A stretch of DNA of 64,000 nucleotides, taken from NCBI RefSeq assembly GCF_009618275.1, contig NZ_WIAD01000012.1:1-64000 (forward strand). The letters run 5' to 3'. The notes beneath the pieces are model-generated. The model did not search any database and had not been told where the DNA came from. It saw only the letters and a list, made by a program, of their open reading frames with translations. A program made the translations under genes and the position numbers. The DNA is from Roseimaritima sediminicola (GTDB taxonomy: Bacteria > Planctomycetota > Planctomycetia > Pirellulales > Pirellulaceae). Positions 1-64,000 of the stretch are shown piece by piece (positions within the stretch are counted from its first letter, which is position 1; every line of letters starts with the position of its first letter).

Positions 1-387
1 CCCGGGGTTGCGCGGTCGGATGCCAAGTGTCGTGATAGTTGCTCGGTCGATCGCCGGAGTCCGTGAGCGCCGAACCGCAGAAAGCCCAGGTCCGTGATGG
101 TTGCGCAGTCGATTGCCAGGCTTCCTAGCGGTTGTCGGAATGCCCGTCAGTCCTTAGCTCTGCCGTTGGGCGAGAACTGGGCGCAGATGTCGACCTCCAC
201 ATATCTTCCTACCTCCATGTTCCTACCTGTCCCTGGTTAGCAGATGGTAGGAAAATGGAGGTAGGAAAATGCACTCAGTGATTTGCTGGTGACGCGGCAA
301 ATTGTTGCTTGACTCCGTTCCGGTCGGTATTCTGAGGTCGAGTCCGATCGGCGGGGTTGGTAAACCGTCCGTGAATCCGATCGCCTC
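1..387 (+). repeat. Non-coding repeat unit, copy 1
   Basis: First of four related non-coding units. It holds repeated variants of 'TTGCGCGGTCGATTGCCAGG' (near 10, 36 and 105) and a long hairpin: arms 206-227 and 246-267 pair at 21 of 22 positions around an 18-nt loop. The unit ends at an attC-like palindrome (388-477). No convincing reading frame is present. The same order of motifs recurs at 1476-1849, 2420-2744 and 2837-3000. Confidence 0.7.
206..267. other. Long hairpin inside repeat unit copy 1
   Basis: The arm TTCCTACCTCCATGTTCCTA.. (206-227) is matched by its reverse complement at 246-267 with a single mismatch. The unit is repeated with an intact second arm at 2563-2624 and with a decayed second arm at 1682-1743. 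There is no T-tract, so it does not look like an ordinary intrinsic terminator. Function unknown. Confidence 0.8.
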
Positions 388-477
388 GCAAGAACCATGT
401 GGTGCACCCGAGCGGCGGCAACGTCGTGTCGTGTTCACCGAATCCTGGGTCGCCGCCGGGTGACCACCCACGTTCGT
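388..477 (+). repeat. attC-like imperfect palindrome X1
   Basis: Starts GCAAGAACCATGTGGTGCAC and ends GGGTGACCACCCACGTTCG. The two ends fold together through GTGGT-CACCCG-GCGGC, with extra unpaired G and A bases only in the 5' arm. That one-sided bulge architecture is typical of integron attC sites. The outer boxes are AAC/GTTC, not the canonical RYYYAAC/GTTRRRY. A cassette gene starts 18 nt downstream. Confidence 0.6.
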
Positions 478-494
478 CGACAAGGAGCAGTTGA

Positions 495-947
495 TTGTCG
501 CGACCGAAGACAATCGTTTTTACTCGAGCACGCTGGGACCGCATCTTCGCGACGGCAACTATGGTTGCGTCCGGCGTTGCGGCTTTCTGTGTGCACCTAA
601 CTGGTGGATTGCGCTTTCTCGTCGTGCCTGTCGTTTTCGTTGGAACGTGGCTCTATTTCCGACGATCAACACCGAAATCTGGTAAGCGTGTGGAGACGAT
701 TGAAGGAAACCCCACGACGATTCGTTTATTGGGTTGGTTGGGACTGATTTTGCTGTGGACCGCTTGTTTCTTCGTGTTCGACACTTTCGTCCTGGGTAAT
801 TCGTTTCATGGACCACTGGTTTGGTATCATTGGATATTCCTAGTGGCAACCGTAGCGGCCATGACCATCGGCTGCGGGCTGATCGGTCCCATCTCCGCAC
901 ATCAGGAACCCGCTGCAGACAACGACGAACCATCGGATGCACGCTAG
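495..947 (+). CDS. Small membrane protein, cassette-like gene 1
   Basis: Encodes about 150 residues with hydrophobic stretches near residues 23-53, 79-100 and 113-135, so it is probably an inner-membrane protein with three or four spans. No family was recognised. The start is TTG at 495, chosen because AAGGAG lies at 482-487 with 7-nt spacing. The gene begins 18 nt after palindrome X1 and its TAG stop (945-947) lies inside the next palindrome (926-1011). Tight packing between two recombination-site-like elements is how integron gene cassettes look. Function unknown. Confidence rests on the ribosome site, membrane pattern and position, not on homology. Confidence 0.6.
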   Translation: MSRPKTIVFTRARWDRIFATATMVASGVAAFCVHLTGGLRFLVVPVVFVGTWLYFRRSTPKSGKRVETIEGNPTTIRLLGWLGLILLWTACFFVFDTFVLGNSFHGPLVWYHWIFLVATVAAMTIGCGLIGPISAHQEPAADNDEPSDAR

Positions 948-1011
948 TCGCCGAGTTGACTTTATTGGAGTGGTTAGTCGATCGCGGCGACCGCGTGATC
1001 CGTACCGTTCG
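926..1011 (+). repeat. attC-like imperfect palindrome P2
   Basis: Left arm CGAACCATCGGATGCACGC and right arm GCGTGATCCGTACCGTTCG pair as CGAAC/GTTCG, then an unpaired spacer, then CGGAT(G)CACGC/GCGTGATCCG. A single extrahelical G sits at the same place as in the other sites. It overlaps the stop of cassette-like gene 1 and lies 13 nt before the start of gene 2. Confidence 0.6.
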
Positions 1012-1024
1012 CCGACGGAATCAC

Positions 1025-1372
1025 ATGATGCGACTCGCCCTGACAAACGTGCTGATTGTCGCCGTCGCCGGATGTACCGGAACGCAATCAGTCACCCTCG
1101 GAATCGAGAAACCGCCTGGAATGGCCGAGGCAGTTCTCAGCGAGATCCCGGTCGGCACGCCCGTCGAGGACGCTGAGCGTTTCATGGTACGGGAGGGATT
1201 CGCCTGCATTCGCGCAACAGACGCCGAGTTCCTCGACCGCAAAGGCCTAGACTACATTTACTGTGACCGCACAGAGGGCGAGACCGTCCAGCGGCGATGG
1301 CAGATTGCGGTCGTTCACAACAACGGCGAGGTTGCCGAGATCATCGCTAGCACCGGTCTTGTCGCGCCATAG
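1025..1372 (+). CDS. Putative lipoprotein, cassette-like gene 2
   Basis: Encodes about 115 residues. The N-terminus MMRLALTNVLIVAVAGC is a lipoprotein signal peptide with a VAGC lipobox, so the mature protein should be lipid-anchored at Cys17. The remaining ~98 residues have no recognised domain. Two adjacent ATGs (1025, 1028) are possible starts. The gene begins 13 nt after palindrome P2 and stops 16 nt before palindrome P3 (1389-1475), the spacing expected of a gene cassette. Function unknown; the envelope location is inferred from the lipobox. Confidence 0.65.
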   Translation: MMRLALTNVLIVAVAGCTGTQSVTLGIEKPPGMAEAVLSEIPVGTPVEDAERFMVREGFACIRATDAEFLDRKGLDYIYCDRTEGETVQRRWQIAVVHNNGEVAEIIASTGLVAP

Positions 1373-1388
1373 GGTCACACCGAGACGG

Positions 1389-1475
1389 CGAACCATCGGA
1401 TGCAAACGAGCGGCGGTGGTCCGGTGGTTCGCAGTAGAACGCGTACTTCCGCCGCCGTCTGATCCGTAACGTTCT
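1389..1475 (+). repeat. attC-like imperfect palindrome P3
   Basis: CGAACCATCGGATGCAAACG pairs with CGTCTGATCCGTAACGTTC. The bulged G after CGGAT and the bulged A before GCGGCGG match the other sites. It follows cassette-like gene 2 directly and is followed by non-coding repeat unit copy 2. Confidence 0.6.
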
Positions 1476-1849
1476 TGCTGTCCGTCGTTGCGCGGTCGAA
1501 CGCCAAGCTTCGTGGTTGCGCGGTCGATCGGCCAGGTCCGTGAGCGCCAAACCTCGGAAGGCCCAGGGCCGTATGGATGCATCGTCGATTGCCAGGCTTC
1601 CTGGTGGTTGCTGGCATCCCCGTCAATCCTTGTCCCTGCCGTTGGGCGAGCACTGTTCACAAATGTCGCCCTCTGCTTATATTCCTACCTCCATGTTCCT
1701 ACCTGTCCCTGGCGAGCAGATGGTAGGGAAATTGACGTAGTAGTTCGCAGGTTGCGCGGTCAATTGTTGCTCGGCCCCGTTCCCGACGGTATCTTGGGGG
1801 CTTGCCGAGTCGCTCGGATTGGCCAATGCACAGCCGGCTCCATCGCGTC
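1476..1849 (+). repeat. Non-coding repeat unit, copy 2
   Basis: Same motif order as copies 1, 3 and 4: variants of 'TTGCGCGGTCGATTGCCAGG', then the first hairpin arm at 1682-1703. Here the second arm (from 1722) has decayed and no longer pairs well. No supported gene. Confidence 0.65.
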
Positions 1850-1941
1850 GCAAGAACCAAGTGGTGCACCCGAGCGGCGGCAACGTCGTTTCGTGTTCAC
1901 CAGATCCAGGGTCGCCGCCGGGTGACCACTGACGTTCTTGC
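1850..1941 (+). repeat. attC-like imperfect palindrome X2
   Basis: Outer ends GCAAGAAC and GTTCTTGC are perfect complements. Inner arms GTGGT(G)CACCCG(A)GCGGC and GCCGCCGGGTGACCAC pair with the extra G and A only on the 5' side. It is almost identical to X3 (2328-2419). Confidence 0.65.
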
Positions 1942-2327
1942 GGTCACCTTCGTGCTCGTGCTTAGTCGCTTGCGACGGTGCTCGTGCTCGTAATCGAAAT
2001 CGCCGCTGACGAACCGGTATGGCCGTGACGGTTGCAGACGATGCGGCGGGGCAGACTGGGCGATACGAGATCTTGGTGATGCTGTCCCTGCTGCCGCTTC
2101 ATCTTGATGAGCACGCGAATCCCGGCGCGGTGGCCCCAACTGCACTCGATTACGATTGCGAGCACCGCTTCGCTGAGCACGAGCACGGTGTCCGATCGCC
2201 GTGCCCTTTGATCTTCACCGAGTTGCTGGTTCACATTTTCGCTTGTTGCTCGGCCTCCCCGGGAACAGTATCTTGAGGTTTGCGGCTGCCGTGCTGATGG
2301 CGAATCGTCCGCCCCGCGGCATCGAGC
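1942..2327. other. Spacer between palindromes X2 and X3, no supported gene
   Basis: Contains repetitive text such as GTGCTCGTGCTCGTAATCG and GAGCACCGCTTCGCTGAGCA, which reads like decayed planctomycete intergenic repeats. The last ~100 nt resemble the end of the non-coding repeat unit. Short frames exist on both strands, but none has a ribosome site or a recognisable product. Confidence 0.4.
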
Positions 2328-2419
2328 GCAAGAACCAAGTGGTGCACCCGAGCGGCGGCAACGTCGTTTCGTGTTCACCAGATCCAGGGTCGCCGCCGGG
2401 TGACCACTGACGTTCTTGC
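2328..2419 (+). repeat. attC-like imperfect palindrome X3
   Basis: Near-identical to X2. GCAAGAAC and GTTCTTGC ends flank the bulged inner stem, with loop side GTGTTCACCAGATCC. The following text CTGTCCGTGGTTGCTCGGTC begins repeat unit copy 3. Confidence 0.65.
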
Positions 2420-2744
2420 TGTCCGTGGTTGCTCGGTCGATGGCTCAGGTCCGTGATGGATGCGCGGTCGATTGCCAGACTTCCTGATGGTTGCTGGAAT
2501 CTCCGTCTGACCCTGTTCCTGCCGTCGCGAGAACCGGTCACGAATGTCGACCTCCACCTATCTTCCTACCTCCATGTTCCTACCTGTCCCTCGCGAGCAG
2601 ATGGTAGGAAAATGGAGGTAGGAAAATGCACTCAGTGATTTGCAGGTGACGCGGTCAATTGTTGCTAGGTTCCGATCCGGCCGGTATCTTGAAGTTGAGC
2701 TAGATCGGCAGCCTTAGCGAACCGTCCGCCGATGCAATCGCCGC
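2420..2744 (+). repeat. Non-coding repeat unit, copy 3
   Basis: Carries the 'GCGCGGTCGATTGCCAG' motif and an intact long hairpin (arms 2563-2584 and 2603-2624). The text after the hairpin matches copy 1 nearly base for base (ATGCACTCAGTGATTTGC in both). No supported gene. Confidence 0.7.
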
Positions 2745-2836
2745 GCAAGAACCATGTGGTGCACTCCAGCGGCGGCAGCATCTTTTCGTGATCACCGAAT
2801 CCTGGGTCGCCGCCGGGTGACCACCGACGTTCTTGC
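2745..2836 (+). repeat. attC-like imperfect palindrome X4
   Basis: Begins GCAAGAACCATGTGGTGCAC and ends GGGTGACCACCGACGTTCTT, folding like X1-X3 with one-sided bulges. Slightly more diverged in the loop. Confidence 0.6.
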
Positions 2837-3000
2837 TGTCCGTGCTTGCGAGGTCGACTGCTAGGCCTTGTGGTTGCTCGGTCGATGACCCAGACGCGTG
2901 ATGGATGCGCGGTCGATTGCCAGGCTTCCTGATGATTGCTGGAATCTCCCTCAGCCCCTGTCCCTGCCGTCGCGAGAACTGGTCACAAATGTCGACCCCC
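2837..3000 (+). repeat. Non-coding repeat unit, copy 4, truncated
   Basis: Repeats the start of the unit (GCGCGGTCGATTGCCAGGCT near 2908). It breaks off at ATGTCGACCC, where copies 1 and 3 continue into the hairpin, and so marks the end of the array. Confidence 0.6.
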
Positions 3001-3688
3001 AACTATCTGGTCCATCCGGGATTTTCGTGGGTTTAGCCAGAGTGCGGGGTTTTGTTAGGCACCCGCGGTGGTGTCCGAAGGGTGCGGTCTAACGGATCAA
3101 AAATGCTGGCGGCAGGCAATGCTTGCCGCCAGCCAGAGACACCACTGAGCAGACCCCGACCGCGATATCCCTATCAAGCCCGCGTCTCACGCAGAGCTTG
3201 CCTCCGTTTCTCGCAGCGGTTGCAATGAAATGGATGGCGACGCCTCAGGCAAAACATTCGGACACGACCGCGGGTGCCTCCGAAAATCCACCATCCTTGG
3301 CTTTCCCACGACCAACCCGGAGCGACCGAAATTTTCTGGGGTTTCGCTCACTGACGAAGTAAATTGCGTACGCGACCGAGAGGCGGTTTTTCGGAAACCA
3401 TCCGAAAAGCCCTGGATGGGCGACATGAGACCGTGTCAACGTGCGTGGGTGGCTACAGCAGTTCCTGGCGTCCCCTCCGGGACTTGCGCGGTGGCGGGGC
3501 GTCCGATCCCTGGGGCCCGCACCCAGGGCTACCACATGTCGCCACTGCTGTGGCTGCCACGCCGCAATTGCATTGGCCCTACAATGCTCCAGCAACCGTT
3601 GGAAAATGCCGGAGTTGTTTCCAAACAGTTCCTGTTAGCGTTTATCCCAGCTGCACCACAGCTGGATAGTTCGCCGGAAGGTTCCGAC
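3001..3688. other. Intergenic stretch without a supported gene
   Basis: Contains a strong stem-loop at 3105-3135 (see separate entry). The rest has no frame with a ribosome site or recognisable product. Long open frames on the plus strand here continue antisense through the DUF1552 gene and are shadows of it. Confidence 0.4.
3105..3135. terminator. Stem-loop, possible terminator
   Basis: GCTGGCGGCAGGCA is followed by its near-perfect complement ending TTGCCGCCAGC. There is no long T-tract on either side, so termination is only a guess. Confidence 0.35.
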
Positions 3689-5101
3689 TCAGGCCGTGGT
3701 GCTGAGGTCGGCCAGCTCTGCGGTGCTGTCGCCAAAGGATTCCAGCTCGATCCCGTTGCGGCGCAGCATCGCCAGGTACAGGTTGCACAGCGGCACCTGG
3801 CCTTCGGCCGCCAGGTGTCGCCCCGGGGTCAGCGTCCCGCCGCCGCGACCGGCCAACAGAATTGGGAGGTTGTCGGGGTCGTGGCGGTTGCCGTCGGAGA
3901 AGCTGGATCCGAACATCAACATGCTGTTGTCCAGCAGCGTGCCGTCGCCTTCGGGAATCGACTGCATCTTGTGCAGCATCCGCGCGAACTGTTCGACGTG
4001 CCAGTGAACGATGCGTTGGTACTGCGCGATCTTGTGCTCGTTGTTCTCGTGGTGAGACAGTTCGTGGTGACCGCCCTTGACGCCGTCGAGGAACGAAAAG
4101 TTGCGGCCCGAGACGTCGTTGGCGAACATGAACGAGGCGACGCGGGTAGCGTCGCTCTGGAACGCCAGGATCATCAGATCCAGCATCACGTCGATGTGCT
4201 CGCGAAAGGTTTCCGGTTCCTCGGGCCGCCGGGCGTCCAGCTGGTCCGAGCCGACGCGCGGCTGCCAGTCCTGGTTGCGGCTGGCGAACTCCAGCCGCTT
4301 CTCGACCGCTCGTACCGCATCGAGGTACTCGTCCATCTTGAATTGATCGTCGCGGCCGAGCCGGCGGCGGACGCTGCGGGCGTCCTCCAGGACGTAATCC
4401 AGCAGATGCTGGTCGGATTCGAGCTGGCCGGCCGCGTGCGGCTGGGTTAATCCGTACAGCCGCTGGTACACGACGCGCGGATCGATTTCTTTGGCCACGG
4501 GCCGCGTCGGGGTTTGCCAGGAGATGTGCGAACCGTACAGCCGCGTGTACCCCACGTTGCTGTCGACGCCGCTGATCACCGGCTCGGTGCCCAGCTCCAG
4601 CGACGGCAGCGGGGTTTGATGGCCGACGTGCTGGGCGATCAACTGGTCGACCGAAATCCCACCGCTGCTGATGTCCTTGCCCGTGGTCTTGGCCACCGGC
4701 ATGCCGGTCAGGAAGTTAGCCGTTTTGGCGTAGTGCCCATCGCCGCCGTGACTGTGTTTCTTGTCCAGGCCGGACAGGACCAGCACCGAATCGCGGACCG
4801 CTTGGAGCGGCTGCAGGCTGGGCGGCAGGTCGAAGGCGGCGCCCGTCTTTTCGGGCACCCAAGCTTTCTCCCACATCCCGTTGGGGAAGTAAAGGAACGC
4901 GGTCCGCAGCGGCGGTTTGACCGGAGCCGGTTTTCCCGCGGCCCAGGCCAGCGACGGCAACCACGGCAGGCTCAGCAGGACGCTGCTGCCACGCAACAGC
5001 TGGCGCCGCGAAAGGCCGCCCGCTTGCCCGGTTCGTGCACCGGTTTGGCGAGATCGCGATCGACGACTTCCGGCGGAACGACGCAGAGAAAACGGTTTCA
5101 T
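3689..5101 (-). CDS. DUF1552 family exported protein
   Basis: A 470-residue protein of the DUF1552 family, which is common in planctomycetes and normally encoded beside DUF1592/1588-type cytochrome-like proteins. The biochemical role of the family is not established. The N-terminus has a Tat signal: GLSRRQLLRG at about residues 29-38, then a hydrophobic run ending LAWA. The body carries family-typical segments such as FPNGMW near the N-terminus. The start is ATG at 5101: it overlaps the TGA stop of the upstream gene in an ATGA, so the two are translationally coupled. A 39-codon upstream extension is possible but would be antisense-like, basic sequence without a signal. Likely periplasmic or surface partner of the upstream gene. 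Confidence 0.88.
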   Translation of the reverse strand: MKPFSLRRSAGSRRSRSRQTGARTGQAGGLSRRQLLRGSSVLLSLPWLPSLAWAAGKPAPVKPPLRTAFLYFPNGMWEKAWVPEKTGAAFDLPPSLQPLQAVRDSVLVLSGLDKKHSHGGDGHYAKTANFLTGMPVAKTTGKDISSGGISVDQLIAQHVGHQTPLPSLELGTEPVISGVDSNVGYTRLYGSHISWQTPTRPVAKEIDPRVVYQRLYGLTQPHAAGQLESDQHLLDYVLEDARSVRRRLGRDDQFKMDEYLDAVRAVEKRLEFASRNQDWQPRVGSDQLDARRPEEPETFREHIDVMLDLMILAFQSDATRVASFMFANDVSGRNFSFLDGVKGGHHELSHHENNEHKIAQYQRIVHWHVEQFARMLHKMQSIPEGDGTLLDNSMLMFGSSFSDGNRHDPDNLPILLAGRGGGTLTPGRHLAAEGQVPLCNLYLAMLRRNGIELESFGDSTAELADLSTTA

Positions 5102-7089
5102 TTCGCAGCCTTGAAGTAACGGTGTTGAAACGGGTAACTGGTCACGATCGTTTCGATGATGGCGGTGGCGTTCTGGTCGCGGGCGTCGAGCGCCTCGAGG
5201 CAATCCTCGACCACGCAATCGTCAAAGCGGTTTAGTTTGCGTCCCAGGGCAAAGCCCAGCATCTTTCGCGACACATGTTTCTTGAACTCGCCGGCGCGCT
5301 TGCGCAGGGTCTGCTTTAATTCCTCGGGACCTCGAAACGTGTCTCCGTTTGGCAATTTGCCAGAGGCATCGATGGGGTGCCCGGCATCGGTTTCGCGCCA
5401 GCGTCCCAGGCCATCGAAGTTTTCCAGACCAAAGCCCAAGGGGTCCATGCGATTGTGGCAGCTGGAACACGCCGGATCGCGACGATGTTGCTCGAGGCGT
5501 TCGCGCTGCGACAGACTGGATGCGGCCGCCGTTTCTTCCAGCGCCGGCACGCCCGGCGGCGGCGGCGGGACGCGGCTGCCCAGCACCTGTTCCAGGATCC
5601 AATGCCCCCGCAACACCGGACTGGTCCGCCGCGGATAGGAAGACGCCATCAGGACCGCGCCCAGCGTCATCACGCCGCCGCGCCGGCGATCCTCGAGCGA
5701 GACGCGTTGCCATGGCGCGTCGGGCGACAGGGATAGTTCGTAGTGCTGGGCCAGGCGGCCATTGGCGAACACCCAGTCCGCGTCGATCAGATCCATGACC
5801 GATCGGTTCTCGGTAAACACGGCCGCCACGGTCCGGATCGCTTCCTCATACAGGTCTTCGGAGAGCGCCGTGTTGTATTCCGGATAGACTTCGGCATCCG
5901 GCCGAGTGCTGGAGCGGAAGTGGGTCAGGCCCAGCCACTGCATGCCAAAATTTTCGCCCAGGGCGCGGGCCTTGGGATCGGCCAACATCCGCCGCGTCTG
6001 TGCCAGAACTTGTTGGTCGGTTTCCAGCTGGCCAGCATCGGCCGCAGCCAGCAGGGCTTCGTCCGGTACCGACGACCACAGGAACAGCGCCAGCCGCGTC
6101 GCCAGTTGATGGGAGGTAAGTTTCTGGACACCGCCTTCGGCGGATTCGGTTTCGACGACGAACAAAAAATGCGGTGAGACCAACGCGGCTTTCAGCGGCC
6201 CGCGGAGCGCGGTTTCGACATCCACCGCGGCATCGTGACGGGGCTCTGCATCGCGGCGGGCATCGTACAGGTGCATTAACCGCTGAACTTCGTCGTCGCT
6301 GACCGGCCGTCGCCAGGCTCGCCGAGCAAAACGCCGCACCACGTCGCTGACGTCCGCTCGCTGCATCGCGGCGGGGTCTTCCACCGGGCCGAAGAGCCGC
6401 TCGCGGGCATCGCGAATCGCCGCGTTGCTGTCTGCATCGGTTCGCGCCGTGCCGCCGACCACGCGATCGATCACGTCGCTGGCCGCGGCCAGGTAGCGTT
6501 CGATGTGGATGGCCGAGGTGAACAGCGAATCACCGGCCGTATCGAAACCTTCGCCCCCGGCGCCATCGGAGGGCAGTTCGATCGAAGCGTTCAGCGAAAC
6601 GCCGACCACGTCGCGGAGGGCGTTGCGGTACTCGGTCCGCGTCAGCCGGCGGCTCATCACATAGCCGCGATACCAGGCTTGGGTTTCATCGGTGGCCAAA
6701 GCCTGGCAGTCGTCACTGGCCGGGCGGGCATCGAGCCAGCGGTGGAAGATCGCCTTCTGTTGATCGTTCAGACCGGGGCTACCCTCGGGCGGCATTTCGT
6801 TCAAGCGGATACGCTTACCGACTTCCTCCCACACGTCGGCCTGTTCGGTGACCGCCGCGCCGGTCTGAAACTGGGCGATGTCAAAGCCAGCGTCGGCATC
6901 GTCACCCCGATGACATTCAAAGCAGTGGTCGCGGACGATCGGCAGGACCTCCTTTTCAAAGGTTTCCTGCCAGCGGCGAACGTCGGCCGACGGTTCGGCT
7001 CGCAAGTCAGCGGCTAGACAACCCATTACGGCGACCAACACCGTCAGGCTGAGGCCACGGCGATGGCAAAAAGCGATGGTTTGAGGCAC
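5098..7089 (-). CDS. DUF1587/DUF1592/DUF1588/DUF1585 cytochrome-like protein
   Basis: About 663 residues from the GTG at 7089, which begins a plausible signal peptide ending ADLRA near residue 31. The frame is open further upstream, so the start is uncertain. A c-type heme motif CFECH follows at residues 56-60. The rest matches the usual order of planctomycete domains DUF1587, DUF1595, DUF1592, DUF1588 and DUF1585. DUF1588 is recognisable by CSSCHNRMDPLGFGLENFDG, whose CxxCH could bind a second heme. Such proteins are predicted to be periplasmic redox proteins of polysaccharide-degrading planctomycetes, but no reaction is proven. It is coupled to the DUF1552 gene by an ATGA overlap. Confidence 0.88.
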   Translation of the reverse strand: MPQTIAFCHRRGLSLTVLVAVMGCLAADLRAEPSADVRRWQETFEKEVLPIVRDHCFECHRGDDADAGFDIAQFQTGAAVTEQADVWEEVGKRIRLNEMPPEGSPGLNDQQKAIFHRWLDARPASDDCQALATDETQAWYRGYVMSRRLTRTEYRNALRDVVGVSLNASIELPSDGAGGEGFDTAGDSLFTSAIHIERYLAAASDVIDRVVGGTARTDADSNAAIRDARERLFGPVEDPAAMQRADVSDVVRRFARRAWRRPVSDDEVQRLMHLYDARRDAEPRHDAAVDVETALRGPLKAALVSPHFLFVVETESAEGGVQKLTSHQLATRLALFLWSSVPDEALLAAADAGQLETDQQVLAQTRRMLADPKARALGENFGMQWLGLTHFRSSTRPDAEVYPEYNTALSEDLYEEAIRTVAAVFTENRSVMDLIDADWVFANGRLAQHYELSLSPDAPWQRVSLEDRRRGGVMTLGAVLMASSYPRRTSPVLRGHWILEQVLGSRVPPPPPGVPALEETAAASSLSQRERLEQHRRDPACSSCHNRMDPLGFGLENFDGLGRWRETDAGHPIDASGKLPNGDTFRGPEELKQTLRKRAGEFKKHVSRKMLGFALGRKLNRFDDCVVEDCLEALDARDQNATAIIETIVTSYPFQHRYFKAAK

Positions 7090-7385
7090 AGCAAAAACTG
7101 CAGGGGAGAGGTGGGAGGAAGCGTCTGACGCGTTCCGGAGTCGAGGTGGGAATATTGCATGATAAGCGAAGGGCCTCCAAAGGTCCACACAGATCGGTCC
7201 CGGGGTCACGGCGAAAATCTTGCCGAATTCCCTGGGCTTTTCTTCCTCTGGCCGGTACCCGTTGGTTATCCTCAAATCCTAGAGAGCCGGTTGCCGATCC
7301 GCCCGTTCAAGGGGATGGTGGTTCCCAGCGGGCGGAGACGAAATCGAACCGTTCGCTGGGCCGCCCAAGGTGACCCAAGCGTGCC

Positions 7386-9560
7386 TTGTCCGCGTCTGTT
7401 AAGCAAAGCTCGACCGTGCCCATCGTCTACAAACTGTTGCTGGCCACCGTATTGCCGTCGATCCTGATCTGGTTGGTCGGCATCTATGCCACGGCGGCCG
7501 GCCAACACAGTCTGCGGGACGCGATCGAAGCCACCTCGGCTCGCCGTGCCCGCGAGGTCATGGACGAAATCGATTGGATCATTCAAACCCGCACCACCAA
7601 TTGGCAGGCCTACCTGCGTTCGACGCTGGTGCGGAAGACACTGCGCGAGTCGCATCAGGAGATCGGTAATCTTCCGAATCCGCAGGAGACCATCGACGAG
7701 CGTGATCGTCAGTGGCAGCAGGCGACGAGCGAAATCGACTGGATCCAAGAACTGTCCGCCAACGACCTGGCCCTGGATCTTCGCGCCCGCCTGCTGGAAC
7801 TGGACAGGCGCGCGGGCTACCCGGTCTTTGGCGAAGTCTTTCTGACCAATCGCTACGGTGTCAACGTGGCCCAGACCAGCCGCACCTCGGACTATCGTCA
7901 AGACGACGAACCCTGGTGGCAGCAGGCCGTTGCCGAGGGTGTCTATATCGGCGACGTCAGCTTCGACGAAAGTGCAGGCTTGTACTCAATCGATATCTGC
8001 TTGCGCGTGACCGACGAGGACGAACGGCTGTTGGGCGTTTTCAAAGCCGTGATGAACATCCGCGAAGTTTTGGAAATCGTCGACGGCGGCTCCCGGGAGA
8101 ACCTCGCCGACGATCAATTAATCCTCTTCAACCGCAAGTATCAGATCATTCGCAAATCCGGAAGCGACGCCGCGATTTGGCGTGACGGAACGGCCTACTT
8201 CGACCATGTCCGATTCGCGCCCGGCGCGACCGAAACGACGACGAATCTTGCCGATCCTGACAGCGGTGAACCGCTGCTCGGCGCCCTGGCCGTCTCTCGC
8301 GGGCACCGCCAGGGCGAAGGGCTGGGCTGGGTGCTGTTGCACGTGCGTTCGCACGCCGATGTTTTCGCGCCGGTGCATCGCCTGCGAAACCGCATCATCC
8401 TGATCGCCACCTTGGCCACGGTGGTCGTGGCCCTGGTGGGCTGGCTGCTGGCCCGGTCGATCACTCGCCCGATCGCCGAGGTTCTCGATGGCACCGCACG
8501 GATCGGCCGCGGCGAACTGGAGCATCGCATCGGGGTCCACAGCCGCGACGAGATCGGTCGACTGGGGCGAGCCTTCAATGTGATGGCCCGCAATCTTCAA
8601 GAGATGGTCCAGCACCTGCGTCTGAAGGAAGGCGAGCTGAAGCGACAGTACGAGACACTGCAGGCGCAGAGCCAGACGTTGGCCACACAGGAAGAAATGT
8701 TGGCCGCCCAGCAGCAACGAGCGAAATTGTTTGAAGCCATTCGCGACGCCGTATGCCGCTTGAACGACGCCAGTGACGACATTCTGGCCACGACCACCGA
8801 GCAGGCTAGCGGCTCGCAGGAACAGGCTCGGGCGGTTTCCGAAACGGCCAGCACGGTGCACCAGGTCGCGCAGATCGCCGACCAGACGGCCGAACGAGCC
8901 AACCAGATGGTGGGCGGTGCCCGCGACGCACAAACCGCTGCTGAAACCGGACGCGAAGCGATGTTGAAATCGATTCGGGCCATCCAATCGGTGCAGTCCC
9001 AAGTCGAATCCACCGCCCAGACCATCGTCCTGCTGGCCGAACGAGCCGCTGCCATCGGCGAAATCACCGCGACGGTCAACGACATCGCCGAACAGACCAA
9101 TGTGTTGGCTCTGAACGCCGCGGTCGAAGCCTCGCGGGCCGGCGAACACGGCAAGGGGTTTGCGGTGGTGGCCAGCGAAGTGAAATCGCTGGCGGGCCAA
9201 TCCAAGGAAGCCACCAGGCAAGTGCGAAAGATTCTGTTGCAGATTCTGGATGCCACCAACGAAGCGGTTCGCAGCAGCGAAAAGGGCACCGAACTGGTGG
9301 GCACCGCGGAAAAGGTGGCCGCCGAAACGGGCCAATTGGTCGACCGCTTGCTGGCGACGATCTCCAGTTCCGCGCAGACCGCCAGACAGATCTCCGGTTC
9401 GGCCAGCCAACAAGCGACCGGAACGGTGCAGTGGATGGAGGCCATGCGGAGCATCGAGGAGGTCGCCAGACGGAACGTGGCCGCCCTGAAACACATCGAA
9501 CAATCCGCCGCCGACCTCAGCCGCCTGAGCAGCGAACTGGCCGAACTAACCGCCGAATAG
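7386..9560 (+). CDS. Methyl-accepting chemotaxis protein
   Basis: Transmembrane chemoreceptor of up to 724 residues. TM1 is near residues 14-35, followed by a ~300-residue periplasmic sensor that resembles a dCache domain ([19 protein letters not shown], then DEPWWQQA). TM2 lies near 339-358, then a HAMP domain with [20 protein letters not shown], a coiled coil rich in Gln and Glu, and the cytoplasmic signalling hairpin with the signature [20 protein letters not shown]. There is no C-terminal CheR-tethering pentapeptide. The frame opens with TTG at 7386; GTG at 7416 is an alternative start nearer TM1. No other chemotaxis gene is adjacent, so the ligand and output pathway are unknown. Confidence 0.9.
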
Positions 9561-9697
9561 CCGTGCGTCCCATCGAACTGAGCGATTTCGATTTCGCTGT
9601 CGGTTTCGATGTCGCTGTCGCGGACAGGGACGACCGGACGATCGCTACCTCGGCCGATCTGTTGGCGGACGCGCTGCGGGCCGGTAAAGTAGGGGAC

Positions 9698-10939
9698 ATG
9701 AAAACATCAACCTCGACACTTGGCCCGCTCGTGCTTTCGCTGCTGTTCATTTGCCCTGCAAGCGGCCAACAACGCGCCGCTCCCAACCACGATGAAACGC
9801 TCGTACCGGAGTTTCGACTGCCGGATCCACTCGCCGGCGTCTCCTCGCCAGAACAGTGGCCGGCGCGGCGACAGAAGATTCTCGAGCAGTTCGCCGCGGA
9901 GATGTACGGCAAGGTGCCGGCCGAGGTAACCGATGACTATGTGGTCAAAGACCAGGGGACACCGCAAACGGTGCTCGCCGGCAAAGCGACCATGAGGCAG
10001 CCGGTGATCACGGTCGCCGGACGGGACCTGTCGTTGCTGGTGCTCTTGCCGGCCGGCGTCCAGGACCCCGTGCCGGTTTTTCTGGCCTACAACTTTCACG
10101 GCAACCATACCGTCCTCGATCATCCCGATATCGCGCTGACCGACCATTGGGTGCGGAAAGGCGATCACCGTGCCAAGGAAGAGCAACGAGGCCAGAGCAC
10201 GTCAAGCTACGGTGCCGAACAGATCATCGACGCCGGTTTCGGTTTGGTAACGTTGTACTACGGCGATGTCGACCCCGACGTCGATGACGATTTCCAGAAC
10301 GGCGTCCATGCGGCGTTTGAGAACCCGCCTGCGGACGACCAATGGGGATCGATCGCGACCTGGGCCTGGGGCCTCAGCCGCGTGCTGGATTATCTGGAGA
10401 CCGTTCCCGGCATCGACGCCGAGCGGGTTGCGGTGATGGGACATTCGCGGCTGGGAAAGACGGCGTTGTGGGCCGGCGCCCGCGACCAGCGATTTTCCAT
10501 CGTTATCTCCAACAACAGCGGCTGCGGCGGGGCCGCCCTCTCACGCCGGCGTTTTGGTGAGACCGTCGAGCGTATCAACACCGTTTTTCCCCACTGGTTC
10601 TGCGACAATTTCCTCAAATACAACGACAACGAGGATGCGTTGCCCTTTGACCAGCACATGCTGATCGCGTTGATGGCGCCGCGGCCCACCTATGTCGCCA
10701 GTGCAGCTCGGGACCTGCATGCGGATCCCCGCGGCGAGTTTCTCGCCACGCTTCACGCCAGTCCGGTTTACGAGCTGCTTGGCACCTCGGGGTTGCCCGC
10801 CGACGAGATGCCTCCGGTCGACGAACCGGTGCACGGCCAGCTCGGATACCACGTCCGTTCCGGCGGTCACGCCGTGACTGCTTTCGATTGGCAGCAATAC
10901 ATCGCATTCGCAAGAAAACACTGGCAGCCCGAGGACTGA
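9698..10939 (+). CDS. CE15-like glucuronoyl/acetylxylan esterase family protein
   Basis: A 413-residue secreted alpha/beta hydrolase. The signal peptide is MKTSTSTLGPLVLSLLFICPASG. The nucleophile motif GHSRLGK places the catalytic serine at about residue 250, as in carbohydrate esterase family 15 (G-x-S-R-x-G-K). NNSGCGGAALSRR follows, a CE15-like segment, and the likely catalytic histidine lies in GGHAVTAFDW near the C-terminus. CE15 enzymes cleave ester bonds between glucuronic acid and lignin alcohols; related planctomycete proteins may act on other esterified polysaccharides. The start is ATG 9698 with AGGGG six nt upstream. No operon partner. Confidence 0.87.
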   Translation: MKTSTSTLGPLVLSLLFICPASGQQRAAPNHDETLVPEFRLPDPLAGVSSPEQWPARRQKILEQFAAEMYGKVPAEVTDDYVVKDQGTPQTVLAGKATMRQPVITVAGRDLSLLVLLPAGVQDPVPVFLAYNFHGNHTVLDHPDIALTDHWVRKGDHRAKEEQRGQSTSSYGAEQIIDAGFGLVTLYYGDVDPDVDDDFQNGVHAAFENPPADDQWGSIATWAWGLSRVLDYLETVPGIDAERVAVMGHSRLGKTALWAGARDQRFSIVISNNSGCGGAALSRRRFGETVERINTVFPHWFCDNFLKYNDNEDALPFDQHMLIALMAPRPTYVASAARDLHADPRGEFLATLHASPVYELLGTSGLPADEMPPVDEPVHGQLGYHVRSGGHAVTAFDWQQYIAFARKHWQPED

Positions 10940-10984
10940 ACCGCCCGCGAAACGGATCCCGCGGGACGTACTTTGCCGCGTGCT

Positions 10985-12379
10985 TTAACCGACAACCGGA
11001 ACAACGCTCGTGACAAAAGGCCGATTAGCGTTATCGGCAATGAAGGCCACTTGGCCATCGAACAGCGTGACCTTGGGAGCTTCCATAACGTCGGACCGGT
11101 CGTCGCCCTGAGCTGCTCGAAGGAAGAAGAAGACTTCGATGTCGCTGAGGATCGCAAACCCGAAGCTGGCCGGCGTGCCACCGTCTCCGAATGGTGGAGC
11201 CGTGCTGAACGAACCCTGATTGAAGTTCAACTGCGGCACCGCGGGCAACTCAAAGGATTGTTCAAAGCCACCGACGTCGCTCACCCCCGGTGCCCCACCG
11301 CTCAGATCCTGCCCATTGGGTAAGGGCAGCGTGTCGTCGTTGACGTCGAAATCAAAGTCCACACCGATGCGTTCGAAGAACGAGTCGTTCAGAGTGATGA
11401 ACCGCACTTCGATCGTCACCTGCAAGTCCTGCAACCTGCGAAGTTGCTCCAGCAGGTCTGTAATCTGTTCGTGAACCTGCTGTGTTTGCCCGATGACCAA
11501 GCTGAGGTTCTGCGGATTCTCTACGATCGTTCCCGCGCCGCCATGCTCGTCCCAGGAATCCGGTGCGATCGTCGTGGTGATCAAATCGATCAGCGGGCCA
11601 AAGTCGGCATTCGGCGTTCCGCCCATACCACCGCCCATACCACCGCCCATACCACCGCCCATACCACCGCCCATACCACCGTCCATACCACCGCCCATAC
11701 CACCGCCCATACCTCCGCCGCCGTAACTCTCCCAGCCGTTCATCCAGTCAGGGGCCATTTGGCTGTCGAAGCCGCCGCCGAGCCCGCCGCCGAGACCACC
11801 GCCGAAGCCGCCGCCGGTTAAGACGTTCAGCACGGCGCTTAATCCGGCCAGCGGGCCGCTGGGAATGACCAGATCCGCGACCGGGTACACCCTGGTGACC
11901 AGTTCCGCCGTATCGCCCTGGTCATCGGGTGGCGGTGGATCGATGTCGGGATAGGCCGGGCGCAGCAGGTAGTTGACCGCATTGACGACCGTCAACGCGT
12001 CATAGGGAGTGACCCAGCCATCGAGATTGACATCCACCGAGAGGTCGTCGGTCGCCAGTGCGCCGAGCAACCGCGTCCCGTAGCGGTTGAGATCGTTGAT
12101 CACCAGCAAAGCGTCGTAGGGCGTGACTCCATCGTGGCCATCGACGTCCGGGCGGACGCGAATGCCAGCCGTACTCTCTGGCGAAAAGGCTCCGGCGACG
12201 CCCGTTTGGATGGGACCGGCGACCTCTTGGGCCACCTCCCTGATAGACTCGCCGAGAACATTGGCCATGGGATCGCCCCCGGGATCCAGCACCGCGGCGG
12301 CCAAAACCCTGCGGTCCTCCAGGTGTTCGAAACGAAGCATGGGGACGCGGTCGCGTCTGCGACGAGATGACGGAATCAT
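10985..12379 (-). CDS. Dockerin-containing secretin-like protein, apparently truncated
   Basis: A 464-residue protein. The N-terminus RFEHLEDRRVLAA is a planctomycete surface/export motif. Two dockerin-like calcium repeats follow (DVDGHDGVTPYDALLVINDL and DVNLDGWVTPYDALTVVNAV), then a low-complexity GGGMGGGM stretch around residues 225-255 encoded by CCCATACCACCG-type repeats. The C-terminal third has secretin features: ENPQNLSLVIGQTQQVHEQI, VTIEVRFITLNDSFFERIGV, and VMEAPKVTLFDGQVAFI. Related secretins continue well past TSVVPVVG, but here a TAA follows immediately. The membrane-embedded C-terminal barrel end is therefore missing, and it may be a decaying or non-pore derivative. The start may instead be the ATG at residue 14. 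Confidence 0.78.
   Translation of the reverse strand: MIPSSRRRRDRVPMLRFEHLEDRRVLAAAVLDPGGDPMANVLGESIREVAQEVAGPIQTGVAGAFSPESTAGIRVRPDVDGHDGVTPYDALLVINDLNRYGTRLLGALATDDLSVDVNLDGWVTPYDALTVVNAVNYLLRPAYPDIDPPPPDDQGDTAELVTRVYPVADLVIPSGPLAGLSAVLNVLTGGGFGGGLGGGLGGGFDSQMAPDWMNGWESYGGGGMGGGMGGGMDGGMGGGMGGGMGGGMGGGMGGTPNADFGPLIDLITTTIAPDSWDEHGGAGTIVENPQNLSLVIGQTQQVHEQITDLLEQLRRLQDLQVTIEVRFITLNDSFFERIGVDFDFDVNDDTLPLPNGQDLSGGAPGVSDVGGFEQSFELPAVPQLNFNQGSFSTAPPFGDGGTPASFGFAILSDIEVFFFLRAAQGDDRSDVMEAPKVTLFDGQVAFIADNANRPFVTSVVPVVG
11625..11720. repeat. In-gene tandem repeat coding GGGM
   Basis: About eight tandem copies of the 12-bp unit ATACCACCGCCC on the plus strand, read as GGGM on the minus strand in the secretin-like gene. 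The in-frame unit length allows expansion or contraction without a frameshift. Confidence 0.8.
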
Positions 12380-12654
12380 GACCCTGGCCTAATTGGAGGT
12401 GTCTTTCAATCCAATCCATACGGCGGTGTCGATGCGCTCCTGAATTTGAATATAGAGGGCCTAAGTCCGGGAAGCAAACTCGCCTTTCGATGCGGCATCT
12501 CGCGGGCCGCCGAAGAGGCGGCCGGCCCGGCCTGCAGCGACGCACCGCGCCGGCCGACCAGGACGGCGACCACGCCGGCGACCAGGGCCGAGGCGGACAT
12601 GACTCGGGTGCGGAGGCTTCGACCGTTCTTGGTTGCAGCGGGCGGCGACCGCCG

Positions 12655-14109
12655 TTACCGGCCGGCGACGCCTTGACGAACGCGGTCTCCCAGCTGCTTG
12701 TCCACGTTACTCCAGTATTCGAACGCGCGCTCGAGCACGGGCGGCGACACACCGTCTCGGAGGTGACCGACGATGTTGGAAACCAGACGCGTACGTTGTT
12801 GGTCGTCCATGACGTCTCGTACCAACGTACCGGCTTGACCAAAGTCGTCATCGTCTTCGCGCAGCGTGTAAGCCGAACGCGTGAATTCGCCATCGGCCGC
12901 CCAGGTCGCGGACTCCGGATAGCGTTCGCCATCGGCCGCGGGTCCGCCCTTGGAGTTCGGTGCGTAAACCGGGTCCGACACGTTCTCGGTTCGTCCCTGG
13001 CCGTCCTTGCTGTAACTGAACACCGGACACTGCGGAGCATTGACGGGAATCTGTTTGTAGTTCACGCCCAGCCGGTGCCGGTGGGCATCGGCGTAGGCGA
13101 ACATGCGTCCGAGCAGCATCTTGTCCGGGCTGGGGCCGATCCCGGGCACGAGGCTATTGGGTTCGAACGCGGCCTGTTCGATTTCCGTATGAAAGTCAGT
13201 GGGATTACGATCCAGCGTTAGCTTGCCGACCTCGTGCAGCGGGTAATCGCCATGCGGCCAGACCTTGGTGAGATCAAACGGATTGAAGCGATACGTTTTG
13301 GCCTCTTCAAAGGGCATGATCTGCATCTTCAGTGTCCAACTGGGATACTCCCCACGCTCGATCGCGGTGAACAAGTCGCGACGGTGGTAGTCACCATCGG
13401 CGCCGGCCAGCCGATCGGCTTCTTCCTGCGTCAGGAAGTCATTGCCCTGGTCGGTCTTGAAATGGTACTTCACCCAGAACCGCTCGCCATCGGCATTGAC
13501 CCACATATAGGTATGGCTGGAGTAGCCGTTCATGTGCCGCCACGTCTTGGGAATTCCGCGGTCGCCCATCAACCAGGTAACCTGGTGGGCGGATTCGGGC
13601 GACAGCGTCCAGAAGTCCCACTGCATGTCGTGGTCGCGGAGGCCGTTGTCGGCGCGTCGCTTTTGCGAGCGGATGAAGTGTTGGAACTTCAGCGGGTCGC
13701 GCACAAAGAACACGGGCGTGTTGTTGCCGACCATGTCGTAATTGCCTTCGCTGGTATAAAACTTCAGCGAAAAACCGCGGGGATCGCGCCACGTATCCGG
13801 ACTGCCTCGTTCGCCCGCGACGGTGGAGAAGCGAATCAACGTGTCGGTCTTGGTGCCCGGCTGGAACACGGCCGCTTTGGTGAAGCGACTGACGTCGTGT
13901 GTGACCTGAAAGTGTCCGAACGCTCCCGAGCCTTTCGCGTGCGGTTGCCGCTCGGCGATACGCTCGCGATTGAAGTTCGCCATCTGCTCGATCAGATAAT
14001 GGTCATGCAGCACGATAGGGCCATCGGGACCAACACTCAGCGAGTGCTCGTCGCTGGAAACGGGACAACCCGCGTCGTTGGTCGTCGGTTTTGAGTCCTT
14101 CTTGCTCAT
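12655..14109 (-). CDS. katA: Heme catalase
   Basis: A 484-residue monofunctional catalase of the small-subunit type, converting hydrogen peroxide to water and oxygen in the cytoplasm. Visible hallmarks are the distal histidine in [14 protein letters not shown], the catalytic asparagine in [17 protein letters not shown], and the proximal heme tyrosine in [14 protein letters not shown]. Length and order match the family. The start is ATG 14109 with AGGTG about 9 nt upstream; a GTG three codons earlier is less likely. It lies in a block with two UspA domains, a baeRF protein and Dps, all oxidative or general-stress functions, but on separate transcription units. Confidence 0.95.
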
Positions 14110-14219
14110 CGCTGGCACCTATCGTTTGGAGTGCGGGGGGTTCGACCACGTCCCTCAATCTAGCACTACTGTACGTCAGGTGCGAGCGACGCCGGGACAT
14201 CCCCGGTCGGCGGCCGACC

Positions 14220-14309
14220 GGTCCCCGTTATTGAACCGGGTCCCCGTTATTGAACGGGTCCTCGTTATTGAACCGGTCCCCTTTATTGAACCGGTCCCCT
14301 TTATTGAAC
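14220..14309. repeat. 18-bp tandem repeat, five copies
   Basis: Unit GGTCCCCGTTATTGAACC repeated five times with small variations (CCCCTTTATT in the last two). It abuts the 3' end of the UspA gene at 14301. Non-coding, function unknown. Confidence 0.85.
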
Positions 14310-15224
14310 GGGGGTGACGAAGGCTTCGGGTTTGATGGTCAGTACCGAGCACTGGACGTCGGACAGGATGGACTCGGCCGTATTGCCAATAAAGAATCCC
14401 GCCACACCGGTTCGGCACTGTGTGCCGATGACCAACAAATCAGCGTCCACCTGGTCGATGGTTTCACGAATCTTGGTGTCGGCTGCGCCGCGGTGGAGGT
14501 GCTTTTGGACCGTTGGGCTGCGGACCGATTGGTGAACCAGCTGATCCAGTTTCGTTCGCACGTCGGATTCCAGCTCCGCCACCACACCGTCGACAATCTT
14601 GTCGCCCAGTCGCGCCCGCAAGGCGGTTTCCATCCAGACGTCCCACACACTGACCACGTGCAGGGTCGCCGCCTCACGTCTGGCAATCGTATCGGCGTAT
14701 TCGAGGATGTCTTCGTTCAGTGCGTTGTCGGCGGCTTCGGGCGACGTGACGTCGATCGCTGCTACCACATTGTCGAACTGGTCCGGCGACTCCGGCTTCA
14801 GCAACCACACCGGACACGGCGCCAGACGCATCAAGGACTGCGAGACGCTGCCCAGCAGGCGATCGGTGATTCCAAAACCATCGGCCGACTTGACCAAGAG
14901 GTCACAGTTGCCTTCGACGACCTGCCGGACGATCGCATTGGCGGGATCACCGACGGCGACCACGGCATCCAGGGGCACGCCGGTGCAGGAGTACTCACTG
15001 GCCAGCTCCAGCAACTGACGACGGCGCTCGGCCGCGACCGTCTGCTGCAGTTCGTCGGGGTCGTCGATGCCGCTGAACATGCTCCAGGTGCGCGGCAGAC
15101 GCTCGACCACGCTCATAAACGTCAAGGCCGCCTGGTTATCGATCGCCAACTCGACCGCGCGGCTGCGAGTGGCTTCGTCCGCAGCCGGATCGGTGACATG
15201 CAAAATGTGCCGGAACTTCTTCAT
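14301..15224 (-). CDS. Tandem universal stress protein (UspA domains)
   Basis: A 307-residue cytoplasmic protein made of two UspA folds. The first starts KKFRHILHVTDPAAD and includes SADGFGITDRLLGSVSQSLM before APCPVWLLKP. The second starts FDNVVAAIDV and ends with LLVIGTQCRTGVAGFFIGNTAESIL, close to the nucleotide-binding G-x2-G-x9-G(S/T) signature (G-T-A-E here). Usp proteins act in stress tolerance, often by binding ATP. The start is ATG 15224 with GAGG six nt upstream. It is divergent from the baeRF gene, sharing the 15225-15568 intergenic region. A second tandem Usp gene sits at 38286-39152. Confidence 0.9.
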   Translation of the reverse strand: MKKFRHILHVTDPAADEATRSRAVELAIDNQAALTFMSVVERLPRTWSMFSGIDDPDELQQTVAAERRRQLLELASEYSCTGVPLDAVVAVGDPANAIVRQVVEGNCDLLVKSADGFGITDRLLGSVSQSLMRLAPCPVWLLKPESPDQFDNVVAAIDVTSPEAADNALNEDILEYADTIARREAATLHVVSVWDVWMETALRARLGDKIVDGVVAELESDVRTKLDQLVHQSVRSPTVQKHLHRGAADTKIRETIDQVDADLLVIGTQCRTGVAGFFIGNTAESILSDVQCSVLTIKPEAFVTPVQ

Positions 15225-15568
15225 GAAAAACCTCGTTCGCAAATGCGGACACACCCCGGTGTGTCGTGCAATCCCCGGATCGTCGTCGGTGTGATCATCG
15301 TCGTGCGATCATTCTACCGTCTCGCAGGTTGGCCAAAATGCAAAACATGTCAACGCGGGTGGACCGGCGACATCCGGCGTTGACGCTGCGGCGGGCAAAC
15401 GCCGGGACGGACGGCGGTAAAACGCAGCAAAGTCGGCGAAAATGCAGGGAAACACGGGAAAAACGGTCGCTCGACAAACCTGGCACGACAAGTGCATTAG
15501 AGATGTTAATAGTGAAAGGATCGCCTTTCTTGTTTGATCTCCACTCTCTTTGCAAGGAGCACCATTCA
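15225..15568. other. Divergent intergenic region, UspA/baeRF
   Basis: 344 nt with no gene. It contains the sigma-54-like promoter at 15481-15496 and the AAGGAG ribosome site of the baeRF gene at 15554-15559. Nothing else is recognised. Confidence 0.6.
15481..15496 (+). promoter_or_regulatory. Sigma-54-type promoter
   Basis: TGGCACGACAAGTGCA matches the -24/-12 consensus TGGCACG-N4-TTGCA except for one base (GTGC for TTGC), with the essential GG-N10-GC spacing. Transcription would start near 15507, giving a ~60-nt leader before the TTG start of the baeRF-like gene. No enhancer-binding activator gene is nearby. Confidence 0.6.
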
Positions 15569-16720
15569 TTGCGTCAAGTCTCTAATGATCGTCACGTTCA
15601 GCTGCTTTCCACGCACGCAACGCCCTGCATCTCGCTGTACCAACCCACGCACCGGAGCCACCCTGACAATACTCAGGATCCCATCCGTTATCGGAACCTG
15701 CTCGGGGAACTGGAGGCGAAGCTGGGCGAGCAGTACGATGCAGCCCAAGTTCGTCAGCTTCTGAAGCCGTTCAAGCAACTGGGTGATGACACGGAGTTTT
15801 GGAAGCATCGCACCGACGGATTGGCTGTTTTTGCCGCGCCGGACACCTTTGAGATTTTCGAACTACAGCGTCCCGTCGAGAAGTTGTTGGTGGTCGCCGA
15901 CAGCTTTCATACCAAACCGCTGGTCCGGATCCTGCAGTCGGCCGACCGCTACCAGGTTCTGTGTCTCAGTCGACAGGAAGCCAAATTGTATGAAGGCAAC
16001 CGCGACGCGCTGACCGAAGTGGAGTTGGTTGATGTGCCCAGTCGCATCGCCGATGTATCACTGGACGAACGTACGCCTTCGACTCAGCCCGTGGGTTCCC
16101 ACGGCAAACGATTTGGTGTCGGCACGGCCGTGATGCACAAGGGCCACGAGCCCCGCACCGACGCCAAGGAAGCCGACGAATTAATGTTTTTCCAGGCCGT
16201 CGACCGGGGAATTCTGGAACACCACTCCCGACCCTCTGGGCTGCCGTTGGTGTTGGTCGCACTGGCAGAATCACAGGCCGAGTTTCGTCGCATCAGCGAT
16301 AACCCGTTCCTGCTGAGCGACGGCGTGACCGTTGACCCGGCAGCGCTGCGTCCGGAGGAGCTGCGGACGGAGGTTTGGAAGGTTATGGAACCGTCCTACG
16401 TCGCCCGGCTGCAGAACCTGAAGGAACGTTTTGGCGAAGCCCAATCCCAACAAACTGGATCGGGAGACCTTTCGGACGTCGCCAAGGCGGCGGTGGCAGA
16501 TCGGGTGGGCACGCTGTTGTTGGAAGCCGATCGCACGATCCCCGGCGTGCTCGACCGCGACACCGGTGCGATCCGTCCTGCAGAGGCGTCGAGCTCCCAT
16601 GTCGACGACATGTTGGACGATCTGGCCGAACTGGTGATCGCGAAGGGCGGCGAAGTTGTTATCGTCCCCAAATCGCAGATGCCCACCGAATCGGGCTTGG
16701 CCGCGATCTACCGTTTCTGA
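15569..16720 (+). CDS. baeRF-type (archaeo-eukaryotic release-factor-like) protein
   Basis: A 383-residue protein resembling the bacterial archaeo-eukaryotic release factor (baeRF) group. The opening CISLYQPTHRSHPDNTQDPI followed by RYRNLL is typical, as is the C-terminal part with KGGEVVIVPKSQMPTESGLA before AAIYRF. The family is predicted to act on ribosomes or tRNA under stress, but this is not proven. The start chosen is TTG 15569, nine nt after AAGGAG and downstream of the predicted sigma-54 transcription start. ATG 15503 would lie at or upstream of that transcript start. Its neighbours are stress genes (UspA, Dps), which fits a stress-time role. Confidence is good for the family, moderate for the start. 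Confidence 0.78.
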   Translation: MRQVSNDRHVQLLSTHATPCISLYQPTHRSHPDNTQDPIRYRNLLGELEAKLGEQYDAAQVRQLLKPFKQLGDDTEFWKHRTDGLAVFAAPDTFEIFELQRPVEKLLVVADSFHTKPLVRILQSADRYQVLCLSRQEAKLYEGNRDALTEVELVDVPSRIADVSLDERTPSTQPVGSHGKRFGVGTAVMHKGHEPRTDAKEADELMFFQAVDRGILEHHSRPSGLPLVLVALAESQAEFRRISDNPFLLSDGVTVDPAALRPEELRTEVWKVMEPSYVARLQNLKERFGEAQSQQTGSGDLSDVAKAAVADRVGTLLLEADRTIPGVLDRDTGAIRPAEASSSHVDDMLDDLAELVIAKGGEVVIVPKSQMPTESGLAAIYRF

Positions 16721-16879
16721 TGCCGTCGCGGTGGACGGGGAAACCGTTACCGATCGCCAGCATTCTAGATCGCGAATCGCTTCGCCGTGTCGACGGCCGC
16801 GAGTCTCGTTAAACTGAACGTCCCGTGAACGACGACTCACAGTGGACGCCGTACCATTTCATCACCTCGGAGAAATCAA

Positions 16880-17317
16880 ATGAACAAAGAAGTCATCGAA
16901 GCATTGCGTCAAACGGTCGCCAGCAGCTATGCCTTGATCGGTCAACTGCATCTGTGTCACTGGAACGTGCGAGGGAAGTCGTTCTTTAGCTTGCACGATG
17001 CGTTCGAGTCGCAGTACACGGAACTGTTTTCGGCCGTCGATGAGATCGCCGAACGCATCCGCGCGATCGGAGGTCTGGCACCGGGCGGACTCAGCTCTCT
17101 CGCAGAGATGGCGGGTATCAAAGAATTGCCCGAGGATGCCAGTGCTGACGAGATGGTCGAGCACCTGCTGGAAGACCACAAGAAAGTGCTGAAAGATCTC
17201 GCCGTTGCCCGAGAGAAAGCCGTCGAGGCGAACGATGCCGAGACCGAGGATATGATGATTGCCCGAACTCAAGTGCACGAGAAGGCAGTGTGGATGCTGA
17301 ACAGCTACCTCGGATAG
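16880..17317 (+). CDS. dps: Dps-type ferritin-like DNA-protection protein
   Basis: A 145-residue four-helix ferritin-like protein. LHLCHWNVRGKSFFSLHDAF is the Dps signature containing the inter-subunit ferroxidase histidine and aspartate, followed by ELFSAVDEIAERIRAIGG. Dps dodecamers oxidise ferrous iron with hydrogen peroxide, store it and shield DNA. There is little basic N-terminal tail, so direct DNA binding may be weak. The start is ATG 16880 with GGAG about 9 nt upstream. Together with the catalase 2.8 kb away it provides peroxide and iron control. Monocistronic, followed by a repeat-rich gap. Confidence 0.93.
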   Translation: MNKEVIEALRQTVASSYALIGQLHLCHWNVRGKSFFSLHDAFESQYTELFSAVDEIAERIRAIGGLAPGGLSSLAEMAGIKELPEDASADEMVEHLLEDHKKVLKDLAVAREKAVEANDAETEDMMIARTQVHEKAVWMLNSYLG

Positions 17318-17419
17318 GCTCAGATGGGATCGTCGCCACGGGCCGCTCTCGGCGTTGGTCCCGGTTCCGTGCGAACCGAGGCTGACGCCAAAACGGCGGA
17401 TCTGGCTGCTGCCGCCCGG

Positions 17420-17494
17420 CTCGATAGACCGCGACTCGATAGACCGCGACTCGATAGACCGCGACTCGATAGACCGCACCCCGATGGACCGCGA
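17420..17494. repeat. 15-bp tandem repeat, five copies
   Basis: CTCGATAGACCGCGA repeated at 17420, 17435, 17450, 17465 and 17480, with the last two copies diverged. Non-coding. Confidence 0.85.
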
Positions 17495-17550
17495 CCCGAG
17501 CCGTTCGGCACCGCTCAGCCCTCGTGGTGCGTCAAAGCCCAAGCTTAGGG

Positions 17551-17627
17551 TAGCTGATCTCGCCAGAGCTTGGATTGAAGCGGCGAAAAGGTCCAAAGTC
17601 TGGCGACTTCAGCTACGGCCAGACCCT
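17551..17627 (-). repeat. Dispersed intergenic repeat R1, copy a
   Basis: About 75 bp. The reverse complement begins AGGGTCTGGCCGTAGCTGAA and matches 24730-24800 closely. The piece CTGATCTCGCCAGAGCTTGG recurs as a partial, inverted copy at 27215-27245. It lies just outside gene ends. Confidence 0.75.
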
Positions 17628-17650
17628 AAAATCTTACGCTGACGCAGCCC

Positions 17651-17822
17651 TAAGCACGTCGGCATGAATCTTTCGGTGAAACCCCGCGACAACACCCTCC
17701 CGCGCAGCGGGAGGGTCGGGCTCTAAGGCCCGGGGAGGGCCCTGCGAAAACCCTCTCCGGGCCTAAGAGCCCGACTCTCCCAAAGGGAGAGTGATGCCGA
17801 ATTAAAGGTTGCGACGTGCTTA
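17651..17822 (+). mobile_element. MITE-like element, copy 1 (172 bp)
   Basis: Bounded by TAAGCACGTCG and its exact inverted copy CGACGTGCTTA. The interior is palindromic (CCCTCCCGCGCAGCGGGAGG and a second GC-rich stem). The 172-bp copy at 38117-38288 is a nearly identical inverted copy, and a 96-bp internally deleted copy lies at 24897-24992. It encodes no protein. The last three bases (17820-17822) form the TAA stop of the SLC13 gene. The TA at both ends suggests a TA-targeting family such as IS630/Tc1, but that is inference. Confidence 0.8.
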
Positions 17823-19643
17823 GAAGGGGAACAACAGCGGGACGATGATCAGCGTGGCGATCAGGATCAGCAGTTGCAGGGGCACCCCGACTTTTAAAAA
17901 ATCGCCGAAACGGTAACCGCCTGCGCCGGCCACCAGGGCATTGATCGGTGAGGCGACCGGCGTCGCGAACGAGGTCGAAGCGGCCAGAGCGACGCCCATC
18001 AACAGGGGGTGCGGGGAAACGTCCAGTTGCCGGGCAAGTTCCAGGGCCAGCGGAGCGATCAGGACACTGGTCGCCGTGTTGGAGATCGCCTGACTGAGCA
18101 GCGACGTAACCGCGAAGAGCAACAGAAACAGGGCCCGCGGATCGGTCAAGCCAGGGCTGTCCAGGATCGCCGTGACGACCAGGTCCAGCGCCCCGGCTTT
18201 CTCCAACGCCGTCGCCAGCGGCATCACCGCGGCGATCATCACGATGCTTTCCCAGTTCACGCTTTGATAGGCGTTTGAACCTCGGAAGGCGCCACTGATT
18301 ACCATCAACGTCGCGGCCAGCAGGACAGCGGTCACGTTCGCCACCACGCCCGTGCTCATCGCAATCAGCATGGCCACCAGGATCGCAACGACCCAGGGGG
18401 CGGCGGGCGAAAGTTTCGGAGCGAGTTGTTCCTCTTGTTCGCTGACCAGCAAGAAGTCGTTTCGCGCCTGTCCCAGCCGCTTGATCGCGCTCGCGTTGGC
18501 CGCCACCAGCAGCGTATCGCCCGGTCCCATCGCCGTGTCCGAGGTGTAGGTGTCGACCGGGTCTCCCTTCTGCTGCAGGGCGATCACCATCGCGCCATGG
18601 TTGTGAAAAAAATCGACCTCGCGAATCGTCCGGCCGATGAAGGTCGATCGGGGCGGAATAATTAATTCCGCCAGCGGAACCTCCCGAGGCAGCTCCGCCG
18701 GCGAAGCCACCAGTTCGATTTCGCTCTCCGCCACCAGATTCTCCAGCGCCTGAGGATTCGATGACTTGACGAATAGCGAGTCGCCGGCCTGGAGCAGCGT
18801 ATCGGGTTCGCACCTCCGCACCACCGGACCCTTGGGCCCCGGTGTGGATACCGCCAGCACATTCACCCGAAAACTGGTGCGCAGGCTCAGGTCGCGCAGG
18901 GTACGATCCGCCAACATCGATCCTTGCGGAATGCGAAGCTGGAAAATCTGGCTACCGATACCGTAGTTGTGAATCAGTTCCGGCCGCGAGACGAGCCCCC
19001 GGTCGGGCGGCAGATGTTTGGAATCGGTGCGGCGCGCCGGCAGCATCCGCGTCCCAACGGTACTCATGAACGCGACGCCCAGCCCCAGCACGACGACGCC
19101 AGCGGGGGCGAACGAAAAGAAGTGAAATGGTTCCAAGCCCGCGTCGTACAACACTTGATTGACGACCATGTTCGGCGGCGTCCCGATCAGGGTCAGCATG
19201 CCGCCCAACGACGCGGCAAAGGCCAGCGGGATCAGCAGTTTGGCCGGCGGCACTTCGCTGCCGCGACACAGACTGATCACCACCGGCAACATGACCGCCA
19301 CCGTTCCGGTCGAACTGAGCAGCGCCGAGAGCAGTGCACTCGATAGCATGACGGTGATGGTCAAACGCACCGTGGACGTACCACCGAGTCGGCTCAGTCC
19401 GCGGCCGGCCAGATCCGCAACGCCTGAATTCAGCAACGCACCGCCTACGACAAACAACCCCGCGATCATCAGGACCAAGGGGTTCGAGAAACCGGCCGTG
19501 GCTTCGGTCGGCGTCAGGATACCGGTTGCCAGCAGAGCCATCAGGGACACAAAGGCGACCACGTCCAACCGGAACCGGTCCAGCACGAACGCCACAATCG
19601 TCGCCAGCAAAATGCAGGTCACAATCCAAAGGTCAGCAGTCAT
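17820..19643 (-). CDS. SLC13-type permease with two RCK_C domains
   Basis: A 607-residue inner-membrane transporter. The first half has ~6 membrane spans with SNPLVLMIAGLFVVGGAL and the SLC13/CitMHS signature around LLSSTGTVAVMLPVVISLC. Two cytoplasmic RCK_C (TrkA_C) domains occupy roughly residues 225-310 and 320-400, followed by a second set of spans with AISNTATSVLIAPLALELA. This layout is that of sodium-coupled divalent anion transporters (sulfate, dicarboxylate), with RCK_C as a regulatory insert. The substrate cannot be told from sequence. The start is ATG 19643. Its TAA stop coincides with the terminal inverted repeat of MITE copy 1, so the element ends exactly at the gene. Confidence 0.9.
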   Translation of the reverse strand: MTADLWIVTCILLATIVAFVLDRFRLDVVAFVSLMALLATGILTPTEATAGFSNPLVLMIAGLFVVGGALLNSGVADLAGRGLSRLGGTSTVRLTITVMLSSALLSALLSSTGTVAVMLPVVISLCRGSEVPPAKLLIPLAFAASLGGMLTLIGTPPNMVVNQVLYDAGLEPFHFFSFAPAGVVVLGLGVAFMSTVGTRMLPARRTDSKHLPPDRGLVSRPELIHNYGIGSQIFQLRIPQGSMLADRTLRDLSLRTSFRVNVLAVSTPGPKGPVVRRCEPDTLLQAGDSLFVKSSNPQALENLVAESEIELVASPAELPREVPLAELIIPPRSTFIGRTIREVDFFHNHGAMVIALQQKGDPVDTYTSDTAMGPGDTLLVAANASAIKRLGQARNDFLLVSEQEEQLAPKLSPAAPWVVAILVAMLIAMSTGVVANVTAVLLAATLMVISGAFRGSNAYQSVNWESIVMIAAVMPLATALEKAGALDLVVTAILDSPGLTDPRALFLLLFAVTSLLSQAISNTATSVLIAPLALELARQLDVSPHPLLMGVALAASTSFATPVASPINALVAGAGGYRFGDFLKVGVPLQLLILIATLIIVPLLFPF

Positions 19644-19681
19644 CCGAGAATCTTAACCAGATGTCTCGCTGGGCGTAAGGA

Positions 19682-21772
19682 TCAGGGCGCGGCCGCGTCG
19701 CCGACCAGGTCGCTCAAGGGGACCCGCTGGAACGTCAACTGGGCCTGACTGCCCTCGTACAGGATGCCGACGGTGTTCGCGTCGATCATCGACATGCACG
19801 AGTACCCCGCACTGTTGCCTTCGTCCAGCAGCAATTGATGCGACTCGGGCCACGACCGCCCACGATCCGGGGACGCCTTGATCGTCAGTTGGCGTCGTGC
19901 TTGCGTGCTGTTGGGGTTGGAGAACAACAGCCAGTCGCCGCGGCTGCCATCGACCTCTTGAGCCACATCGATCAAGCTCGCCATGCACGTTCCGGGTTCG
20001 ATCAGAGCGTGCTCGGACGTCGGATGTTCCTGCCACGTCTGGCCCATGTCGCGGGTCGTCATCACGACCCGCGCAGGTTTGCGGTTGTAGCGACAGTTCA
20101 ACATCAGCACGCCGGGTTCCACTTCGACGACCTGCGCCTCGGTGGTGTCATCGAAGGCGCCGGTTCCGATCTGCCACGAACGGCCGTGGTCTCGAGAATA
20201 CATGATCGTCGAATGCGGCAGGCGATGCGCCGTCGGGTCCGATTCATCGGGTGGGTCCTGGTACTGCGCGGCGAAGACAATCGTGCCGTCGTGCATCGTG
20301 ATGCCCTTGCCGGGGCCGGGCAAAAGGAAACTCCACTGCGGCTTTTTAACCTGAGCGGTGATGTTGATCGGTTCCGACCACGTCACACCATCGTCGTCAC
20401 TGCGGACCAGCATTACCTGGCCCGTCTCTTCCGGCTTCATTCCCGGTCCCGATCCTCGCCACGACCGATTGCCGTGGCTCCATGTCGCCGCAACCCAGAT
20501 GGTCCCGGTGTTGCGATCCACCAGCACGGCGGGGTCACCGATGCCGTCGTAGTTCCACTGGGGATCGTCGCCCATGTCCATGATCACGCGCATCGGTTCC
20601 CAGGTCTTGCCGCCGTCGGTCGAACGCGACATGCCGACGTCAATGTCCGCCGGCAAATCCCCGCTGCTGCGGTACCGGATGTCATAGACAGCGATCAACG
20701 TTCCTTTGTTGGTGGTGGCCAGCCCCGGAATGCGATACGTATGCACGCCGTCGTCGCCGCCGCTGCGCAGGGCAACACCCATCCGCTGTGTGGAAACGGC
20801 GTCCAGGCCGACGGTCTGTCCATTGGAAAACGTCATGCTCTGACACGCCGCACCCACGGTGTGATCGATGTTGGCGTCCGCCCGCAGTGTGCACGCAATC
20901 CAGACATAGTTCTCGCCTTCCGCTAGGACCTGTTGGCCCGAAATCACCTGCGGTTCGGGGTTGGCCGCATCGGCAACATCGACGGGTTCGCCAAACGGCG
21001 TTGCGGCCGTGAACCGGCGATTCGCTCCGCCAAAATAAATCCGCGCCGCGGCGATGTCGTCCGGCTTTCCAAGCACCGAAGCCTGCAATTGCGAAAGCGA
21101 AATCGGGTTCAGCGTGCCGGTGGTTTCGATCCGCAGCTTCATCAGCGGACTGGCTTCGGCGCCGACCAGTGCCGGCAACGTCAGGGGCACAGCGGTAACC
21201 CCGATGATTTTTTGGGGCACGGCCGGGGCGAGACGCACGTCGTCGATCAGGACGCCGGTCTTGGGCGGACTGGTTACCGTAAACCGCAGCCGCCGGACGT
21301 CGTCATCGCCCAGTGGCACCCGCACGTGCGACAGAAACGAACGGCCCACCCGCACATCCTTGTCGCCGACGTAGATCGTTTGCCAGCGGTCGCCGGAACG
21401 CGTTTGCTTTTCGATGCGAAAGGAAAACGGCTCGCGCTGCGTCCAGCGTTCGGCCCAAAAGGCTAACTCACCAGAGGTATCGACGTCCTCGGCCAACCGC
21501 AGCGTGACGCTCGTCCGTTCGCCTCCGGCCAGCTGCAGGCACTGCGTACCGGTCTTGGCATGCTTGTCGTCGACGATCGCCGTGCCCGCCTCTCGCGTCC
21601 AGACGCCCAGCGGCGTTTGCAGTTGACGGAACGGCCCGGCCGCCGCCTGTTCGAAGCTTTCGCTGCGAGTCGCAGCACCGGTGGACGGGGCGTTCGGCTG
21701 TGGTTCGTCAGCGGGGCACAAAGCCGGTATTGCCAGGAGTGCCATCACGCCGATCAAAAATGTTCGTTTCAT
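19682..21772 (-). CDS. Exo-alpha-sialidase, secreted
   Basis: A 696-residue sialidase with the signal peptide MKRTFLIGVMALLAIPALCPA. An N-terminal ~300-residue beta-rich region probably binds or positions glycan. The catalytic propeller starts at VHTYRIPGLATTNKGTLIAV (the Y/F-R-I-P motif) and carries five Asp-box variants: STDGGKTW, SDDDGVTW, SRDHGRSW, TRDMGQTW and SPDRGRSW. Sialidases release terminal sialic acid from glycans. As many planctomycete paralogues are divergent, the exact sugar is uncertain. The start is ATG 21772. It is divergent from the P-type ATPase and shares a 191-bp promoter region. Confidence 0.9.
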   Translation of the reverse strand: MKRTFLIGVMALLAIPALCPADEPQPNAPSTGAATRSESFEQAAAGPFRQLQTPLGVWTREAGTAIVDDKHAKTGTQCLQLAGGERTSVTLRLAEDVDTSGELAFWAERWTQREPFSFRIEKQTRSGDRWQTIYVGDKDVRVGRSFLSHVRVPLGDDDVRRLRFTVTSPPKTGVLIDDVRLAPAVPQKIIGVTAVPLTLPALVGAEASPLMKLRIETTGTLNPISLSQLQASVLGKPDDIAAARIYFGGANRRFTAATPFGEPVDVADAANPEPQVISGQQVLAEGENYVWIACTLRADANIDHTVGAACQSMTFSNGQTVGLDAVSTQRMGVALRSGGDDGVHTYRIPGLATTNKGTLIAVYDIRYRSSGDLPADIDVGMSRSTDGGKTWEPMRVIMDMGDDPQWNYDGIGDPAVLVDRNTGTIWVAATWSHGNRSWRGSGPGMKPEETGQVMLVRSDDDGVTWSEPINITAQVKKPQWSFLLPGPGKGITMHDGTIVFAAQYQDPPDESDPTAHRLPHSTIMYSRDHGRSWQIGTGAFDDTTEAQVVEVEPGVLMLNCRYNRKPARVVMTTRDMGQTWQEHPTSEHALIEPGTCMASLIDVAQEVDGSRGDWLLFSNPNSTQARRQLTIKASPDRGRSWPESHQLLLDEGNSAGYSCMSMIDANTVGILYEGSQAQLTFQRVPLSDLVGDAAAP

Positions 21773-21963
21773 CTATTTCTCTAAACGCTGAAGACTGCTT
21801 TGGGCTTGGTTATAGCATAGTCGAACTTAGGATCTTGAGCCGCATCGAGCGGTCGTGTTTGACTTGCCCCGCCGCAGGCCAGACAATTTTAAGCTCGGAT
21901 GGAATCTTAATCGGGCGACATCGTGAGTCGCTAGGGACAGAAGACGCGCATCTGGTGGATGCC

Positions 21964-24723
21964 ATGAAGACAACCGCGGGACCTCAATCGCAACCTGCCG
22001 CGGCTTGGCACGCCCTGGATGTTAGCGACGTCGCGGTCCAATTAGCCGCGACCGATCGAGGGCTGAGCGAAACCGAAGCCCAGCGGCGGCTTGCTGAGTA
22101 CGGCCCGAATCAACTGCCGCGAAAGCCGCCGCCTCCGCTGTGGGCGATCGTGCTGCGGCAGTTTCGCAGTCCTTTGATCACCATTTTGTTGCTCGCCGCA
22201 GTCGTCTCTTTGGCGATCGGCGATGTCAAAGATGCCGCATTCATTCTTGGCGTGTTGGTGTTGAACGCCGTGATCGGGGCCTACCAGGAGTGGAAGGCGG
22301 AACAGAGCAGCCACGCGCTGCAGTCCCTGTTGGAAATTCATGCGACGGTTCATCGCGATGGCGATGTTCGGGAAATCCCTGCCGAGGCGGTGGTGCCGGG
22401 CGACGTGGTCTGGCTGGAGTCAGGGAACCGCATCCCTGCCGATATTCGCTTGCTGTCCGCACAAGGGTTGGAAGTCGACGAGTCGTTGCTGACCGGCGAG
22501 TCCTTGCCGGTGCACAAAGTGCCGTCCTGGTTGGGCACCGACACGACGCCGGTCGCCGATCGCCTGAACATGGCCCATGCCGGATCGATCGTGACCCGCG
22601 GACGAGCCCAAGGACTGGTGGTCGCGACCGGGCTGGCGACCAGTGTGGGGCAATTGGCCGTGGATGTGCTGGGCAGCGAAGGCGGCAAAGCACCGCTGCT
22701 GTTGCGGATGGAGCGGTTCACTCGAACCGTCGCCGCGGCCGTCGTGGTCGCGGCGGTGGTTATCGGCGGGATCGGCGTGACCGTGGGTGGATATTCACTG
22801 TCGCAGATGTTCATGTTCTCGATCGCTTTAGCGGTCTCGGCAATCCCCGAAGGACTGCCGGTGGCAATGACCGTGGCTTTGGCGGTCGCCACCACACGGA
22901 TGGCCAGACGCGGTTTGATCGTCCGCCGCTTGACCGCCGTGGAAGGACTGGGCAGTTGCACTCTGGTCGCCACCGACAAGACGGGCACCCTGACCTGCAA
23001 CGAATTGACCGTCCGCGAGATCCACTTGCCCGATGGCCAAGTCCTGACGGTCACCGGCGAGGGGTTCGCGCCGCAGGGCGAAGTGTTTTGCGAGGGCGAA
23101 CGAGTGCAAGTCGCGACGCTGGCTCCGTCGTCGCCGGCCCCAGCGGACCGCCACGACAATCCGCTGGAAGCCTTGGTCCGCGCCGGGGTGCTGTGCAACG
23201 AGTCCGATCTGCATCACCGTGGTGGCGACTGGCTGTGGCACGGCGATGCCGTCGATATCGCGTTTTTGTCCGTGGGCCAAAAGCTGTCTTGCCGACGGCA
23301 ACCGACACTGGATCTTCATCCTCAGCTTCATCAGATTCCCTTTGAACCGGAACAGCAATTCGCTGCCACGTTCCATAAGATCGACCGCGGCGTGCTGGTG
23401 TGTGTCAAAGGCGCCCCCGAACGGGTGCTGGGGATGTGCAGCGAATCGACGACGGCGAGTTTTGATGCTGAACGGTTCGACGCGATGGCAACCGGCATGG
23501 CCGAACAGGGTTTTCGCGTGTTGGCCTTGGCCGACGGCGTGCTGCCCGCATCGGTCGCCGACCAGGCGGTTCCGCCACCGCCGGCGAACCTGCGTTTCCT
23601 TGGCTTCGTCGGCATGATCGACCCCTTGCGTCCGGGAGCCAAAGACGCCGTGCGAGCTTGCAACCGAGCCGGCATCTCGGTTTCGATGGTCACGGGCGAC
23701 CATCGCATCACAGCGCTGGCGATCGCCCGCGACTTGGGGCTGGCCGACGAGGTCGGCCAGGTCATGACCGGCGAAGAACTGCTGGACAAATCACCGCCGG
23801 AACTGGTCGAGATCATCGGCCGGATTCGCGTTTTCGCACGCGTCGCGCCCCAGCAGAAACTCGACATCGTGGCCGCCGCTCGACAGGCCGGCCACTACGT
23901 TGCCGTGACCGGTGATGGCGTCAACGACGCTCCGGCACTGCAAGCGGCCAACATCGGCGTGGCGATGGGCAAGAGCGGAACCGATGTGGCTCGAGAAGCC
24001 GCCGAACTGGTGATCGCCGACGACGATTTCTCAACCATCGTCAGCGGCGTCGAAGAGGGCCGAGTGGCGTACGATAATATTCGCAAAGTCATCTACCTGT
24101 TGGTGTCTACCGGAGCGGCGGAGTTGGTGTTGATGGGCCTGGCGATCGCCACCGGCATGCCCTACCTGCCGCTGTTGCCCATGCAGATCCTCTGGCTGAA
24201 CCTGGTCACCAACGGCATTCAGGATGTGGCTCTGGCGTTTGAACCCAACGAAGGCGATGTGTTGGAGCGTTCACCGCGCGCGCCGAGCGAAGGGATCTTT
24301 AACCAGTTGATGATTGAACGCACCGTCATCGCTGCGGTGGTCATGGGCGGCGTTGGCTTCTTGACCTTTCGCTGGTTGCTGCCGGCCGATCCCAGCGATG
24401 CCGAGGTCGCCTCGGCTCGTAACGGCCTGTTGCTGTTGATGGTGTTGTTCGAAAACATCCACATCGGTAACTGTCGTTCGGAAACCAAGTCCGCCCTGCG
24501 ATTCTCACCGCTGCGCAGCCCCATCCTGCTGACCGGCGTGATCATTGCTTTCCTGGTTCACCTGCTGGCGATGTACACGCCGTGGGGTTCGGCGCTGTTG
24601 GAAACACAACCGGTCGAACCGGCGCAGTGGGCGATCCTGTTTCTGTTGGCCCTAACGATCTTTCCCGTGATGGAACTTCACAAACTGAGCTGGAAGCTTC
24701 GCTACGGCAGTGACGCACACTAG
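21964..24723 (+). CDS. Cation-transporting P-type ATPase (type II)
   Basis: A 919-residue integral membrane ion pump. It has a cation-ATPase N-terminal domain (LSETEAQRRLAEYGPNQLP), an actuator loop with DESLLTGESLPV, the membrane motif AIPEGLPVA, the phosphorylation site VATDKTGTLTCN, the hinge VTGDGVNDAPALQAAN and the C-terminal six-helix region. PEGLP in TM4 and the overall length are typical of P2-type pumps for Ca2+ or monovalent cations, not heavy-metal P1B pumps. No CPx motif is present. The ion cannot be fixed from sequence. The start is ATG 21964 (MKTTAGPQSQP), chosen over upstream frame openings antisense to the sialidase signal peptide. Confidence 0.93.
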   Translation: MKTTAGPQSQPAAAWHALDVSDVAVQLAATDRGLSETEAQRRLAEYGPNQLPRKPPPPLWAIVLRQFRSPLITILLLAAVVSLAIGDVKDAAFILGVLVLNAVIGAYQEWKAEQSSHALQSLLEIHATVHRDGDVREIPAEAVVPGDVVWLESGNRIPADIRLLSAQGLEVDESLLTGESLPVHKVPSWLGTDTTPVADRLNMAHAGSIVTRGRAQGLVVATGLATSVGQLAVDVLGSEGGKAPLLLRMERFTRTVAAAVVVAAVVIGGIGVTVGGYSLSQMFMFSIALAVSAIPEGLPVAMTVALAVATTRMARRGLIVRRLTAVEGLGSCTLVATDKTGTLTCNELTVREIHLPDGQVLTVTGEGFAPQGEVFCEGERVQVATLAPSSPAPADRHDNPLEALVRAGVLCNESDLHHRGGDWLWHGDAVDIAFLSVGQKLSCRRQPTLDLHPQLHQIPFEPEQQFAATFHKIDRGVLVCVKGAPERVLGMCSESTTASFDAERFDAMATGMAEQGFRVLALADGVLPASVADQAVPPPPANLRFLGFVGMIDPLRPGAKDAVRACNRAGISVSMVTGDHRITALAIARDLGLADEVGQVMTGEELLDKSPPELVEIIGRIRVFARVAPQQKLDIVAAARQAGHYVAVTGDGVNDAPALQAANIGVAMGKSGTDVAREAAELVIADDDFSTIVSGVEEGRVAYDNIRKVIYLLVSTGAAELVLMGLAIATGMPYLPLLPMQILWLNLVTNGIQDVALAFEPNEGDVLERSPRAPSEGIFNQLMIERTVIAAVVMGGVGFLTFRWLLPADPSDAEVASARNGLLLLMVLFENIHIGNCRSETKSALRFSPLRSPILLTGVIIAFLVHLLAMYTPWGSALLETQPVEPAQWAILFLLALTIFPVMELHKLSWKLRYGSDAH

Positions 24724-24729
24724 CGTCTC

Positions 24730-24800
24730 GGGTCTGGCCGTAGCTGAAGTCGCCAGACTTTGGACCTTTTCGCCGCCTCGATCCAGTCTCTGGCGAGCCT
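24730..24800 (+). repeat. Dispersed intergenic repeat R1, copy b
   Basis: Inverted match to 17551-17627, including GTCGCCAGACTTTGGACCTT. Immediately downstream of the P-type ATPase stop. Confidence 0.75.
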
Positions 24801-24896
24801 CGGCTCCCCCGAGGCTCTGTCTGAAAACCTGGTCGGGTGGAATGGATGGGCCGCGAGCCGCTGCGAAAACCTGGCGATCATGGTTCGGTTCGGTGG

Positions 24897-24992
24897 TAAG
24901 CACGTCGGCATAAATCTTTCGGTGAAACCCCGCGACAACACCCTCCCGCGCAGCGGGAGGGTAAAGCCGAATTAAATGTTGCGACGTGCTTA
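24897..24992 (+). mobile_element. MITE-like element, copy 2 (96 bp, internal deletion)
   Basis: Same termini TAAGCACGTCG...CGACGTGCTTA and the same CCCTCCCGCGCAGCGGGAGG hairpin as copy 1. The ~76 bp between that hairpin and the right end are missing. It ends 57 nt before the start of the next gene, so it probably lies in that gene's promoter or leader. Confidence 0.78.
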
Positions 24993-25048
24993 GCAACAAC
25001 GCCGGACGACAAAACCGACCCTTTTGCTCTTACTCTGAACGGAACGGT

Positions 25049-25672
25049 GTGCCTTTGAGTTGGACCTTGGCATCGATTCCCAACGCCTTGGAACGCGGTG
25101 AACGGCATCTGCAGCCGAACTGGAGCGTCATCGCGGGTTGGGTCGACTCGCAGCAGTTGGGTGAGCGGACGAATGACGTATGGACAGCGTTAGCCCGTGA
25201 TTGGCTCGAGCAACTTAGACGATCGCTGAATGACGGATACGTTGTGGCCGAATCCTCCGAGTTCTTCGTTTTGAGCAAAGAGTCGGCGGTCAAATCGAAC
25301 CGTCTGCTCGGACATTGCGAATACGCTCGGCGGACGATTCTGCAAACGCTGGACGGCGTCGCTCGAGACGAAGGCTTTGGAAAGCATGTGGTGCTCGTCC
25401 TCGCCAACGTCGAACAGTACTACGACTACATTGCCGACTTCTATCCGGACGAAGGCCAAGAGCTGAGTTATCACCTGGCCCAAGTTCTGTTCCGGAATCT
25501 GATGTCCGATTACCCGAGCAAGGTTTGTGCGATCCTCAACTCGGCAGACTGCGAGGACGCAGGAAACAGTGCTCTGAAACAGCTCTGCGGCACGTCCCTG
25601 GCGGATCGCGCTGGGCAGTTCCTGGGCGGTGGCGATTGGGAACCGCAGGAACGGTTCGAAGAGATTGATTGA
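25049..25672 (+). CDS. Hypothetical protein
   Basis: About 207 residues, no signal peptide or membrane span, no family recognised. Acidic and aromatic, with the distinctive segment HVVLVLANVEQYYDYIADFY. Conserved-looking cysteines occur at KVCAILNSADCEDAG and QLCGTSLADRAG. The start chosen is GTG 25049; an in-frame GTG at 24986 falls inside the end of MITE copy 2 and is less likely native. Codon use resembles the neighbours. Function unknown. Confidence 0.65.
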   Translation: MPLSWTLASIPNALERGERHLQPNWSVIAGWVDSQQLGERTNDVWTALARDWLEQLRRSLNDGYVVAESSEFFVLSKESAVKSNRLLGHCEYARRTILQTLDGVARDEGFGKHVVLVLANVEQYYDYIADFYPDEGQELSYHLAQVLFRNLMSDYPSKVCAILNSADCEDAGNSALKQLCGTSLADRAGQFLGGGDWEPQERFEEID

Positions 25673-25745
25673 GTCTCACAGCCGTGTCGGGGCAGTTTGG
25701 GACGCGGCGTTGGGCTAGAATGAACGCCTGTATCACGGGCAGCCC

Positions 25746-26195
25746 TCAGCACCTGGGACAGGGCAGGGATAGACCGTAGGTACAGCGATTGCACGTTGGG
25801 CAATGCCACTCCCGCCAATCTCGGCAGGTGCGACACACATCGCAGTGCCAGGTGCAGCTCTCCTGCTCTGCGGTTCCCCTGCAGAAGGAAAAGGAATAGA
25901 GCTCGTCGTCGCAGCCAGGACAAGAGTAATTGTCGATCAGTAGCTTTAGTGGGACCGGGTCATGGCCACAGGGCAGCGGTATTAAAAGTTCTAGCTCTTC
26001 GCTAGTCAGTGCGCGAACGATCTCTGCGTTTCCAATCGCGCAGTCGGACATCCTCGAGACATCCATGCCATTGAGCGGGTTCTGGCAATCAACACACTTG
26101 CACGCCTCACTGCAAGGTTGATGGTTTCTTAAGCACTGGCATCGTCGCGTGTCACAGCGGCCCTTGCATTTACAACGCATGGTGGTTTCTTTCAT
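25746..26195 (-). CDS. Small CXC (CRC/Tesmin-TSO1-like) zinc-binding protein
   Basis: A 149-residue cysteine-rich protein. Residues 8-37 read C-x-C-x3-C-x4-C-x-C-x6-C-x3-C-x-C-x2-C followed by N. This is one copy of the CXC motif of Tesmin/TSO1/LIN54 DNA-binding proteins, with one residue fewer in one gap. The C-terminal third ([20 protein letters not shown]) has the C-x2-C-x2-C...HC-x2-C-x2-C spacing of CTCHY/RING-associated zinc fingers. About 19 cysteines in all suggest several zinc sites. No signal peptide. In animals and plants CXC domains bind DNA; the role here is unknown. The start is ATG 26195; an in-frame ATG lies five codons later. Confidence 0.75.
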
Positions 26196-26429
26196 GGGAT
26201 CAACAGCAAAACCGGATACAGATCATTCAGGTGTCCTCGCAGGGCTCGCGCCAACCCAGTTTACCGTCTCGCCCCGTCGCTATCGCTAGTATTTAGCTTT
26301 AAAGTCACGGACGTCAGGGTACGGTAGCGGCAACGCCGGTAGGCTAGAATGATGTTCTCCAGCATAAAGGCTGCGAGCCTGTCCGCATCTTTCCGTACTC
26401 CGCCTACCGATCTTCTCAGAGAAACTCCG

Positions 26430-27215
26430 ATGAAACGATTCGCCGTTGCTTGGCTGCTTGGCTTTGTTGTGGTTACTGCGTGTCCTGCGCAAGAAGCTGC
26501 TAGCAGCGGACCCGAAACGCAGCAGGCCGAGCGTGGGGAGCAGCGGAGCCGCCCGCGTGAGCGCCGCCCGGAGGCACGCACCGAAGTTACCGTGGCAGAT
26601 CCCGACGGTTATCGAATGGAAGGCGAACCGGTCTTCTCTGGGCCCCAGCCGGGCGAGAAAGTCGTCGGCTTTCAGGCCACCAGCCTTGCTGGCGAGAACA
26701 AGGGGCAGGCGGTCGATCCGATCGCGGCCGCCGACCGTAGCGCTCAGGTCCTGTTCTTCCAAGACGACACCGGCGTGGCCATTCGCGGACTGCTCGGTGT
26801 CGTGGATGCCATCGAGGCGATCGATCAAAAGGCGGATGCCGACCTACAGGTCGTCTGCGTCTTCCTGTCGGACGACCCCGACGCGATCGCTCAGCGATTC
26901 GCAAGAGCGTTTCCGATCATGCAGCGACGCGGGGTGGATGTCATCGCGGTTTCCAAAGACGGCCGCGACGGGCCCGGCGCCTATGGGCTGAACCGCAATA
27001 TTGCTCAGACCATCATCCTTGCCAAAGATGGCAAGGTCACACGCAACTTTGTTTTCCGCCAAGGCCTACTGTACCTCGATCCGCACGTGATGGGCGGCAT
27101 TGCGGAACTTGTGGACGAAGACCGCGAAACGGTCGCCAAGTGGCTGGCCGAAGCTTCCGAAAACAACCCACGGATGCGGATGCGCCGCAGCAATGCTCCT
27201 CCGGCTGGGCGATAG
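26430..27215 (+). CDS. Exported thioredoxin-fold-like protein
   Basis: A 261-residue protein with signal peptide MKRFAVAWLLGFVVVTACPAQ, a charged linker, and a domain with a thioredoxin/peroxiredoxin-like strand pattern: QVLFFQDDTGVAIRG, LQVVCVFLSDDPDAIAQRF, VDVIAVSKDG, AQTIILAKDGKVTRNFVFRQ. The catalytic CxxC is absent, so a redox role is doubtful. Similar secreted proteins occur near DUF1549/DUF1501 genes in planctomycetes. The C-terminus is basic (RMRMRRSN). The start is ATG 26430, where the signal peptide begins. It lies 73 nt upstream of the DUF1549/DUF1553 gene on the same strand and may be co-transcribed. Confidence 0.75.
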   Translation: MKRFAVAWLLGFVVVTACPAQEAASSGPETQQAERGEQRSRPRERRPEARTEVTVADPDGYRMEGEPVFSGPQPGEKVVGFQATSLAGENKGQAVDPIAAADRSAQVLFFQDDTGVAIRGLLGVVDAIEAIDQKADADLQVVCVFLSDDPDAIAQRFARAFPIMQRRGVDVIAVSKDGRDGPGAYGLNRNIAQTIILAKDGKVTRNFVFRQGLLYLDPHVMGGIAELVDEDRETVAKWLAEASENNPRMRMRRSNAPPAGR

Positions 27216-27245
27216 CTTCAGTCCAATCTCTGGCGAGATCAGCCA
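27215..27245 (+). repeat. Partial dispersed repeat R1, copy c
   Basis: GCTTCAGTCCAATCTCTGGC.. matches the inner part of R1 copies a and b in the same orientation as copy b. It sits between the thioredoxin-like and DUF1549 genes. Confidence 0.55.
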
Positions 27246-27288
27246 CCCTGAAATGAAACCCTTGCCAACGGTTCGAAATGCACTGCTT

Positions 27289-29436
27289 ATGAAAACGCTG
27301 CTGTCGGCTCTGGCTCTCGTCGTCGGCTTCGCCGCGGCCGGCGTCGCGGAAGAGGCCTCGTCGCGACGTGTCGATTTTCGTAACGACTTGATTCCGATGT
27401 TCACCAAGAACGGTTGCAACGCCGGGGCGTGTCACGGTGCCGCGATCGGTCGCGGCGGTTTCAAGCTTTCGCTGTATGGTGGCGATCCAGCGTCCGACTA
27501 CGAAGCGATTGTCCGGCAGCGGCAGGGCCGGCGGATTCATTTGCTCGATCCGGCCGGAAGCCTGATCTACCGAAAACCCGCCGAATACGTGCAGCACGGC
27601 GGTGGGGCGGTGTTCGAAGACCAAAGCGAAAGCGCCCGCTTGCTGCTTCGGTGGATCGAGCAGGGGGCGTCGCCGGTATCACGGCGTGAACTCGTGGACG
27701 TCGCGATCACGCCGGCGAAGCACGTGTCGCGATCCCTGGACGAACCGATTGCCCTGCGTGCGGTCGCTCACTATGCCGACGGTTCTACCCGAGACGTGAC
27801 CCGGTGGACGATTTTCAAGGCAGAGGACGCGTCCGCGGTCGCAGTCGATCCCGCGTCCGCGACAACTCGCGTGCTGCGTCCGGGTCGGCACATCGTGATC
27901 GCTCGCTATCTGAATACGGTCGTGCCCATCGAGTTGGTGGTGCCGCTCGCCGAATCCACGATCGATTTGGCCGATGAGGCCCAGAGCAACTTCATCGACC
28001 AACGGGTCCTCGAATCGCTTGCGGCGCTGGGACTGTCGCCTTCGCCGGTGTGCGACGACGCCACCTACCTGCGCCGCGTGAGCTTGGACTTGACCGGCCG
28101 CCTTCCTTCGCCACAGCAGGTCCGCGACTTTCTCGATGACGACCGAGCGGACAAGCGGCGCGTTTTGGTCGATCGCTTGCTCGAGGGAGAAGCCTTCCAG
28201 CAGTACTGGACGTTGCAGTTGGCCAAGCTGTTGCGGATCAGTCCGCCCCAGGGCGATCAACAAGCCGCCCAGGCCTATCACCGCTGGGTGGCGGACCAGG
28301 TCAAGCGGGACGCGAGCTACCGGCAGCTTGCGCGAACGCTGATCCTGGCTAGCGGCGATACGCATGTGGTGGGGCCGGCCAACTTTTATCGCACCACGAC
28401 GGGACCGCGCGAGCAGGCGGAGTTTGTCAGCGAGTTGTTCATGGGCAGCCGGTTGCGTTGTGCGAATTGTCACAACCATCCGCTGGATCGCTGGACGCAG
28501 GACGACTATCACGGGCTGGCCGCAGTTTTTGCCAAGGTCGAACAAGGCGAAACCGTCAGGCCAAAACCGGACGGCCAAACGATCCATCCCCGTACGCTGG
28601 AGCCCGCCGCGGAGCGGATCCCGGGGGAGTTCTTTCTGGCCGACAGCGCCACCGACGGGCGTCAGCAATTCGCCGATTGGTTGACCGATCCGGCCAATCC
28701 CTACTTCGCCAAGGCCATCGTCAACCGCTTGTGGCAGCGGATGATGGGCCGCGGGCTGGTCGAACCGGTGGACGATTTTCGCGATACCAATCCCGCCACG
28801 CATCCCGTCCTGCTGGACCAGTTGGCCGAGGATTTTATCCAGCACGGTTACCGTCTGCGGCGGACGTTGCGTTTGATCGCCAACAGCACCACGTATGCGC
28901 GGAGTGCGAACGCGACCGCCGAAAACAAAGACGATGATCGCTTCTACTCCCACGCCCTGCGCCGACCGCTCGAAGCCGAGGTGCTGGCCGACGCCATTTC
29001 CGACGTGTTGGGCGTTGCGGATCGCTACGGTGACCAGCCGGTGGGGACGCGAGCCGTGACGTTGGTCAGCCCCGCTACGGCGTCGCCGGCTCTGGATATT
29101 CTGGGCCGGTGCGATCGATCCGGGGCCTGTGAAAGCTCCTCCCGCTCGGCCGGTGGCCTGCCGCAGAAACTGCATCTTTTCAACGGCGACCTGCTGAACG
29201 CTCGCATCGCGGCCGAGGGCGGTCGCCTGGAACGACTGCGTTTGGAAGGCAAACGCTCGATGGAAGTCATCCAGGCGTTTTATCTGGCCGCGCTCAGTCG
29301 TCCGCCGACGAACCGCGAACGCGAGCACTGGCAGACGCAGTTAAACGGTCTAGGTTCCCACCATGCCCGGCAAGCCTTTCTCGAAGATTTTGTGTGGGGC
29401 CTGCTGACCTGTGAAGAATTCGTAACGAACCACTAA
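27289..29436 (+). CDS. DUF1549/DUF1553 cytochrome-like protein
   Basis: A 715-residue exported protein. The signal peptide is MKTLLSALALVVGFAAAGVA. GCNAGACHGAAIGRGGFKLS is the N-terminal C-x3-CH cytochrome-like motif of this group, and CANCHNHPLDRWTQDDYHGL inside DUF1549 provides a CxxCH site. DUF1553 follows with QQFADWLTDPANPYFAKAIV and NRLWQRMMGRGLVEP. A bacterial Ig-like stretch lies around residues 140-220. The family is usually paired with DUF1501 genes, as here. It is thought to be periplasmic and redox-linked, possibly assisting polysaccharide use, without direct proof. ATG 27289 is preferred over ATG 27253 because the signal peptide starts there. Confidence 0.9.
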   Translation: MKTLLSALALVVGFAAAGVAEEASSRRVDFRNDLIPMFTKNGCNAGACHGAAIGRGGFKLSLYGGDPASDYEAIVRQRQGRRIHLLDPAGSLIYRKPAEYVQHGGGAVFEDQSESARLLLRWIEQGASPVSRRELVDVAITPAKHVSRSLDEPIALRAVAHYADGSTRDVTRWTIFKAEDASAVAVDPASATTRVLRPGRHIVIARYLNTVVPIELVVPLAESTIDLADEAQSNFIDQRVLESLAALGLSPSPVCDDATYLRRVSLDLTGRLPSPQQVRDFLDDDRADKRRVLVDRLLEGEAFQQYWTLQLAKLLRISPPQGDQQAAQAYHRWVADQVKRDASYRQLARTLILASGDTHVVGPANFYRTTTGPREQAEFVSELFMGSRLRCANCHNHPLDRWTQDDYHGLAAVFAKVEQGETVRPKPDGQTIHPRTLEPAAERIPGEFFLADSATDGRQQFADWLTDPANPYFAKAIVNRLWQRMMGRGLVEPVDDFRDTNPATHPVLLDQLAEDFIQHGYRLRRTLRLIANSTTYARSANATAENKDDDRFYSHALRRPLEAEVLADAISDVLGVADRYGDQPVGTRAVTLVSPATASPALDILGRCDRSGACESSSRSAGGLPQKLHLFNGDLLNARIAAEGGRLERLRLEGKRSMEVIQAFYLAALSRPPTNREREHWQTQLNGLGSHHARQAFLEDFVWGLLTCEEFVTNH

Positions 29437-29477
29437 TCCCGACGAAAGAAATAATCCCGGCGAAAGAAAGGTCCATC

Positions 29478-30812
29478 ATGAACCATCTGAAACGATGTGT
29501 CGGTGTGGTGCGCCGCGACGTGCTGCGGATCGGCGGACTGTCGGCACTGGGGATCGGCTTGGGCGATTTCTTTCGTCTGCGGCGGGCGGCGGCCGCCGAA
29601 ACGTCGCCGGTGGCCAAAGCGAAGTCGTGCATCTTGATTTGGCTGGACGGCGGGCCGAGCCACCTGGAGACGTTCGATCCCAAGCCCGATGCGCCGCGGG
29701 AGGTTCGCGGGCCGCTGGACTCCATCGCGACCGGTATCGCGGGCGTTCGTCTCGGCGAGTGTCTGCAGCGAACGGCCACGATCATGGACAAGATGGCTAT
29801 TGTTCGCTCGATGACCTCACCGCTGGGCGAGCACAATTTCGGGACGCATTACTTGATGACCGGATACAAGCCATCGCCGGCGCTGGAGTACCCGACCTTC
29901 GGCGCGACGCTGGCCCATGAGCGTGAACGCACCGGAGTGCTGCCGCCTCACGTCGCCGTGCCCGAGTTCAGCCGCAACGTCAGCGGCAACGGGTTTTTGC
30001 CCAGGGGCACCGAGCCGTTTTCGGTCGGCGGCAACCCCGAGCGCCCGGACTTCAAGGTGCGCGACCTGGACTTTTATCGCGGCCTGGATCTCGATCGCTT
30101 GGATCGACGCCGACGCATTGTCAACGCGCTGGACGCCTTCGCCCGGTCGCGAGACGCTTCGGCGTTATCGCAATCCGATCCGGATCTTGAACAAGCCTAC
30201 GACCTGATCGCCTCGCCTTCGGCCAAAGCCGCCTTTGATCTATCGGACGAGCCGGCCAGCGTTCGCAATCGTTATGGCCGCAGCGGCGGCAACGGCATCG
30301 GGCAAAGTTGTTTGCTCGCACGGCGATTGGTCGAACGAGGCGTCCCCTTCGTAACGGTCAACAGCGCGGGCTGGGATACGCATCAGAACATCATCCAGCT
30401 GAAACAACGCTATGCGGGCGATCGCAACGCTCACCTACCTTCGCTGGATCGCGCCTACAGTGCCTTGATCCAGGACCTGGACGAACGCGGCTTGCTCGGC
30501 GAGACGTTGGTCGTGGTCATGGGCGAGTTCGGACGCACGCCCAAGATAAATTCCGGCGGCGGTCGCGACCACTGGCCCAACGTCTTCAGCGTCGCATTGG
30601 CCGGCGGAGGCGTCAAAGGCGGTCAGATCATCGGCAGTAGCGATCCGCTGGGCGAGCTGCCGCACGACCAACCCGTCACGCCCTCGGACCTGGCCGCCAC
30701 GATCTATACGTTGCTGGGCATCGATCCGAGCCACGAGTTGCACACCGGCGACGGTCGGCCCGTTCGCGTTGCGGCGGACGGAGCTCGCATCGTGGCTCAG
30801 TTGTTCGGTTAA
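29478..30812 (+). CDS. DUF1501 family exported protein
   Basis: A 444-residue protein of the DUF1501 group, structurally related to the sulfatase/alkaline phosphatase superfamily. It has a Tat signal (VVRRDVLRIGGLSALGIGLG), then SCILIWLDGGPSHLETFDPK, VNSAGWDTHQN and the C-terminal VVVMGEFGRTPKIN followed by GRDHWP. These metal-site-like segments are typical of the family; no substrate is known. It follows the DUF1549/DUF1553 gene by 41 nt and precedes the WD40 gene by 11 nt, so the three form an operon. The 41-nt gap contains a duplicated CCCGGCGAAAGAAA-like piece just before the start. Confidence 0.92.
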   Translation: MNHLKRCVGVVRRDVLRIGGLSALGIGLGDFFRLRRAAAAETSPVAKAKSCILIWLDGGPSHLETFDPKPDAPREVRGPLDSIATGIAGVRLGECLQRTATIMDKMAIVRSMTSPLGEHNFGTHYLMTGYKPSPALEYPTFGATLAHERERTGVLPPHVAVPEFSRNVSGNGFLPRGTEPFSVGGNPERPDFKVRDLDFYRGLDLDRLDRRRRIVNALDAFARSRDASALSQSDPDLEQAYDLIASPSAKAAFDLSDEPASVRNRYGRSGGNGIGQSCLLARRLVERGVPFVTVNSAGWDTHQNIIQLKQRYAGDRNAHLPSLDRAYSALIQDLDERGLLGETLVVVMGEFGRTPKINSGGGRDHWPNVFSVALAGGGVKGGQIIGSSDPLGELPHDQPVTPSDLAATIYTLLGIDPSHELHTGDGRPVRVAADGARIVAQLFG

Positions 30813-30823
30813 AGGAACCCACG

Positions 30824-31813
30824 ATGCAACGCCATGAGGTTTGTTCGAGATACCTGTTCGCCCCAAGCATCGTGCTCGGGCTGACCGTTGCCCTGTCGGT
30901 TGCGGCCACCGCGACCGAGCCACCGATTACCGCCGTGACGTTTACTCCGGATGGGCAAGCGGTCGTGGCGGTGTCGCAAGCGGGCATGCAGGTGTGCTCG
31001 TGGCCGGACCTGAAGCGACAACGAACGAGTAAAGCTTCCGTACCGAACCTGCACTGCGCGGCCTTTTCGCCGGATGGCCAACACCTTGCCATCGGCGGCG
31101 GATATCCGGCCGAGGACGGCAGCGTCGAACTGCGGTCCTGGCCAGCCGGCACGCCGACCGCGAAGCTGGGGGACCACGACGATTCCGTACGAGCGGTCGT
31201 ATGGTTGGACTCGTCGCGGCTTTTGAGTGCAAGTGCCGATCGACAAATCAGGCTTTGGGACATGAAAACGCCGCGCGAATTGGTGCGGGTTTTACAAAGC
31301 CATTCACGAAGCGTCGATGCGTTGTGTCTGCTCGAGGATGGCAAGACGCTTGTCAGCGCAGGCGTGGATCAATCGGTGCGGGTGTGGGATCTGGAAACAG
31401 GAGCGTTGGTCCGCAGCATGAACCAGCACACGCAAGGAGTGCACGACCTGGCGTTGCGTCCGGGGGAGGGCGGATTGCCGATGGTCGCTTCGGCCGCTGG
31501 CGATCGCACGATCCGGTTTTGGCAACCCACGATCGGCCGGATGGTCCGCTACGTTCGGCTGGACGCGATGCCTATGGACATCGCTTGGCGGAGCGACGGT
31601 TCGCAGATCGTCGCAGCCTGTGCCGATGGCCGGATTCGCGTGGTCGATCCCGAGGAAGTAAAGGTCACCGAGACGCTCGACGCGATCGACGGCTGGGCCT
31701 ACGCCGTCGCGGTCCACCCCCACCAGAATCGCGTTGTCGTCGGGGGCAGCGACGGACAGCTAAAAAAGGTAACGATTCGCTCGGCTGGAAACGCCGACAT
31801 CAGTGTTCGGTGA
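30824..31813 (+). CDS. Exported WD40-repeat protein
   Basis: A 329-residue protein with a signal-like N-terminus ending SVAATATE and about seven WD40 blades. Recognisable ones include RLLSASADRQIRLWDMKTPR, TLVSAGVDQSVRVWDLETG and MVASAAGDRTIRFWQPTIGR. It probably forms a beta-propeller scaffold in the periplasm for the proteins encoded upstream (DUF1549/1553 and DUF1501). WD40 partners are common in planctomycete versions of this operon. Eleven-nt spacing from DUF1501 supports co-transcription. No catalytic residues are expected. Confidence 0.9.
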   Translation: MQRHEVCSRYLFAPSIVLGLTVALSVAATATEPPITAVTFTPDGQAVVAVSQAGMQVCSWPDLKRQRTSKASVPNLHCAAFSPDGQHLAIGGGYPAEDGSVELRSWPAGTPTAKLGDHDDSVRAVVWLDSSRLLSASADRQIRLWDMKTPRELVRVLQSHSRSVDALCLLEDGKTLVSAGVDQSVRVWDLETGALVRSMNQHTQGVHDLALRPGEGGLPMVASAAGDRTIRFWQPTIGRMVRYVRLDAMPMDIAWRSDGSQIVAACADGRIRVVDPEEVKVTETLDAIDGWAYAVAVHPHQNRVVVGGSDGQLKKVTIRSAGNADISVR

Positions 31814-32267
31814 ACCCCTACGACAGCACTCTCCCGCGCCGCACGTCGATTGTGTTCGTGAGCGTCCCTCGCGGCAGGCGAGCTTGAATCGCGAAGCGAT
31901 GGCAGTCGCCGACCTGTGATTCGCATCCCAGGCTATCGACGGTCGTTGCCTCGCAACTGGCGATCGTGTGCGATCGTCCAACAGTAGCTCGGCTGTCCTC
32001 AGCCGAGACGAGAGCGAGCGAAAAATGGAAGATGGCCATTCCGTTCTCGACGGCGCGGATGCCGATGCGAGCTGTGCTGAATCGCGAAGCGATGGCAGTT
32101 GATAGCCTCGGATGCCAATCCGAGGTAGGAGGCCCTATAGAATAGTAATTGGTTCGGTGAGGGGCGGAGGTCGCACGCGCATTGCCGGCCGATTACGATG
32201 AGCCTTGCAGTGAAGTCCGACGGCACCAAGCAGTGGTGGCCGTACCGTTTGATGATCGAAGTTGAGA
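31814..32267. other. Intergenic region with short direct repeats
   Basis: No gene. TGAATCGCGAAGCGATGGCA occurs at 31885 and again at 32078, each with a small ATCGC-GAA-GCGAT hairpin. CTCGGCTG-TCC-TCAGCCGAG (31987-32006) is another stem-loop. The text around 31810-31840 (CCCTACGACAGCACTCTCCC) resembles a decayed fragment of the MITE interior. Confidence 0.5.
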
Positions 32268-33911
32268 ATGAGTTCACACGTAAAGAACAGCCCCGCGGCT
32301 TGGGCTGCGTTAACCTTGCTATTGGCCAACGTCGCCATCGCTGCGGACTACACGGCGGCATCGCTGTCGGCCGTCGACGGAACAACGCTGGGACGCTTGC
32401 GCTGGATCGTGTGGAACGTTTCGCCTGTCACGAACGTGGGTGGCGGAGAGAACACCGCGTTCCAGGAGCTGGCCGTTCGCACTGCGGAAGAGCCTTTTAC
32501 AGAGACAGAGACAGAGACAGAGACAGAGACAGAGACAGAGACAGACGATTCGGCGGCGACAGACGCGGCGGCCGGAAAACCCAATGTCATCTACCTGATG
32601 CTGGATGACTGGGGGTATTTTGAAAGCGGGCACATGGGGCACCCGGAATTGGTGACGCCGAACATCGACCGGTTTGCCAGCGAAGGGATGCGTTTTACGA
32701 ATGCTTACGCCGGAGCCCCGGTGTGTGGGCCGACGCGAGCCGTGTTGCTGACCGGATTGCATGCCGGCCACACCTCGATGCGCGTCAACAACGGCTTTTC
32801 GCCAATCCGCGAAGACGAGCCCACTCTGGGCACGATGCTGAAGCAGCACGGCTATGCGACCGGCGGCTTCGGCAAGTGGGGCATCGGCGCACGCGGTACG
32901 TCGGGCGTCCCGGAAACGCATGGCTTTGACGAGTTCTTCGGCTACTACCATCAGGTCCATGCTCATACCTACTACCCCGCCTACCTGATCCGCAACAGTC
33001 GCGAAGTGCCGCTGGCAGGAAACACCGGCGAGAGTTTTTACATGGGCGAGACCCACGCCCAAGACGAGATCTTCCGCGAGTCGAAGGAGTTCATTCGCGA
33101 ACATCGGGACCAACCGTTCTTTTGTTATCTGCCCTGGACACCGCCCCATGGTCTGTGGGGGATCGACGAGGACGATCCTTCGTGGCAGCTTTTTAAAGAC
33201 AAACCCTGGACCGCCGGCCAGCGAACCGATCGCGACGCTCGCGTGTACGCCGCATTCATGCATATGATGGATCGGCAACTGGGTGAGTTGATGGACCTGT
33301 TGAAGGAGTTGGAACTCGACGACAACACGGTCATCTTTCTGTGCGGAGACAACGGCGGGCAGGATTACTTTCATACCCCAGACCGTCCGCATGGCTTTTT
33401 CGCTCCGAACCTAAATCCCGAAACACGAACGCGGTTTCGGGCGGGCAAAGGTTCGCTGTACGAGGGCGGACTGAAAGTTCCCTTTCTGGTCCGTTGGCCG
33501 GGGAAGGTACCCGCGGGAACGGTCTCCGATCATGTGCTCAGTTTTCAAGACGTTATGCCCACGCTGGCCGACTTGACCGGTGCGAGCAGTCCGCCCACGG
33601 ACGGACTGTCCTTTCTACCCACGTTGATGGGCCGAGAGGGCCAGCAAGCACATTCGCATCTGTACTGGGAGTACCGAGATCAGACCGCGGTACGAATGGG
33701 GCGGTGGAAAGCGTATCGCAAGAACAAGCAGCCCTGGGAACTGTACGACCTTTCCGAGGATGTCGAAGAAGCGAACGACCTTGCCGCCCAGCATCCCGAG
33801 CTCTTAAAGCAGCTGATCGCACGGGCACAGCAGGAACACGAGCCGGTGCGGCCGGGTAAAATCTACGATCGCCAGCTGGTCGAAAAGGATCGCCGCCAAG
33901 CTCCGCACTGA
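32268..33911 (+). CDS. Sulfatase (formylglycine-dependent), with Thr-Glu repeat
   Basis: A 547-residue secreted sulfatase of the arylsulfatase superfamily. The signal peptide MSSHVKNSPAAWAALTLLL.. ends near AIA. A ~70-residue N-terminal insert carries a Thr-Glu repeat coded by ~7 ACAGAG hexamers (32499-32540). Then PNVIYLMLDDWGY supplies metal ligands and CGPTR places the formylglycine cysteine near residue 153 (C-x-P-x-R). GKWGIGARGT and CGDNGGQDYF are further active-site segments. It hydrolyses sulfate esters, likely of algal polysaccharides; the exact substrate is unknown. ATG 32268 is preferred to the in-frame TTG 32262. Confidence 0.92.
   Translation: MSSHVKNSPAAWAALTLLLANVAIAADYTAASLSAVDGTTLGRLRWIVWNVSPVTNVGGGENTAFQELAVRTAEEPFTETETETETETETETDDSAATDAAAGKPNVIYLMLDDWGYFESGHMGHPELVTPNIDRFASEGMRFTNAYAGAPVCGPTRAVLLTGLHAGHTSMRVNNGFSPIREDEPTLGTMLKQHGYATGGFGKWGIGARGTSGVPETHGFDEFFGYYHQVHAHTYYPAYLIRNSREVPLAGNTGESFYMGETHAQDEIFRESKEFIREHRDQPFFCYLPWTPPHGLWGIDEDDPSWQLFKDKPWTAGQRTDRDARVYAAFMHMMDRQLGELMDLLKELELDDNTVIFLCGDNGGQDYFHTPDRPHGFFAPNLNPETRTRFRAGKGSLYEGGLKVPFLVRWPGKVPAGTVSDHVLSFQDVMPTLADLTGASSPPTDGLSFLPTLMGREGQQAHSHLYWEYRDQTAVRMGRWKAYRKNKQPWELYDLSEDVEEANDLAAQHPELLKQLIARAQQEHEPVRPGKIYDRQLVEKDRRQAPH
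32499..32545 (+). repeat. In-gene hexanucleotide repeat
   Basis: About seven perfect ACAGAG units followed by ACAGAC, read as (TE)n in the sulfatase N-terminal region. Slippage would change protein length in steps of two residues without a frameshift. Confidence 0.9.
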
Positions 33912-33982
33912 CCGTCCGGCCGCCCTGCTTTACCGTCCGATACAACTCATTGCCATTCCATGTCAGTACAGGACAGAGTCCA

Positions 33983-35323
33983 GTGAAACAACTTGCCGTA
34001 GTCTTGTTGATGGTTGCAGTGTCGAGCGGGGACGCAACATCCCTTCGAGCGGAAGACTTCACGCGATTCCGCGGGACGCACGCAACGGGCGTTGCCGAGG
34101 ATCATCCCGATCTTCCGGACCGCTGGAGCAAGACCGAAAACGTCGCCTGGGTGGCCAACGTGCCGGGGCAGGGATGGGGAAGCCCAATCGTTGTCGGAGG
34201 TCGGGTGTTCGTTTCTTCCGTCATCGCGGATGAAGAAAACGTCAAACCGAAGGGAGGCTTGTACCTGGGGCGAGGCGTCCGTGATCCTGCAAAGGGTGTC
34301 CATCACTGGATGGTGTACTGCTTTGATCTGCACAGCGGCAAAGAGTTGTGGCGTCATGAAGCGCACACCGGCCGGCCCGTCGTTCCCCGGCACCCGAAGA
34401 GCTCCTACGCTGCGGAAACGCCGACCACAGACGGCGAGCGTTTGTTTGTGCTGTTCGGTGATCTCGGACTGTATTGCTACAGCCTCGACGGGGATTTGCT
34501 CTGGTCTCATCCGATCGAGCCCAAGAAAACCAACTTCGACTACGGCGCGGCGGCTTCACCCGTGGTGCACGATGGTCAGGTTTTTGTCGTTTACGACAAT
34601 ATGGAAGAGTCGTGGATCGCTTCGTTTGACGCGGCAACCGGAAAGCAGCGTTGGATCACCAAACGAGACGAAACGATGTCCTGGGCGACACCGCTGGTTT
34701 GGCAGAACGACAAGCGAACGGAAATCGTCGTGCCGGGTCAACAACGCAACCGTGGCTACTCGCTTGATGGCCAGGAGCTGTGGAGCTTTGATGGGGGCAT
34801 GTCCATCCTGGTGATTCCCTCGCCCTTTGCCGCCCACGGTTTGTGCTACATCTCGTCGGGCTACGTCGGCGATGCACATCGCCCGACGTTCGCAATGCAT
34901 CCTGGTGCGGAAGGGAGCCTGGATCTGGACGATGGCTTCGCAGAAAACGAGTTTATCGAGTGGTATCAGCCGCTGGCTTCTCCCTACAACACGACGCAGA
35001 TTGTTTACGGCGACTACCTTTACACGGTGTACGATCAGGGATTCATGACCTGTCACAACGCCTTGACCGGAGAGGAAGTCTACGGCAAACAACGCTTCTC
35101 GCCCAAAGGCAGTTTCACCGCCTCGCCGTGGGCGTACAACGGCAAGGTGTTTTGTCTCAGCGAAGACGGGCTGACGTACGTCATCAAAGCTGGTCCGGAG
35201 TTCGAGATTCTGAAAACGAATCCACTGGAGGAACTGTGCATCGCCACGCCGAGCGTCGTCGGTGACAAATTGTTGATTCGAACTCTGACGAAGCTCTACT
35301 GCGTCACGGAAAAGGACCGTTAG
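33983..35323 (+). CDS. Exported PQQ-binding-like beta-propeller protein
   Basis: A 446-residue protein with a short signal peptide (KQLAVVLLMVAVSSG...RAEDF) and repeated beta-propeller blades of the PQQ-like type: NVPGQGWGSPIVVGGRVFV, YCFDLHSGKELWRHEA, YCYSLDGDLLWSHPI, ASFDAATGKQRWITK. These repeats resemble BamB and quinoprotein dehydrogenases, but full PQQ-binding residues cannot be confirmed, so a scaffold role is as likely as an enzyme. Encoded between two sulfatases on the same strand, with gaps of 71 and 142 nt. GTG 33983 is taken as start since the signal peptide begins there. Confidence 0.85.
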   Translation: MKQLAVVLLMVAVSSGDATSLRAEDFTRFRGTHATGVAEDHPDLPDRWSKTENVAWVANVPGQGWGSPIVVGGRVFVSSVIADEENVKPKGGLYLGRGVRDPAKGVHHWMVYCFDLHSGKELWRHEAHTGRPVVPRHPKSSYAAETPTTDGERLFVLFGDLGLYCYSLDGDLLWSHPIEPKKTNFDYGAAASPVVHDGQVFVVYDNMEESWIASFDAATGKQRWITKRDETMSWATPLVWQNDKRTEIVVPGQQRNRGYSLDGQELWSFDGGMSILVIPSPFAAHGLCYISSGYVGDAHRPTFAMHPGAEGSLDLDDGFAENEFIEWYQPLASPYNTTQIVYGDYLYTVYDQGFMTCHNALTGEEVYGKQRFSPKGSFTASPWAYNGKVFCLSEDGLTYVIKAGPEFEILKTNPLEELCIATPSVVGDKLLIRTLTKLYCVTEKDR

Positions 35324-35465
35324 GCCGTCACACAGAACCGTGTTCGCGTCTCGAGATCCGACAGGCATTCGGCCCAACGCTGGACATTTATCGACGAAGT
35401 ATCGCCGAGCGATCGTCTCGTTGCTGACTTAAACGACAACACCAATCCGAAATTCTGATTAGAAA

Positions 35466-36980
35466 ATGAACCGTCTAAAAAAAGCTGTTTGCGGTCTGCT
35501 CGTCGTTCTCGTGCCGGGATTCGTCTTTCTTGGCGCTTCCAAGGCGGCTGCAGCCGACGACCGTGACAAGCCCAACGTCGTGCTGATTTTTATCGACGAC
35601 CTGGGCTGGACGGATATCGGCTGTTACGGCAACGATTTCGTCGAAACGCCTCGGATCGATCAACTGGCCGCCGAGGGCGTTCGCTTCACGGATTTCTATG
35701 CGTCCGGAGCCGTTTGTTCACCCACGCGATGTGCGCTGCAGTCCGGCCAGAACCAGGCTCGCATCGGTATCACGGCACACATCCCGGGCCACTGGCGACC
35801 CTTTGAACGCGTGATCACGCCGCGTCCGACGATGGCACTGCCGAGCGATACCGTGACGATCGGTGAAGCGCTCAAGACGGCCGGCTACACAACGGGCTAC
35901 GTCGGCAAGTGGCATCTGGGCACGGGGGCCCCACAATTCCAACCCGACCAGCAAGGATACGACTTCTCGGCCGTCATCGGAGGTCCTCATCTGCCCGGTC
36001 GTTTTCGGGTTCAGGGGCGACCCGATCTGAAACCCGGCCCGAATCAGTATCGGACGGACTTTGAAGCCGACTTAAGCATCGAGTTCATCAAGAAGAATCG
36101 AGACCAGCCTTTCTTTTTAATGCTCTCGCCCTTCGCCGTTCACATTCCCCTCGGAGCCATGTCGGAAAAGGTCCAGAAATACCGCCAGAAGGCCGCCGAG
36201 CAGCAACGGGATCTGCCGCATCCCGTGTACGCCGCCATGATCGAACACTGCGATGATATGGTTGGGCGCATCGTCGATGCGATCGACCAGAACGGTCTGA
36301 GCGACAACACGATGGTGATCTTTACTTCCGACAATGGTGCACTCTATCGACGTTACGACTTTCGCGAGCAGGCGGACGACACCGTCACCGACCTTGCGCC
36401 CCTGAAAGGAGAAAAGGGATCCTTGCACGAAGGCGGCGTTCGCGTGCCGATGATCGTGAAGTATCCGCCCCTCGTGGGCGCAGGTGCTGTCTGCAACGAA
36501 CCGACCATTACCCACGACTTCTATCCGACACTCGTCGAACTTGCTGGCGGACAGTTGCCACGGAATCAGACTATCGACGGTGTGAGTTTGACGCCGTTGC
36601 TGTCCAACCCTGATGCTCGGCTCGATCGGGATGCGTTGTACTGGCACTTTCCCCACTACCACCACGATCGACCGGCCAGCAGCATCCGCGCGCGTGATTG
36701 GAAGCTGATCGAGTATCTCGACGGCACCGGTGACATCGAGTTGTACCAGATCGGAAAGGATATCGGAGAAACAAAGAACCTTGCGGCCGAGCGACCTGGA
36801 CGCGTCGCTGACCTGCAGAAAAAACTGAAAGCCTGGCGCGAGAACGTACTGGCACGCATGCCGATCCCCAATCCGGGTTACGATCCTGATCGCGCAGCCG
36901 AATGGTGGAACGTGCGGAACGGCCAGCCGGTTGCCAGCGACAACCGAAAGCGGTTTCCCGCGACGGAGAAAGACCAGTAA
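35466..36980 (+). CDS. Sulfatase (formylglycine-dependent)
   Basis: A 504-residue secreted arylsulfatase-family enzyme. Signal peptide to about residue 30 (KAAAADDRDK follows). KPNVVLIFIDDLGWTDIGCY provides metal-binding aspartates, VCSPTRCALQSG places the formylglycine cysteine at about residue 84 (C-S-P-T-R), GYVGKWHLGTG and TSDNGALYRR complete the active site. It would hydrolyse sulfate esters in the periplasm or outside the cell. An anaerobic or FGE maturase gene is not in this window. It is the second sulfatase in the cluster and shares only the superfamily core with the first. Confidence 0.94.
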   Translation: MNRLKKAVCGLLVVLVPGFVFLGASKAAAADDRDKPNVVLIFIDDLGWTDIGCYGNDFVETPRIDQLAAEGVRFTDFYASGAVCSPTRCALQSGQNQARIGITAHIPGHWRPFERVITPRPTMALPSDTVTIGEALKTAGYTTGYVGKWHLGTGAPQFQPDQQGYDFSAVIGGPHLPGRFRVQGRPDLKPGPNQYRTDFEADLSIEFIKKNRDQPFFLMLSPFAVHIPLGAMSEKVQKYRQKAAEQQRDLPHPVYAAMIEHCDDMVGRIVDAIDQNGLSDNTMVIFTSDNGALYRRYDFREQADDTVTDLAPLKGEKGSLHEGGVRVPMIVKYPPLVGAGAVCNEPTITHDFYPTLVELAGGQLPRNQTIDGVSLTPLLSNPDARLDRDALYWHFPHYHHDRPASSIRARDWKLIEYLDGTGDIELYQIGKDIGETKNLAAERPGRVADLQKKLKAWRENVLARMPIPNPGYDPDRAAEWWNVRNGQPVASDNRKRFPATEKDQ

Positions 36981-37167
36981 TCGTGATCGATACCAGCCTC
37001 CGAGCAGAGTGACGCCTCAATTGCGGGAAACGTAACCGCACGTACTAGAGCTACGGCGATTATGCTGAAACCCCGTGCGCGGAAGCCCCCGGTGCTGAAG
37101 CACCGCCCGTTCCTCATTCCCGCCCGTTCTTCATTCCCGTCCGCTTTCTTTCCTAGTGACCGCTTTG

Positions 37168-38070
37168 ATGAATCTTAACCGTCGCCAGTTCGTGGCCGCG
37201 TGCACTGCCTCCGCGTTGCTTGCTCGTACCGCTTCCGCCACGCCGTCTGACTTCCAGTTCAACTACCTGGTCGGTTCCAGCATGTACGGCTACACCGACC
37301 TGAAAGACATTGTTCCCGAGGTCCCGAAGACGGGAGCGAAGGCTCTGGACATCTGGCCCAAGGTCCACGGCAACCAGCGCGAACAACTGGATGCCATGGG
37401 CGAAGCCGCTTTCCAGAAACTGCTCGATCGGCATGGCGTCCAACTGGGCTGCATCACGCAGTACAAGCTGGGTCCGTTCCGGTTGCAGGACGAGATGCGG
37501 CTGGCCGGGCGACTGGGCTGCCAGACGATCGTTTGTGGCGGCAAAGGTCCTAAGAGATTAAAGGGGACGGAATTGAAAACGGCAGTGGGTGAGTTTGCCG
37601 AACAGATGAAACCTCACCTGGCCGTCGCCGAAGAAACCGGAGTGACGATCGCCATCGAGAACCATGGCAACAACCTGATCGAATCGCCGGACTCCCTGAA
37701 GTGGCTGGTCGAACTCTGTCCCAGCAAGCACCTGGGCGTGGCGCTCGCACCCTATCATCTCGAGCAAGATCCCCAGTTGATCGCCGGGCTGATCGAATCG
37801 CTGGGCAACCGCATCGCGGTGTTCTACGCCTGGCAGCACGGGATGGGATCGGTCAAGAAGCTGCCCAAAGAGCAGGAGCTGATGCAGATGCCCGGCCGCG
37901 GCGAGCTGGATTTCGGACCCTTGGTCGATGCAATGAAGGCGGTCGGCTACGCGGGCTGGACCGAGATCTTCATGCATCCGGTGCCGCGTGGGGTGCCGAT
38001 TCTCGAACCCACCGCGGCCGTCACTGCCGAAATCAATCGGTCTCGCGATTACCTGGAAAGCCTTCTCTAA
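37168..38070 (+). CDS. Exported sugar-phosphate isomerase/epimerase-like TIM barrel
   Basis: A 300-residue protein with a Tat signal (NLNRRQFVAACTASALL) and an AP-endonuclease-2-type TIM barrel. Recognisable barrel segments are DIVPEVPKTGAKALDIWPKV, GVTIAIENHGNNLIESPDSL, VFYAWQHGMGSVKKLP and GYAGWTEIFMHPVPRG. The Glu, His and Asp positions could bind a divalent metal. The family acts on sugars or inositols by isomerisation or epimerisation; here it is exported, so the substrate is probably a released monosaccharide. ATG 37168 is preferred to GTG 37156. Just upstream (37105-37142) the phrase CCCGTTCCTCATTCC is repeated. Confidence 0.83.
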   Translation: MNLNRRQFVAACTASALLARTASATPSDFQFNYLVGSSMYGYTDLKDIVPEVPKTGAKALDIWPKVHGNQREQLDAMGEAAFQKLLDRHGVQLGCITQYKLGPFRLQDEMRLAGRLGCQTIVCGGKGPKRLKGTELKTAVGEFAEQMKPHLAVAEETGVTIAIENHGNNLIESPDSLKWLVELCPSKHLGVALAPYHLEQDPQLIAGLIESLGNRIAVFYAWQHGMGSVKKLPKEQELMQMPGRGELDFGPLVDAMKAVGYAGWTEIFMHPVPRGVPILEPTAAVTAEINRSRDYLESLL

Positions 38071-38116
38071 GGCTTGGCTCCCACCGTGCCAGCGGCGGTG
38101 GTGAGCCGGACGTTGG

Positions 38117-38288
38117 TAAGCACGTCGCAACATTTCATTCGGCTTTACTCTCCCTCTGGGAGAGTCGGGCTCTTAGGCCCGGAGAGGGTTTTCGTAGGGC
38201 TCTCCCCGGTCCTAAGAGCCCGACCCTCCCGCTGCGCGGGAGGGTGTTGTCGCGGGGTTTCACCGAAAGATTCATGCCGACGTGCTTA
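38117..38288 (-). mobile_element. MITE-like element, copy 3 (172 bp, inverted)
   Basis: Same length and nearly the same sequence as copy 1, in the opposite orientation. Termini are TAAGCACGTCG and CGACGTGCTTA. Its right-end TTA (38286-38288) forms the TAA stop of the minus-strand UspA gene, the same arrangement as copy 1 with the SLC13 gene. Confidence 0.8.
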
Positions 38289-39152
38289 GTTGCCCCGGAG
38301 CGCTGGCGGGATGGCCAGTACGTCTTGCTCGGAAACTCGCAGGACGCCTTCGGTAACGCTTCCCATCAGGGCCCGAGCGAACACGGAACGACCGCACGTC
38401 CCCAGCACCACAAGGTCGGCCGACATTTCTCGAGCGGTGTCGCAGATCGTTTCGGCGATATTGGCGGTGGCGTGTTGAACCAGCGGGGTCATCTCTTCAA
38501 TGCCGACGCGCTGCATGAAGGCAACGGTCTGCTGCATGGAGCGGTTTTGAATACTGTCCAGATACGACTGTTTCTCCGCTTCGCTCATCGAGGTGCGGTT
38601 GACCAAGGTGCTTCCCGGCGCGCTGTAGACGTGCAGCAGGGATACGCCCAGCCGGTTCATCAAGCGAAGTTCTTGAGCTTGGTGAATCATTGCTTGGGAT
38701 TCGTCCGAGAGGTCCGAAGCGACCAGTGCCCGGCGGTACAGCCCACTGGGCACGCCATTGGCCATCAACACGGGACGGTCTGCGGTCCGGATCGTTCGCT
38801 CTGCGGTCGTGCCCACCAGGATATTGCGCAGCAGTTGGCGGCGATGGGGGCCGATGACGATCAAATCCGCGTCCAGTTCTCGAGCGGCTTGCGTGATGGC
38901 CAGGAAGGGCTTGCCCAAAGCCACGCGGAAGTCGCACTGCACCCGATCGACGTTGCCGAGGGTCTGCGTCAGCTTCGCGAGCAGCTCGGTCGACGCGGTC
39001 TGCTTGGCCTGTACGATCACTCGAGGTTGATCGTCATCGACGACGTGCACCAGGTGCAGATGCGATTCAAACTCCCGCGCCAACAACTTCGCCCGCCGGA
39101 TGGCGCGGTCCGAACGCTCTGAAAAATCGGTCGCAACGACAATCGATCTCAT
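38286..39152 (-). CDS. Tandem universal stress protein (UspA domains)
   Basis: A 288-residue cytoplasmic protein with two UspA folds. The first starts RSIVVATDFSERSDRAIRRA and ends LIVIGPHRRQLLRNILVGTT before AERTI, including the G-x2-type nucleotide loop. The second starts RRALVASDLSDESQAMIHQA and ends LVVLGTCGRSVFARALMGSV with TEGVLR. It probably binds ATP and acts in stress adaptation. It differs clearly from the Usp at 14301-15224, so it is not a recent duplicate. The start is ATG 39152. The stop codon is contributed by the end of MITE copy 3. Confidence 0.9.
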   Translation of the reverse strand: MRSIVVATDFSERSDRAIRRAKLLAREFESHLHLVHVVDDDQPRVIVQAKQTASTELLAKLTQTLGNVDRVQCDFRVALGKPFLAITQAARELDADLIVIGPHRRQLLRNILVGTTAERTIRTADRPVLMANGVPSGLYRRALVASDLSDESQAMIHQAQELRLMNRLGVSLLHVYSAPGSTLVNRTSMSEAEKQSYLDSIQNRSMQQTVAFMQRVGIEEMTPLVQHATANIAETICDTAREMSADLVVLGTCGRSVFARALMGSVTEGVLRVSEQDVLAIPPALRGN

Positions 39153-39630
39153 TTCCTGATTCCTTCAAACGCCTCATCGTCGGCGTTCTTGTGGAAGGTC
39201 GCCCAAACGGCTCATAGAAGCCATGCGTTTTTGAAAAAATCGACAGGCCGAGATCTCGCCGGCGACGTCCGCACATGGTGGTCTAGGCGGCATCCTTTTT
39301 CCAAAACGCCGAAGCAAAGAGAAGCAAAGAGCGTACCAGCCATTTTTTGCCTGATCAACCAAAACGGCTCCTGGCCTTTTCCCTCGCCCGCTGTTCTCTC
39401 TGTATTGGACATCTGGCTCAAGGTCCACGACGGGTTCCGTGCGTGGGAACCGACACCGCGAACGCTGTGTCAGGCGTTATATTCGGTACAAACAGCAGGC
39501 CGCCCCTCCGGCGAGGGTTGGCTTGCGTTTTTTTAGGGGGTTTCTGATCCCCGCGGGCTGGGCCTGAGAGCTATCTGTTGAAGTCGTCGCACGTATTGTG
39601 TCACACCGTTTGCAGAGAGCCGCCCGCATC
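39153..39630. other. Intergenic region before the TadE operon
   Basis: No supported gene. Near its right end CCCTCCGGCGAGGG is followed after a short gap by seven T residues (39529-39535), resembling an intrinsic terminator or attenuator reading toward the TadE operon. Short frames on both strands have no ribosome site. Confidence 0.4.
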
Positions 39631-40062
39631 ATGCCTGCTGAGAAAAATCGTCTACACCCACGCTCGACCCGACGCGGGGCGAGCGCGGTGGAGTTGGCCT
39701 TCGTGGCCATTCCTTTGTTCCTGGTGCTCTTTGCATCGATCGAGTTGGGCCGGGCTGCGATGTCCGTGCAGGCTCTCGAGGAAGCCGCTCGCTCAGGATG
39801 CCGGTTGGCAATCTTGCGGTCGCAGAGCAGCGCAGCGGCGGAAGCCGAAGTCCAGCGGCTGACTCAGAGCATCGGCCTACGCAACGTCACCACGGAGATT
39901 TTGCCGGAACAACTGGAGTCGATGCCGCAGTGGGATCCCGTCACGGTGCGGGTATCGGCCCGCTTTGCCGACAACAGCTGGGTGCCCTTGCCCAAGTACT
40001 TTGCTCGTTACCGCTACACCGCCAGCTGTGTGCTGCCGCGCGAAGCCGAACCTGAACGGTAG
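39631..40062 (+). CDS. TadE-like pilus/secretion assembly protein
   Basis: A 143-residue pseudopilin-like protein. RRGASAVELAFVAIPLFLVL then FASIELGRAAM is the TadE signature: a basic start, a conserved Glu and one N-terminal membrane helix. The remainder is a periplasmic domain. TadE/TadF proteins are minor pseudopilins of Flp-type (Tad) pili; here only TadE/G-like genes are present, without the ATPase or secretin, which must lie elsewhere if functional. ATG 39631 is preferred over the upstream GTG 39598. First gene of a three-gene operon; the next gene starts 10 nt later. Confidence 0.88.
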   Translation: MPAEKNRLHPRSTRRGASAVELAFVAIPLFLVLFASIELGRAAMSVQALEEAARSGCRLAILRSQSSAAAEAEVQRLTQSIGLRNVTTEILPEQLESMPQWDPVTVRVSARFADNSWVPLPKYFARYRYTASCVLPREAEPER

Positions 40063-40072
40063 GGATTGCGAG

Positions 40073-41242
40073 ATGAAGATGAGAAAACACTTTGCTCGCC
40101 TACGCCGTCGTGGTGGCACTATGGTGATGTTCACCTTCTTCTTGGTGATCGTCATTGCGATGGCTGCCTTCGCCATTGATTTGGCCCGCGTCCAGCTGGT
40201 GCGCAGCCAACTGCAGTCGGCCGTCGATGCGGGGGCGCTGGCGGGCGGATTGCAGCTGAAACGCGACCCCGACGATGCTGAGGCGGCCCGAGCGGCCGCC
40301 GAGCGTTTTATTCAGATGAACCAGGTCGGGTTTTCCGGCAACGTCGCCGCCGCCGCGATCGATGTCGAGCTGGGGCAGTGGGAACCGGATGCCCAGCGGT
40401 TCTATGCCACCGACGAGAATCCCTACAGCGTTCGCGTGTTGGCGAGGAAAGAGGACGAACCGTATTCGTTCGCGCAGATCTTCGGCAGGACGACGTTTAC
40501 GGTGCCGCGACAGGCCGTTGCATCGGTGCCGACCGCCCCGCTGGACATCATGATGGTGCTGGATCTGTCGTCCTCGATGGGATCTCAAGGCCGTATCGAA
40601 GCGTTGCGCGAAGCCTCGCCCGAGTTCGTGAGCACGATTCGAGACGCTGACAAGGAAGACTTCGTCGGCGTGATGGGCTACGGCGTGCGGAAAGACGATT
40701 ACGACCCGGACGATTACGCGTCCCCGGGGATCGTCTACACGGCGACGCCGGCAAGTCTGTTTCCCGATCCCAGTGAGGCGGCGACCGACTGGGCCGGGGT
40801 GCTGGAAGCCCCTCTGACCGACGACTACGATGCTTTAATCCGTACCGCGCTCAGTCCCGCCGCCTTGCAGGCCCGCAAGTATGGCGGCGGCACGCCGATC
40901 GGGGCAGCGATTCGAGACGGGGCGCATTGTGTGGACGCGAACAATCGTGAGGACGTCGACATGTTGATGGTGTTGATGAGCGACGGGCATGCCAACAAAC
41001 CGTCCAGCAACGGCGATGGATACGCTCGACAAATGGCCGCTTATGCCGCCGACTTGGGAGTCAAGATTCATACGATCAGTCTAGGAAATTCCGCCGACGT
41101 CGATTTGATGACCGACATCGCTGCGATCACCGGTGGGCGGCACTTCGACGCCTCGGGCAGCGGCAGCGTGCTCACGTCCAGCCTGCGAGAGGCCTATCGC
41201 GGAATCGCCAACGACATCAACCGTACCACCATCGTGGAATAA
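40073..41242 (+). CDS. TadG-like protein with von Willebrand A domain
   Basis: A 389-residue protein. The N-terminal helix GGTMVMFTFFLVIVIAMAAF and the following QSAVDAGALAGGLQL are typical of TadG/Flp pilus assembly proteins. A von Willebrand factor A domain begins LDIMMVLDLSSSMGSQGR, with an intact DxSxS metal-ion-dependent adhesion site near residue 164 and ADVDLMTDIAAITGGRHFDA near the end. It is anchored in the inner membrane with the domain outside. The function may be adhesion or pilus assembly. It is sandwiched between two TadE-like genes with gaps of 10 and 4 nt, so co-transcription is certain enough. Confidence 0.9.
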   Translation: MKMRKHFARLRRRGGTMVMFTFFLVIVIAMAAFAIDLARVQLVRSQLQSAVDAGALAGGLQLKRDPDDAEAARAAAERFIQMNQVGFSGNVAAAAIDVELGQWEPDAQRFYATDENPYSVRVLARKEDEPYSFAQIFGRTTFTVPRQAVASVPTAPLDIMMVLDLSSSMGSQGRIEALREASPEFVSTIRDADKEDFVGVMGYGVRKDDYDPDDYASPGIVYTATPASLFPDPSEAATDWAGVLEAPLTDDYDALIRTALSPAALQARKYGGGTPIGAAIRDGAHCVDANNREDVDMLMVLMSDGHANKPSSNGDGYARQMAAYAADLGVKIHTISLGNSADVDLMTDIAAITGGRHFDASGSGSVLTSSLREAYRGIANDINRTTIVE

Positions 41243-41246
41243 TCCC

Positions 41247-41723
41247 ATGCAAAAGCGAAACGCTCGCTCGCAACCGTTCCCCTGTTACGGCCCCCGCCGT
41301 TTCCGCTCGAGGACTACGCGGCGGGGCATTGCGGCGGTGGAGTTCGCCGTGATCCTGCCGGCGGTGATTCTGGTGATCCTGGCATCGTTGGAGATCACCC
41401 GGGGCTTTACGGTCCAGCATGCCCTGCAGGAGGCAGCCATGAATGGTTGTCGGATCTATACACTTGGCGATAAAGACCAAGCGGACGCCCAAGCCATGAT
41501 CGATCGTTCGCTGGCTGAAGCCGGCATCCTCGGCTATGCGGTGGCCTACACTCCGGCGACCAAAGCCGAGATCGTTTCGGACCTGCAACCGGTGTCGGTC
41601 ACCGTCACGGTACCCTACAGTCGGGTCGGCATCGGCATCGAGTGGTTCCTGGCCGGCACGGACATCGCGGCCAGCGTCACCCTTCCGGCCGACTCACCAC
41701 CGCCTGCCGAACACGAAGATTAA
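41247..41723 (+). CDS. TadE-like pilus/secretion assembly protein
   Basis: A 158-residue protein with the TadE signature RRGIAAVEFAVILPAVILVI then LASLEITRGF, one N-terminal membrane helix, and a periplasmic tail with EAAMNGCRIYTLGD that parallels EAARSGCRLAIL in the first TadE of this operon. The two TadE genes are therefore paralogues flanking TadG. The start is ATG 41247, four nt after the TadG stop. Confidence 0.88.
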   Translation: MQKRNARSQPFPCYGPRRFRSRTTRRGIAAVEFAVILPAVILVILASLEITRGFTVQHALQEAAMNGCRIYTLGDKDQADAQAMIDRSLAEAGILGYAVAYTPATKAEIVSDLQPVSVTVTVPYSRVGIGIEWFLAGTDIAASVTLPADSPPPAEHED

Positions 41724-41771
41724 ACACCGCTCGGCAATCGCCGAGACGCTTACGAGAATGGGAGACCGAGG

Positions 41772-41873
41772 ATGAACGACCGCTTCGCGACACCGCGATT
41801 CCTCGGCTTCATTGTCGCTGGCAACCGCTGTGCCGCCGGCTGGTGGTCTTTTCAGCCGGAGGCGAAGCGATGA
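41772..41873 (+). CDS. Possible 33-residue upstream ORF
   Basis: ATG 41772 follows GAGACCGAGG and the frame ends with TGA at 41871-41873, overlapping the ATG of the oxidoreductase gene in an ATGA. Translation of this short frame could couple to the oxidoreductase. The peptide (MNDRFATPRFLGFIVAGNRC...) has no recognisable family and could be chance. Confidence 0.3.
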   Translation: MNDRFATPRFLGFIVAGNRCAAGWWSFQPEAKR

Positions 41874-42844
41874 GAGCGGTCTACGCCGATCGATACGGTC
41901 CGCCCGAGGCCTTGGTATTGGCCGAGGTGCCGCGGCCCGAGCTGGACGCGTCAGCGGTGCTGGTGCGGGTTCAAGCCGCCGGGCTGCACGTCGGAGATTG
42001 CTTTACGGTTCGCGGCCGTCCGTTTGTCGTGCGGATGGAAACTGGCTGGCTTCGCCCCCGCTGTGGAATCCCGGGCTATGACTTCTCTGGCGTCGTAGAA
42101 CAGGTCGGAGACGCCGTAACCGATTTCCAGCCTGGAGATGAAGTGTTCGGTTACCATCCGGGGACCTGTGCCGAATTCGTCGCCGCGGGTAACGACAAAC
42201 TTGCGAAGAAACCGCGCGGCGTATCACACGCCGAGGCCGCGGCGATCCCGACCTCGGGCCTGGCGGCTTTGCACGCTTTGCGAGACGTCGCCAAGTTGCA
42301 AAGCGGCCAGTCCGTGCTGATCAACGGCGCGTCCGGAGGGATTGGCACGTTCGCTGTACAGATTGCCAAATCCATAGGGGCCGAGGTGACCGGGGTGTGT
42401 AGCGAGACGAATATCGAGCTCGTGGAATCGCTCGGGGCCGACCATGTCGTCGACTACACAAAAGCTGATTTTACCGCGACCGCCCAGCCCTACGACGTCA
42501 TCCTCGACAACGTCGAGAATCGCCGTTTGGCAGAGGTGCGTCGAGCGCTGAAGCCGACCGGTACACTGATATGCAACAGTGGCACGGGCGCGAGTGGATT
42601 GGCGTTCTGGATCCGCCTACTGCAACCGCTAATCCTCTCGCCGTTTACGAAACAGAGCCTTCGCCGCTACATCTCCGTACCACTTCGCCGAGATCTCGAA
42701 GTGCTTGGCGAACTGGTCGACGCCGGCAAATTGAAACCGGTTCTCTCGGAAACGCATTCGCTGGAGCGTGTGGCCGAGGCGCTGGCGAAATTGGAGCAGG
42801 GTCATACGGCAGGCAAACGAGCGGTAAACATCTCGGCAAAATAA
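41870..42844 (+). CDS. NAD(P)-dependent zinc-independent alcohol dehydrogenase / quinone oxidoreductase
   Basis: A 324-residue MDR-family oxidoreductase. A GroES-like N-terminal domain (GPPEALVLAEVPRPELDASA, GIPGYDFSGVVEQVGDAVTD) is followed by a Rossmann domain with NGASGGIGTFAVQIAKSIGA, the A/G-x-G-G-x-G nucleotide loop. There is no clear structural zinc lobe (no C-x2-C-x2-C-x7-C), matching the quinone-oxidoreductase branch. It reduces quinones or carbonyls using NADPH; the substrate is unknown. The start is ATG 41870 with GGAGG about 7 nt upstream. Cytoplasmic. It follows the Tad operon by 146 nt and is probably independent. Confidence 0.9.
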   Translation: MRAVYADRYGPPEALVLAEVPRPELDASAVLVRVQAAGLHVGDCFTVRGRPFVVRMETGWLRPRCGIPGYDFSGVVEQVGDAVTDFQPGDEVFGYHPGTCAEFVAAGNDKLAKKPRGVSHAEAAAIPTSGLAALHALRDVAKLQSGQSVLINGASGGIGTFAVQIAKSIGAEVTGVCSETNIELVESLGADHVVDYTKADFTATAQPYDVILDNVENRRLAEVRRALKPTGTLICNSGTGASGLAFWIRLLQPLILSPFTKQSLRRYISVPLRRDLEVLGELVDAGKLKPVLSETHSLERVAEALAKLEQGHTAGKRAVNISAK

Positions 42845-42856
42845 TTCTGGTGCGCG

Positions 42857-43429
42857 ATGTGGGTTCCGACCCTGACCTGTTTGTTGGCCGATGGGACCGT
42901 GACTGCGGGGGAGACGTTGACGCTGTGGAGTGTGCGGTTGGCCGTAGGCTGTTATTTGGTCCGGGTGTTGTTGGATGTCGTTTCGCGTTCGGACGCGGAG
43001 CCCGCGGCAGCGTCTTATCTGGTGCGGTTCTTATGGACCATTGGCGCCGTGTTCTGTCTGGTTCACATTGCCGGAGCGTTCGGCGTGTATCACGATTGGC
43101 GTCATGATGCGGCTCTCCGCCACACGGCCGAACAGACCGAGCGGATGATTGGCGTCGCCTGGGCGGGAGGGCTGTACGTCAATTATGCGTTCACGGTCCT
43201 CTGGCTGGCAGACGTCGCCGCGTGGTGGATCGGTGGCGTTGGCTTTCCCTATCGGCACCGCGTTTACTTCTGGACCGTTCATGCCAGCTTTGCGTTTGTC
43301 GTCGTCAACGCGACCGTGGTCTTCGGTCCGCCCGGTTGGCGGTACGTCGCCGCGATGTTTGCTCTTTGCCTTGCCGCTTGTATGGCCTTTCGTCTCCGCG
43401 GCCGGCCGGGACCGCCGAATAGATCGTGA
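42857..43429 (+). CDS. Membrane protein of unknown function
   Basis: A 190-residue protein with about four to five membrane helices (LWSVRLAVGCYLVRVLL, FLWTIGAVFCLVHIAGAFGV, YVNYAFTVLWLADVAAWWIG, FWTVHASFAFVVVNATVVFG, YVAAMFALCLAACMAFRL). Aromatic and histidine residues (HDWRHDAALRH, YRHRVYFWT) lie in loops. No family recognised. It starts 12 nt after the oxidoreductase stop on the same strand, so the two may share a transcript. Confidence 0.72.
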   Translation: MWVPTLTCLLADGTVTAGETLTLWSVRLAVGCYLVRVLLDVVSRSDAEPAAASYLVRFLWTIGAVFCLVHIAGAFGVYHDWRHDAALRHTAEQTERMIGVAWAGGLYVNYAFTVLWLADVAAWWIGGVGFPYRHRVYFWTVHASFAFVVVNATVVFGPPGWRYVAAMFALCLAACMAFRLRGRPGPPNRS

Positions 43430-43649
43430 CTAGCACTCCCTGCACCGCTGGGCTGGTTCAGCGGTAATTGGAATTGGGCGTCAAGTGAGAAGAGCAGGGT
43501 GGTCGGCTTCCTGCCTGATTCTACAGACGCCCGCCGTGATCTGGCGTTCCTACTGCCCGTGAGCACACCGGACCCAACCCCGCGAACGGGTTCTGGAATG
43601 AACTTTGTGACGAACAGCCGCGCGGAATGGCGGCGCCGCGCATCCCCGC

Positions 43650-43726
43650 AGTGGCGGCGAGACGCTGCGAATATTCTACGGCAGCTTCACCTGAACACCG
43701 AACGCAACGCCCAGCCCTCGCCGTAA
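43650..43726 (+). pseudogene. RAYT C-terminal remnant
   Basis: Encodes QWRRDAANILRQLHLNTERN, which parallels QWRHDAANIEQQLHLNTEHK at the end of the intact-frame RAYT gene (44236-45018). Only the tail survives. Confidence 0.6.
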
Positions 43727-44100
43727 CCGCAGGTCGCGCGTTAAACGCTTGTGTCGCCCCTCCGGGGCTTTGTTTTGTTTGGGGTGGCGAGACCCGGCGG
43801 TTGACACCGCCGGCAGGGGCTATGCCGCCCTGCGGGCTGGTGCTGCGGTCGCGGTGATTGTTGCGGCGTGGTTTGTTTGGTTCCGCTGCATGTCCAACAT
43901 AACTTGCTTGTGAACAAGTCTGCTCCTGGCTCCTAGCCCGAAGGGCGGCACAGCCTCTGCCGGGGACGTGAGTCCCCGGGTCCGGGCCAGCAGAACACTT
44001 TTAGCCCGAAGGGCGGCACAGGTGCAGACCCGCTGGGTCGCCCCTCCGGGGCTTTGGTTTGTTTGAGGATGCGAGACCCGGCCGTGACACCGCCGGCAGG

Positions 44101-44191
44101 GGAAGGCTTCGCCGGGGGTAAGGCCTTGTGTTCGGTGTTCGAGGGGGGGGGAAGGCTTCGCCGGGGTCAGGCCTTGTGTTCGGTGTTCGAG
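44101..44191. repeat. REP-like repeat, two tandem copies
   Basis: Two copies of GGAAGGCTTCGCCGGGG.. followed by CCTTGTGTTCGGTGTTCGAG (44101-44143 and 44150-44191). An inverted copy lies at 44997-45035, so these bracket the RAYT gene. Confidence 0.8.
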
Positions 44192-44235
44192 AGGGGGAGC
44201 GTAAAGGGTTGCACCTATCCGCCCGGAGGATTGTC

Positions 44236-45018
44236 ATGCCCAGACCGCCCCGGATTCAGTTTCCAGGCGCTAATTACCACGTCGTTACTCGCGGTGATGG
44301 CCGGCGCGAGCTGTTTCATGACCATGCCCGGTACAAAGCTTTCTTGGTCGAGGATGCGGGCTACTACTGGACGCTCAATCGTTATATTAACCTTAATCCC
44401 TGCAGTGGCGCTCGCCCCCTGGTCGCCGATCCAGAATCCTGGCCACACAGCAGCTTCGCCGGGTACGCGAGGAGGTTGAAACGAGTCGACTGGATCGCTT
44501 ACGACCAACTGCACACCTACTGGAAGGCGTCCGTCGGCGGCAAAGACCCGGCGGCGGCGTACCGCCGCTATGTGAATGCCGGATTGGCGGCTCCTGAAAA
44601 CCCCTTCAACACCCAGCTACGCGAATGGGTGTTCGGAAGCGAAGACTTTCTGCGCCGCATGATCCAGCTGGCTGACGGAGCCGACTCGCATTGCCAACAA
44701 AGCACATCCCGGCGGCCGGGAAGCATCGGAGCCGAGGAGATCATTGCCGCAACCGCCGCCTATCACGGAGTGGAGCCGGCGGACTACGCGGTGTTCCGAA
44801 GCACCGCGGCAGGCCGTGACATGGCGGCCTGGCTTTGCCGGCGATGGTCGCCGGCCACGCTGCGAGAGTTGGGGCCTCGGTTCGGCCTGCCGGGGGTGGA
44901 CAGCGTGTCGAACCTGGTCCGCCGTGCGGAACGACGATATCAGGAGTCCCGGCAGTGGCGCCACGACGCCGCGAATATCGAACAACAACTCCACCTGAAC
45001 ACCGAACACAAGGCCTGA
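44236..45018 (+). pseudogene. REP-associated tyrosine transposase (RAYT) with catalytic segment deleted
   Basis: A 260-residue open frame of the RAYT/Y1_Tnp family, starting MPRPPRIQFPGANYHVVTRG. Intact relatives then have ~60 more residues with the HUH motif (H-I-H-L) before FQGRYKAFLVEDAGY. Here FHDHARYKAFLVEDAGYYWT joins the two parts directly. The frame is kept, but the metal-binding HUH residues are gone, so the protein cannot make the normal nick. The C-terminal SLGPRFG-type domain (TLRELGPRFGLPGVDSVSNL) remains. REP-like repeats flank it on both sides (44101-44191, 44997-45035), and the right one overlaps the 3' end of the gene. Either decayed, or acting in trans or in binding only. 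Confidence 0.75.
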
Positions 45019-45035
45019 CCCTGGCGAAGCCTTCC
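44997..45035 (-). repeat. REP-like repeat, inverted copy
   Basis: Inverted match to 44101-44143 and 44150-44191. It contains the last codons and stop of the RAYT gene and ends exactly where homology to the integrase begins (45037). Confidence 0.8.
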
Positions 45036-45037
45036 CG

Positions 45038-45631
45038 GTCGACGCAAACCTCGACACCCAGTTGAATCGCATCATCGAGCGTGCCGGATGCGTCCCATGG
45101 CAAAAGACGTTTGTCAACTTGCGATCCACGAGACGAACCGAACTGCAAGAGCGGTTCCCCAGTTACGTTGTCGACTCGTGGCTCGGACATTCATCCGAGG
45201 TCGCCGCCAAGCATTACCTGCAAGTGACTGTCGATCATTGGGATGCCGCGCGAACCGCCCTTACCGGATCAACAGAAAGCCGCGAAATGTCACCGCCGCC
45301 GGCTGGCGGTCTCCCTGGCGGTGTCATTCCTACTCTTTCCGAGTGCTTTACCGCGGAATCGGACGGTGGAAACCGAGCAAATCCGACTGGGAAAGACTCC
45401 AAAACACTAGGAAAAACAAGCAAAGTAGCCCAACCAGGACTCTCACAATCGCCCGAAACGCTAGGGAAAACCGCCCTGCCCGCTGCTGGTGGTAACACCG
45501 GTGGTAACAGGGCCGACGAAACCACCGCCGAACTGTTAGCGATCTGGGACCGACTGGACGCATCCCAGCGGGCCGAATTGCTGGCCGCCGCCCGTGCCGC
45601 CGTGCGATCCCAGAAGGGTCCAACAAGCTGA
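45038..45631 (+). pseudogene. Tyrosine integrase, 3' remnant
   Basis: The frame VDANLDTQLNRIIERAGCVP then WQKTFVNLRSTRRTELQERF and VDSWLGHSSEVAAKHYLQ matches residues ~310-370 and onward of the intact integrase at 49646-51073 almost residue for residue. It keeps the box II arginine, the GHS histidine and the nucleophile tyrosine region. Everything upstream is missing: homology starts right at the REP end, so the RAYT/REP unit replaced or split the 5' part. The frame runs through the left 20-bp att-like repeat (45423-45442) into a different tail (TTAELLAIWDRLDASQRAEL). Confidence 0.8.
45423..45442. other. Left attachment-site repeat (attL-like)
   Basis: AAGTAGCCCAACCAGGACTC, identical to 50985-51004 at the 3' end of tRNA-Gln. 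The pair bounds a 5.56-kb segment that encodes the intact integrase. Confidence 0.75.
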
Positions 45632-46337
45632 CCCCCGCCGGGCCTGTGGGTCCTTGGTAGGCAACCGGACCGAAGGCACTCGACTACCCACTGCGGTACT
45701 TTCGCACCGATGCGATGTGAACTGGGACCACCCCCACCGCCCTCCTTGCCATTTGCAGATGCCCGCGGTGATCTGGTGTTACAACTACCACGTGAACATA
45801 CCGGCTCCCACCCCGCAGCCGATCCACGCACTAACTTAGTAATGGACCGCCGCGGCTTGCTCACCCCGCGGGGCGGACGATCGGTCGGAAGTACCTGCGA
45901 GTTACACCGGAGCTTCCCCCTGGCCTCCAGAGTATCTTACCGGACGGACTGAGTCCAACACCGGCCGGGCTGCTTCCTACCGCAATGGGAGTCGGGGGTG
46001 GGCGACCGGGGACCCGCGGCACGCCGGGGCGGGGGTGGGCAGATTGTGGTGGTCTGCTTGGCCGCGACCGTGGTTGCCCGTTTTATTTCTGCCGTGCGAA
46101 AAATGGGCGTTGGTAGCGGAGCGTGCTGGCCCGGCTGGCCCCTCTCGCCTTGCATGGCATCCGTGCCAACGATCGGTAACAATATTCCTGTGCGGGTTTG
46201 GTCGCCCGCAATTCTCCGCTGTCGCCTGACCCGCGATGGCTTCCAAGGGTAGGCCGTTAGCTACGGCTGCACGATTCAGCCGACCGCTGGCGTAAAACCT
46301 TCCGCGGCGGTCGGTCGAATCGGCCCACAACCGAAGG
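45632..46337. other. Non-coding left part of the island
   Basis: No frame with a ribosome site or recognised product. A long imperfect hairpin with arms CGATTCAGCCGACCGC and GCGGTCGGTCGAATCG (about 46270-46325) sits just upstream of the first island gene and may be regulatory. Confidence 0.45.
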
Positions 46338-47033
46338 ATGCCAATGAACGTCGATAGGAATCATCTGCAGCGAGAAGTCAGAGACGATTATCTCGGCTTG
46401 TTTACGATCGCTACTCTGCCAATCGCAACCAGCTATGAGGGAAAACGGTGTCGGTTAAGTGATTCGTTTCCACGTTTCATGGAAGTTTTTTCGGATGGGA
46501 CTGTATGGAGAAGCACAGGCACGCTTCAGGCAATCTATGAGAACAGGCGAGGTGCTCACCTTGGTCGGTACTCACCGGATAGTCTTCCGCCGGCAAAGTT
46601 GAACTCGGGCAATCGCTGCCATGTGTCCAATGGGGATTCATGTTTCATGGAACTGTACTCAGATGGGATGGGATGGCGTTTTTCAGCCTCTCATCTTCCT
46701 CTAGCAAACTCTCGTTTATCGGAGATCAGTGACCCCCGGGAGCTACCGGCCACGGTGCCAGCGCCACCACTCCCATCTGTTCGCTTACCAAAGGTTTTAG
46801 ATCGCCTCTTGCGAGCAATTTGGAGCACAGCAGATTGGACCGCAAGCCCGCCACAAGCAAAAGCCATTGCCGTCGTTGTGGAGGTCTGGAAGGATGAAGA
46901 AAAACTATCAACAAATCTTCGCCCGACCATAAGCCGGTTGAATGACGCGTTCCTGTGCGCTGAGCCTCGCGTCGATCTAAATATTACGACAAAAGGTGAC
47001 TGGATACTCATGGAAGGCCGCTTATCTGGATAG
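46338..47033 (+). CDS. Hypothetical island protein with internal duplication
   Basis: About 231 residues, no signal peptide. Two similar blocks follow each other: KRCRLSDSFPRFMEVFSDGT and NRCHVSNGDSCFMELYSDGM, each near W-R-x-S/F-x-A/G, indicating an internal duplication of a ~45-residue unit. The C-terminal part (KAIAVVVEVWKDEEKLSTNL) is unrelated. The gene is visibly more AT-rich than its neighbours, which fits recent acquisition. Starts ATG 46338 or ATG 46344; the latter has AAGGA at good spacing. No family recognised. Confidence 0.65.
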   Translation: MPMNVDRNHLQREVRDDYLGLFTIATLPIATSYEGKRCRLSDSFPRFMEVFSDGTVWRSTGTLQAIYENRRGAHLGRYSPDSLPPAKLNSGNRCHVSNGDSCFMELYSDGMGWRFSASHLPLANSRLSEISDPRELPATVPAPPLPSVRLPKVLDRLLRAIWSTADWTASPPQAKAIAVVVEVWKDEEKLSTNLRPTISRLNDAFLCAEPRVDLNITTKGDWILMEGRLSG

Positions 47034-47118
47034 CGATTATTTGTTGCAAAATTTGAAGCGGTTTTGCAACTGACTGAATGCCAAAGTGGTGCCACCTCAA
47101 ACAAAAGGATGGTGCCAA

Positions 47119-47295
47119 ATGGCAAATCGAATTTCTGAACCACTTGATTGGATCCCAGACCCTCGGAATGTCCGAGTTGAGCTAGGGAAGCGATTGCGAG
47201 AACTTCGCTTGCTTCGACGGCTGCTTAAACTGGCCGAGGCTGTAGACCACGAGCGATCTTCTGTCGAATCACAGGAGGAAATGGCTCGTGGATAA
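47119..47295 (+). CDS. Small hypothetical island protein
   Basis: 58 residues (MANRISEPLDWIPDPRNVRV...), Arg/Leu-rich helical tail RELRLLRRLLKLAEAV. No family recognised. AT-rich like the preceding gene. It overlaps the start of the next gene by 8 nt, so it is part of the same operon. Start ATG 47119; an upstream start would give a Lys/Gln-rich extension. Confidence 0.55.
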   Translation: MANRISEPLDWIPDPRNVRVELGKRLRELRLLRRLLKLAEAVDHERSSVESQEEMARG

Positions 47296-47557
47296 ATCTT
47301 CTGCTCTGTCCATAATTGCAGATGGGCGTCGTCTGTTTCTGCGTCGTTTAGAAGAAGGGCCGGCGACCTTCACTGACGCGATTCGCGGGCTTTCATTGCC
47401 CAATGACATGGACGGCCGCGTGTTCGGTGCGATGGTCGCCCAGCTCCACCGCGATCGGATCATCCGCCCAGTGGGCTACGTTCCATCAAGCAACCGCTGT
47501 TGTCATTCCCGGCTGTGGGAACTGGTCGACGATCGGAAGGGGGTGGGCCGTGGCTGA
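47288..47557 (+). CDS. Small hypothetical island protein, possible winged-helix
   Basis: 89 residues. ADGRRLFLRRLEEGPATFTD and GRVFGAMVAQLHRDRIIRPV have the spacing of a winged-helix DNA-binding fold, as in small phage/island regulators that control replication. GTG 47288 follows GGAGGAAATGGCTC, a strong ribosome site inside the preceding gene. It overlaps its neighbours on both sides by 8 nt. The function is inferred from the fold pattern only. Confidence 0.6.
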   Translation: MDKSSALSIIADGRRLFLRRLEEGPATFTDAIRGLSLPNDMDGRVFGAMVAQLHRDRIIRPVGYVPSSNRCCHSRLWELVDDRKGVGRG

Positions 47558-47813
47558 TTTACTGCTGCGAGACACCGACGCCGACGCACTGGCTGCGATG
47601 ATCGCTGCGGCTGTGGCCGATGCGGTCCGGCCGCTGCTGGCCGAATCTGCCGAGCCGCGGTTGGTCGACCGCGAACGCATGGCCGCGCTGCTGTCGATCA
47701 GTGTGCCGAAGCTGGACACGATGACCGCTGCCGGAACGATCCCCAGCGTGTCGGTGGGACGCAGGCGGCTGTATCAACCCGCCGCCGTGATCGACGCACT
47801 GTCCCGCGACTGA
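47550..47813 (+). CDS. Excisionase-like helix-turn-helix protein
   Basis: 87 residues. The C-terminal half RMAALLSISVPKLDTMTAAG then TIPSVSVGRRRLYQPAAVID is the MerR/excisionase-type winged helix that recognises DNA near att sites; the N-terminal half is a helix rich in Ala. Excisionases steer the island integrase toward excision. GTG 47550 overlaps the previous gene by 8 nt. Position in the island operon supports the role. Confidence 0.72.
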   Translation: MADLLLRDTDADALAAMIAAAVADAVRPLLAESAEPRLVDRERMAALLSISVPKLDTMTAAGTIPSVSVGRRRLYQPAAVIDALSRD

Positions 47814-47844
47814 ATCGCCTAATAGACCTTTACGGGCCGGAGCG

Positions 47845-47903
47845 CGGTCGCTGGAACAGGCTACTCACCTTGTTCTGTCGGGGTTCAACTCCCCGTCGGT
47901 CCA
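47845..47903 (+). other. tRNA-like 3' fragment inside the island
   Basis: CGGGGTTCAACTCCCCG (47879-47895) has a 5-bp T-stem and a 7-nt TTCAACT loop, followed by the acceptor-like TCGGTCCA. Upstream GAACAGGCTACTCACCTTGT can form an anticodon-arm-like hairpin. The 5' half of a tRNA is missing. It may be a former attachment site of another element. Confidence 0.4.
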
Positions 47904-47911
47904 ATGACAAA

Positions 47912-47931
47912 CCCCACGCCGAAACGTGGGG
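47912..47931. terminator. Stem-loop before the ATPase gene
   Basis: CCCCACG-CCGAAA-CGTGGGG, a 7-bp stem with a 6-nt loop and no T-tract. The phrase TCGCTGGAACAG..CTACTCA occurs on both sides (47849 and 47935), so the hairpin lies within a short duplication. Confidence 0.35.
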
Positions 47932-47972
47932 CTGTCGCTGGAACAGACTACTCATTAACAAGGATAAAACAG

Positions 47973-49172
47973 ATGGCTCTCCCGAGCAATCGGAATCCTG
48001 GCGGTCCGCCCAAGGCGTCACCGGCACCGGATCCCGTACACAAACCGAACCGCAGGCCCAGGCTACTCCGCATGGCGGATGTGACCCCGCGCCCTGTCCA
48101 ATGGCTGTGGCATGATCGCGTCGCGACTGGACGATTGTCGCTGCTGGTTGGTCAACCTGGCGTCGGCAAGTCCTACCTAACCGCCGACATGGCCGCGCGC
48201 ATCTCCACCGGCCGACCGTGGCCTGACGGCTCGCCCTGCGAGCGTGGAAGCGTGTTGCTGCTGAGTGCCGAAGATGACCCCGCCGACACCCTGAGGCCGA
48301 GGCTAGACGCCCACGATGCGGACGTGTCCCGCGTGGTCGCAATGACGGGAAGCTACTTTGACAACGCCGATCCCGATGACGCTGACATGACGGTGACGCT
48401 GGCCGATGTTGCGATGATCGAAGATGCCTTGCGAGAGCTGGACAACTGCCGGCTGATCGTTGTCGATCCCATCGGCAGCTATTTGGGTGGCCGAACTGAT
48501 GCACACCGGGACAACGAAGTCCGGAGCGTGCTGGCCCCCATCGCCAAGCTGGCGGAAAAGTACGGGCCGGCCGTGCTGTGCGTGGCTCACCGCCGGAAGT
48601 CTGCGGGGCGTGCTGCCGATGACATGGCACTTGGCAGTCGAGCGTTTACCGGGATCGCGCGGTCCGTGTGGCATCTGTCGGTCGACACCGATGACGATAG
48701 CCGCCGCCTACTGCTGCCTGGCAAGAACAACTTGGCTCCCAGGCAACACGGGCTGGCCTATCGCATCACCGGCAATCCTGGTGTGCTCCAATGGGATCCC
48801 AAGCCCGTGACGATGAGTGCCGACGATGCACTGGCGAAGGAAAACGATGGGCAGGACGCCGGACAATCCGCCCACGATGAGGCCAAGGCATGGCTGGCCG
48901 ACTACCTGGTAACCGGCCCGCGGCCTGCGAAGGAAATCAAGCAGGATGCCAAGCGGGACGGCATCGCAGAACGGACGGTCGACCGGGCCGCGAAGTCGCT
49001 GAATGTGGACCGTGGCCGCGATGGACTGACCGGCCCCTGGGTGTGGCGACTGCCCGAAGATCCCCAAGTACTCGCCAAGGAACCAAGTACTCGCCAAGAG
49101 AACCCGTTGGCGTGTACACGGAATGTTGGCGAGTACACGGAAACCGCCGATCGCGTGAGGATGCAAATATGA
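47973..49172 (+). CDS. AAA/RecA-like ATPase (RepA-type), island replication or maintenance
   Basis: A 399-residue RecA-fold ATPase. Walker A is VGQPGVGKSYLTADMAA, Walker B is CRLIVVDPIGSYLGG, and GSRAFTGIARSVWHL is typical of the AAA_25/RepA-like group that assists plasmid or island replication. A C-terminal helix-turn-helix-like piece (PAKEIKQDAKRDGIAERTVD) may contact DNA. The start is ATG 47973 with AAGGA eight nt upstream; the frame is open earlier but without a ribosome site. The TGA stop overlaps the ATG of the next gene (ATGA), so they are coupled. Confidence 0.85.
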   Translation: MALPSNRNPGGPPKASPAPDPVHKPNRRPRLLRMADVTPRPVQWLWHDRVATGRLSLLVGQPGVGKSYLTADMAARISTGRPWPDGSPCERGSVLLLSAEDDPADTLRPRLDAHDADVSRVVAMTGSYFDNADPDDADMTVTLADVAMIEDALRELDNCRLIVVDPIGSYLGGRTDAHRDNEVRSVLAPIAKLAEKYGPAVLCVAHRRKSAGRAADDMALGSRAFTGIARSVWHLSVDTDDDSRRLLLPGKNNLAPRQHGLAYRITGNPGVLQWDPKPVTMSADDALAKENDGQDAGQSAHDEAKAWLADYLVTGPRPAKEIKQDAKRDGIAERTVDRAAKSLNVDRGRDGLTGPWVWRLPEDPQVLAKEPSTRQENPLACTRNVGEYTETADRVRMQI

Positions 49173-49567
49173 CGCCCCTGATGCTGGTCGATGACCTGAT
49201 GGGCCGCGGTGTGTACCTGACCGTGGCGGGCGATGCCTTGGAACTGGACGCGCCGCCGAACGTGGTTACGGATGCGGACGTAGAGGCACTGAGAGCGAAC
49301 AAGCAAGCCGTGGTTGCGATCCTGCGACTAGACGCCGGCCTGTCCATCACAGACGCAGATGCCGAGCTGCTGGCGTGCGAGGAAATCGCCCCAGCCGATG
49401 TGCCGATGTGCGACCGATGCGGGCGGCTGTGCGACGTCCAGACGTTGGCGGAAACGTGGCACTGCTCCCACTGTGACCCCGCCGCGGCTGCCCGCCGTGA
49501 GCGGACGGTGCGACTGATGGAGCGTGCCAAGTCGATCCGATGTTACAATCAACCTTGCAACGGCTAG
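49169..49567 (+). CDS. TubC-like N-terminal domain with zinc finger
   Basis: 132 residues. The N-terminal ~50 (LVDDLMGRGVYLTVAGDALE and TDADVEALRANKQAVVAIL) resemble the TubC docking domain often found as a small module in integrative islands. The C-terminal part has CDRCGRLCDVQTLAETWHCS then HCDP, a four-cysteine zinc ribbon. It is coupled to the ATPase gene through ATGA. It probably binds the ATPase or DNA during replication; inferred from context. Confidence 0.68.
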   Translation: MTPLMLVDDLMGRGVYLTVAGDALELDAPPNVVTDADVEALRANKQAVVAILRLDAGLSITDADAELLACEEIAPADVPMCDRCGRLCDVQTLAETWHCSHCDPAAAARRERTVRLMERAKSIRCYNQPCNG

Positions 49568-49645
49568 GCTCGCTACCGAAAACCGGCTTCACCACCGGCT
49601 GCCGTTGTTCTCTTTCCCCTGGTGATTCGTGAAAGGTGATTCGCG

Positions 49646-51073
49646 ATGGCTTCATTGCATCAACAGAAGGGCGACCGGCCCGGCTTCAAGATCCGCTGGC
49701 GCGATGACGCCGGCAAACAACGCGCCCTGTGGCTGGGCGATATGAGCAAGCGGGCTGCGAGCGCCATCTTCTCGCATGTGTCGGAGTTGATCCGCGCCCA
49801 GTCTGCCGGTACACGTCCCGAGGCACCCGCCGAAGCGTGGGCGAGCAAGCTTACCGGCCGGCTGCGGACCAACCTGGTCAAGCTTGGATTGGTCGACGAT
49901 GGATCCGCGCAGGAAACAACCGACGCCGACCGGTTGCTGGGTGCGTTCATCGATCGGTTCATCGAACGCCGGACGGATGTTTCGCAGCACACGGTCCGGA
50001 ACTATCAACAGGCACGGCGGTATCTGATCGAATACTTCGGAGCGGATCGGACGTTGCGCTCGATCACGCCGGCCGATGCGGACCAGTGGCGTCGATGGCT
50101 GCTGACCTATGTGGTCCGCCGTGATGGCGACGGGAAGCCGGTCAAAACGATGGCGGTGGCGACCGTGGCCAAACACGTTAAACGCGCGCGGCTGCTGTTC
50201 AACGATGCGGTCCGGGGCCGGCTGCTGGGCGCAAGCCCGTTTGCAACCGTGAAGATCGGTTCGGAAGCCAATGCGGAACGCCATCACTTCGTGGATCGGA
50301 CCACCGCCGCCGCGGTCTTGGAAGCTTGCCCGGATCACGACTGGCGGCTGGTCTTCGCCCTGGCTCGATACGGTGGCCTGCGCTGTCCCTCCGAAGTCAC
50401 TCGGCTGCGATGGGCGGACGTTCAATGGGACGCTGGCCGCCTGCGGATCGATTCACCGAAAACGGGGCTGCGATTCTGTCCGCTGTTTCCCGAATTGCTG
50501 CCGATCCTGGAAGCCGCCGCCGCCGACCGGGAAAACGATTTGGTGATGAACCGCCGCTTGATTGTCGGCTACGCGGTGGACGCGAACCTGGGCACGCAAC
50601 TGCACCGAATCATTCAGCGGGCCGGATGCGTTCCGTGGACAAAGACATTCGTCAATCTGCGTTCCACCCGCCGCACCGAGCTGCAAGAGGCATTCCCCAG
50701 CCACGTTGTGGACGCATGGCTGGGACATTCGTCCCAGGTGGCTGCCGAGCACTATTTGCAGGTGACGACCGACCACTGGGCGGACGGGGTGACGAAGCTC
50801 ACCGGCAAGCCTGTTCAGACGAAATCGGATGTTGAAGAGCGCCGTGGTAACGCCGGTGGTAACGCCGGTGGTAACGCCGGTGGTAACATCCACGCTCTTT
50901 CCCAGGCATTTGGGGCCGAAACGGACGCTGGAAAGCACCCGAAACGCACTGCAAATGAGGCTAAAAGCCTAGGGAAAACGCGGGAAGTAGCCCAACCAGG
51001 ACTCGAACCTGGAATAATAGAACCAGAATCTATCGTGTTGCCAATTACACCATTGGGCCGCGTATTAAACTAA
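49646..51073 (+). CDS. Tyrosine recombinase/integrase of the tRNA-Gln island
   Basis: A 475-residue integrase. It has an N-terminal SAM-like core-binding region (HTVRNYQQARRYLIEYFGAD) and a catalytic domain with box I arginine in ARYGGLRCPSEVTRLRWADV, box II FVNLRSTRRTEL, GHSSQVAAEHYLQV carrying the conserved histidine and the nucleophile tyrosine. At the first histidine position of the H-x-L-R box this enzyme has V (V-N-L-R), as does the remnant at 45038. A (GNAG)n stretch near residue 395 is encoded by GGTGGTAACGCC repeats. The final ~29 codons are antisense to tRNA-Gln and overlap the att repeat, common for island integrases. Start ATG 49646. Confidence 0.92.
   Translation: MASLHQQKGDRPGFKIRWRDDAGKQRALWLGDMSKRAASAIFSHVSELIRAQSAGTRPEAPAEAWASKLTGRLRTNLVKLGLVDDGSAQETTDADRLLGAFIDRFIERRTDVSQHTVRNYQQARRYLIEYFGADRTLRSITPADADQWRRWLLTYVVRRDGDGKPVKTMAVATVAKHVKRARLLFNDAVRGRLLGASPFATVKIGSEANAERHHFVDRTTAAAVLEACPDHDWRLVFALARYGGLRCPSEVTRLRWADVQWDAGRLRIDSPKTGLRFCPLFPELLPILEAAAADRENDLVMNRRLIVGYAVDANLGTQLHRIIQRAGCVPWTKTFVNLRSTRRTELQEAFPSHVVDAWLGHSSQVAAEHYLQVTTDHWADGVTKLTGKPVQTKSDVEERRGNAGGNAGGNAGGNIHALSQAFGAETDAGKHPKRTANEAKSLGKTREVAQPGLEPGIIEPESIVLPITPLGRVLN
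50850..50888 (+). repeat. 12-bp tandem repeat in the integrase tail
   Basis: GGTGGTAACGCC repeated three to four times, coding GNAG. A shorter version (GGTGGTAACACCGGTGGTAA) lies in the integrase remnant at 45490-45510, a shared tail feature. Confidence 0.75.
50985..51004. other. Right attachment-site repeat (in tRNA-Gln 3' end)
   Basis: AAGTAGCCCAACCAGGACTC, identical to 45423-45442. On the minus strand it covers the T-stem end, acceptor and discriminator of tRNA-Gln. Confidence 0.75.
50988..51059 (-). tRNA. tRNA-Gln (anticodon CTG)
   Basis: On the minus strand the 72-nt sequence folds fully: acceptor GGCCCAA/TTGGGCT, D-stem GTGT/ACAC, anticodon stem ATAGA/TCTAT with loop TTCTGGT (anticodon CTG), T-stem CCAGG/CCTGG with loop TTCGAGT, discriminator A. 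CCA is not encoded. The 3' end is the integration site of the adjacent island. Confidence 0.92.
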
Positions 51074-51323
51074 GAATCGCCGGCTGGCTGTCAAGCGGGG
51101 GCCGGTGGATTTGGGCGTTTTGAACGCCGGATTCTGCGGGGTGACGGATTCTGCGGGGCCATTGGCAGCTGGGTCTTTCTCGGTCAACTGGGAGCCGATC
51201 GATCGCGTGGGCCTTGGGGACAGGGCCCCCCGGTTCGTTGACGCCGCCGCTGGCAGGCGCCAAAATGACAACCCTCCAACCCTTGACCGGCGTCTTCCTC
51301 GTTGCCTTGTGTGTTGCTCCATC

Positions 51324-53048
51324 ATGGCTTTCCTTTCCTCGCGCAGTGAAGGCTCCGCCGGTCGCTACGACCTGCCCGAAACGGCGATCATCGGTCGGCA
51401 CCCCGAGTGCGACGTGATCCTGACCGTCGGGGCGGTCAGCCGGCATCACGCGAAAATTTTCCGGCGCGATGCCGAGTACTTTCTGGAAGACCTGCAGAGC
51501 CGCAACGGGACGTTCGTCAACGGCAAACTGGTCTCCACGACGCATCCGCTGGAAGAGGGCGACCGGATCCGGATCTGCGAGGTGGAGCTGGTGTTTCACC
51601 GCGATTCGCCGCCGGCCTTCAATCCCAGTTCGGAGATGACCTTCGACGGTACGCAGTTCGGCATCGTGATGGTCGACGATCCGGTCAGCGACGACGATTC
51701 CAGCTCGCGGATCGACATCCGCCGCTCGGGCGATACGTCGCGAATCACCGCGACGGCCGAAGCCAAACTGGCGGCGCTACTGAAGATCACTACGAATCTG
51801 GGCCAAGCGTTGTCGTTGGACGACGTCCTGCCGAAGGTGCTGGCCTCGCTGTTCGAGATCTTTTCGCAAGCCGATCGCGGTTTCGTTGTGCTTCGCGAAC
51901 CCGACGGGACGCTGACGCCGCGCTGGGTCAAGACGCGGGCCAAGCACCAGGAGCAGACGATCCGGATCAGCCGCACGATCCTGCATCAAGCGATGACCGG
52001 CGGCGAACCGATCCTCTCGCTGGACGCAGCCAACGACGACCGCTTCGACGCGGCCGCTTCGATCGCGGATTTTCGCATTCGTTCGATGATCTGCGCTCCG
52101 CTGATCGACAGCGAAGGCGTCGCCTTTGGGGCCTTGCAGATCGATACCAGCGAGGGCCAGGGGCGGTTTGCCGACAACGATGTCGACCTGTTGGCCGCGG
52201 TCGCGGCCCAGGCCGGAATCGTGATCCGCAATGCCCAGCTGCACGAACAAGCGCTGGCCCAGCGCGAAGTCGAACAGGACTTGAAACTGTCCACCGAAGT
52301 CCAGCAGGCGTTCTTGCCGCAGCAGCCGCCGGACGTCGCCGGGTATCGGCTGCGGAGTTTCTACAAAGCCGCGCACCATATCGGCGGCGATTACTTCGAC
52401 TACATCCGCTTGCCCGGTAAACGGATTGGCGTGGTGGTGGCCGATGTCGTGGGCCACGGGGTCGCGGCGGCGATGTTCATGGCCAAATTGTCCGCCGAAA
52501 CGCGGTTCTGCTTGGCTGGCGAACCGGACGTGGCACGCGCTATCGAGATGCTGAACGACCGGATGAGCGCTTTGCAGATCGAACGCTTTGTGACGTTCTT
52601 GTTGATGGTGATCGATCCGGTTAAGGATGTGGTCAGCATCGTCAATGCCGGTCATATGTGTCCGATCGTGCGCAAAGCGTCCGACGGTTCGATTGATGAA
52701 CCCGGCGCGGAAGAATCCGGTTTGCCCATCGCCATCGAGACCGGCATGCAGTACGAAGCGGTGCCGCTGAGGATGGAGGTGGGCGATCTGGCGTTGATGT
52801 ATACCGATGGCATCAACGAAGCGATGAACGACGAGGACGAACCGTTCGGCATCGACGCGATCCGCCGGATCGTGGCCGCCGGTGAAGACGCCGATGCGAC
52901 CCTGCAGCAATTGGTTAGCGCCGTGGCGGGACACGCCGGGCCCGGACCTCAAGACGATGACATGTGTGTGGTGGTGATCGAACGCGTGGCCGCCGAAGGC
53001 AAATTGTCCGAGCGCGAAACCCATTCCGACGTGATCACCCATGCCTGA
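51324..53048 (+). CDS. FHA-GAF-PP2C (SpoIIE-type) serine phosphatase
   Basis: A 574-residue cytoplasmic signalling protein. Residues 1-95 form an FHA domain with GRHPECDVIL, VSRHHAKIF and SRNGTFVNG, which would bind phosphothreonine. A GAF domain follows at about 150-310 (LLKITTNLGQALSLDDVLPK to DLLAAVAAQAGIVIRNAQ). The SpoIIE/PP2C phosphatase occupies ~340-555: HHIGGDYFDYIRLP, VADVVGHGVAAAMFMAKL, VNAGHMCPI and LMYTDGINEAMN, with the metal-binding aspartates present. It likely dephosphorylates an anti-sigma antagonist or similar target on a ligand signal; no partner gene is adjacent. Start ATG 51324. It overlaps the acylphosphatase by 8 nt. Confidence 0.92.
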   Translation: MAFLSSRSEGSAGRYDLPETAIIGRHPECDVILTVGAVSRHHAKIFRRDAEYFLEDLQSRNGTFVNGKLVSTTHPLEEGDRIRICEVELVFHRDSPPAFNPSSEMTFDGTQFGIVMVDDPVSDDDSSSRIDIRRSGDTSRITATAEAKLAALLKITTNLGQALSLDDVLPKVLASLFEIFSQADRGFVVLREPDGTLTPRWVKTRAKHQEQTIRISRTILHQAMTGGEPILSLDAANDDRFDAAASIADFRIRSMICAPLIDSEGVAFGALQIDTSEGQGRFADNDVDLLAAVAAQAGIVIRNAQLHEQALAQREVEQDLKLSTEVQQAFLPQQPPDVAGYRLRSFYKAAHHIGGDYFDYIRLPGKRIGVVVADVVGHGVAAAMFMAKLSAETRFCLAGEPDVARAIEMLNDRMSALQIERFVTFLLMVIDPVKDVVSIVNAGHMCPIVRKASDGSIDEPGAEESGLPIAIETGMQYEAVPLRMEVGDLALMYTDGINEAMNDEDEPFGIDAIRRIVAAGEDADATLQQLVSAVAGHAGPGPQDDDMCVVVIERVAAEGKLSERETHSDVITHA

Positions 53049-53319
53049 AGCGATTCGTGTGAAAATTATCTATCAGGGGACGGTGCAGGGCGTTGGCTTT
53101 CGAGCCACGACCGCTATGCTGGCCGAACCGATTCCCGTCACCGGAACGGTGCGTAACCTGCCCGATGGCAGCGTCGAAGTGGTGGCCGAGGGAACGCGAG
53201 CCAACGTCGAGCGGTTGCTGACGGCGATCGAGACCGAGCTGCGTCACCGCATCGACACCGCGGAGCGTCGCGAGAGCTCCGCCAGCGGCCAGTTCGAGCG
53301 GTTCCGGATCACGTACTGA
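53041..53319 (+). CDS. acyP: Acylphosphatase
   Basis: 92 residues. VKIIYQGTVQGVGFRATTAM contains the V-Q-G-V-G-F-R active-site loop with the catalytic arginine. The signature asparagine is in TGTVRNLPDGSVEVVAEG. It hydrolyses acyl phosphates such as acetyl or carbamoyl phosphate in the cytoplasm. Start ATG 53041, eight nt before the stop of the phosphatase gene, so both are translated from one transcript. Confidence 0.93.
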   Translation: MPEAIRVKIIYQGTVQGVGFRATTAMLAEPIPVTGTVRNLPDGSVEVVAEGTRANVERLLTAIETELRHRIDTAERRESSASGQFERFRITY

Positions 53320-53368
53320 AGCGGTGTAGAGTTGCCTTTCGCTCCGCGAAAGTGAAAGACGTAAAAAG

Positions 53369-53435
53369 CTGCTTTCGGCGGAGCGAAAGGCGACTCTTGA
53401 AAAACTGCTTTCGGCGGAGCGAAAGGCGACTCTTG
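53369..53435. repeat. 31-bp direct repeat with internal palindrome
   Basis: CTGCTTTCGGCGGAGCGAAA.. at 53369-53399 and 53405-53435. Each includes the imperfect palindrome CTTTCGGCGGAGCGAAAG. A related inverted piece (GCCTTTCGCTCCGCGAAAG) lies just before at 53334. The repeats fill the gap between the acylphosphatase and prenyltransferase-repeat genes and may act as a transcription terminator. Confidence 0.75.
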
Positions 53436-53470
53436 GAGAGCTGCTCAGCTACTTTTAAGGTTTTCTCTGC

Positions 53471-54391
53471 GTGTCCTACCTGCAAGATTTGACGTTTCGA
53501 CTGGCCGCCGGTGCGGTCCGCCTGCCCGCGGAGGTTCGCCAGCGGCACGCCGATTGGCTGCGCCGGCAGCAACAACCCGACGGCGGCTTCGCCGGCCGGG
53601 AAGGTGGCAGTGATCCGTACTACACCGGCTTTGCCCTGCGGGCATTGATGATCCTGGACGCCTTGGAAGAGGAGTCAGCCGAGCGGGCGGCGGACTTTCT
53701 GCGGTCGCGGCTCGACCAGCGCGAGAGCGTCGTCGATCTGATCTCCCTGGTCTACGGCGCGGCCGTCCTGCAGTTGGTCGCGGGGATCGATGTCCTGGGG
53801 GCGGCCGATCCGCAGTGGCCAGAGAAACTGTCGCAGTTGCTCGAGTCGCTGCGCCGCGACGACGGCGGCTACGCCAAGAGCCCCGAAGGCCGAGCGGGCA
53901 GCACCTACCAGACGTTTCTGACCACGTTGTGCTACGAACTGGTCGACATGCCGCAGCCCGAACCCGAGCGAGCGGTCGATTTTCTGCGGCGTCACGAACA
54001 TCCCGAAGGCGGCTTTCTGGAGATCCGCGTGGGCAAACGGGCCGGGGTGAATCCGACGGCGGCCGCGATCGGGGCTCTGAAGACACTGGGTGCCCTAACG
54101 CCCGAGATCGCCGAGCGGACGGCGGAGTTTCTGGCCGAGATGCAGTCCGACGAGGGCGGGCTGGCGGCCAACACCCGCATTCCCATGGCGGATCTGCTGA
54201 GCAGTTGCACCGGGGTGATCACCCTGAGCGACCTGAACGCGACCGACCGGATCTCCCTCGCTCGTCTCCGCAACTACGCCCTCGAGATGCAGCGTGACGA
54301 CGGCGGCTTCGCCGGCTTTGCAATGGACCCGGCCGAGGACGTGGAGTACACGTTCTATGGTTTGGCTACGCTGGCCCTGTGCGCTGAGTGA
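53471..54391 (+). CDS. Prenyltransferase/squalene-oxidase repeat protein
   Basis: A 306-residue alpha/alpha-barrel protein with repeated QQPDGGFAG, RRDDGGYAKSPEGRAG, EHPEGGFLEIRVG and QRDDGGFAGFAMDP motifs. These resemble the beta subunit of geranylgeranyl transferase type II and squalene cyclases. No signal peptide. The zinc ligands of protein prenyltransferases cannot be confirmed, so enzyme activity is uncertain. Start GTG 53471. It does not overlap neighbours; the 31-bp repeats lie upstream. Similar stand-alone genes are frequent in planctomycetes, with no known function. Confidence 0.82.
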   Translation: MSYLQDLTFRLAAGAVRLPAEVRQRHADWLRRQQQPDGGFAGREGGSDPYYTGFALRALMILDALEEESAERAADFLRSRLDQRESVVDLISLVYGAAVLQLVAGIDVLGAADPQWPEKLSQLLESLRRDDGGYAKSPEGRAGSTYQTFLTTLCYELVDMPQPEPERAVDFLRRHEHPEGGFLEIRVGKRAGVNPTAAAIGALKTLGALTPEIAERTAEFLAEMQSDEGGLAANTRIPMADLLSSCTGVITLSDLNATDRISLARLRNYALEMQRDDGGFAGFAMDPAEDVEYTFYGLATLALCAE

Positions 54392-54406
54392 GTGGAGGGG
54401 GACGGC

Positions 54407-54450
54407 AGCTGAGCTCGCCAGAGTTTGAGCTCGGCGACTTCGGCTACGAA
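54407..54450. repeat. Degenerate dispersed repeat R1, copy d
   Basis: AGCTGAGCTCGCCAGAGTTT and GGCGACTTCGGCTACG resemble the R1 element of 17551-17627. Between the prenyltransferase-repeat and mfnF-like genes, which converge here. Confidence 0.4.
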
Positions 54451-55583
54451 CGCGGGTGAGGCTCGCTTCGCAATCTGGCGACGGCGTAGGCGGGCGCGAC
54501 TCGGCTGAGTTCTGGCCCCAGCGTGTCGCGGAGATCGGTCGCGGTGAGCGAGTCGGGACGTGCGTCACCGAGCAGCGCTTGGCCGTGACCGCTGAGGACC
54601 CAGTGCCGGTGCGGTGGCGCGGCGTCGATGGCCGCGAGGATGCGGCGGCGGACCGCCGCCAAAACGTGCCGGCTGCACCGCAGGGCGGTCTCCGCTGGGA
54701 AGCGATCCGCATCCAGGCCGACCATTCTCGCAAGTCGGGCCGAGGCGGCAGCAACGGTTCGCGGCCGGCCGTCGGCGGTGTGCGTATCGCGAACGTCTTC
54801 CGGTTCCAGGCCCAGGATGAGCGCGCAGTCACCGGTCGTGGCGAAGACTTCGTTCATGACCGGAACGGTGCGTCCCGCGATGGGTAGGTCGTCGACCACC
54901 GCGCATACCGGCGTTCGTCCGAAGCCGACATACACCAGTTCATGATGGCACAGTCGGTCGAAGTCCGATTGCGAAGCGGTGTTCACACGGCCTGCATCCA
55001 GAGAAATTAAATCGCAGGTGGTCGAGCCGATATCGATCAACAAGGACTGCGGCGGCGCCTCGTTCGCGACAAAGGCGGCCAGAGCGTGCCAGTTGGAGGC
55101 GGCAAAGCGGTGCGGATCCGCGCAGACTTCCGCCAGCGAGGCAAACCGTCCATCGACGCCGTAGAAGGAGATTCGCCCGTGGTCCGGTAGGGCTGTGCAG
55201 ACGGCCTTGGCGATGAACCGCACGCCCTCGGCCGCCGAAGCAAAGCAATCGGCCAGCTCGCCTGTCATCGTCACGGCCAAGTCCGATTCCTTCAGCAGGC
55301 CGTCGGCACCATCCGCATGATCGAAGGCGCTTTCGGCCGCCGCGACGCCTGGCGCACTCGCGGCCTGGGTCGCCAGCTTGTGCACCAGCTCTCGCAACTG
55401 ACCGGCCAGCCGCTCGGGCGTCCGCCAGAGGGCGAACGGTCGGTCGATGCTGTGGCCCAGCGTATCGGCCGCTTTGAGGTTCGCTCCGCCGATGTCCAGG
55501 CCCATCACGTGGCGGCCGGAGGGCTCTGCCTTAGAAGCCGGCGTCACTTCAGCAACCGACCCGCTCGTCGACCAATCGGTCAT
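54444..55583 (-). CDS. mfnF: MfnF-like, H4MPT-linked C1 transfer pathway protein (hydantoinase fold)
   Basis: About 379 residues. GLDIGGANLKAADTLG and LLIDIGSTTCDLISLDAG are the two phosphate-binding loops of the ASKHA/hydantoinase A fold. DFDRLCHHELVYVGFGRTPV and DCALILGLEPEDVRDTHTAD match the H4MPT-linked C1 pathway family, whose archaeal member MfnF joins the furan and tyramine-glutamate parts of methanofuran. Start ATG 55583 overlaps the end of the MfnD-like gene by 35 nt; RBS-like AGG lies about 9 nt upstream. Together with that gene it points to formaldehyde oxidation or C1 transfer with a methanofuran-like cofactor, which some planctomycetes share with methylotrophs. Confidence 0.8.
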   Translation of the reverse strand: MTDWSTSGSVAEVTPASKAEPSGRHVMGLDIGGANLKAADTLGHSIDRPFALWRTPERLAGQLRELVHKLATQAASAPGVAAAESAFDHADGADGLLKESDLAVTMTGELADCFASAAEGVRFIAKAVCTALPDHGRISFYGVDGRFASLAEVCADPHRFAASNWHALAAFVANEAPPQSLLIDIGSTTCDLISLDAGRVNTASQSDFDRLCHHELVYVGFGRTPVCAVVDDLPIAGRTVPVMNEVFATTGDCALILGLEPEDVRDTHTADGRPRTVAAASARLARMVGLDADRFPAETALRCSRHVLAAVRRRILAAIDAAPPHRHWVLSGHGQALLGDARPDSLTATDLRDTLGPELSRVAPAYAVARLRSEPHPRS

Positions 55584-56580
55584 TGACCCAGACCTGTCCA
55601 TCGATCGCCCAGCGGACGCTGGTCGCTTCGGTCGCACAGCGGACCGGGCCTGCGCCGTGGCCCAGAATGCGGGCTGCGAGGTTGTCTTCGACCATGTGCC
55701 GCAGGCCGACGTAGGAGGTGGTCAGACGCGGATTGATCTCAATGACACAGTCCTCGGCCGGCTTGTCGCCCAGGATCAAATCCAGTCCGACAAAGCCTTT
55801 GGCCGTCGGCGGCATGGCCGCCAGGGCGCACGATGCCAGCGAGGTGACGCGGCGCTGGAGGTCGGCCGGCAGCGGGCCTTCGCCACCGGCGTAGCTGCAG
55901 GACCGCGAATCGATCGACTGGGCGACGGCGGGCAAGACCGTCATTTGACCGCCGGCAACGATTAAACCAACCGAGACCGGTAGGCCTGGGGACCAGGTCT
56001 GCAGGATACCGCCCGGGTCGAGAGCCGCTGCCGCGGATGAAAAACTGTCGTACACGGTGATCCGTTCGGTCCCGCAGCCATCGCGCGGCTTGACGATCCA
56101 GCGCCGGGCCGCGGCGGGGTCGGCGTCCCGGATGGTGTCGGCGATGAAGGTTGCCGGGTGCGGCACACGCTGGGTGGCGAAGCGCCGTGCGGTTTCCCAC
56201 TTGTCGCTGGCCACGCGCAGGAAGTCGCCGCTGGACATGAGCGGATCGACACCGCCGGCGCGAAGCATCGAGACGGCTTGCGCCAGGGTGCCGTTTTGTT
56301 CCGGAGCCACGACGATGGCCGCATCGCAGTCGCGGGCGGCTTCGATCCACTGTGGCCAGAGCGGCTGGCTGGAATCGATCATCGCCCGCCGCACCGAGCG
56401 CGGCAGTCGCACATTCAGCCGGGCATCGAGAGGCACGACGACGTCACCCAGTTCGGTCAAGTCTTGCGCAAGGGCCCGCAACATCGCACCGCCTTCGCGG
56501 CGCAATGCCTTGGGAACTTCGGTCAGGTCGCGCTGGCAGAAACCGCCACCGCAGACGAATTCCGCCGCAAAGACTCGCAT
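55549..56580 (-). CDS. mfnD: MfnD-like ATP-grasp ligase (tyramine-glutamate ligase type)
   Basis: A 343-residue ATP-grasp protein. The N-terminus MRVFAAEFVCGGGFCQRD then EGGAMLRALAQDL resembles MfnD, which ligates glutamate to tyramine in methanofuran synthesis. ATP-binding core: ASDKWETARRF, ARRWIVKPRDGCGTERITVY, GFVGLDLILGD and VIEINPRLTTSYVGLRH. ATP-grasp enzymes have many substrates, so the assignment rests on the N-terminal pattern and the MfnF-like neighbour. Start ATG 56580. It is 20 nt downstream of the SufT-like gene on the same strand and could be read through from the suf locus. Confidence 0.75.
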   Translation of the reverse strand: MRVFAAEFVCGGGFCQRDLTEVPKALRREGGAMLRALAQDLTELGDVVVPLDARLNVRLPRSVRRAMIDSSQPLWPQWIEAARDCDAAIVVAPEQNGTLAQAVSMLRAGGVDPLMSSGDFLRVASDKWETARRFATQRVPHPATFIADTIRDADPAAARRWIVKPRDGCGTERITVYDSFSSAAAALDPGGILQTWSPGLPVSVGLIVAGGQMTVLPAVAQSIDSRSCSYAGGEGPLPADLQRRVTSLASCALAAMPPTAKGFVGLDLILGDKPAEDCVIEINPRLTTSYVGLRHMVEDNLAARILGHGAGPVRCATEATSVRWAIDGQVWVNDRLVDERVGC

Positions 56581-56600
56581 AGTGGTCGTGACTGTCGGGT

Positions 56601-56921
56601 TTAGAAGATATTCAGTTGATCCCGAGCGTCATCGCTCATCATGTCCTGGGTCCACGGCGGTTCCATCACGACTTTGACGTCGGCCTCGTTGACCTCTTCG
56701 AGTCCTTCGGCGGAGCTTTTCACGCCGGCGACCAACTGGGGGCCGGCCGGACACATCGGGCTGGTCATCGTCATTTCGATCGCCACGTCGTGCTGGCCCT
56801 CGTCGTTGGGCTCGGAGATGTCGACGGTGTAGATCAGTCCCAAGTCGACGATGTTCACGTACAGCTCGGGGTCGATAACTTGCTTGAGTGCTTCACGCAC
56901 CTTGTCTTCGCAAAGGGCCAT
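56601..56921 (-). CDS. sufT: SufT-like (MIP18/DUF59) iron-sulfur assembly factor
   Basis: 106 residues of the DUF59 family. VREALKQVIDPELYVNIVDLG and MTMTSPMCPAGPQLV show the family's conserved aspartate and reactive cysteine. SufT homologues help deliver or mature Fe-S clusters. It ends the suf cluster, six nt after SufD on the same strand, which supports the role. Start ATG 56921. It could also be the PaaD-like branch, but the neighbours are suf genes. Confidence 0.88.
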   Translation of the reverse strand: MALCEDKVREALKQVIDPELYVNIVDLGLIYTVDISEPNDEGQHDVAIEMTMTSPMCPAGPQLVAGVKSSAEGLEEVNEADVKVVMEPPWTQDMMSDDARDQLNIF

Positions 56922-56927
56922 AATTGC

Positions 56928-58241
56928 TTACTCGTAGTCGCGTACTTGTTGAGCGATCGATCGACCGAGCGCTTCGCGAACGCTTTCGATCGTGATCCGG
57001 TCGAAAATCTGTTGGAAGAAGCCGATGACAATCATTCGCACCGCTTCGTTGCGGGTAAAGCCACGACACAGCGCGTAGAAGATTTGTTCGGCGTCGACCT
57101 TACTGGTCGTGCTGCCGTGTGTGCAGCGAACGTCGTCGGCTTCGATTTCCAAGCCCGGGATGGAGTCTGCCCGGGAGGTGTTCGACAGTACCAGGTTGTC
57201 GTTCCGCTGGTAACCATTGGTCTTCTGCGCCGCCTTGTCGACCTTGATCATACCGCGCCAAACGGTGCGGCTGTGGTCCTGCTGGGCCGACTTGTACAAA
57301 AAGTCGCTTTGGCAGTTGGGGGCGATGTGGTGCTGCAGGGTATGGTAGGCGATGTGTTGTCGGCCTTCCGTCGAGAGCACCCCGTTGACCTGGCTGGACG
57401 CGCCTTCGCCGACCAGTTCGACGGTCTGGTTGACTTTGGCGAACCCCGCACCCATCGCCGCGATCGTCCACTGCAGCGAGGCGTCGGCGCCCACCCGAGC
57501 CTTTTGATGGGCAAAGTGGTTGCACTTGTGGCCCCATTCCTGAAGGTCCACAAATCGCAGGTGCGAGTTCGGTGCCTGGATGATTTCCAGGGCACCGACA
57601 TGCAACCCACCGGCATCGGAGGTGGGGCTGTGCGATTCATGCAGCACGGTCGCTTCGGCGCCCTCTTCCAGCACGATCAGAGTATGGCCGGTATCGCTGC
57701 CGCCGTTGCTGAGCATCGAGTCGATGTGCAGCGGTCGGTCGATGACGACGCCCTTGGGCACGTACAGCACCTGTCCGCCGGCGAAGAACGCCGCGTGCAG
57801 GGCTGCGAAACGGTCGTAGTCCGGATCGAAGGCGGAAAACAGGTGCTTGCGGATCAGGTCCGAGTGCTCGTTGACCAAGCGGTCCAGGGAACCAAAGACG
57901 ACGCCCTTGGCGGCCAGGTCTTCGGCCAGGGTATCGGTGTGGATGTGGTTGTCGACCGAGGTCACTTGGCCGCCCAGGTCCACACCGCCGGTCAGCTGTT
58001 CGCGAACCTCGGTGTCGTCACTGGCGGCGAGCGAGAGTTGGTGCTTCTTCAGCTGGAACAGCCGGAGGTCGGAGCGAATCCATTCCTCGTGACGACGCTC
58101 GGGCCACTGCATGGCTTCGAAGTGGTCCCAGGCTTGTCGCCGCAGGTCGCTCAGCCAGTCCGGTTCTTGCCGGTTGGAAAGAAAGGCTTGGAAACCTTCG
58201 GCGTCAAACGCGACCGAAGGCGGGGAGGTGGTTTGGGTCAT
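56928..58241 (-). CDS. sufD: SufD, Fe-S cluster assembly
   Basis: A 437-residue beta-helix scaffold protein of the SUF system. YVPKGVVIDRPLHIDSMLSN, HCTHGST-like segment ADDVRCTHGSTTSKVDAEQI, and ALCRGFTRNEAVRMIVIGFF are characteristic of SufB/SufD, with a conserved histidine in the CTHGST segment. SufD pairs with SufB and SufC to build [Fe-S] clusters in the cytoplasm. It shares clear repeats with the SufB gene upstream. Start ATG 58241. Confidence 0.95.
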   Translation of the reverse strand: MTQTTSPPSVAFDAEGFQAFLSNRQEPDWLSDLRRQAWDHFEAMQWPERRHEEWIRSDLRLFQLKKHQLSLAASDDTEVREQLTGGVDLGGQVTSVDNHIHTDTLAEDLAAKGVVFGSLDRLVNEHSDLIRKHLFSAFDPDYDRFAALHAAFFAGGQVLYVPKGVVIDRPLHIDSMLSNGGSDTGHTLIVLEEGAEATVLHESHSPTSDAGGLHVGALEIIQAPNSHLRFVDLQEWGHKCNHFAHQKARVGADASLQWTIAAMGAGFAKVNQTVELVGEGASSQVNGVLSTEGRQHIAYHTLQHHIAPNCQSDFLYKSAQQDHSRTVWRGMIKVDKAAQKTNGYQRNDNLVLSNTSRADSIPGLEIEADDVRCTHGSTTSKVDAEQIFYALCRGFTRNEAVRMIVIGFFQQIFDRITIESVREALGRSIAQQVRDYE

Positions 58242-58407
58242 GACGTTTTGCGTAACGATGGATCAAAGAAAGCGTACGGTGAACGTCGCTCGCCGGCGGG
58301 GCGGCCGGCGGGCGAACTGGTTGCTTCAAGTGGGAAGCCGCGACGGAGTTCGGTTTTCGATCGCGGAAGGTCACGGATCGACGGGGCGCCGATCGGCAGC
58401 CGCCGGA

Positions 58408-59820
58408 TCAGCCGACGCTGCCTTCCATCTGCAGCTGGATCAGCCGGTTCATTTCGACGGCGTATTCCATCGGCAGCTCCTTGACCAACGGCTCGATAAA
58501 GCCGTTGACGATCATCGTGCTGGCTTCCGATTCGCTCAGCCCGCGGCTGAGCAAGTAGAACATCTGCTCCTCACCGATGCGCGAGACGCTGGCTTCGTGA
58601 CCGATCTGGACATCCTGTTCGCCGACTTCGATATACGGATACGTATCGCTGCGGCTTTCCGGATCCAGGATCAAGGCATCGCAGACCACGTTGTTCTTGC
58701 TCTGATGAGCGCCCGGATCCACCTTGACCAGCCCGCGGTAGCTGCTGCGGCCACCGTTCTTGCTGATGCTCTTGCTGATGATCTGGCCGGTGGTGTTCGG
58801 CGCCGAGTGAACCAATTTGGCGCCGGCGTCCTGGTGTTGGCCTTCGCTGGAAAACGCGATCGAGAGGATTTCGCCCCGCGCGCCCGGTTCCATCATGTGG
58901 ACCGCCGGATACTTCATCGTCAACTTGCTGCCCAGGTTGCCGTCGACCCACTCCATGGTGGCATCGCCGTAGGCGTAAGCCCGCTTGGTGACCAAGTTGT
59001 AGATGTTGTTGGCCCAGTTCTGGATCGTCGTATACCGGCAACGAGCGTTGCGTTTGACGATCACTTCGACCACCGCACTGTGCAGGCTTTCGGTGGTATA
59101 CATCGGCGCCGTGCAGCCTTCGACGTAGTGCACGCTGGCACCTTCGTCGACGATGATCAGCGTCCGTTCGAATTGGCCCATGCTTTCGGCATTGATCCGG
59201 AAGTAGGCCTGCAGCGGGAACTCGATATGCACGCCCTTGGGGACGTAGATGAACGAACCGCCGGACCAGACCGCGCTGTTGAGGGCGGCGAATTTGTTGT
59301 CCGCCGGCGGAATCACCGTGCCAAAGTATTCTCTCAGCAGTTCGGGATGTTCGCGAACGGCCGAGTCGGTGTCGGTAAACAGGACACCCTTCTTGGACAG
59401 GTCTTCCTGCAACGAACCGTAGATCACTTCGCTTTCGAACTGAGCTTTCACCCCGGCCAAAAACTTCTTTTCGGCTTCGGGAATCCCCAGTTTGTCGAAC
59501 GTATCCTTGATCTCATCGGGGACATCGTCCCAGGTGCGACCTTGGTGATCGGTGGGTTTGAGGTAGTAGTAGATGTCCTGGAAATCCAGATCAATGGCTC
59601 CGCCCCACTTGGGCATCGGCCGTTGCTCGAAGATCTCCAGCGCGTCCAACCGGAATTTACGCATCCAGTCGGGTTCATTTTTGATATCGGAAATCTGGTT
59701 GACGACTTCCTTGTTGATGCCTTTTTGGGCCTTGAACACACCGGTGGTTTCGGTGCGGAAGTTGTACTTATTGATTTCGCCGATTTGGTCGCGTTCGGAC
59801 GCGGTAACGTCGGTTGCCAT
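58408..59820 (-). CDS. sufB: SufB, Fe-S cluster assembly
   Basis: A 470-residue SUF scaffold. [20 protein letters not shown], the [20 protein letters not shown] segment with candidate cluster-ligand residues nearby, and [20 protein letters not shown] are SufB hallmarks. SufB is the main site of nascent cluster formation in the SufBC2D complex. It lies 77 nt after SufC and 166 nt before SufD, all on the minus strand. Start ATG 59820. No intein is present, unlike many SufB genes. Confidence 0.95.
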
Positions 59821-59897
59821 GATCCAATTCCTGATTCGCTACGGGCTCGATACGGGTTGCCGGTTCGCGCGCATCGGCGGCGAACCCAGTGAGGGGC

Positions 59898-60728
59898 TCA
59901 AACGGCGGTTTCTTCGTTGAGCATCTCTTGGTTGCGGGCTTCGGCTTCGGGGTAGGCGGTGCGGATTCGGTCGTAACCGCTGCGGTGCAGCTCTTCGGCC
60001 AATTCCTTGCCGCCGGTTTCCACAATCCGGCCGCCGAGCATCACGTGGGTGAATTCGGGCGGATTGTGTTCCAGCAATTTGTCGTGGTGGGTGATGATCA
60101 GCAGGCCCATTTTTTCTCGGCCGCCGATATCGGCGATCGATTCACTGGCCAGCCGCACGGCGTCGGCATCGAGACCGCTGTCGGTTTCGTCCAGGATCGC
60201 GAACTTGGGCTGCAGCATCGCCAGTTGAAGGATTTCGGCACGCTTCATTTCGCCGCCCGAGAAGCCGTCGTTGACGTAGCGGCGAGCGAATTCGACATCC
60301 ATTCGCAAGTGCTGCATCTTGTCCTTCAGCTCTTTGCGGAATTCCCGCATCGGAATCAGGTCTTCGCCCTCTTTACGATCCGGGCGGCGGACGTTGGTCG
60401 TGGCGTGGCGAAGGAAGTCCGCCATCTTGACGCCGGGAATCGCGACGGGCCGCTGGAAGGCCATGAACAATCCGGCTCGGGCCCGTTCGTTGGGTTCCAT
60501 TTCCAGCACGTCCTCGCCGTCGAGCAGGATCGAGCCATCGGTGACTTCGTATCCGGGATGGCCCATGATGGCCAAACCCAGCGTGCTCTTGCCGCTGCCG
60601 TTGGGACCCATCAGGGCGTGCGTCTGGCCGTGGCCCATCGTCAGGTTCACACCGCGAAGGATCGGTTTGTCGCCGACCGAGACGTGCAGGTTTTCGATCT
60701 TCAATTGATGTTTTGGGGCGTCGCTCAT
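59898..60728 (-). CDS. sufC: SufC, Fe-S assembly ATPase
   Basis: A 276-residue ABC-type ATPase of the SUF system: Walker A ALMGPNGSGKSTLGLAIMG, Q-loop FMAFQRPVAIPGVK, signature FSGGEMKRAEILQLAML, Walker B KFAILDETDSGLDADAVRLA, H-loop LLIITHHDKLLEHNPP. It energises cluster assembly on SufB/SufD. It is cytoplasmic and not a transporter, as no membrane partner is encoded. Start ATG 60728. The gene follows sufR by 120 nt. Confidence 0.95.
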   Translation of the reverse strand: MSDAPKHQLKIENLHVSVGDKPILRGVNLTMGHGQTHALMGPNGSGKSTLGLAIMGHPGYEVTDGSILLDGEDVLEMEPNERARAGLFMAFQRPVAIPGVKMADFLRHATTNVRRPDRKEGEDLIPMREFRKELKDKMQHLRMDVEFARRYVNDGFSGGEMKRAEILQLAMLQPKFAILDETDSGLDADAVRLASESIADIGGREKMGLLIITHHDKLLEHNPPEFTHVMLGGRIVETGGKELAEELHRSGYDRIRTAYPEAEARNQEMLNEETAV

Positions 60729-60848
60729 CGATTCGCTGAGGTTAAAGTGAAAAACGGGCGTAGGTTGATGGGTTGTCTCGATGCCGCGATCGAGCGCCGA
60801 AGCGGTTCGCGGCAGAAAGGCGGGCGTTGGCCCAGTGTCGCATTGGCG

Positions 60849-61556
60849 TTAGGTCGCTGTGGCGTTGTCCTTGGGAGAAAACTGACAGCAGTGGTCCCCA
60901 TCCAGGCGACAGCTGGTCAGTTGGATCTCGCGACCCAAGGCTTCGCTGAGCATTTCTTCTTCCAAGTGGCACATCGAGCGGTGTTCGGAGGCGTCGGTCA
61001 GATCCGGGTACGGGCACGCCGTGATGCCCAACACCGGCAGGGCTTCCTCGCCGCTGCGGGTCACGTCGTTGGGGATGCGGTTGCCGGCCATCAATTTCGA
61101 GAGCTCGCGCATCCGCTGTTCCAACGCGTCGCCGCTGGGGTCGTCGGGCCGGGTTAATTGGCTCTTGTAGTTCTGGCCGAGTCGTCGCGCGATGCCGCTC
61201 AGCAAGCGTGTTCGCACCGATTCGTCGGGCAAAGTCACGATTTCCCGCCACATCGCCTCGGCCAACTCGCCATGGTCGGCGCCGGCATGCCGGTGACCCA
61301 GCACCGTCAACGAGTAATTGAAGGTGGGGCGTCCCCGGCCGGAAACCACTTTGTGACGCTGGATCAGCCCGTCTTCGAGCAATCGTTCCAGCCGTTGCCG
61401 GACCGCCGTCGCCGTCACCCCCAACGCATCGGTCAGCTCCGCCACACCGCGTCGCTGGCCGTCGCGAAGCGTATCGATCAATTCGCGATCGACCGAACGC
61501 AGGGCTTCGACCGCCGTGGTGCGCGGCGGGTTCGTTTGGGGGCTGGTGTCATTCAT
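60849..61556 (-). CDS. sufR: SufR-like Fe-S-sensing transcriptional regulator
   Basis: A 235-residue winged-helix regulator. DTLRDGQRRGVAELTDALGV then TATAVRQRLERLLEDGLIQR is the DNA-binding domain with the beta-wing KVVSGRGRPTFNYSL. The C-terminal sensor has cysteines in GITACPYPDL, RSMCHLEEE and TSCRLDGDHCCQF, the arrangement that binds a [4Fe-4S] cluster in SufR of cyanobacteria and mycobacteria. It likely represses the suf genes downstream when the cell is cluster-replete. Start ATG 61556. It is divergent from the dehydrogenase gene. Confidence 0.9.
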   Translation of the reverse strand: MNDTSPQTNPPRTTAVEALRSVDRELIDTLRDGQRRGVAELTDALGVTATAVRQRLERLLEDGLIQRHKVVSGRGRPTFNYSLTVLGHRHAGADHGELAEAMWREIVTLPDESVRTRLLSGIARRLGQNYKSQLTRPDDPSGDALEQRMRELSKLMAGNRIPNDVTRSGEEALPVLGITACPYPDLTDASEHRSMCHLEEEMLSEALGREIQLTSCRLDGDHCCQFSPKDNATAT

Positions 61557-61581
61557 CTACTGCACTGTATGCCTGCCGGCT

Positions 61582-61609
61582 ATTTTTGACAAGCGGTCAT
61601 GCGAAAAAT
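61582..61609. promoter_or_regulatory. Candidate operator between sufR and the dehydrogenase
   Basis: ATTTTT (61582-61587) and AAAAAT (61604-61609) form an imperfect inverted repeat in the 220-bp divergent promoter region. Position 26-53 bp upstream of sufR fits an autoregulatory site, but the sequence does not match the cyanobacterial CAAC-N6-GTTG box. Confidence 0.3.
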
Positions 61610-61776
61610 GGAGGCGTTTTAAGTGCCCCCACTGACACGATTTAGGAAAGACTGTTAGGATTTTCGCTCGTTCCCCAGCGGGCTCCATCGCCCGTTTGTT
61701 CGCCCTTGTCGGCCCGGCAGGGGCGGTCAGCATCCTGTTGTCTCATTTCAGCCTTTTTCCTCAGCCGAGTTATTCG

Positions 61777-62880
61777 ATGAAAGCGGTCGCCGTTACGCCG
61801 GGTAAGCCCAACAGTGTCCACTTGGAGGATATTCCCAAGCCGTCCCTGGACGAGGTGCCCGGCGGTACCGGCGTGCTGGTGCGGGTTTTGAAAGTCGGGG
61901 TCGATGCCACCGACCGCGAGATCAACGACGCCCTGTATGGCGGCGCCCCGGAAGGCTTTGATTACCTGGTCCTGGGCCACGAGTGCTTTGGCGTGGTCGA
62001 AGCGGTGGGTCCCAACGTGGTGAACGTCAAACCCGGCGACTACGTGACGGCGACGGTGCGGCGGCCGGGCGGTTCGATCTATGACCAGATCGGCCACTAC
62101 GACATGACCAGCGAAGAAACCTATTACGAGCGCGGCATCAATCTGCGGCACGGGTTCCTGACCGAGTACTTCGTCGACGACCAGGACTACATCGTGCGGG
62201 TTCCGCCGGGACTGAAGCACTTGCACGTCTTGATGGAACCGATGAGCTGTGCGGCCAAGGCGGTGCATCAGGCCTTCGAGGCCCAGCGGCGGATGAAGGT
62301 TTGGCGTCCCAAGCTGGCCTATGTGTTGGGCAGCGGTCAGATCGGTTTGCTGACCACCCTGATCCTGCGGCTGCGCGGCTTGCAGGTCTACACGGTCGCC
62401 CGCGCACCGGGACCGCATCTGAAATCCTCGATCGCCGATGGTTTCGAAGCCAACTACGTCAGCACCAAAGAAACGTCCCTGGACGATTTGGTGGCCCAGA
62501 CCGGCCGCCCGGATTTGATCGTCGACGCCACGGGCCACAGCGGGTTGTCCTTCGACGCGATGAAGTACGTCGGTCACAATGGGGTCGTCGTCTGGACCAG
62601 CATCACCGGTGGTGAACGCCAGATCGAATTCCCCAGCGACAAGGTGAACATCGAATGGGTGCTGGGCAACAAGTTGGTGCTGGGCAGCGTGAATGCCAAC
62701 AGCGAGCACTTCGAGATGGGGATCCGTGATCTGGCACTGGGCGAGATGATGTATCCGGGCGTGATCGAAAAGATCCTCACCAGCCCGGTCGACGGCTTGG
62801 ACAATTACAATGAGATGATGCGGTTGTTGGTGGAAGACGACCAAGCGTTAAAGGTGTACGTCAACGTGGCCGACGAGTAG
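61777..62880 (+). CDS. Glucose 1-dehydrogenase-like medium-chain dehydrogenase
   Basis: A 367-residue MDR-family dehydrogenase. [20 protein letters not shown] carries the G-H-E zinc-ligand motif, [17 protein letters not shown] the glucose-dehydrogenase-type segment, and [20 protein letters not shown] the nucleotide loop (G-x-G-x2-G). The overall pattern fits the archaeal-type glucose 1-dehydrogenase branch, which oxidises aldoses with NAD(P)+; other sugars or alcohols are possible. The structural-zinc lobe with four cysteines is absent, as in this branch. Start ATG 61777; the region before it contains no good alternative. Cytoplasmic. Confidence 0.88.
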
Positions 62881-62898
62881 CCGAGCGTTTGATTGCCT

Positions 62899-63753
62899 AT
62901 GTTGCCCCTGTCCTACCTGATGTGCGCGACGCTGTGCGTGGCCGTTCTGGCGACGCTGGGCGCGGAGCGACCGCTGCGGGCGATCGTGTTGGTGCCGTTG
63001 ACGTTGTTGGTAGGCGGGTTGGCTTGGCAGTTTCAATTCGCCGTTGCGCCGCTGGCCGGGGGCGGAGCGGCGTGGGGATGGTTCCCGCTGGCCGCCGCCT
63101 GGCTGTTGGCGCTGCTTGCCCCGCCGGCGGCCCGGCGAGCGACCGTGCTGGCGATCGGATGTTGTTGGTTGGCGGTGCTGGTCTTTAGCGTGGCCGCCGC
63201 CGCCTCGCCCCTTGTCGACCGGATTACACTGCTGGGGTTGGCCACGCATCGCCTGACGGCCATTGCGTTGGCGGCGATCGCCTTGGCCGTACTGGCCCAA
63301 CTGTGCAGCGGAATTCCACCGGCCAACGCCGCGAGCCGATGGCAGTTTTTGGAACGGTTGAGCGGGGCTTTGTTATTACTTCTGCTGATCGCACTGACGG
63401 CGGTATTTTTTCTGCAATCGCATCCCTTGGATCTGGATCCTCGGGTGGCTCTGGCCGTGATGCCCGCGGAGGTGCTGGCCGCGCTGTGCGTGTACCGAGG
63501 CGTGCACGTGGTGGCGGTCGATGCCGCCCGGCAAGTCCGCCAACCCAGCGAGCCCAGCCAACCCAGCAAGCCCAGCCAACCCAGCGAACCCAGCGAACCC
63601 AGCCAAGCCGGTGGGGGCTCCGCGGAGACGAAAGCGACCGACCGCTTGAAGACCAGCGACGTGATCGCGTTGTTGGTCTTGTTTGGGATGGCCGGTGGCG
63701 GATTGGCTCTGGTTCCGGTGATCTTGAGTGGTGCCCGTCGAGTGGCCCAGTAG
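62899..63753 (+). CDS. Polytopic membrane protein with Pro-Ser repeat
   Basis: A 284-residue protein with about seven hydrophobic helices (e.g. AIVLVPLTLLVGGLAWQF, AWLLALLAPPAARRATVLAI, LTAIALAAIALAVLAQL, ALLLLLLIALTAVFFL, VIALLVLFGMAGGGLALVPV). Between the last two is a low-complexity PSEPSQPSKPSQPSEPSE run encoded by CCCAGCGAG/CCCAGCCAA 9-mers (63544-63607). No family recognised. It begins 18 nt after the dehydrogenase stop, so co-transcription is likely. ATG 62899 is preferred over an upstream TTG. Confidence 0.68.
   Translation: MLPLSYLMCATLCVAVLATLGAERPLRAIVLVPLTLLVGGLAWQFQFAVAPLAGGGAAWGWFPLAAAWLLALLAPPAARRATVLAIGCCWLAVLVFSVAAAASPLVDRITLLGLATHRLTAIALAAIALAVLAQLCSGIPPANAASRWQFLERLSGALLLLLLIALTAVFFLQSHPLDLDPRVALAVMPAEVLAALCVYRGVHVVAVDAARQVRQPSEPSQPSKPSQPSEPSEPSQAGGGSAETKATDRLKTSDVIALLVLFGMAGGGLALVPVILSGARRVAQ
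63544..63607 (+). repeat. In-gene 9-bp repeat (Pro-Ser rich)
   Basis: Seven variants of CCCAGCGAG / CCCAGCCAA / CCCAGCAAG encode PSE/PSQ/PSK. In frame, so changes in copy number keep the reading frame. Confidence 0.8.
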
Positions 63754-63765
63754 GCAACGAAAACC

Positions 63766-64000
63766 ATGGACGTTGAACGTCAGCGCATTGAAGACGACCT
63801 GCGGGGCACCGTCGCCGGCGATGTGCTGTGCGATGACGTTACCTGCCAACTGTATGCCAGCGACGCCAGCATCTACCAGTTGCGCCCTCTGGGCGTGGTC
63901 CGGCCGCGTTCGACCAGCGACGTGGCCACGTGCGTGCGGTATGCCGCCGAACACCATCTGACGCTGCATGCTCGCGGGGCCGGCAGCGGCGTTGCCGGAG
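63766..64000 (+). CDS. FAD-linked oxidase, N-terminal part (cut by window end)
   Basis: The first 78 codons. RPRSTSDVATCVRYAAEHHL and LHARGAGSGVAG match the FAD-binding type 4 (PCMH/GlcD-like) domain of lactate/glycolate-type oxidases. In planctomycetes such proteins are often fused to a C-terminal iron-sulfur (CCG) domain, which would lie outside the window. Start ATG 63766, 12 nt after the membrane-protein stop. Confidence 0.78.
   Translation, partial: MDVERQRIEDDLRGTVAGDVLCDDVTCQLYASDASIYQLRPLGVVRPRSTSDVATCVRYAAEHHLTLHARGAGSGVAG

Follow-up and report, generated by a model that had tools for sequence, protein, structure and literature searches.

CXC domains are DNA-binding folds familiar from the chromatin regulators of animals and plants, and they are usually treated as eukaryotic chromatin modules. 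The superfamily consensus is CX[C/H]X2-13CX4-7CXCX5-60CX2-4CX1-2CX2-15CXN (PMC3447885). MSL2 of Drosophila dosage compensation (PF16682; PDB 4RKH, 2LUA), a RING ubiquitin ligase, carries a single CXC domain with nine cysteines. LIN54 and TSO1 (Tesmin/TSO1/LIN54 CRC, PF03638; PDB 5FD3) carry CXC domains in tandem. MSL2 inserts an arginine into the minor groove of DNA and LIN54 a tyrosine; in LIN54 the position before the fourth cysteine is held by Tyr536 and Tyr610, and a change of tyrosine to arginine abolishes binding to the CHR (PMC4974476). The arginine of MSL2, Arg543, directly precedes the fourth cysteine as well (numbering of PMC3447885 and alignment of the PDB sequence).

The gene described here is located in a 64,000-nucleotide stretch of Roseimaritima sediminicola DNA, called the window below. 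The open reading frame runs on the minus strand from an ATG at 26195 to a stop codon at 25746–25748. Its features were as follows.

25746–26195, minus strand: coding sequence of a 149-aa CXC and putative Cys/His zinc protein (open reading frame, alignment with 37 other full-length relatives, dN/dS).
26079–26177, minus strand: CXC (TCR/CRC) domain, residues 7–39 (PF03638, matches of the predicted fold to 4rkh and 5fd3, conservation in 38 of 38 proteins).
25974–26078, minus strand: linker with short predicted helices, residues 40–74 (NPLNG..., C52; helices of the model; conserved P40, N42 and C52).
25749–25973, minus strand: putative C-terminal Cys/His zinc-binding region, CTCHY-like, residues 75–149 (invariant Cys/His columns, model pLDDT 84.5, weak resemblance to RCHY1 and ZCCHC4).

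The gene was flanked on the left by a converging ORF of 228 aa and on the right by a diverging ORF of 261 aa, both unknown, with PSD1/PSCyt2, DUF1501, WD40 and sulfatase genes beyond the latter. Neither mobile nor defence genes adjoined it. A search by pattern found no consensus sigma-70 promoter, and no NCBIfam model matched the protein. In the 6.2-Mb genome, PF03638 matched the window gene only.

An alignment-guided scan of 84,980 prokaryote genomes yielded 42 loci, of which 39 were full length at identities of 46–58%. The window protein and 37 other full-length relatives were aligned as a family of 38 proteins. The initial annotation had read a eukaryote-type CXC domain into this bacterial protein from the spacing of its cysteines, and profile, predicted structure and residue-level tests bore out both the domain and the spacing. 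Residues 8–39 read C-x-C-x3-C-x4-C-x-C-x6-C-x3-C-x-C-x2-C-x-N, with all nine cysteines (C8, C10, C14, C19, C21, C28, C32, C34 and C37) and the signature Asn39 in place. All 38 members satisfied the published consensus, including the Asn two residues past the ninth cysteine. The nine cysteines, the Arg before the fourth (Arg18 in the window protein, at what is the DNA-reading position in MSL2 and LIN54), Asn39 and Pro40 were likewise invariant in 38 of 38. Since these residues were invariant and the exact spacing was found in none of 7,600 composition-preserving shuffles (the looser published consensus in 57), the cysteine pattern is not due to chance. The proposed profile search with PF03638 returned the window protein at an E-value of 2.5e-4, with 21.7 bits in one search and 24.7 in another around a cut-off of 23.5, and it matched 37 of the 38 members at E ≤ 1 (best 7.4e-7). 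The MSL2-CXC profile (PF16682) matched 25 of 38. When the family profile was compared with all PDB sequences, LIN54 was the top match (E 0.007), followed by MSL2 (E 0.037).

The CXC domain spans only about 33 alignment columns and was present once in 37 of the 38 members, including the window protein. A tandem pair was found only at locus L036 (5869–6465), N-terminal to the zinc region and arranged as in LIN54 and TSO1. A search of 392 Planctomycetota genomes, and of 297 and 296 genomes from two further phyla, brought no other prokaryotic CXC architecture over the Pfam cut-off, and partial matches at loci L004 and L136 fell under it.

A template-free AlphaFold2 model of the whole window protein reached a pLDDT of 88.6 and a pTM of 0.78. 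The best alignment of this predicted model, from which zinc ions are absent, was to the MSL2-CXC/DNA structure (4rkh; Z 5.6, 44 residues, 2.3 Å), followed by LIN54 (5fd3; Z 5.3, 36 residues, 1.3 Å) and the CXC domain of EZH2 (4mi5; Z 3.6–4.3). All three clearly outscored unrelated entries; Foldseek alone gave no E-value below 0.19. In the comparison with LIN54 that had been proposed, the predicted fold agrees, with MSL2-CXC ranking first. The prediction that residues 8–39 adopt the CXC fold is well supported, and they would accordingly hold a Zn3Cys9 cluster.

The family protein resembles MSL2 in its usual single CXC domain, in the Arg directly before the fourth cysteine (aligned with Arg543), in the Asn-Pro after the ninth, and in the loop itself (C-R-N-S-R-C in MSL2, C-x-N-R-R-C in the family consensus). 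It differs from MSL2 in the segment between the second and third cysteines (11 residues in MSL2, 3 in the family), in lacking the ubiquitin ligase context, and in a C-terminal Cys/His module of a kind that MSL2 does not have. The Tesmin/TSO1/LIN54 domains appear to share the Zn3Cys9 fold and have nearly identical cysteine spacing, yet LIN54 and TSO1 combine tandem domains with a minor-groove Tyr, whereas the family usually has one domain and always an Arg. The window protein therefore falls outside the LIN54/TSO1 family proper. The predicted cluster fold is also that of the pre-SET CXC domain of EZH2, a histone methyltransferase; the family has no SET domain. Because the Tyr-to-Arg change costs LIN54 its CHR binding, Arg18 need not act as the arginine of MSL2 does. 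Still, MSL2 uses an arginine, and arginine cannot replace the tyrosine of LIN54, which led us to infer an MSL2-like rather than a LIN54-like mode, in which Arg18 would enter the minor groove. No clear DNA motif was shared upstream of the family genes, where only A-rich 6-mers just exceeded the shuffled maximum.

The C-terminus had been described as a CTCHY-like zinc finger. Its pattern, HC-x2-C-x2-C-x7-HC-x2-C-x2-C, is real and invariant in the family, and this half of the protein also holds a CxxC, a lone Cys and a later CxxC; the Cys/His ligands are invariant. The CTCHY label itself found weak support. In the CTCHY stretch of RCHY1/PIRH2 (2dkt), the ligands HC-x2-C-x2-C-R ... HC-x2-C-N-x-C were in register with the family, although the likeness was not significant (E 1.1) and the gap between the HC blocks differed. 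The family protein has neither the RING nor the CHY domain of RCHY1. Alone, the C-terminal half matched no Pfam family significantly. Modelled alone, it reached a pLDDT of 84.5, and its best structural match, the zinc fingers of ZCCHC4 (6UCA; 32 residues, 2.0 Å), had a low Z of 2.6. This half would form a separate Cys/His zinc-binding region, for which a CTCHY identity is plausible. In the linker, the model placed helices at residues 51–55, 57–62 and 65–68.

The survey of phylogenetic spread suggested by the initial annotation showed that the gene is no one-off. It belongs to a rare family found in Planctomycetota, Chloroflexota, Desulfobacterota and other delta lineages, Acidobacteriota, Bacteroidota, Gammaproteobacteria and Nitrospinota, and in the methane-cycling archaea Methanoperedens and Methanosarcinaceae. 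Its presence was patchy, at about 0.3–4% of the sampled genomes per group and one or two copies per genome. Among 148 relatives, two carried the gene, one being the window's own genome; the other copy was 58% identical and had different contig neighbours. It was present in 2 of 251 genomes in the phylum of L030 and in 9 of 242 in the order of Eth-SRB2. Some family genes were located in single-contig chromosomes (L030, and genome G905 with locus L062), which argues against contamination. No relatives were found in phages, plasmids or viral contigs.

Across the 38 aligned proteins, 36 columns were invariant. They include the nine CXC cysteines and the later Cys/His ligands, and further Trp116, Arg125, Asp126, Trp127, Trp130, Tyr140 and Gly141. 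The family is under purifying selection, with dN/dS (NG86) of 0.23, 0.12 and 0.10 in three pairs of relatives; dS was saturated in two other pairs. In the weakly resolved tree, the window sequence sat on a long branch and pointed to no particular donor. The archaeal sequences formed one group whose sister was a single Bacteroidia sequence (97/93), as expected after transfer. No neighbour gene was constant across the family, and many loci sit among housekeeping genes. At L029 (929–2134, Anaerolineales), two diverged tandem copies were flanked by hypB-like and hypC-like hydrogenase maturation genes.

We propose, with a probability of roughly 0.6, that the window protein is a mobile, single-CXC DNA-binding zinc protein that acts as an accessory regulator or adaptor. 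Residues 8–39 would form the Zn3Cys9 cluster and, by analogy with MSL2, bind DNA by means of the invariant Arg18, while the Cys/His region would be a second zinc module, its partner probably a protein or a nucleic acid. Such a protein would most likely be self-contained, travelling with transposons and variable islands and in some cases integrated into BREX or Wadjet operons, and would be essential to no one system. That a single small gene, complete in itself, recurs in elements and operons of unrelated kinds is easier to reconcile with an accessory DNA-binding regulator or adaptor than with a component dedicated to any system. The earlier suggestion of a new zinc regulator comes close to this reading, in which the regulatory role itself is drawn by analogy.

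The protein could instead be an accessory of anti-phage defence whose DNA binding guides BREX, Wadjet or restriction machinery or controls how it is expressed. At four archaeal loci, only a few bases separated the gene from those on either side of it, a small HTH-like gene and pglZ-brxL of BREX, and this placement was kept across Methanoperedens and Methanosarcinaceae. In one Bacteroidia genome, its neighbours were jetB (DUF4194) on one side and a jetC-like SMC gene of Wadjet on the other. The CXC protein is a described component of neither system. Upstream of the gene at L014 were a type II methyltransferase and a partner nuclease (assigned by eye), L033 had a type I restriction subunit nearby, and Septu models were matched among the pooled neighbours, placed at L034 by sequence inspection only. 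In total, 229 PADLOC models were matched among 133 neighbours and 76 among 139 control proteins from stretches of the same or related genomes; the models are redundant, and the control tallies include a few kinase and helicase models. By locus, defence genes were found at 5 of 31 loci and 0 of 32 control stretches (P 0.024), a small count that was assigned by hand and not blind. The enrichment is suggestive only, and any mobile gene tends towards islands. Most loci, including the window, had neither a defence gene nor a transposase. Nor was the gene constant within BREX: among 30 pglZ relatives, it accompanied 6 of the 10 closest and none of the 20 more distant. One of the close operons without it (L105), with a 90%-identical pglZ, had a different gene of 315 aa upstream instead, which suggests an exchangeable accessory slot. 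We regard an accessory role in defence as rather unlikely.

The family is horizontally mobile. Eth-SRB2 carried two copies in 2.3-kb units that were 95.7% identical over the shared stretch and had different flanks, with an ISKra4-like transposase downstream of the CXC gene (NF033572, 2.9e-54, under its cut-off). The units ended in 24-bp imperfect terminal inverted repeats. With a score of 24, where 2,000 random pairs reached up to 25, these repeats owe most of their support to their placement at either end of the duplicated unit. An assignment of the transposase at L027 to ISLre2 was rejected in favour of an ISKra4-like one. Two Acidobacteria genomes had in common a 99%-identical segment that held the gene together with an IS66 transposase (PF03050, 5e-18) and whose abrupt left boundary started with GTAACTTCTCAATAAGTCCGGG. 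An Eisenbacteria contig had an inverted match, GTAACCTCTCAATGAGCCCGGG, on the far side of a degenerate CXC gene copy with an IS66 transposase (77% identical) beside it. The two ends scored 32 against a null maximum of 28, and their occurrence in both lineages places the gene between the IS66 transposase and the element end. The IS66-like arrangement was thus seen in two phyla, and the two kinds of element together in three. A further genome had a 529-bp, 97%-identical copy pair with abrupt ends and little besides the CXC gene.

These elements, with near-identical copies at separate sites of one genome, are also what a selfish or transposon-serving passenger would produce, one that regulates or assists transposition or merely hitchhikes. 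We regard this as unlikely, since the two transposase families are unrelated and most copies are far from any transposase. Genomes hold only one or two copies, and a catalytic motif is not apparent in the protein.

Tesmin was first described as metallothionein-like, and the family protein, very rich in Cys and with a predicted zinc-cluster fold, could be imagined as a zinc or metal buffer. This is very improbable: residues other than Cys are equally invariant (Arg18, Asn39, Pro40 and the RDW.WH stretch), the model shows a folded protein at high confidence, and metal-transport neighbours were not consistent. That the open reading frame is spurious or its cysteine pattern fortuitous, for which the marginal single Pfam match of the window protein might speak, is refuted by the existence of 38 bacterial and archaeal relatives under purifying selection with profile and structure matches.

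As to origin, either the eukaryotic or the prokaryotic CXC may have come first, and the domain may be an ancestor or a transfer, as the initial annotation suggested. The CXC fold was already known, and the Pfam match may already stand in database annotations. A widespread, mobile prokaryotic family with this architecture is apparently undescribed as far as the literature searched shows; no paper on a prokaryotic CXC protein was found in the part that was covered. In this compact family, the CXC fold and an MSL2-type Arg are joined to a new partner domain, and the genes occur in mobile or defence settings. It reopens the question of where the CXC domain originated, offers a small, easily expressed protein for studies of CXC–DNA recognition, and adds a candidate to the accessory genes of BREX and Wadjet. 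The stronger proposal, that the CXC fold in these prokaryotic proteins has a function within BREX, Wadjet or the control of transposons and that such mobile genes gave eukaryotes the CXC domains of LIN54/TSO1, MSL2 and EZH2, seems improbable to us.

Some minor observations concern locus L014 and the window. At L014 (1213–5881), the N-terminal part of the type II methyltransferase gene occurred twice, on either side of the rlmB-like and CXC genes, resembling a partial duplication. The window contained tandem repeats at 17420–17499 and 14220–14312 (units of 15 and 18 bases, 5.3 and 5.1 copies) and a 48-base direct tandem repeat at 44099–44197 (two copies, 94% matching). In a sulfatase gene, the 6-base unit ACAGAG was repeated 7.8 times (32499–32545), giving a Thr-Glu repeat near the N-terminus.
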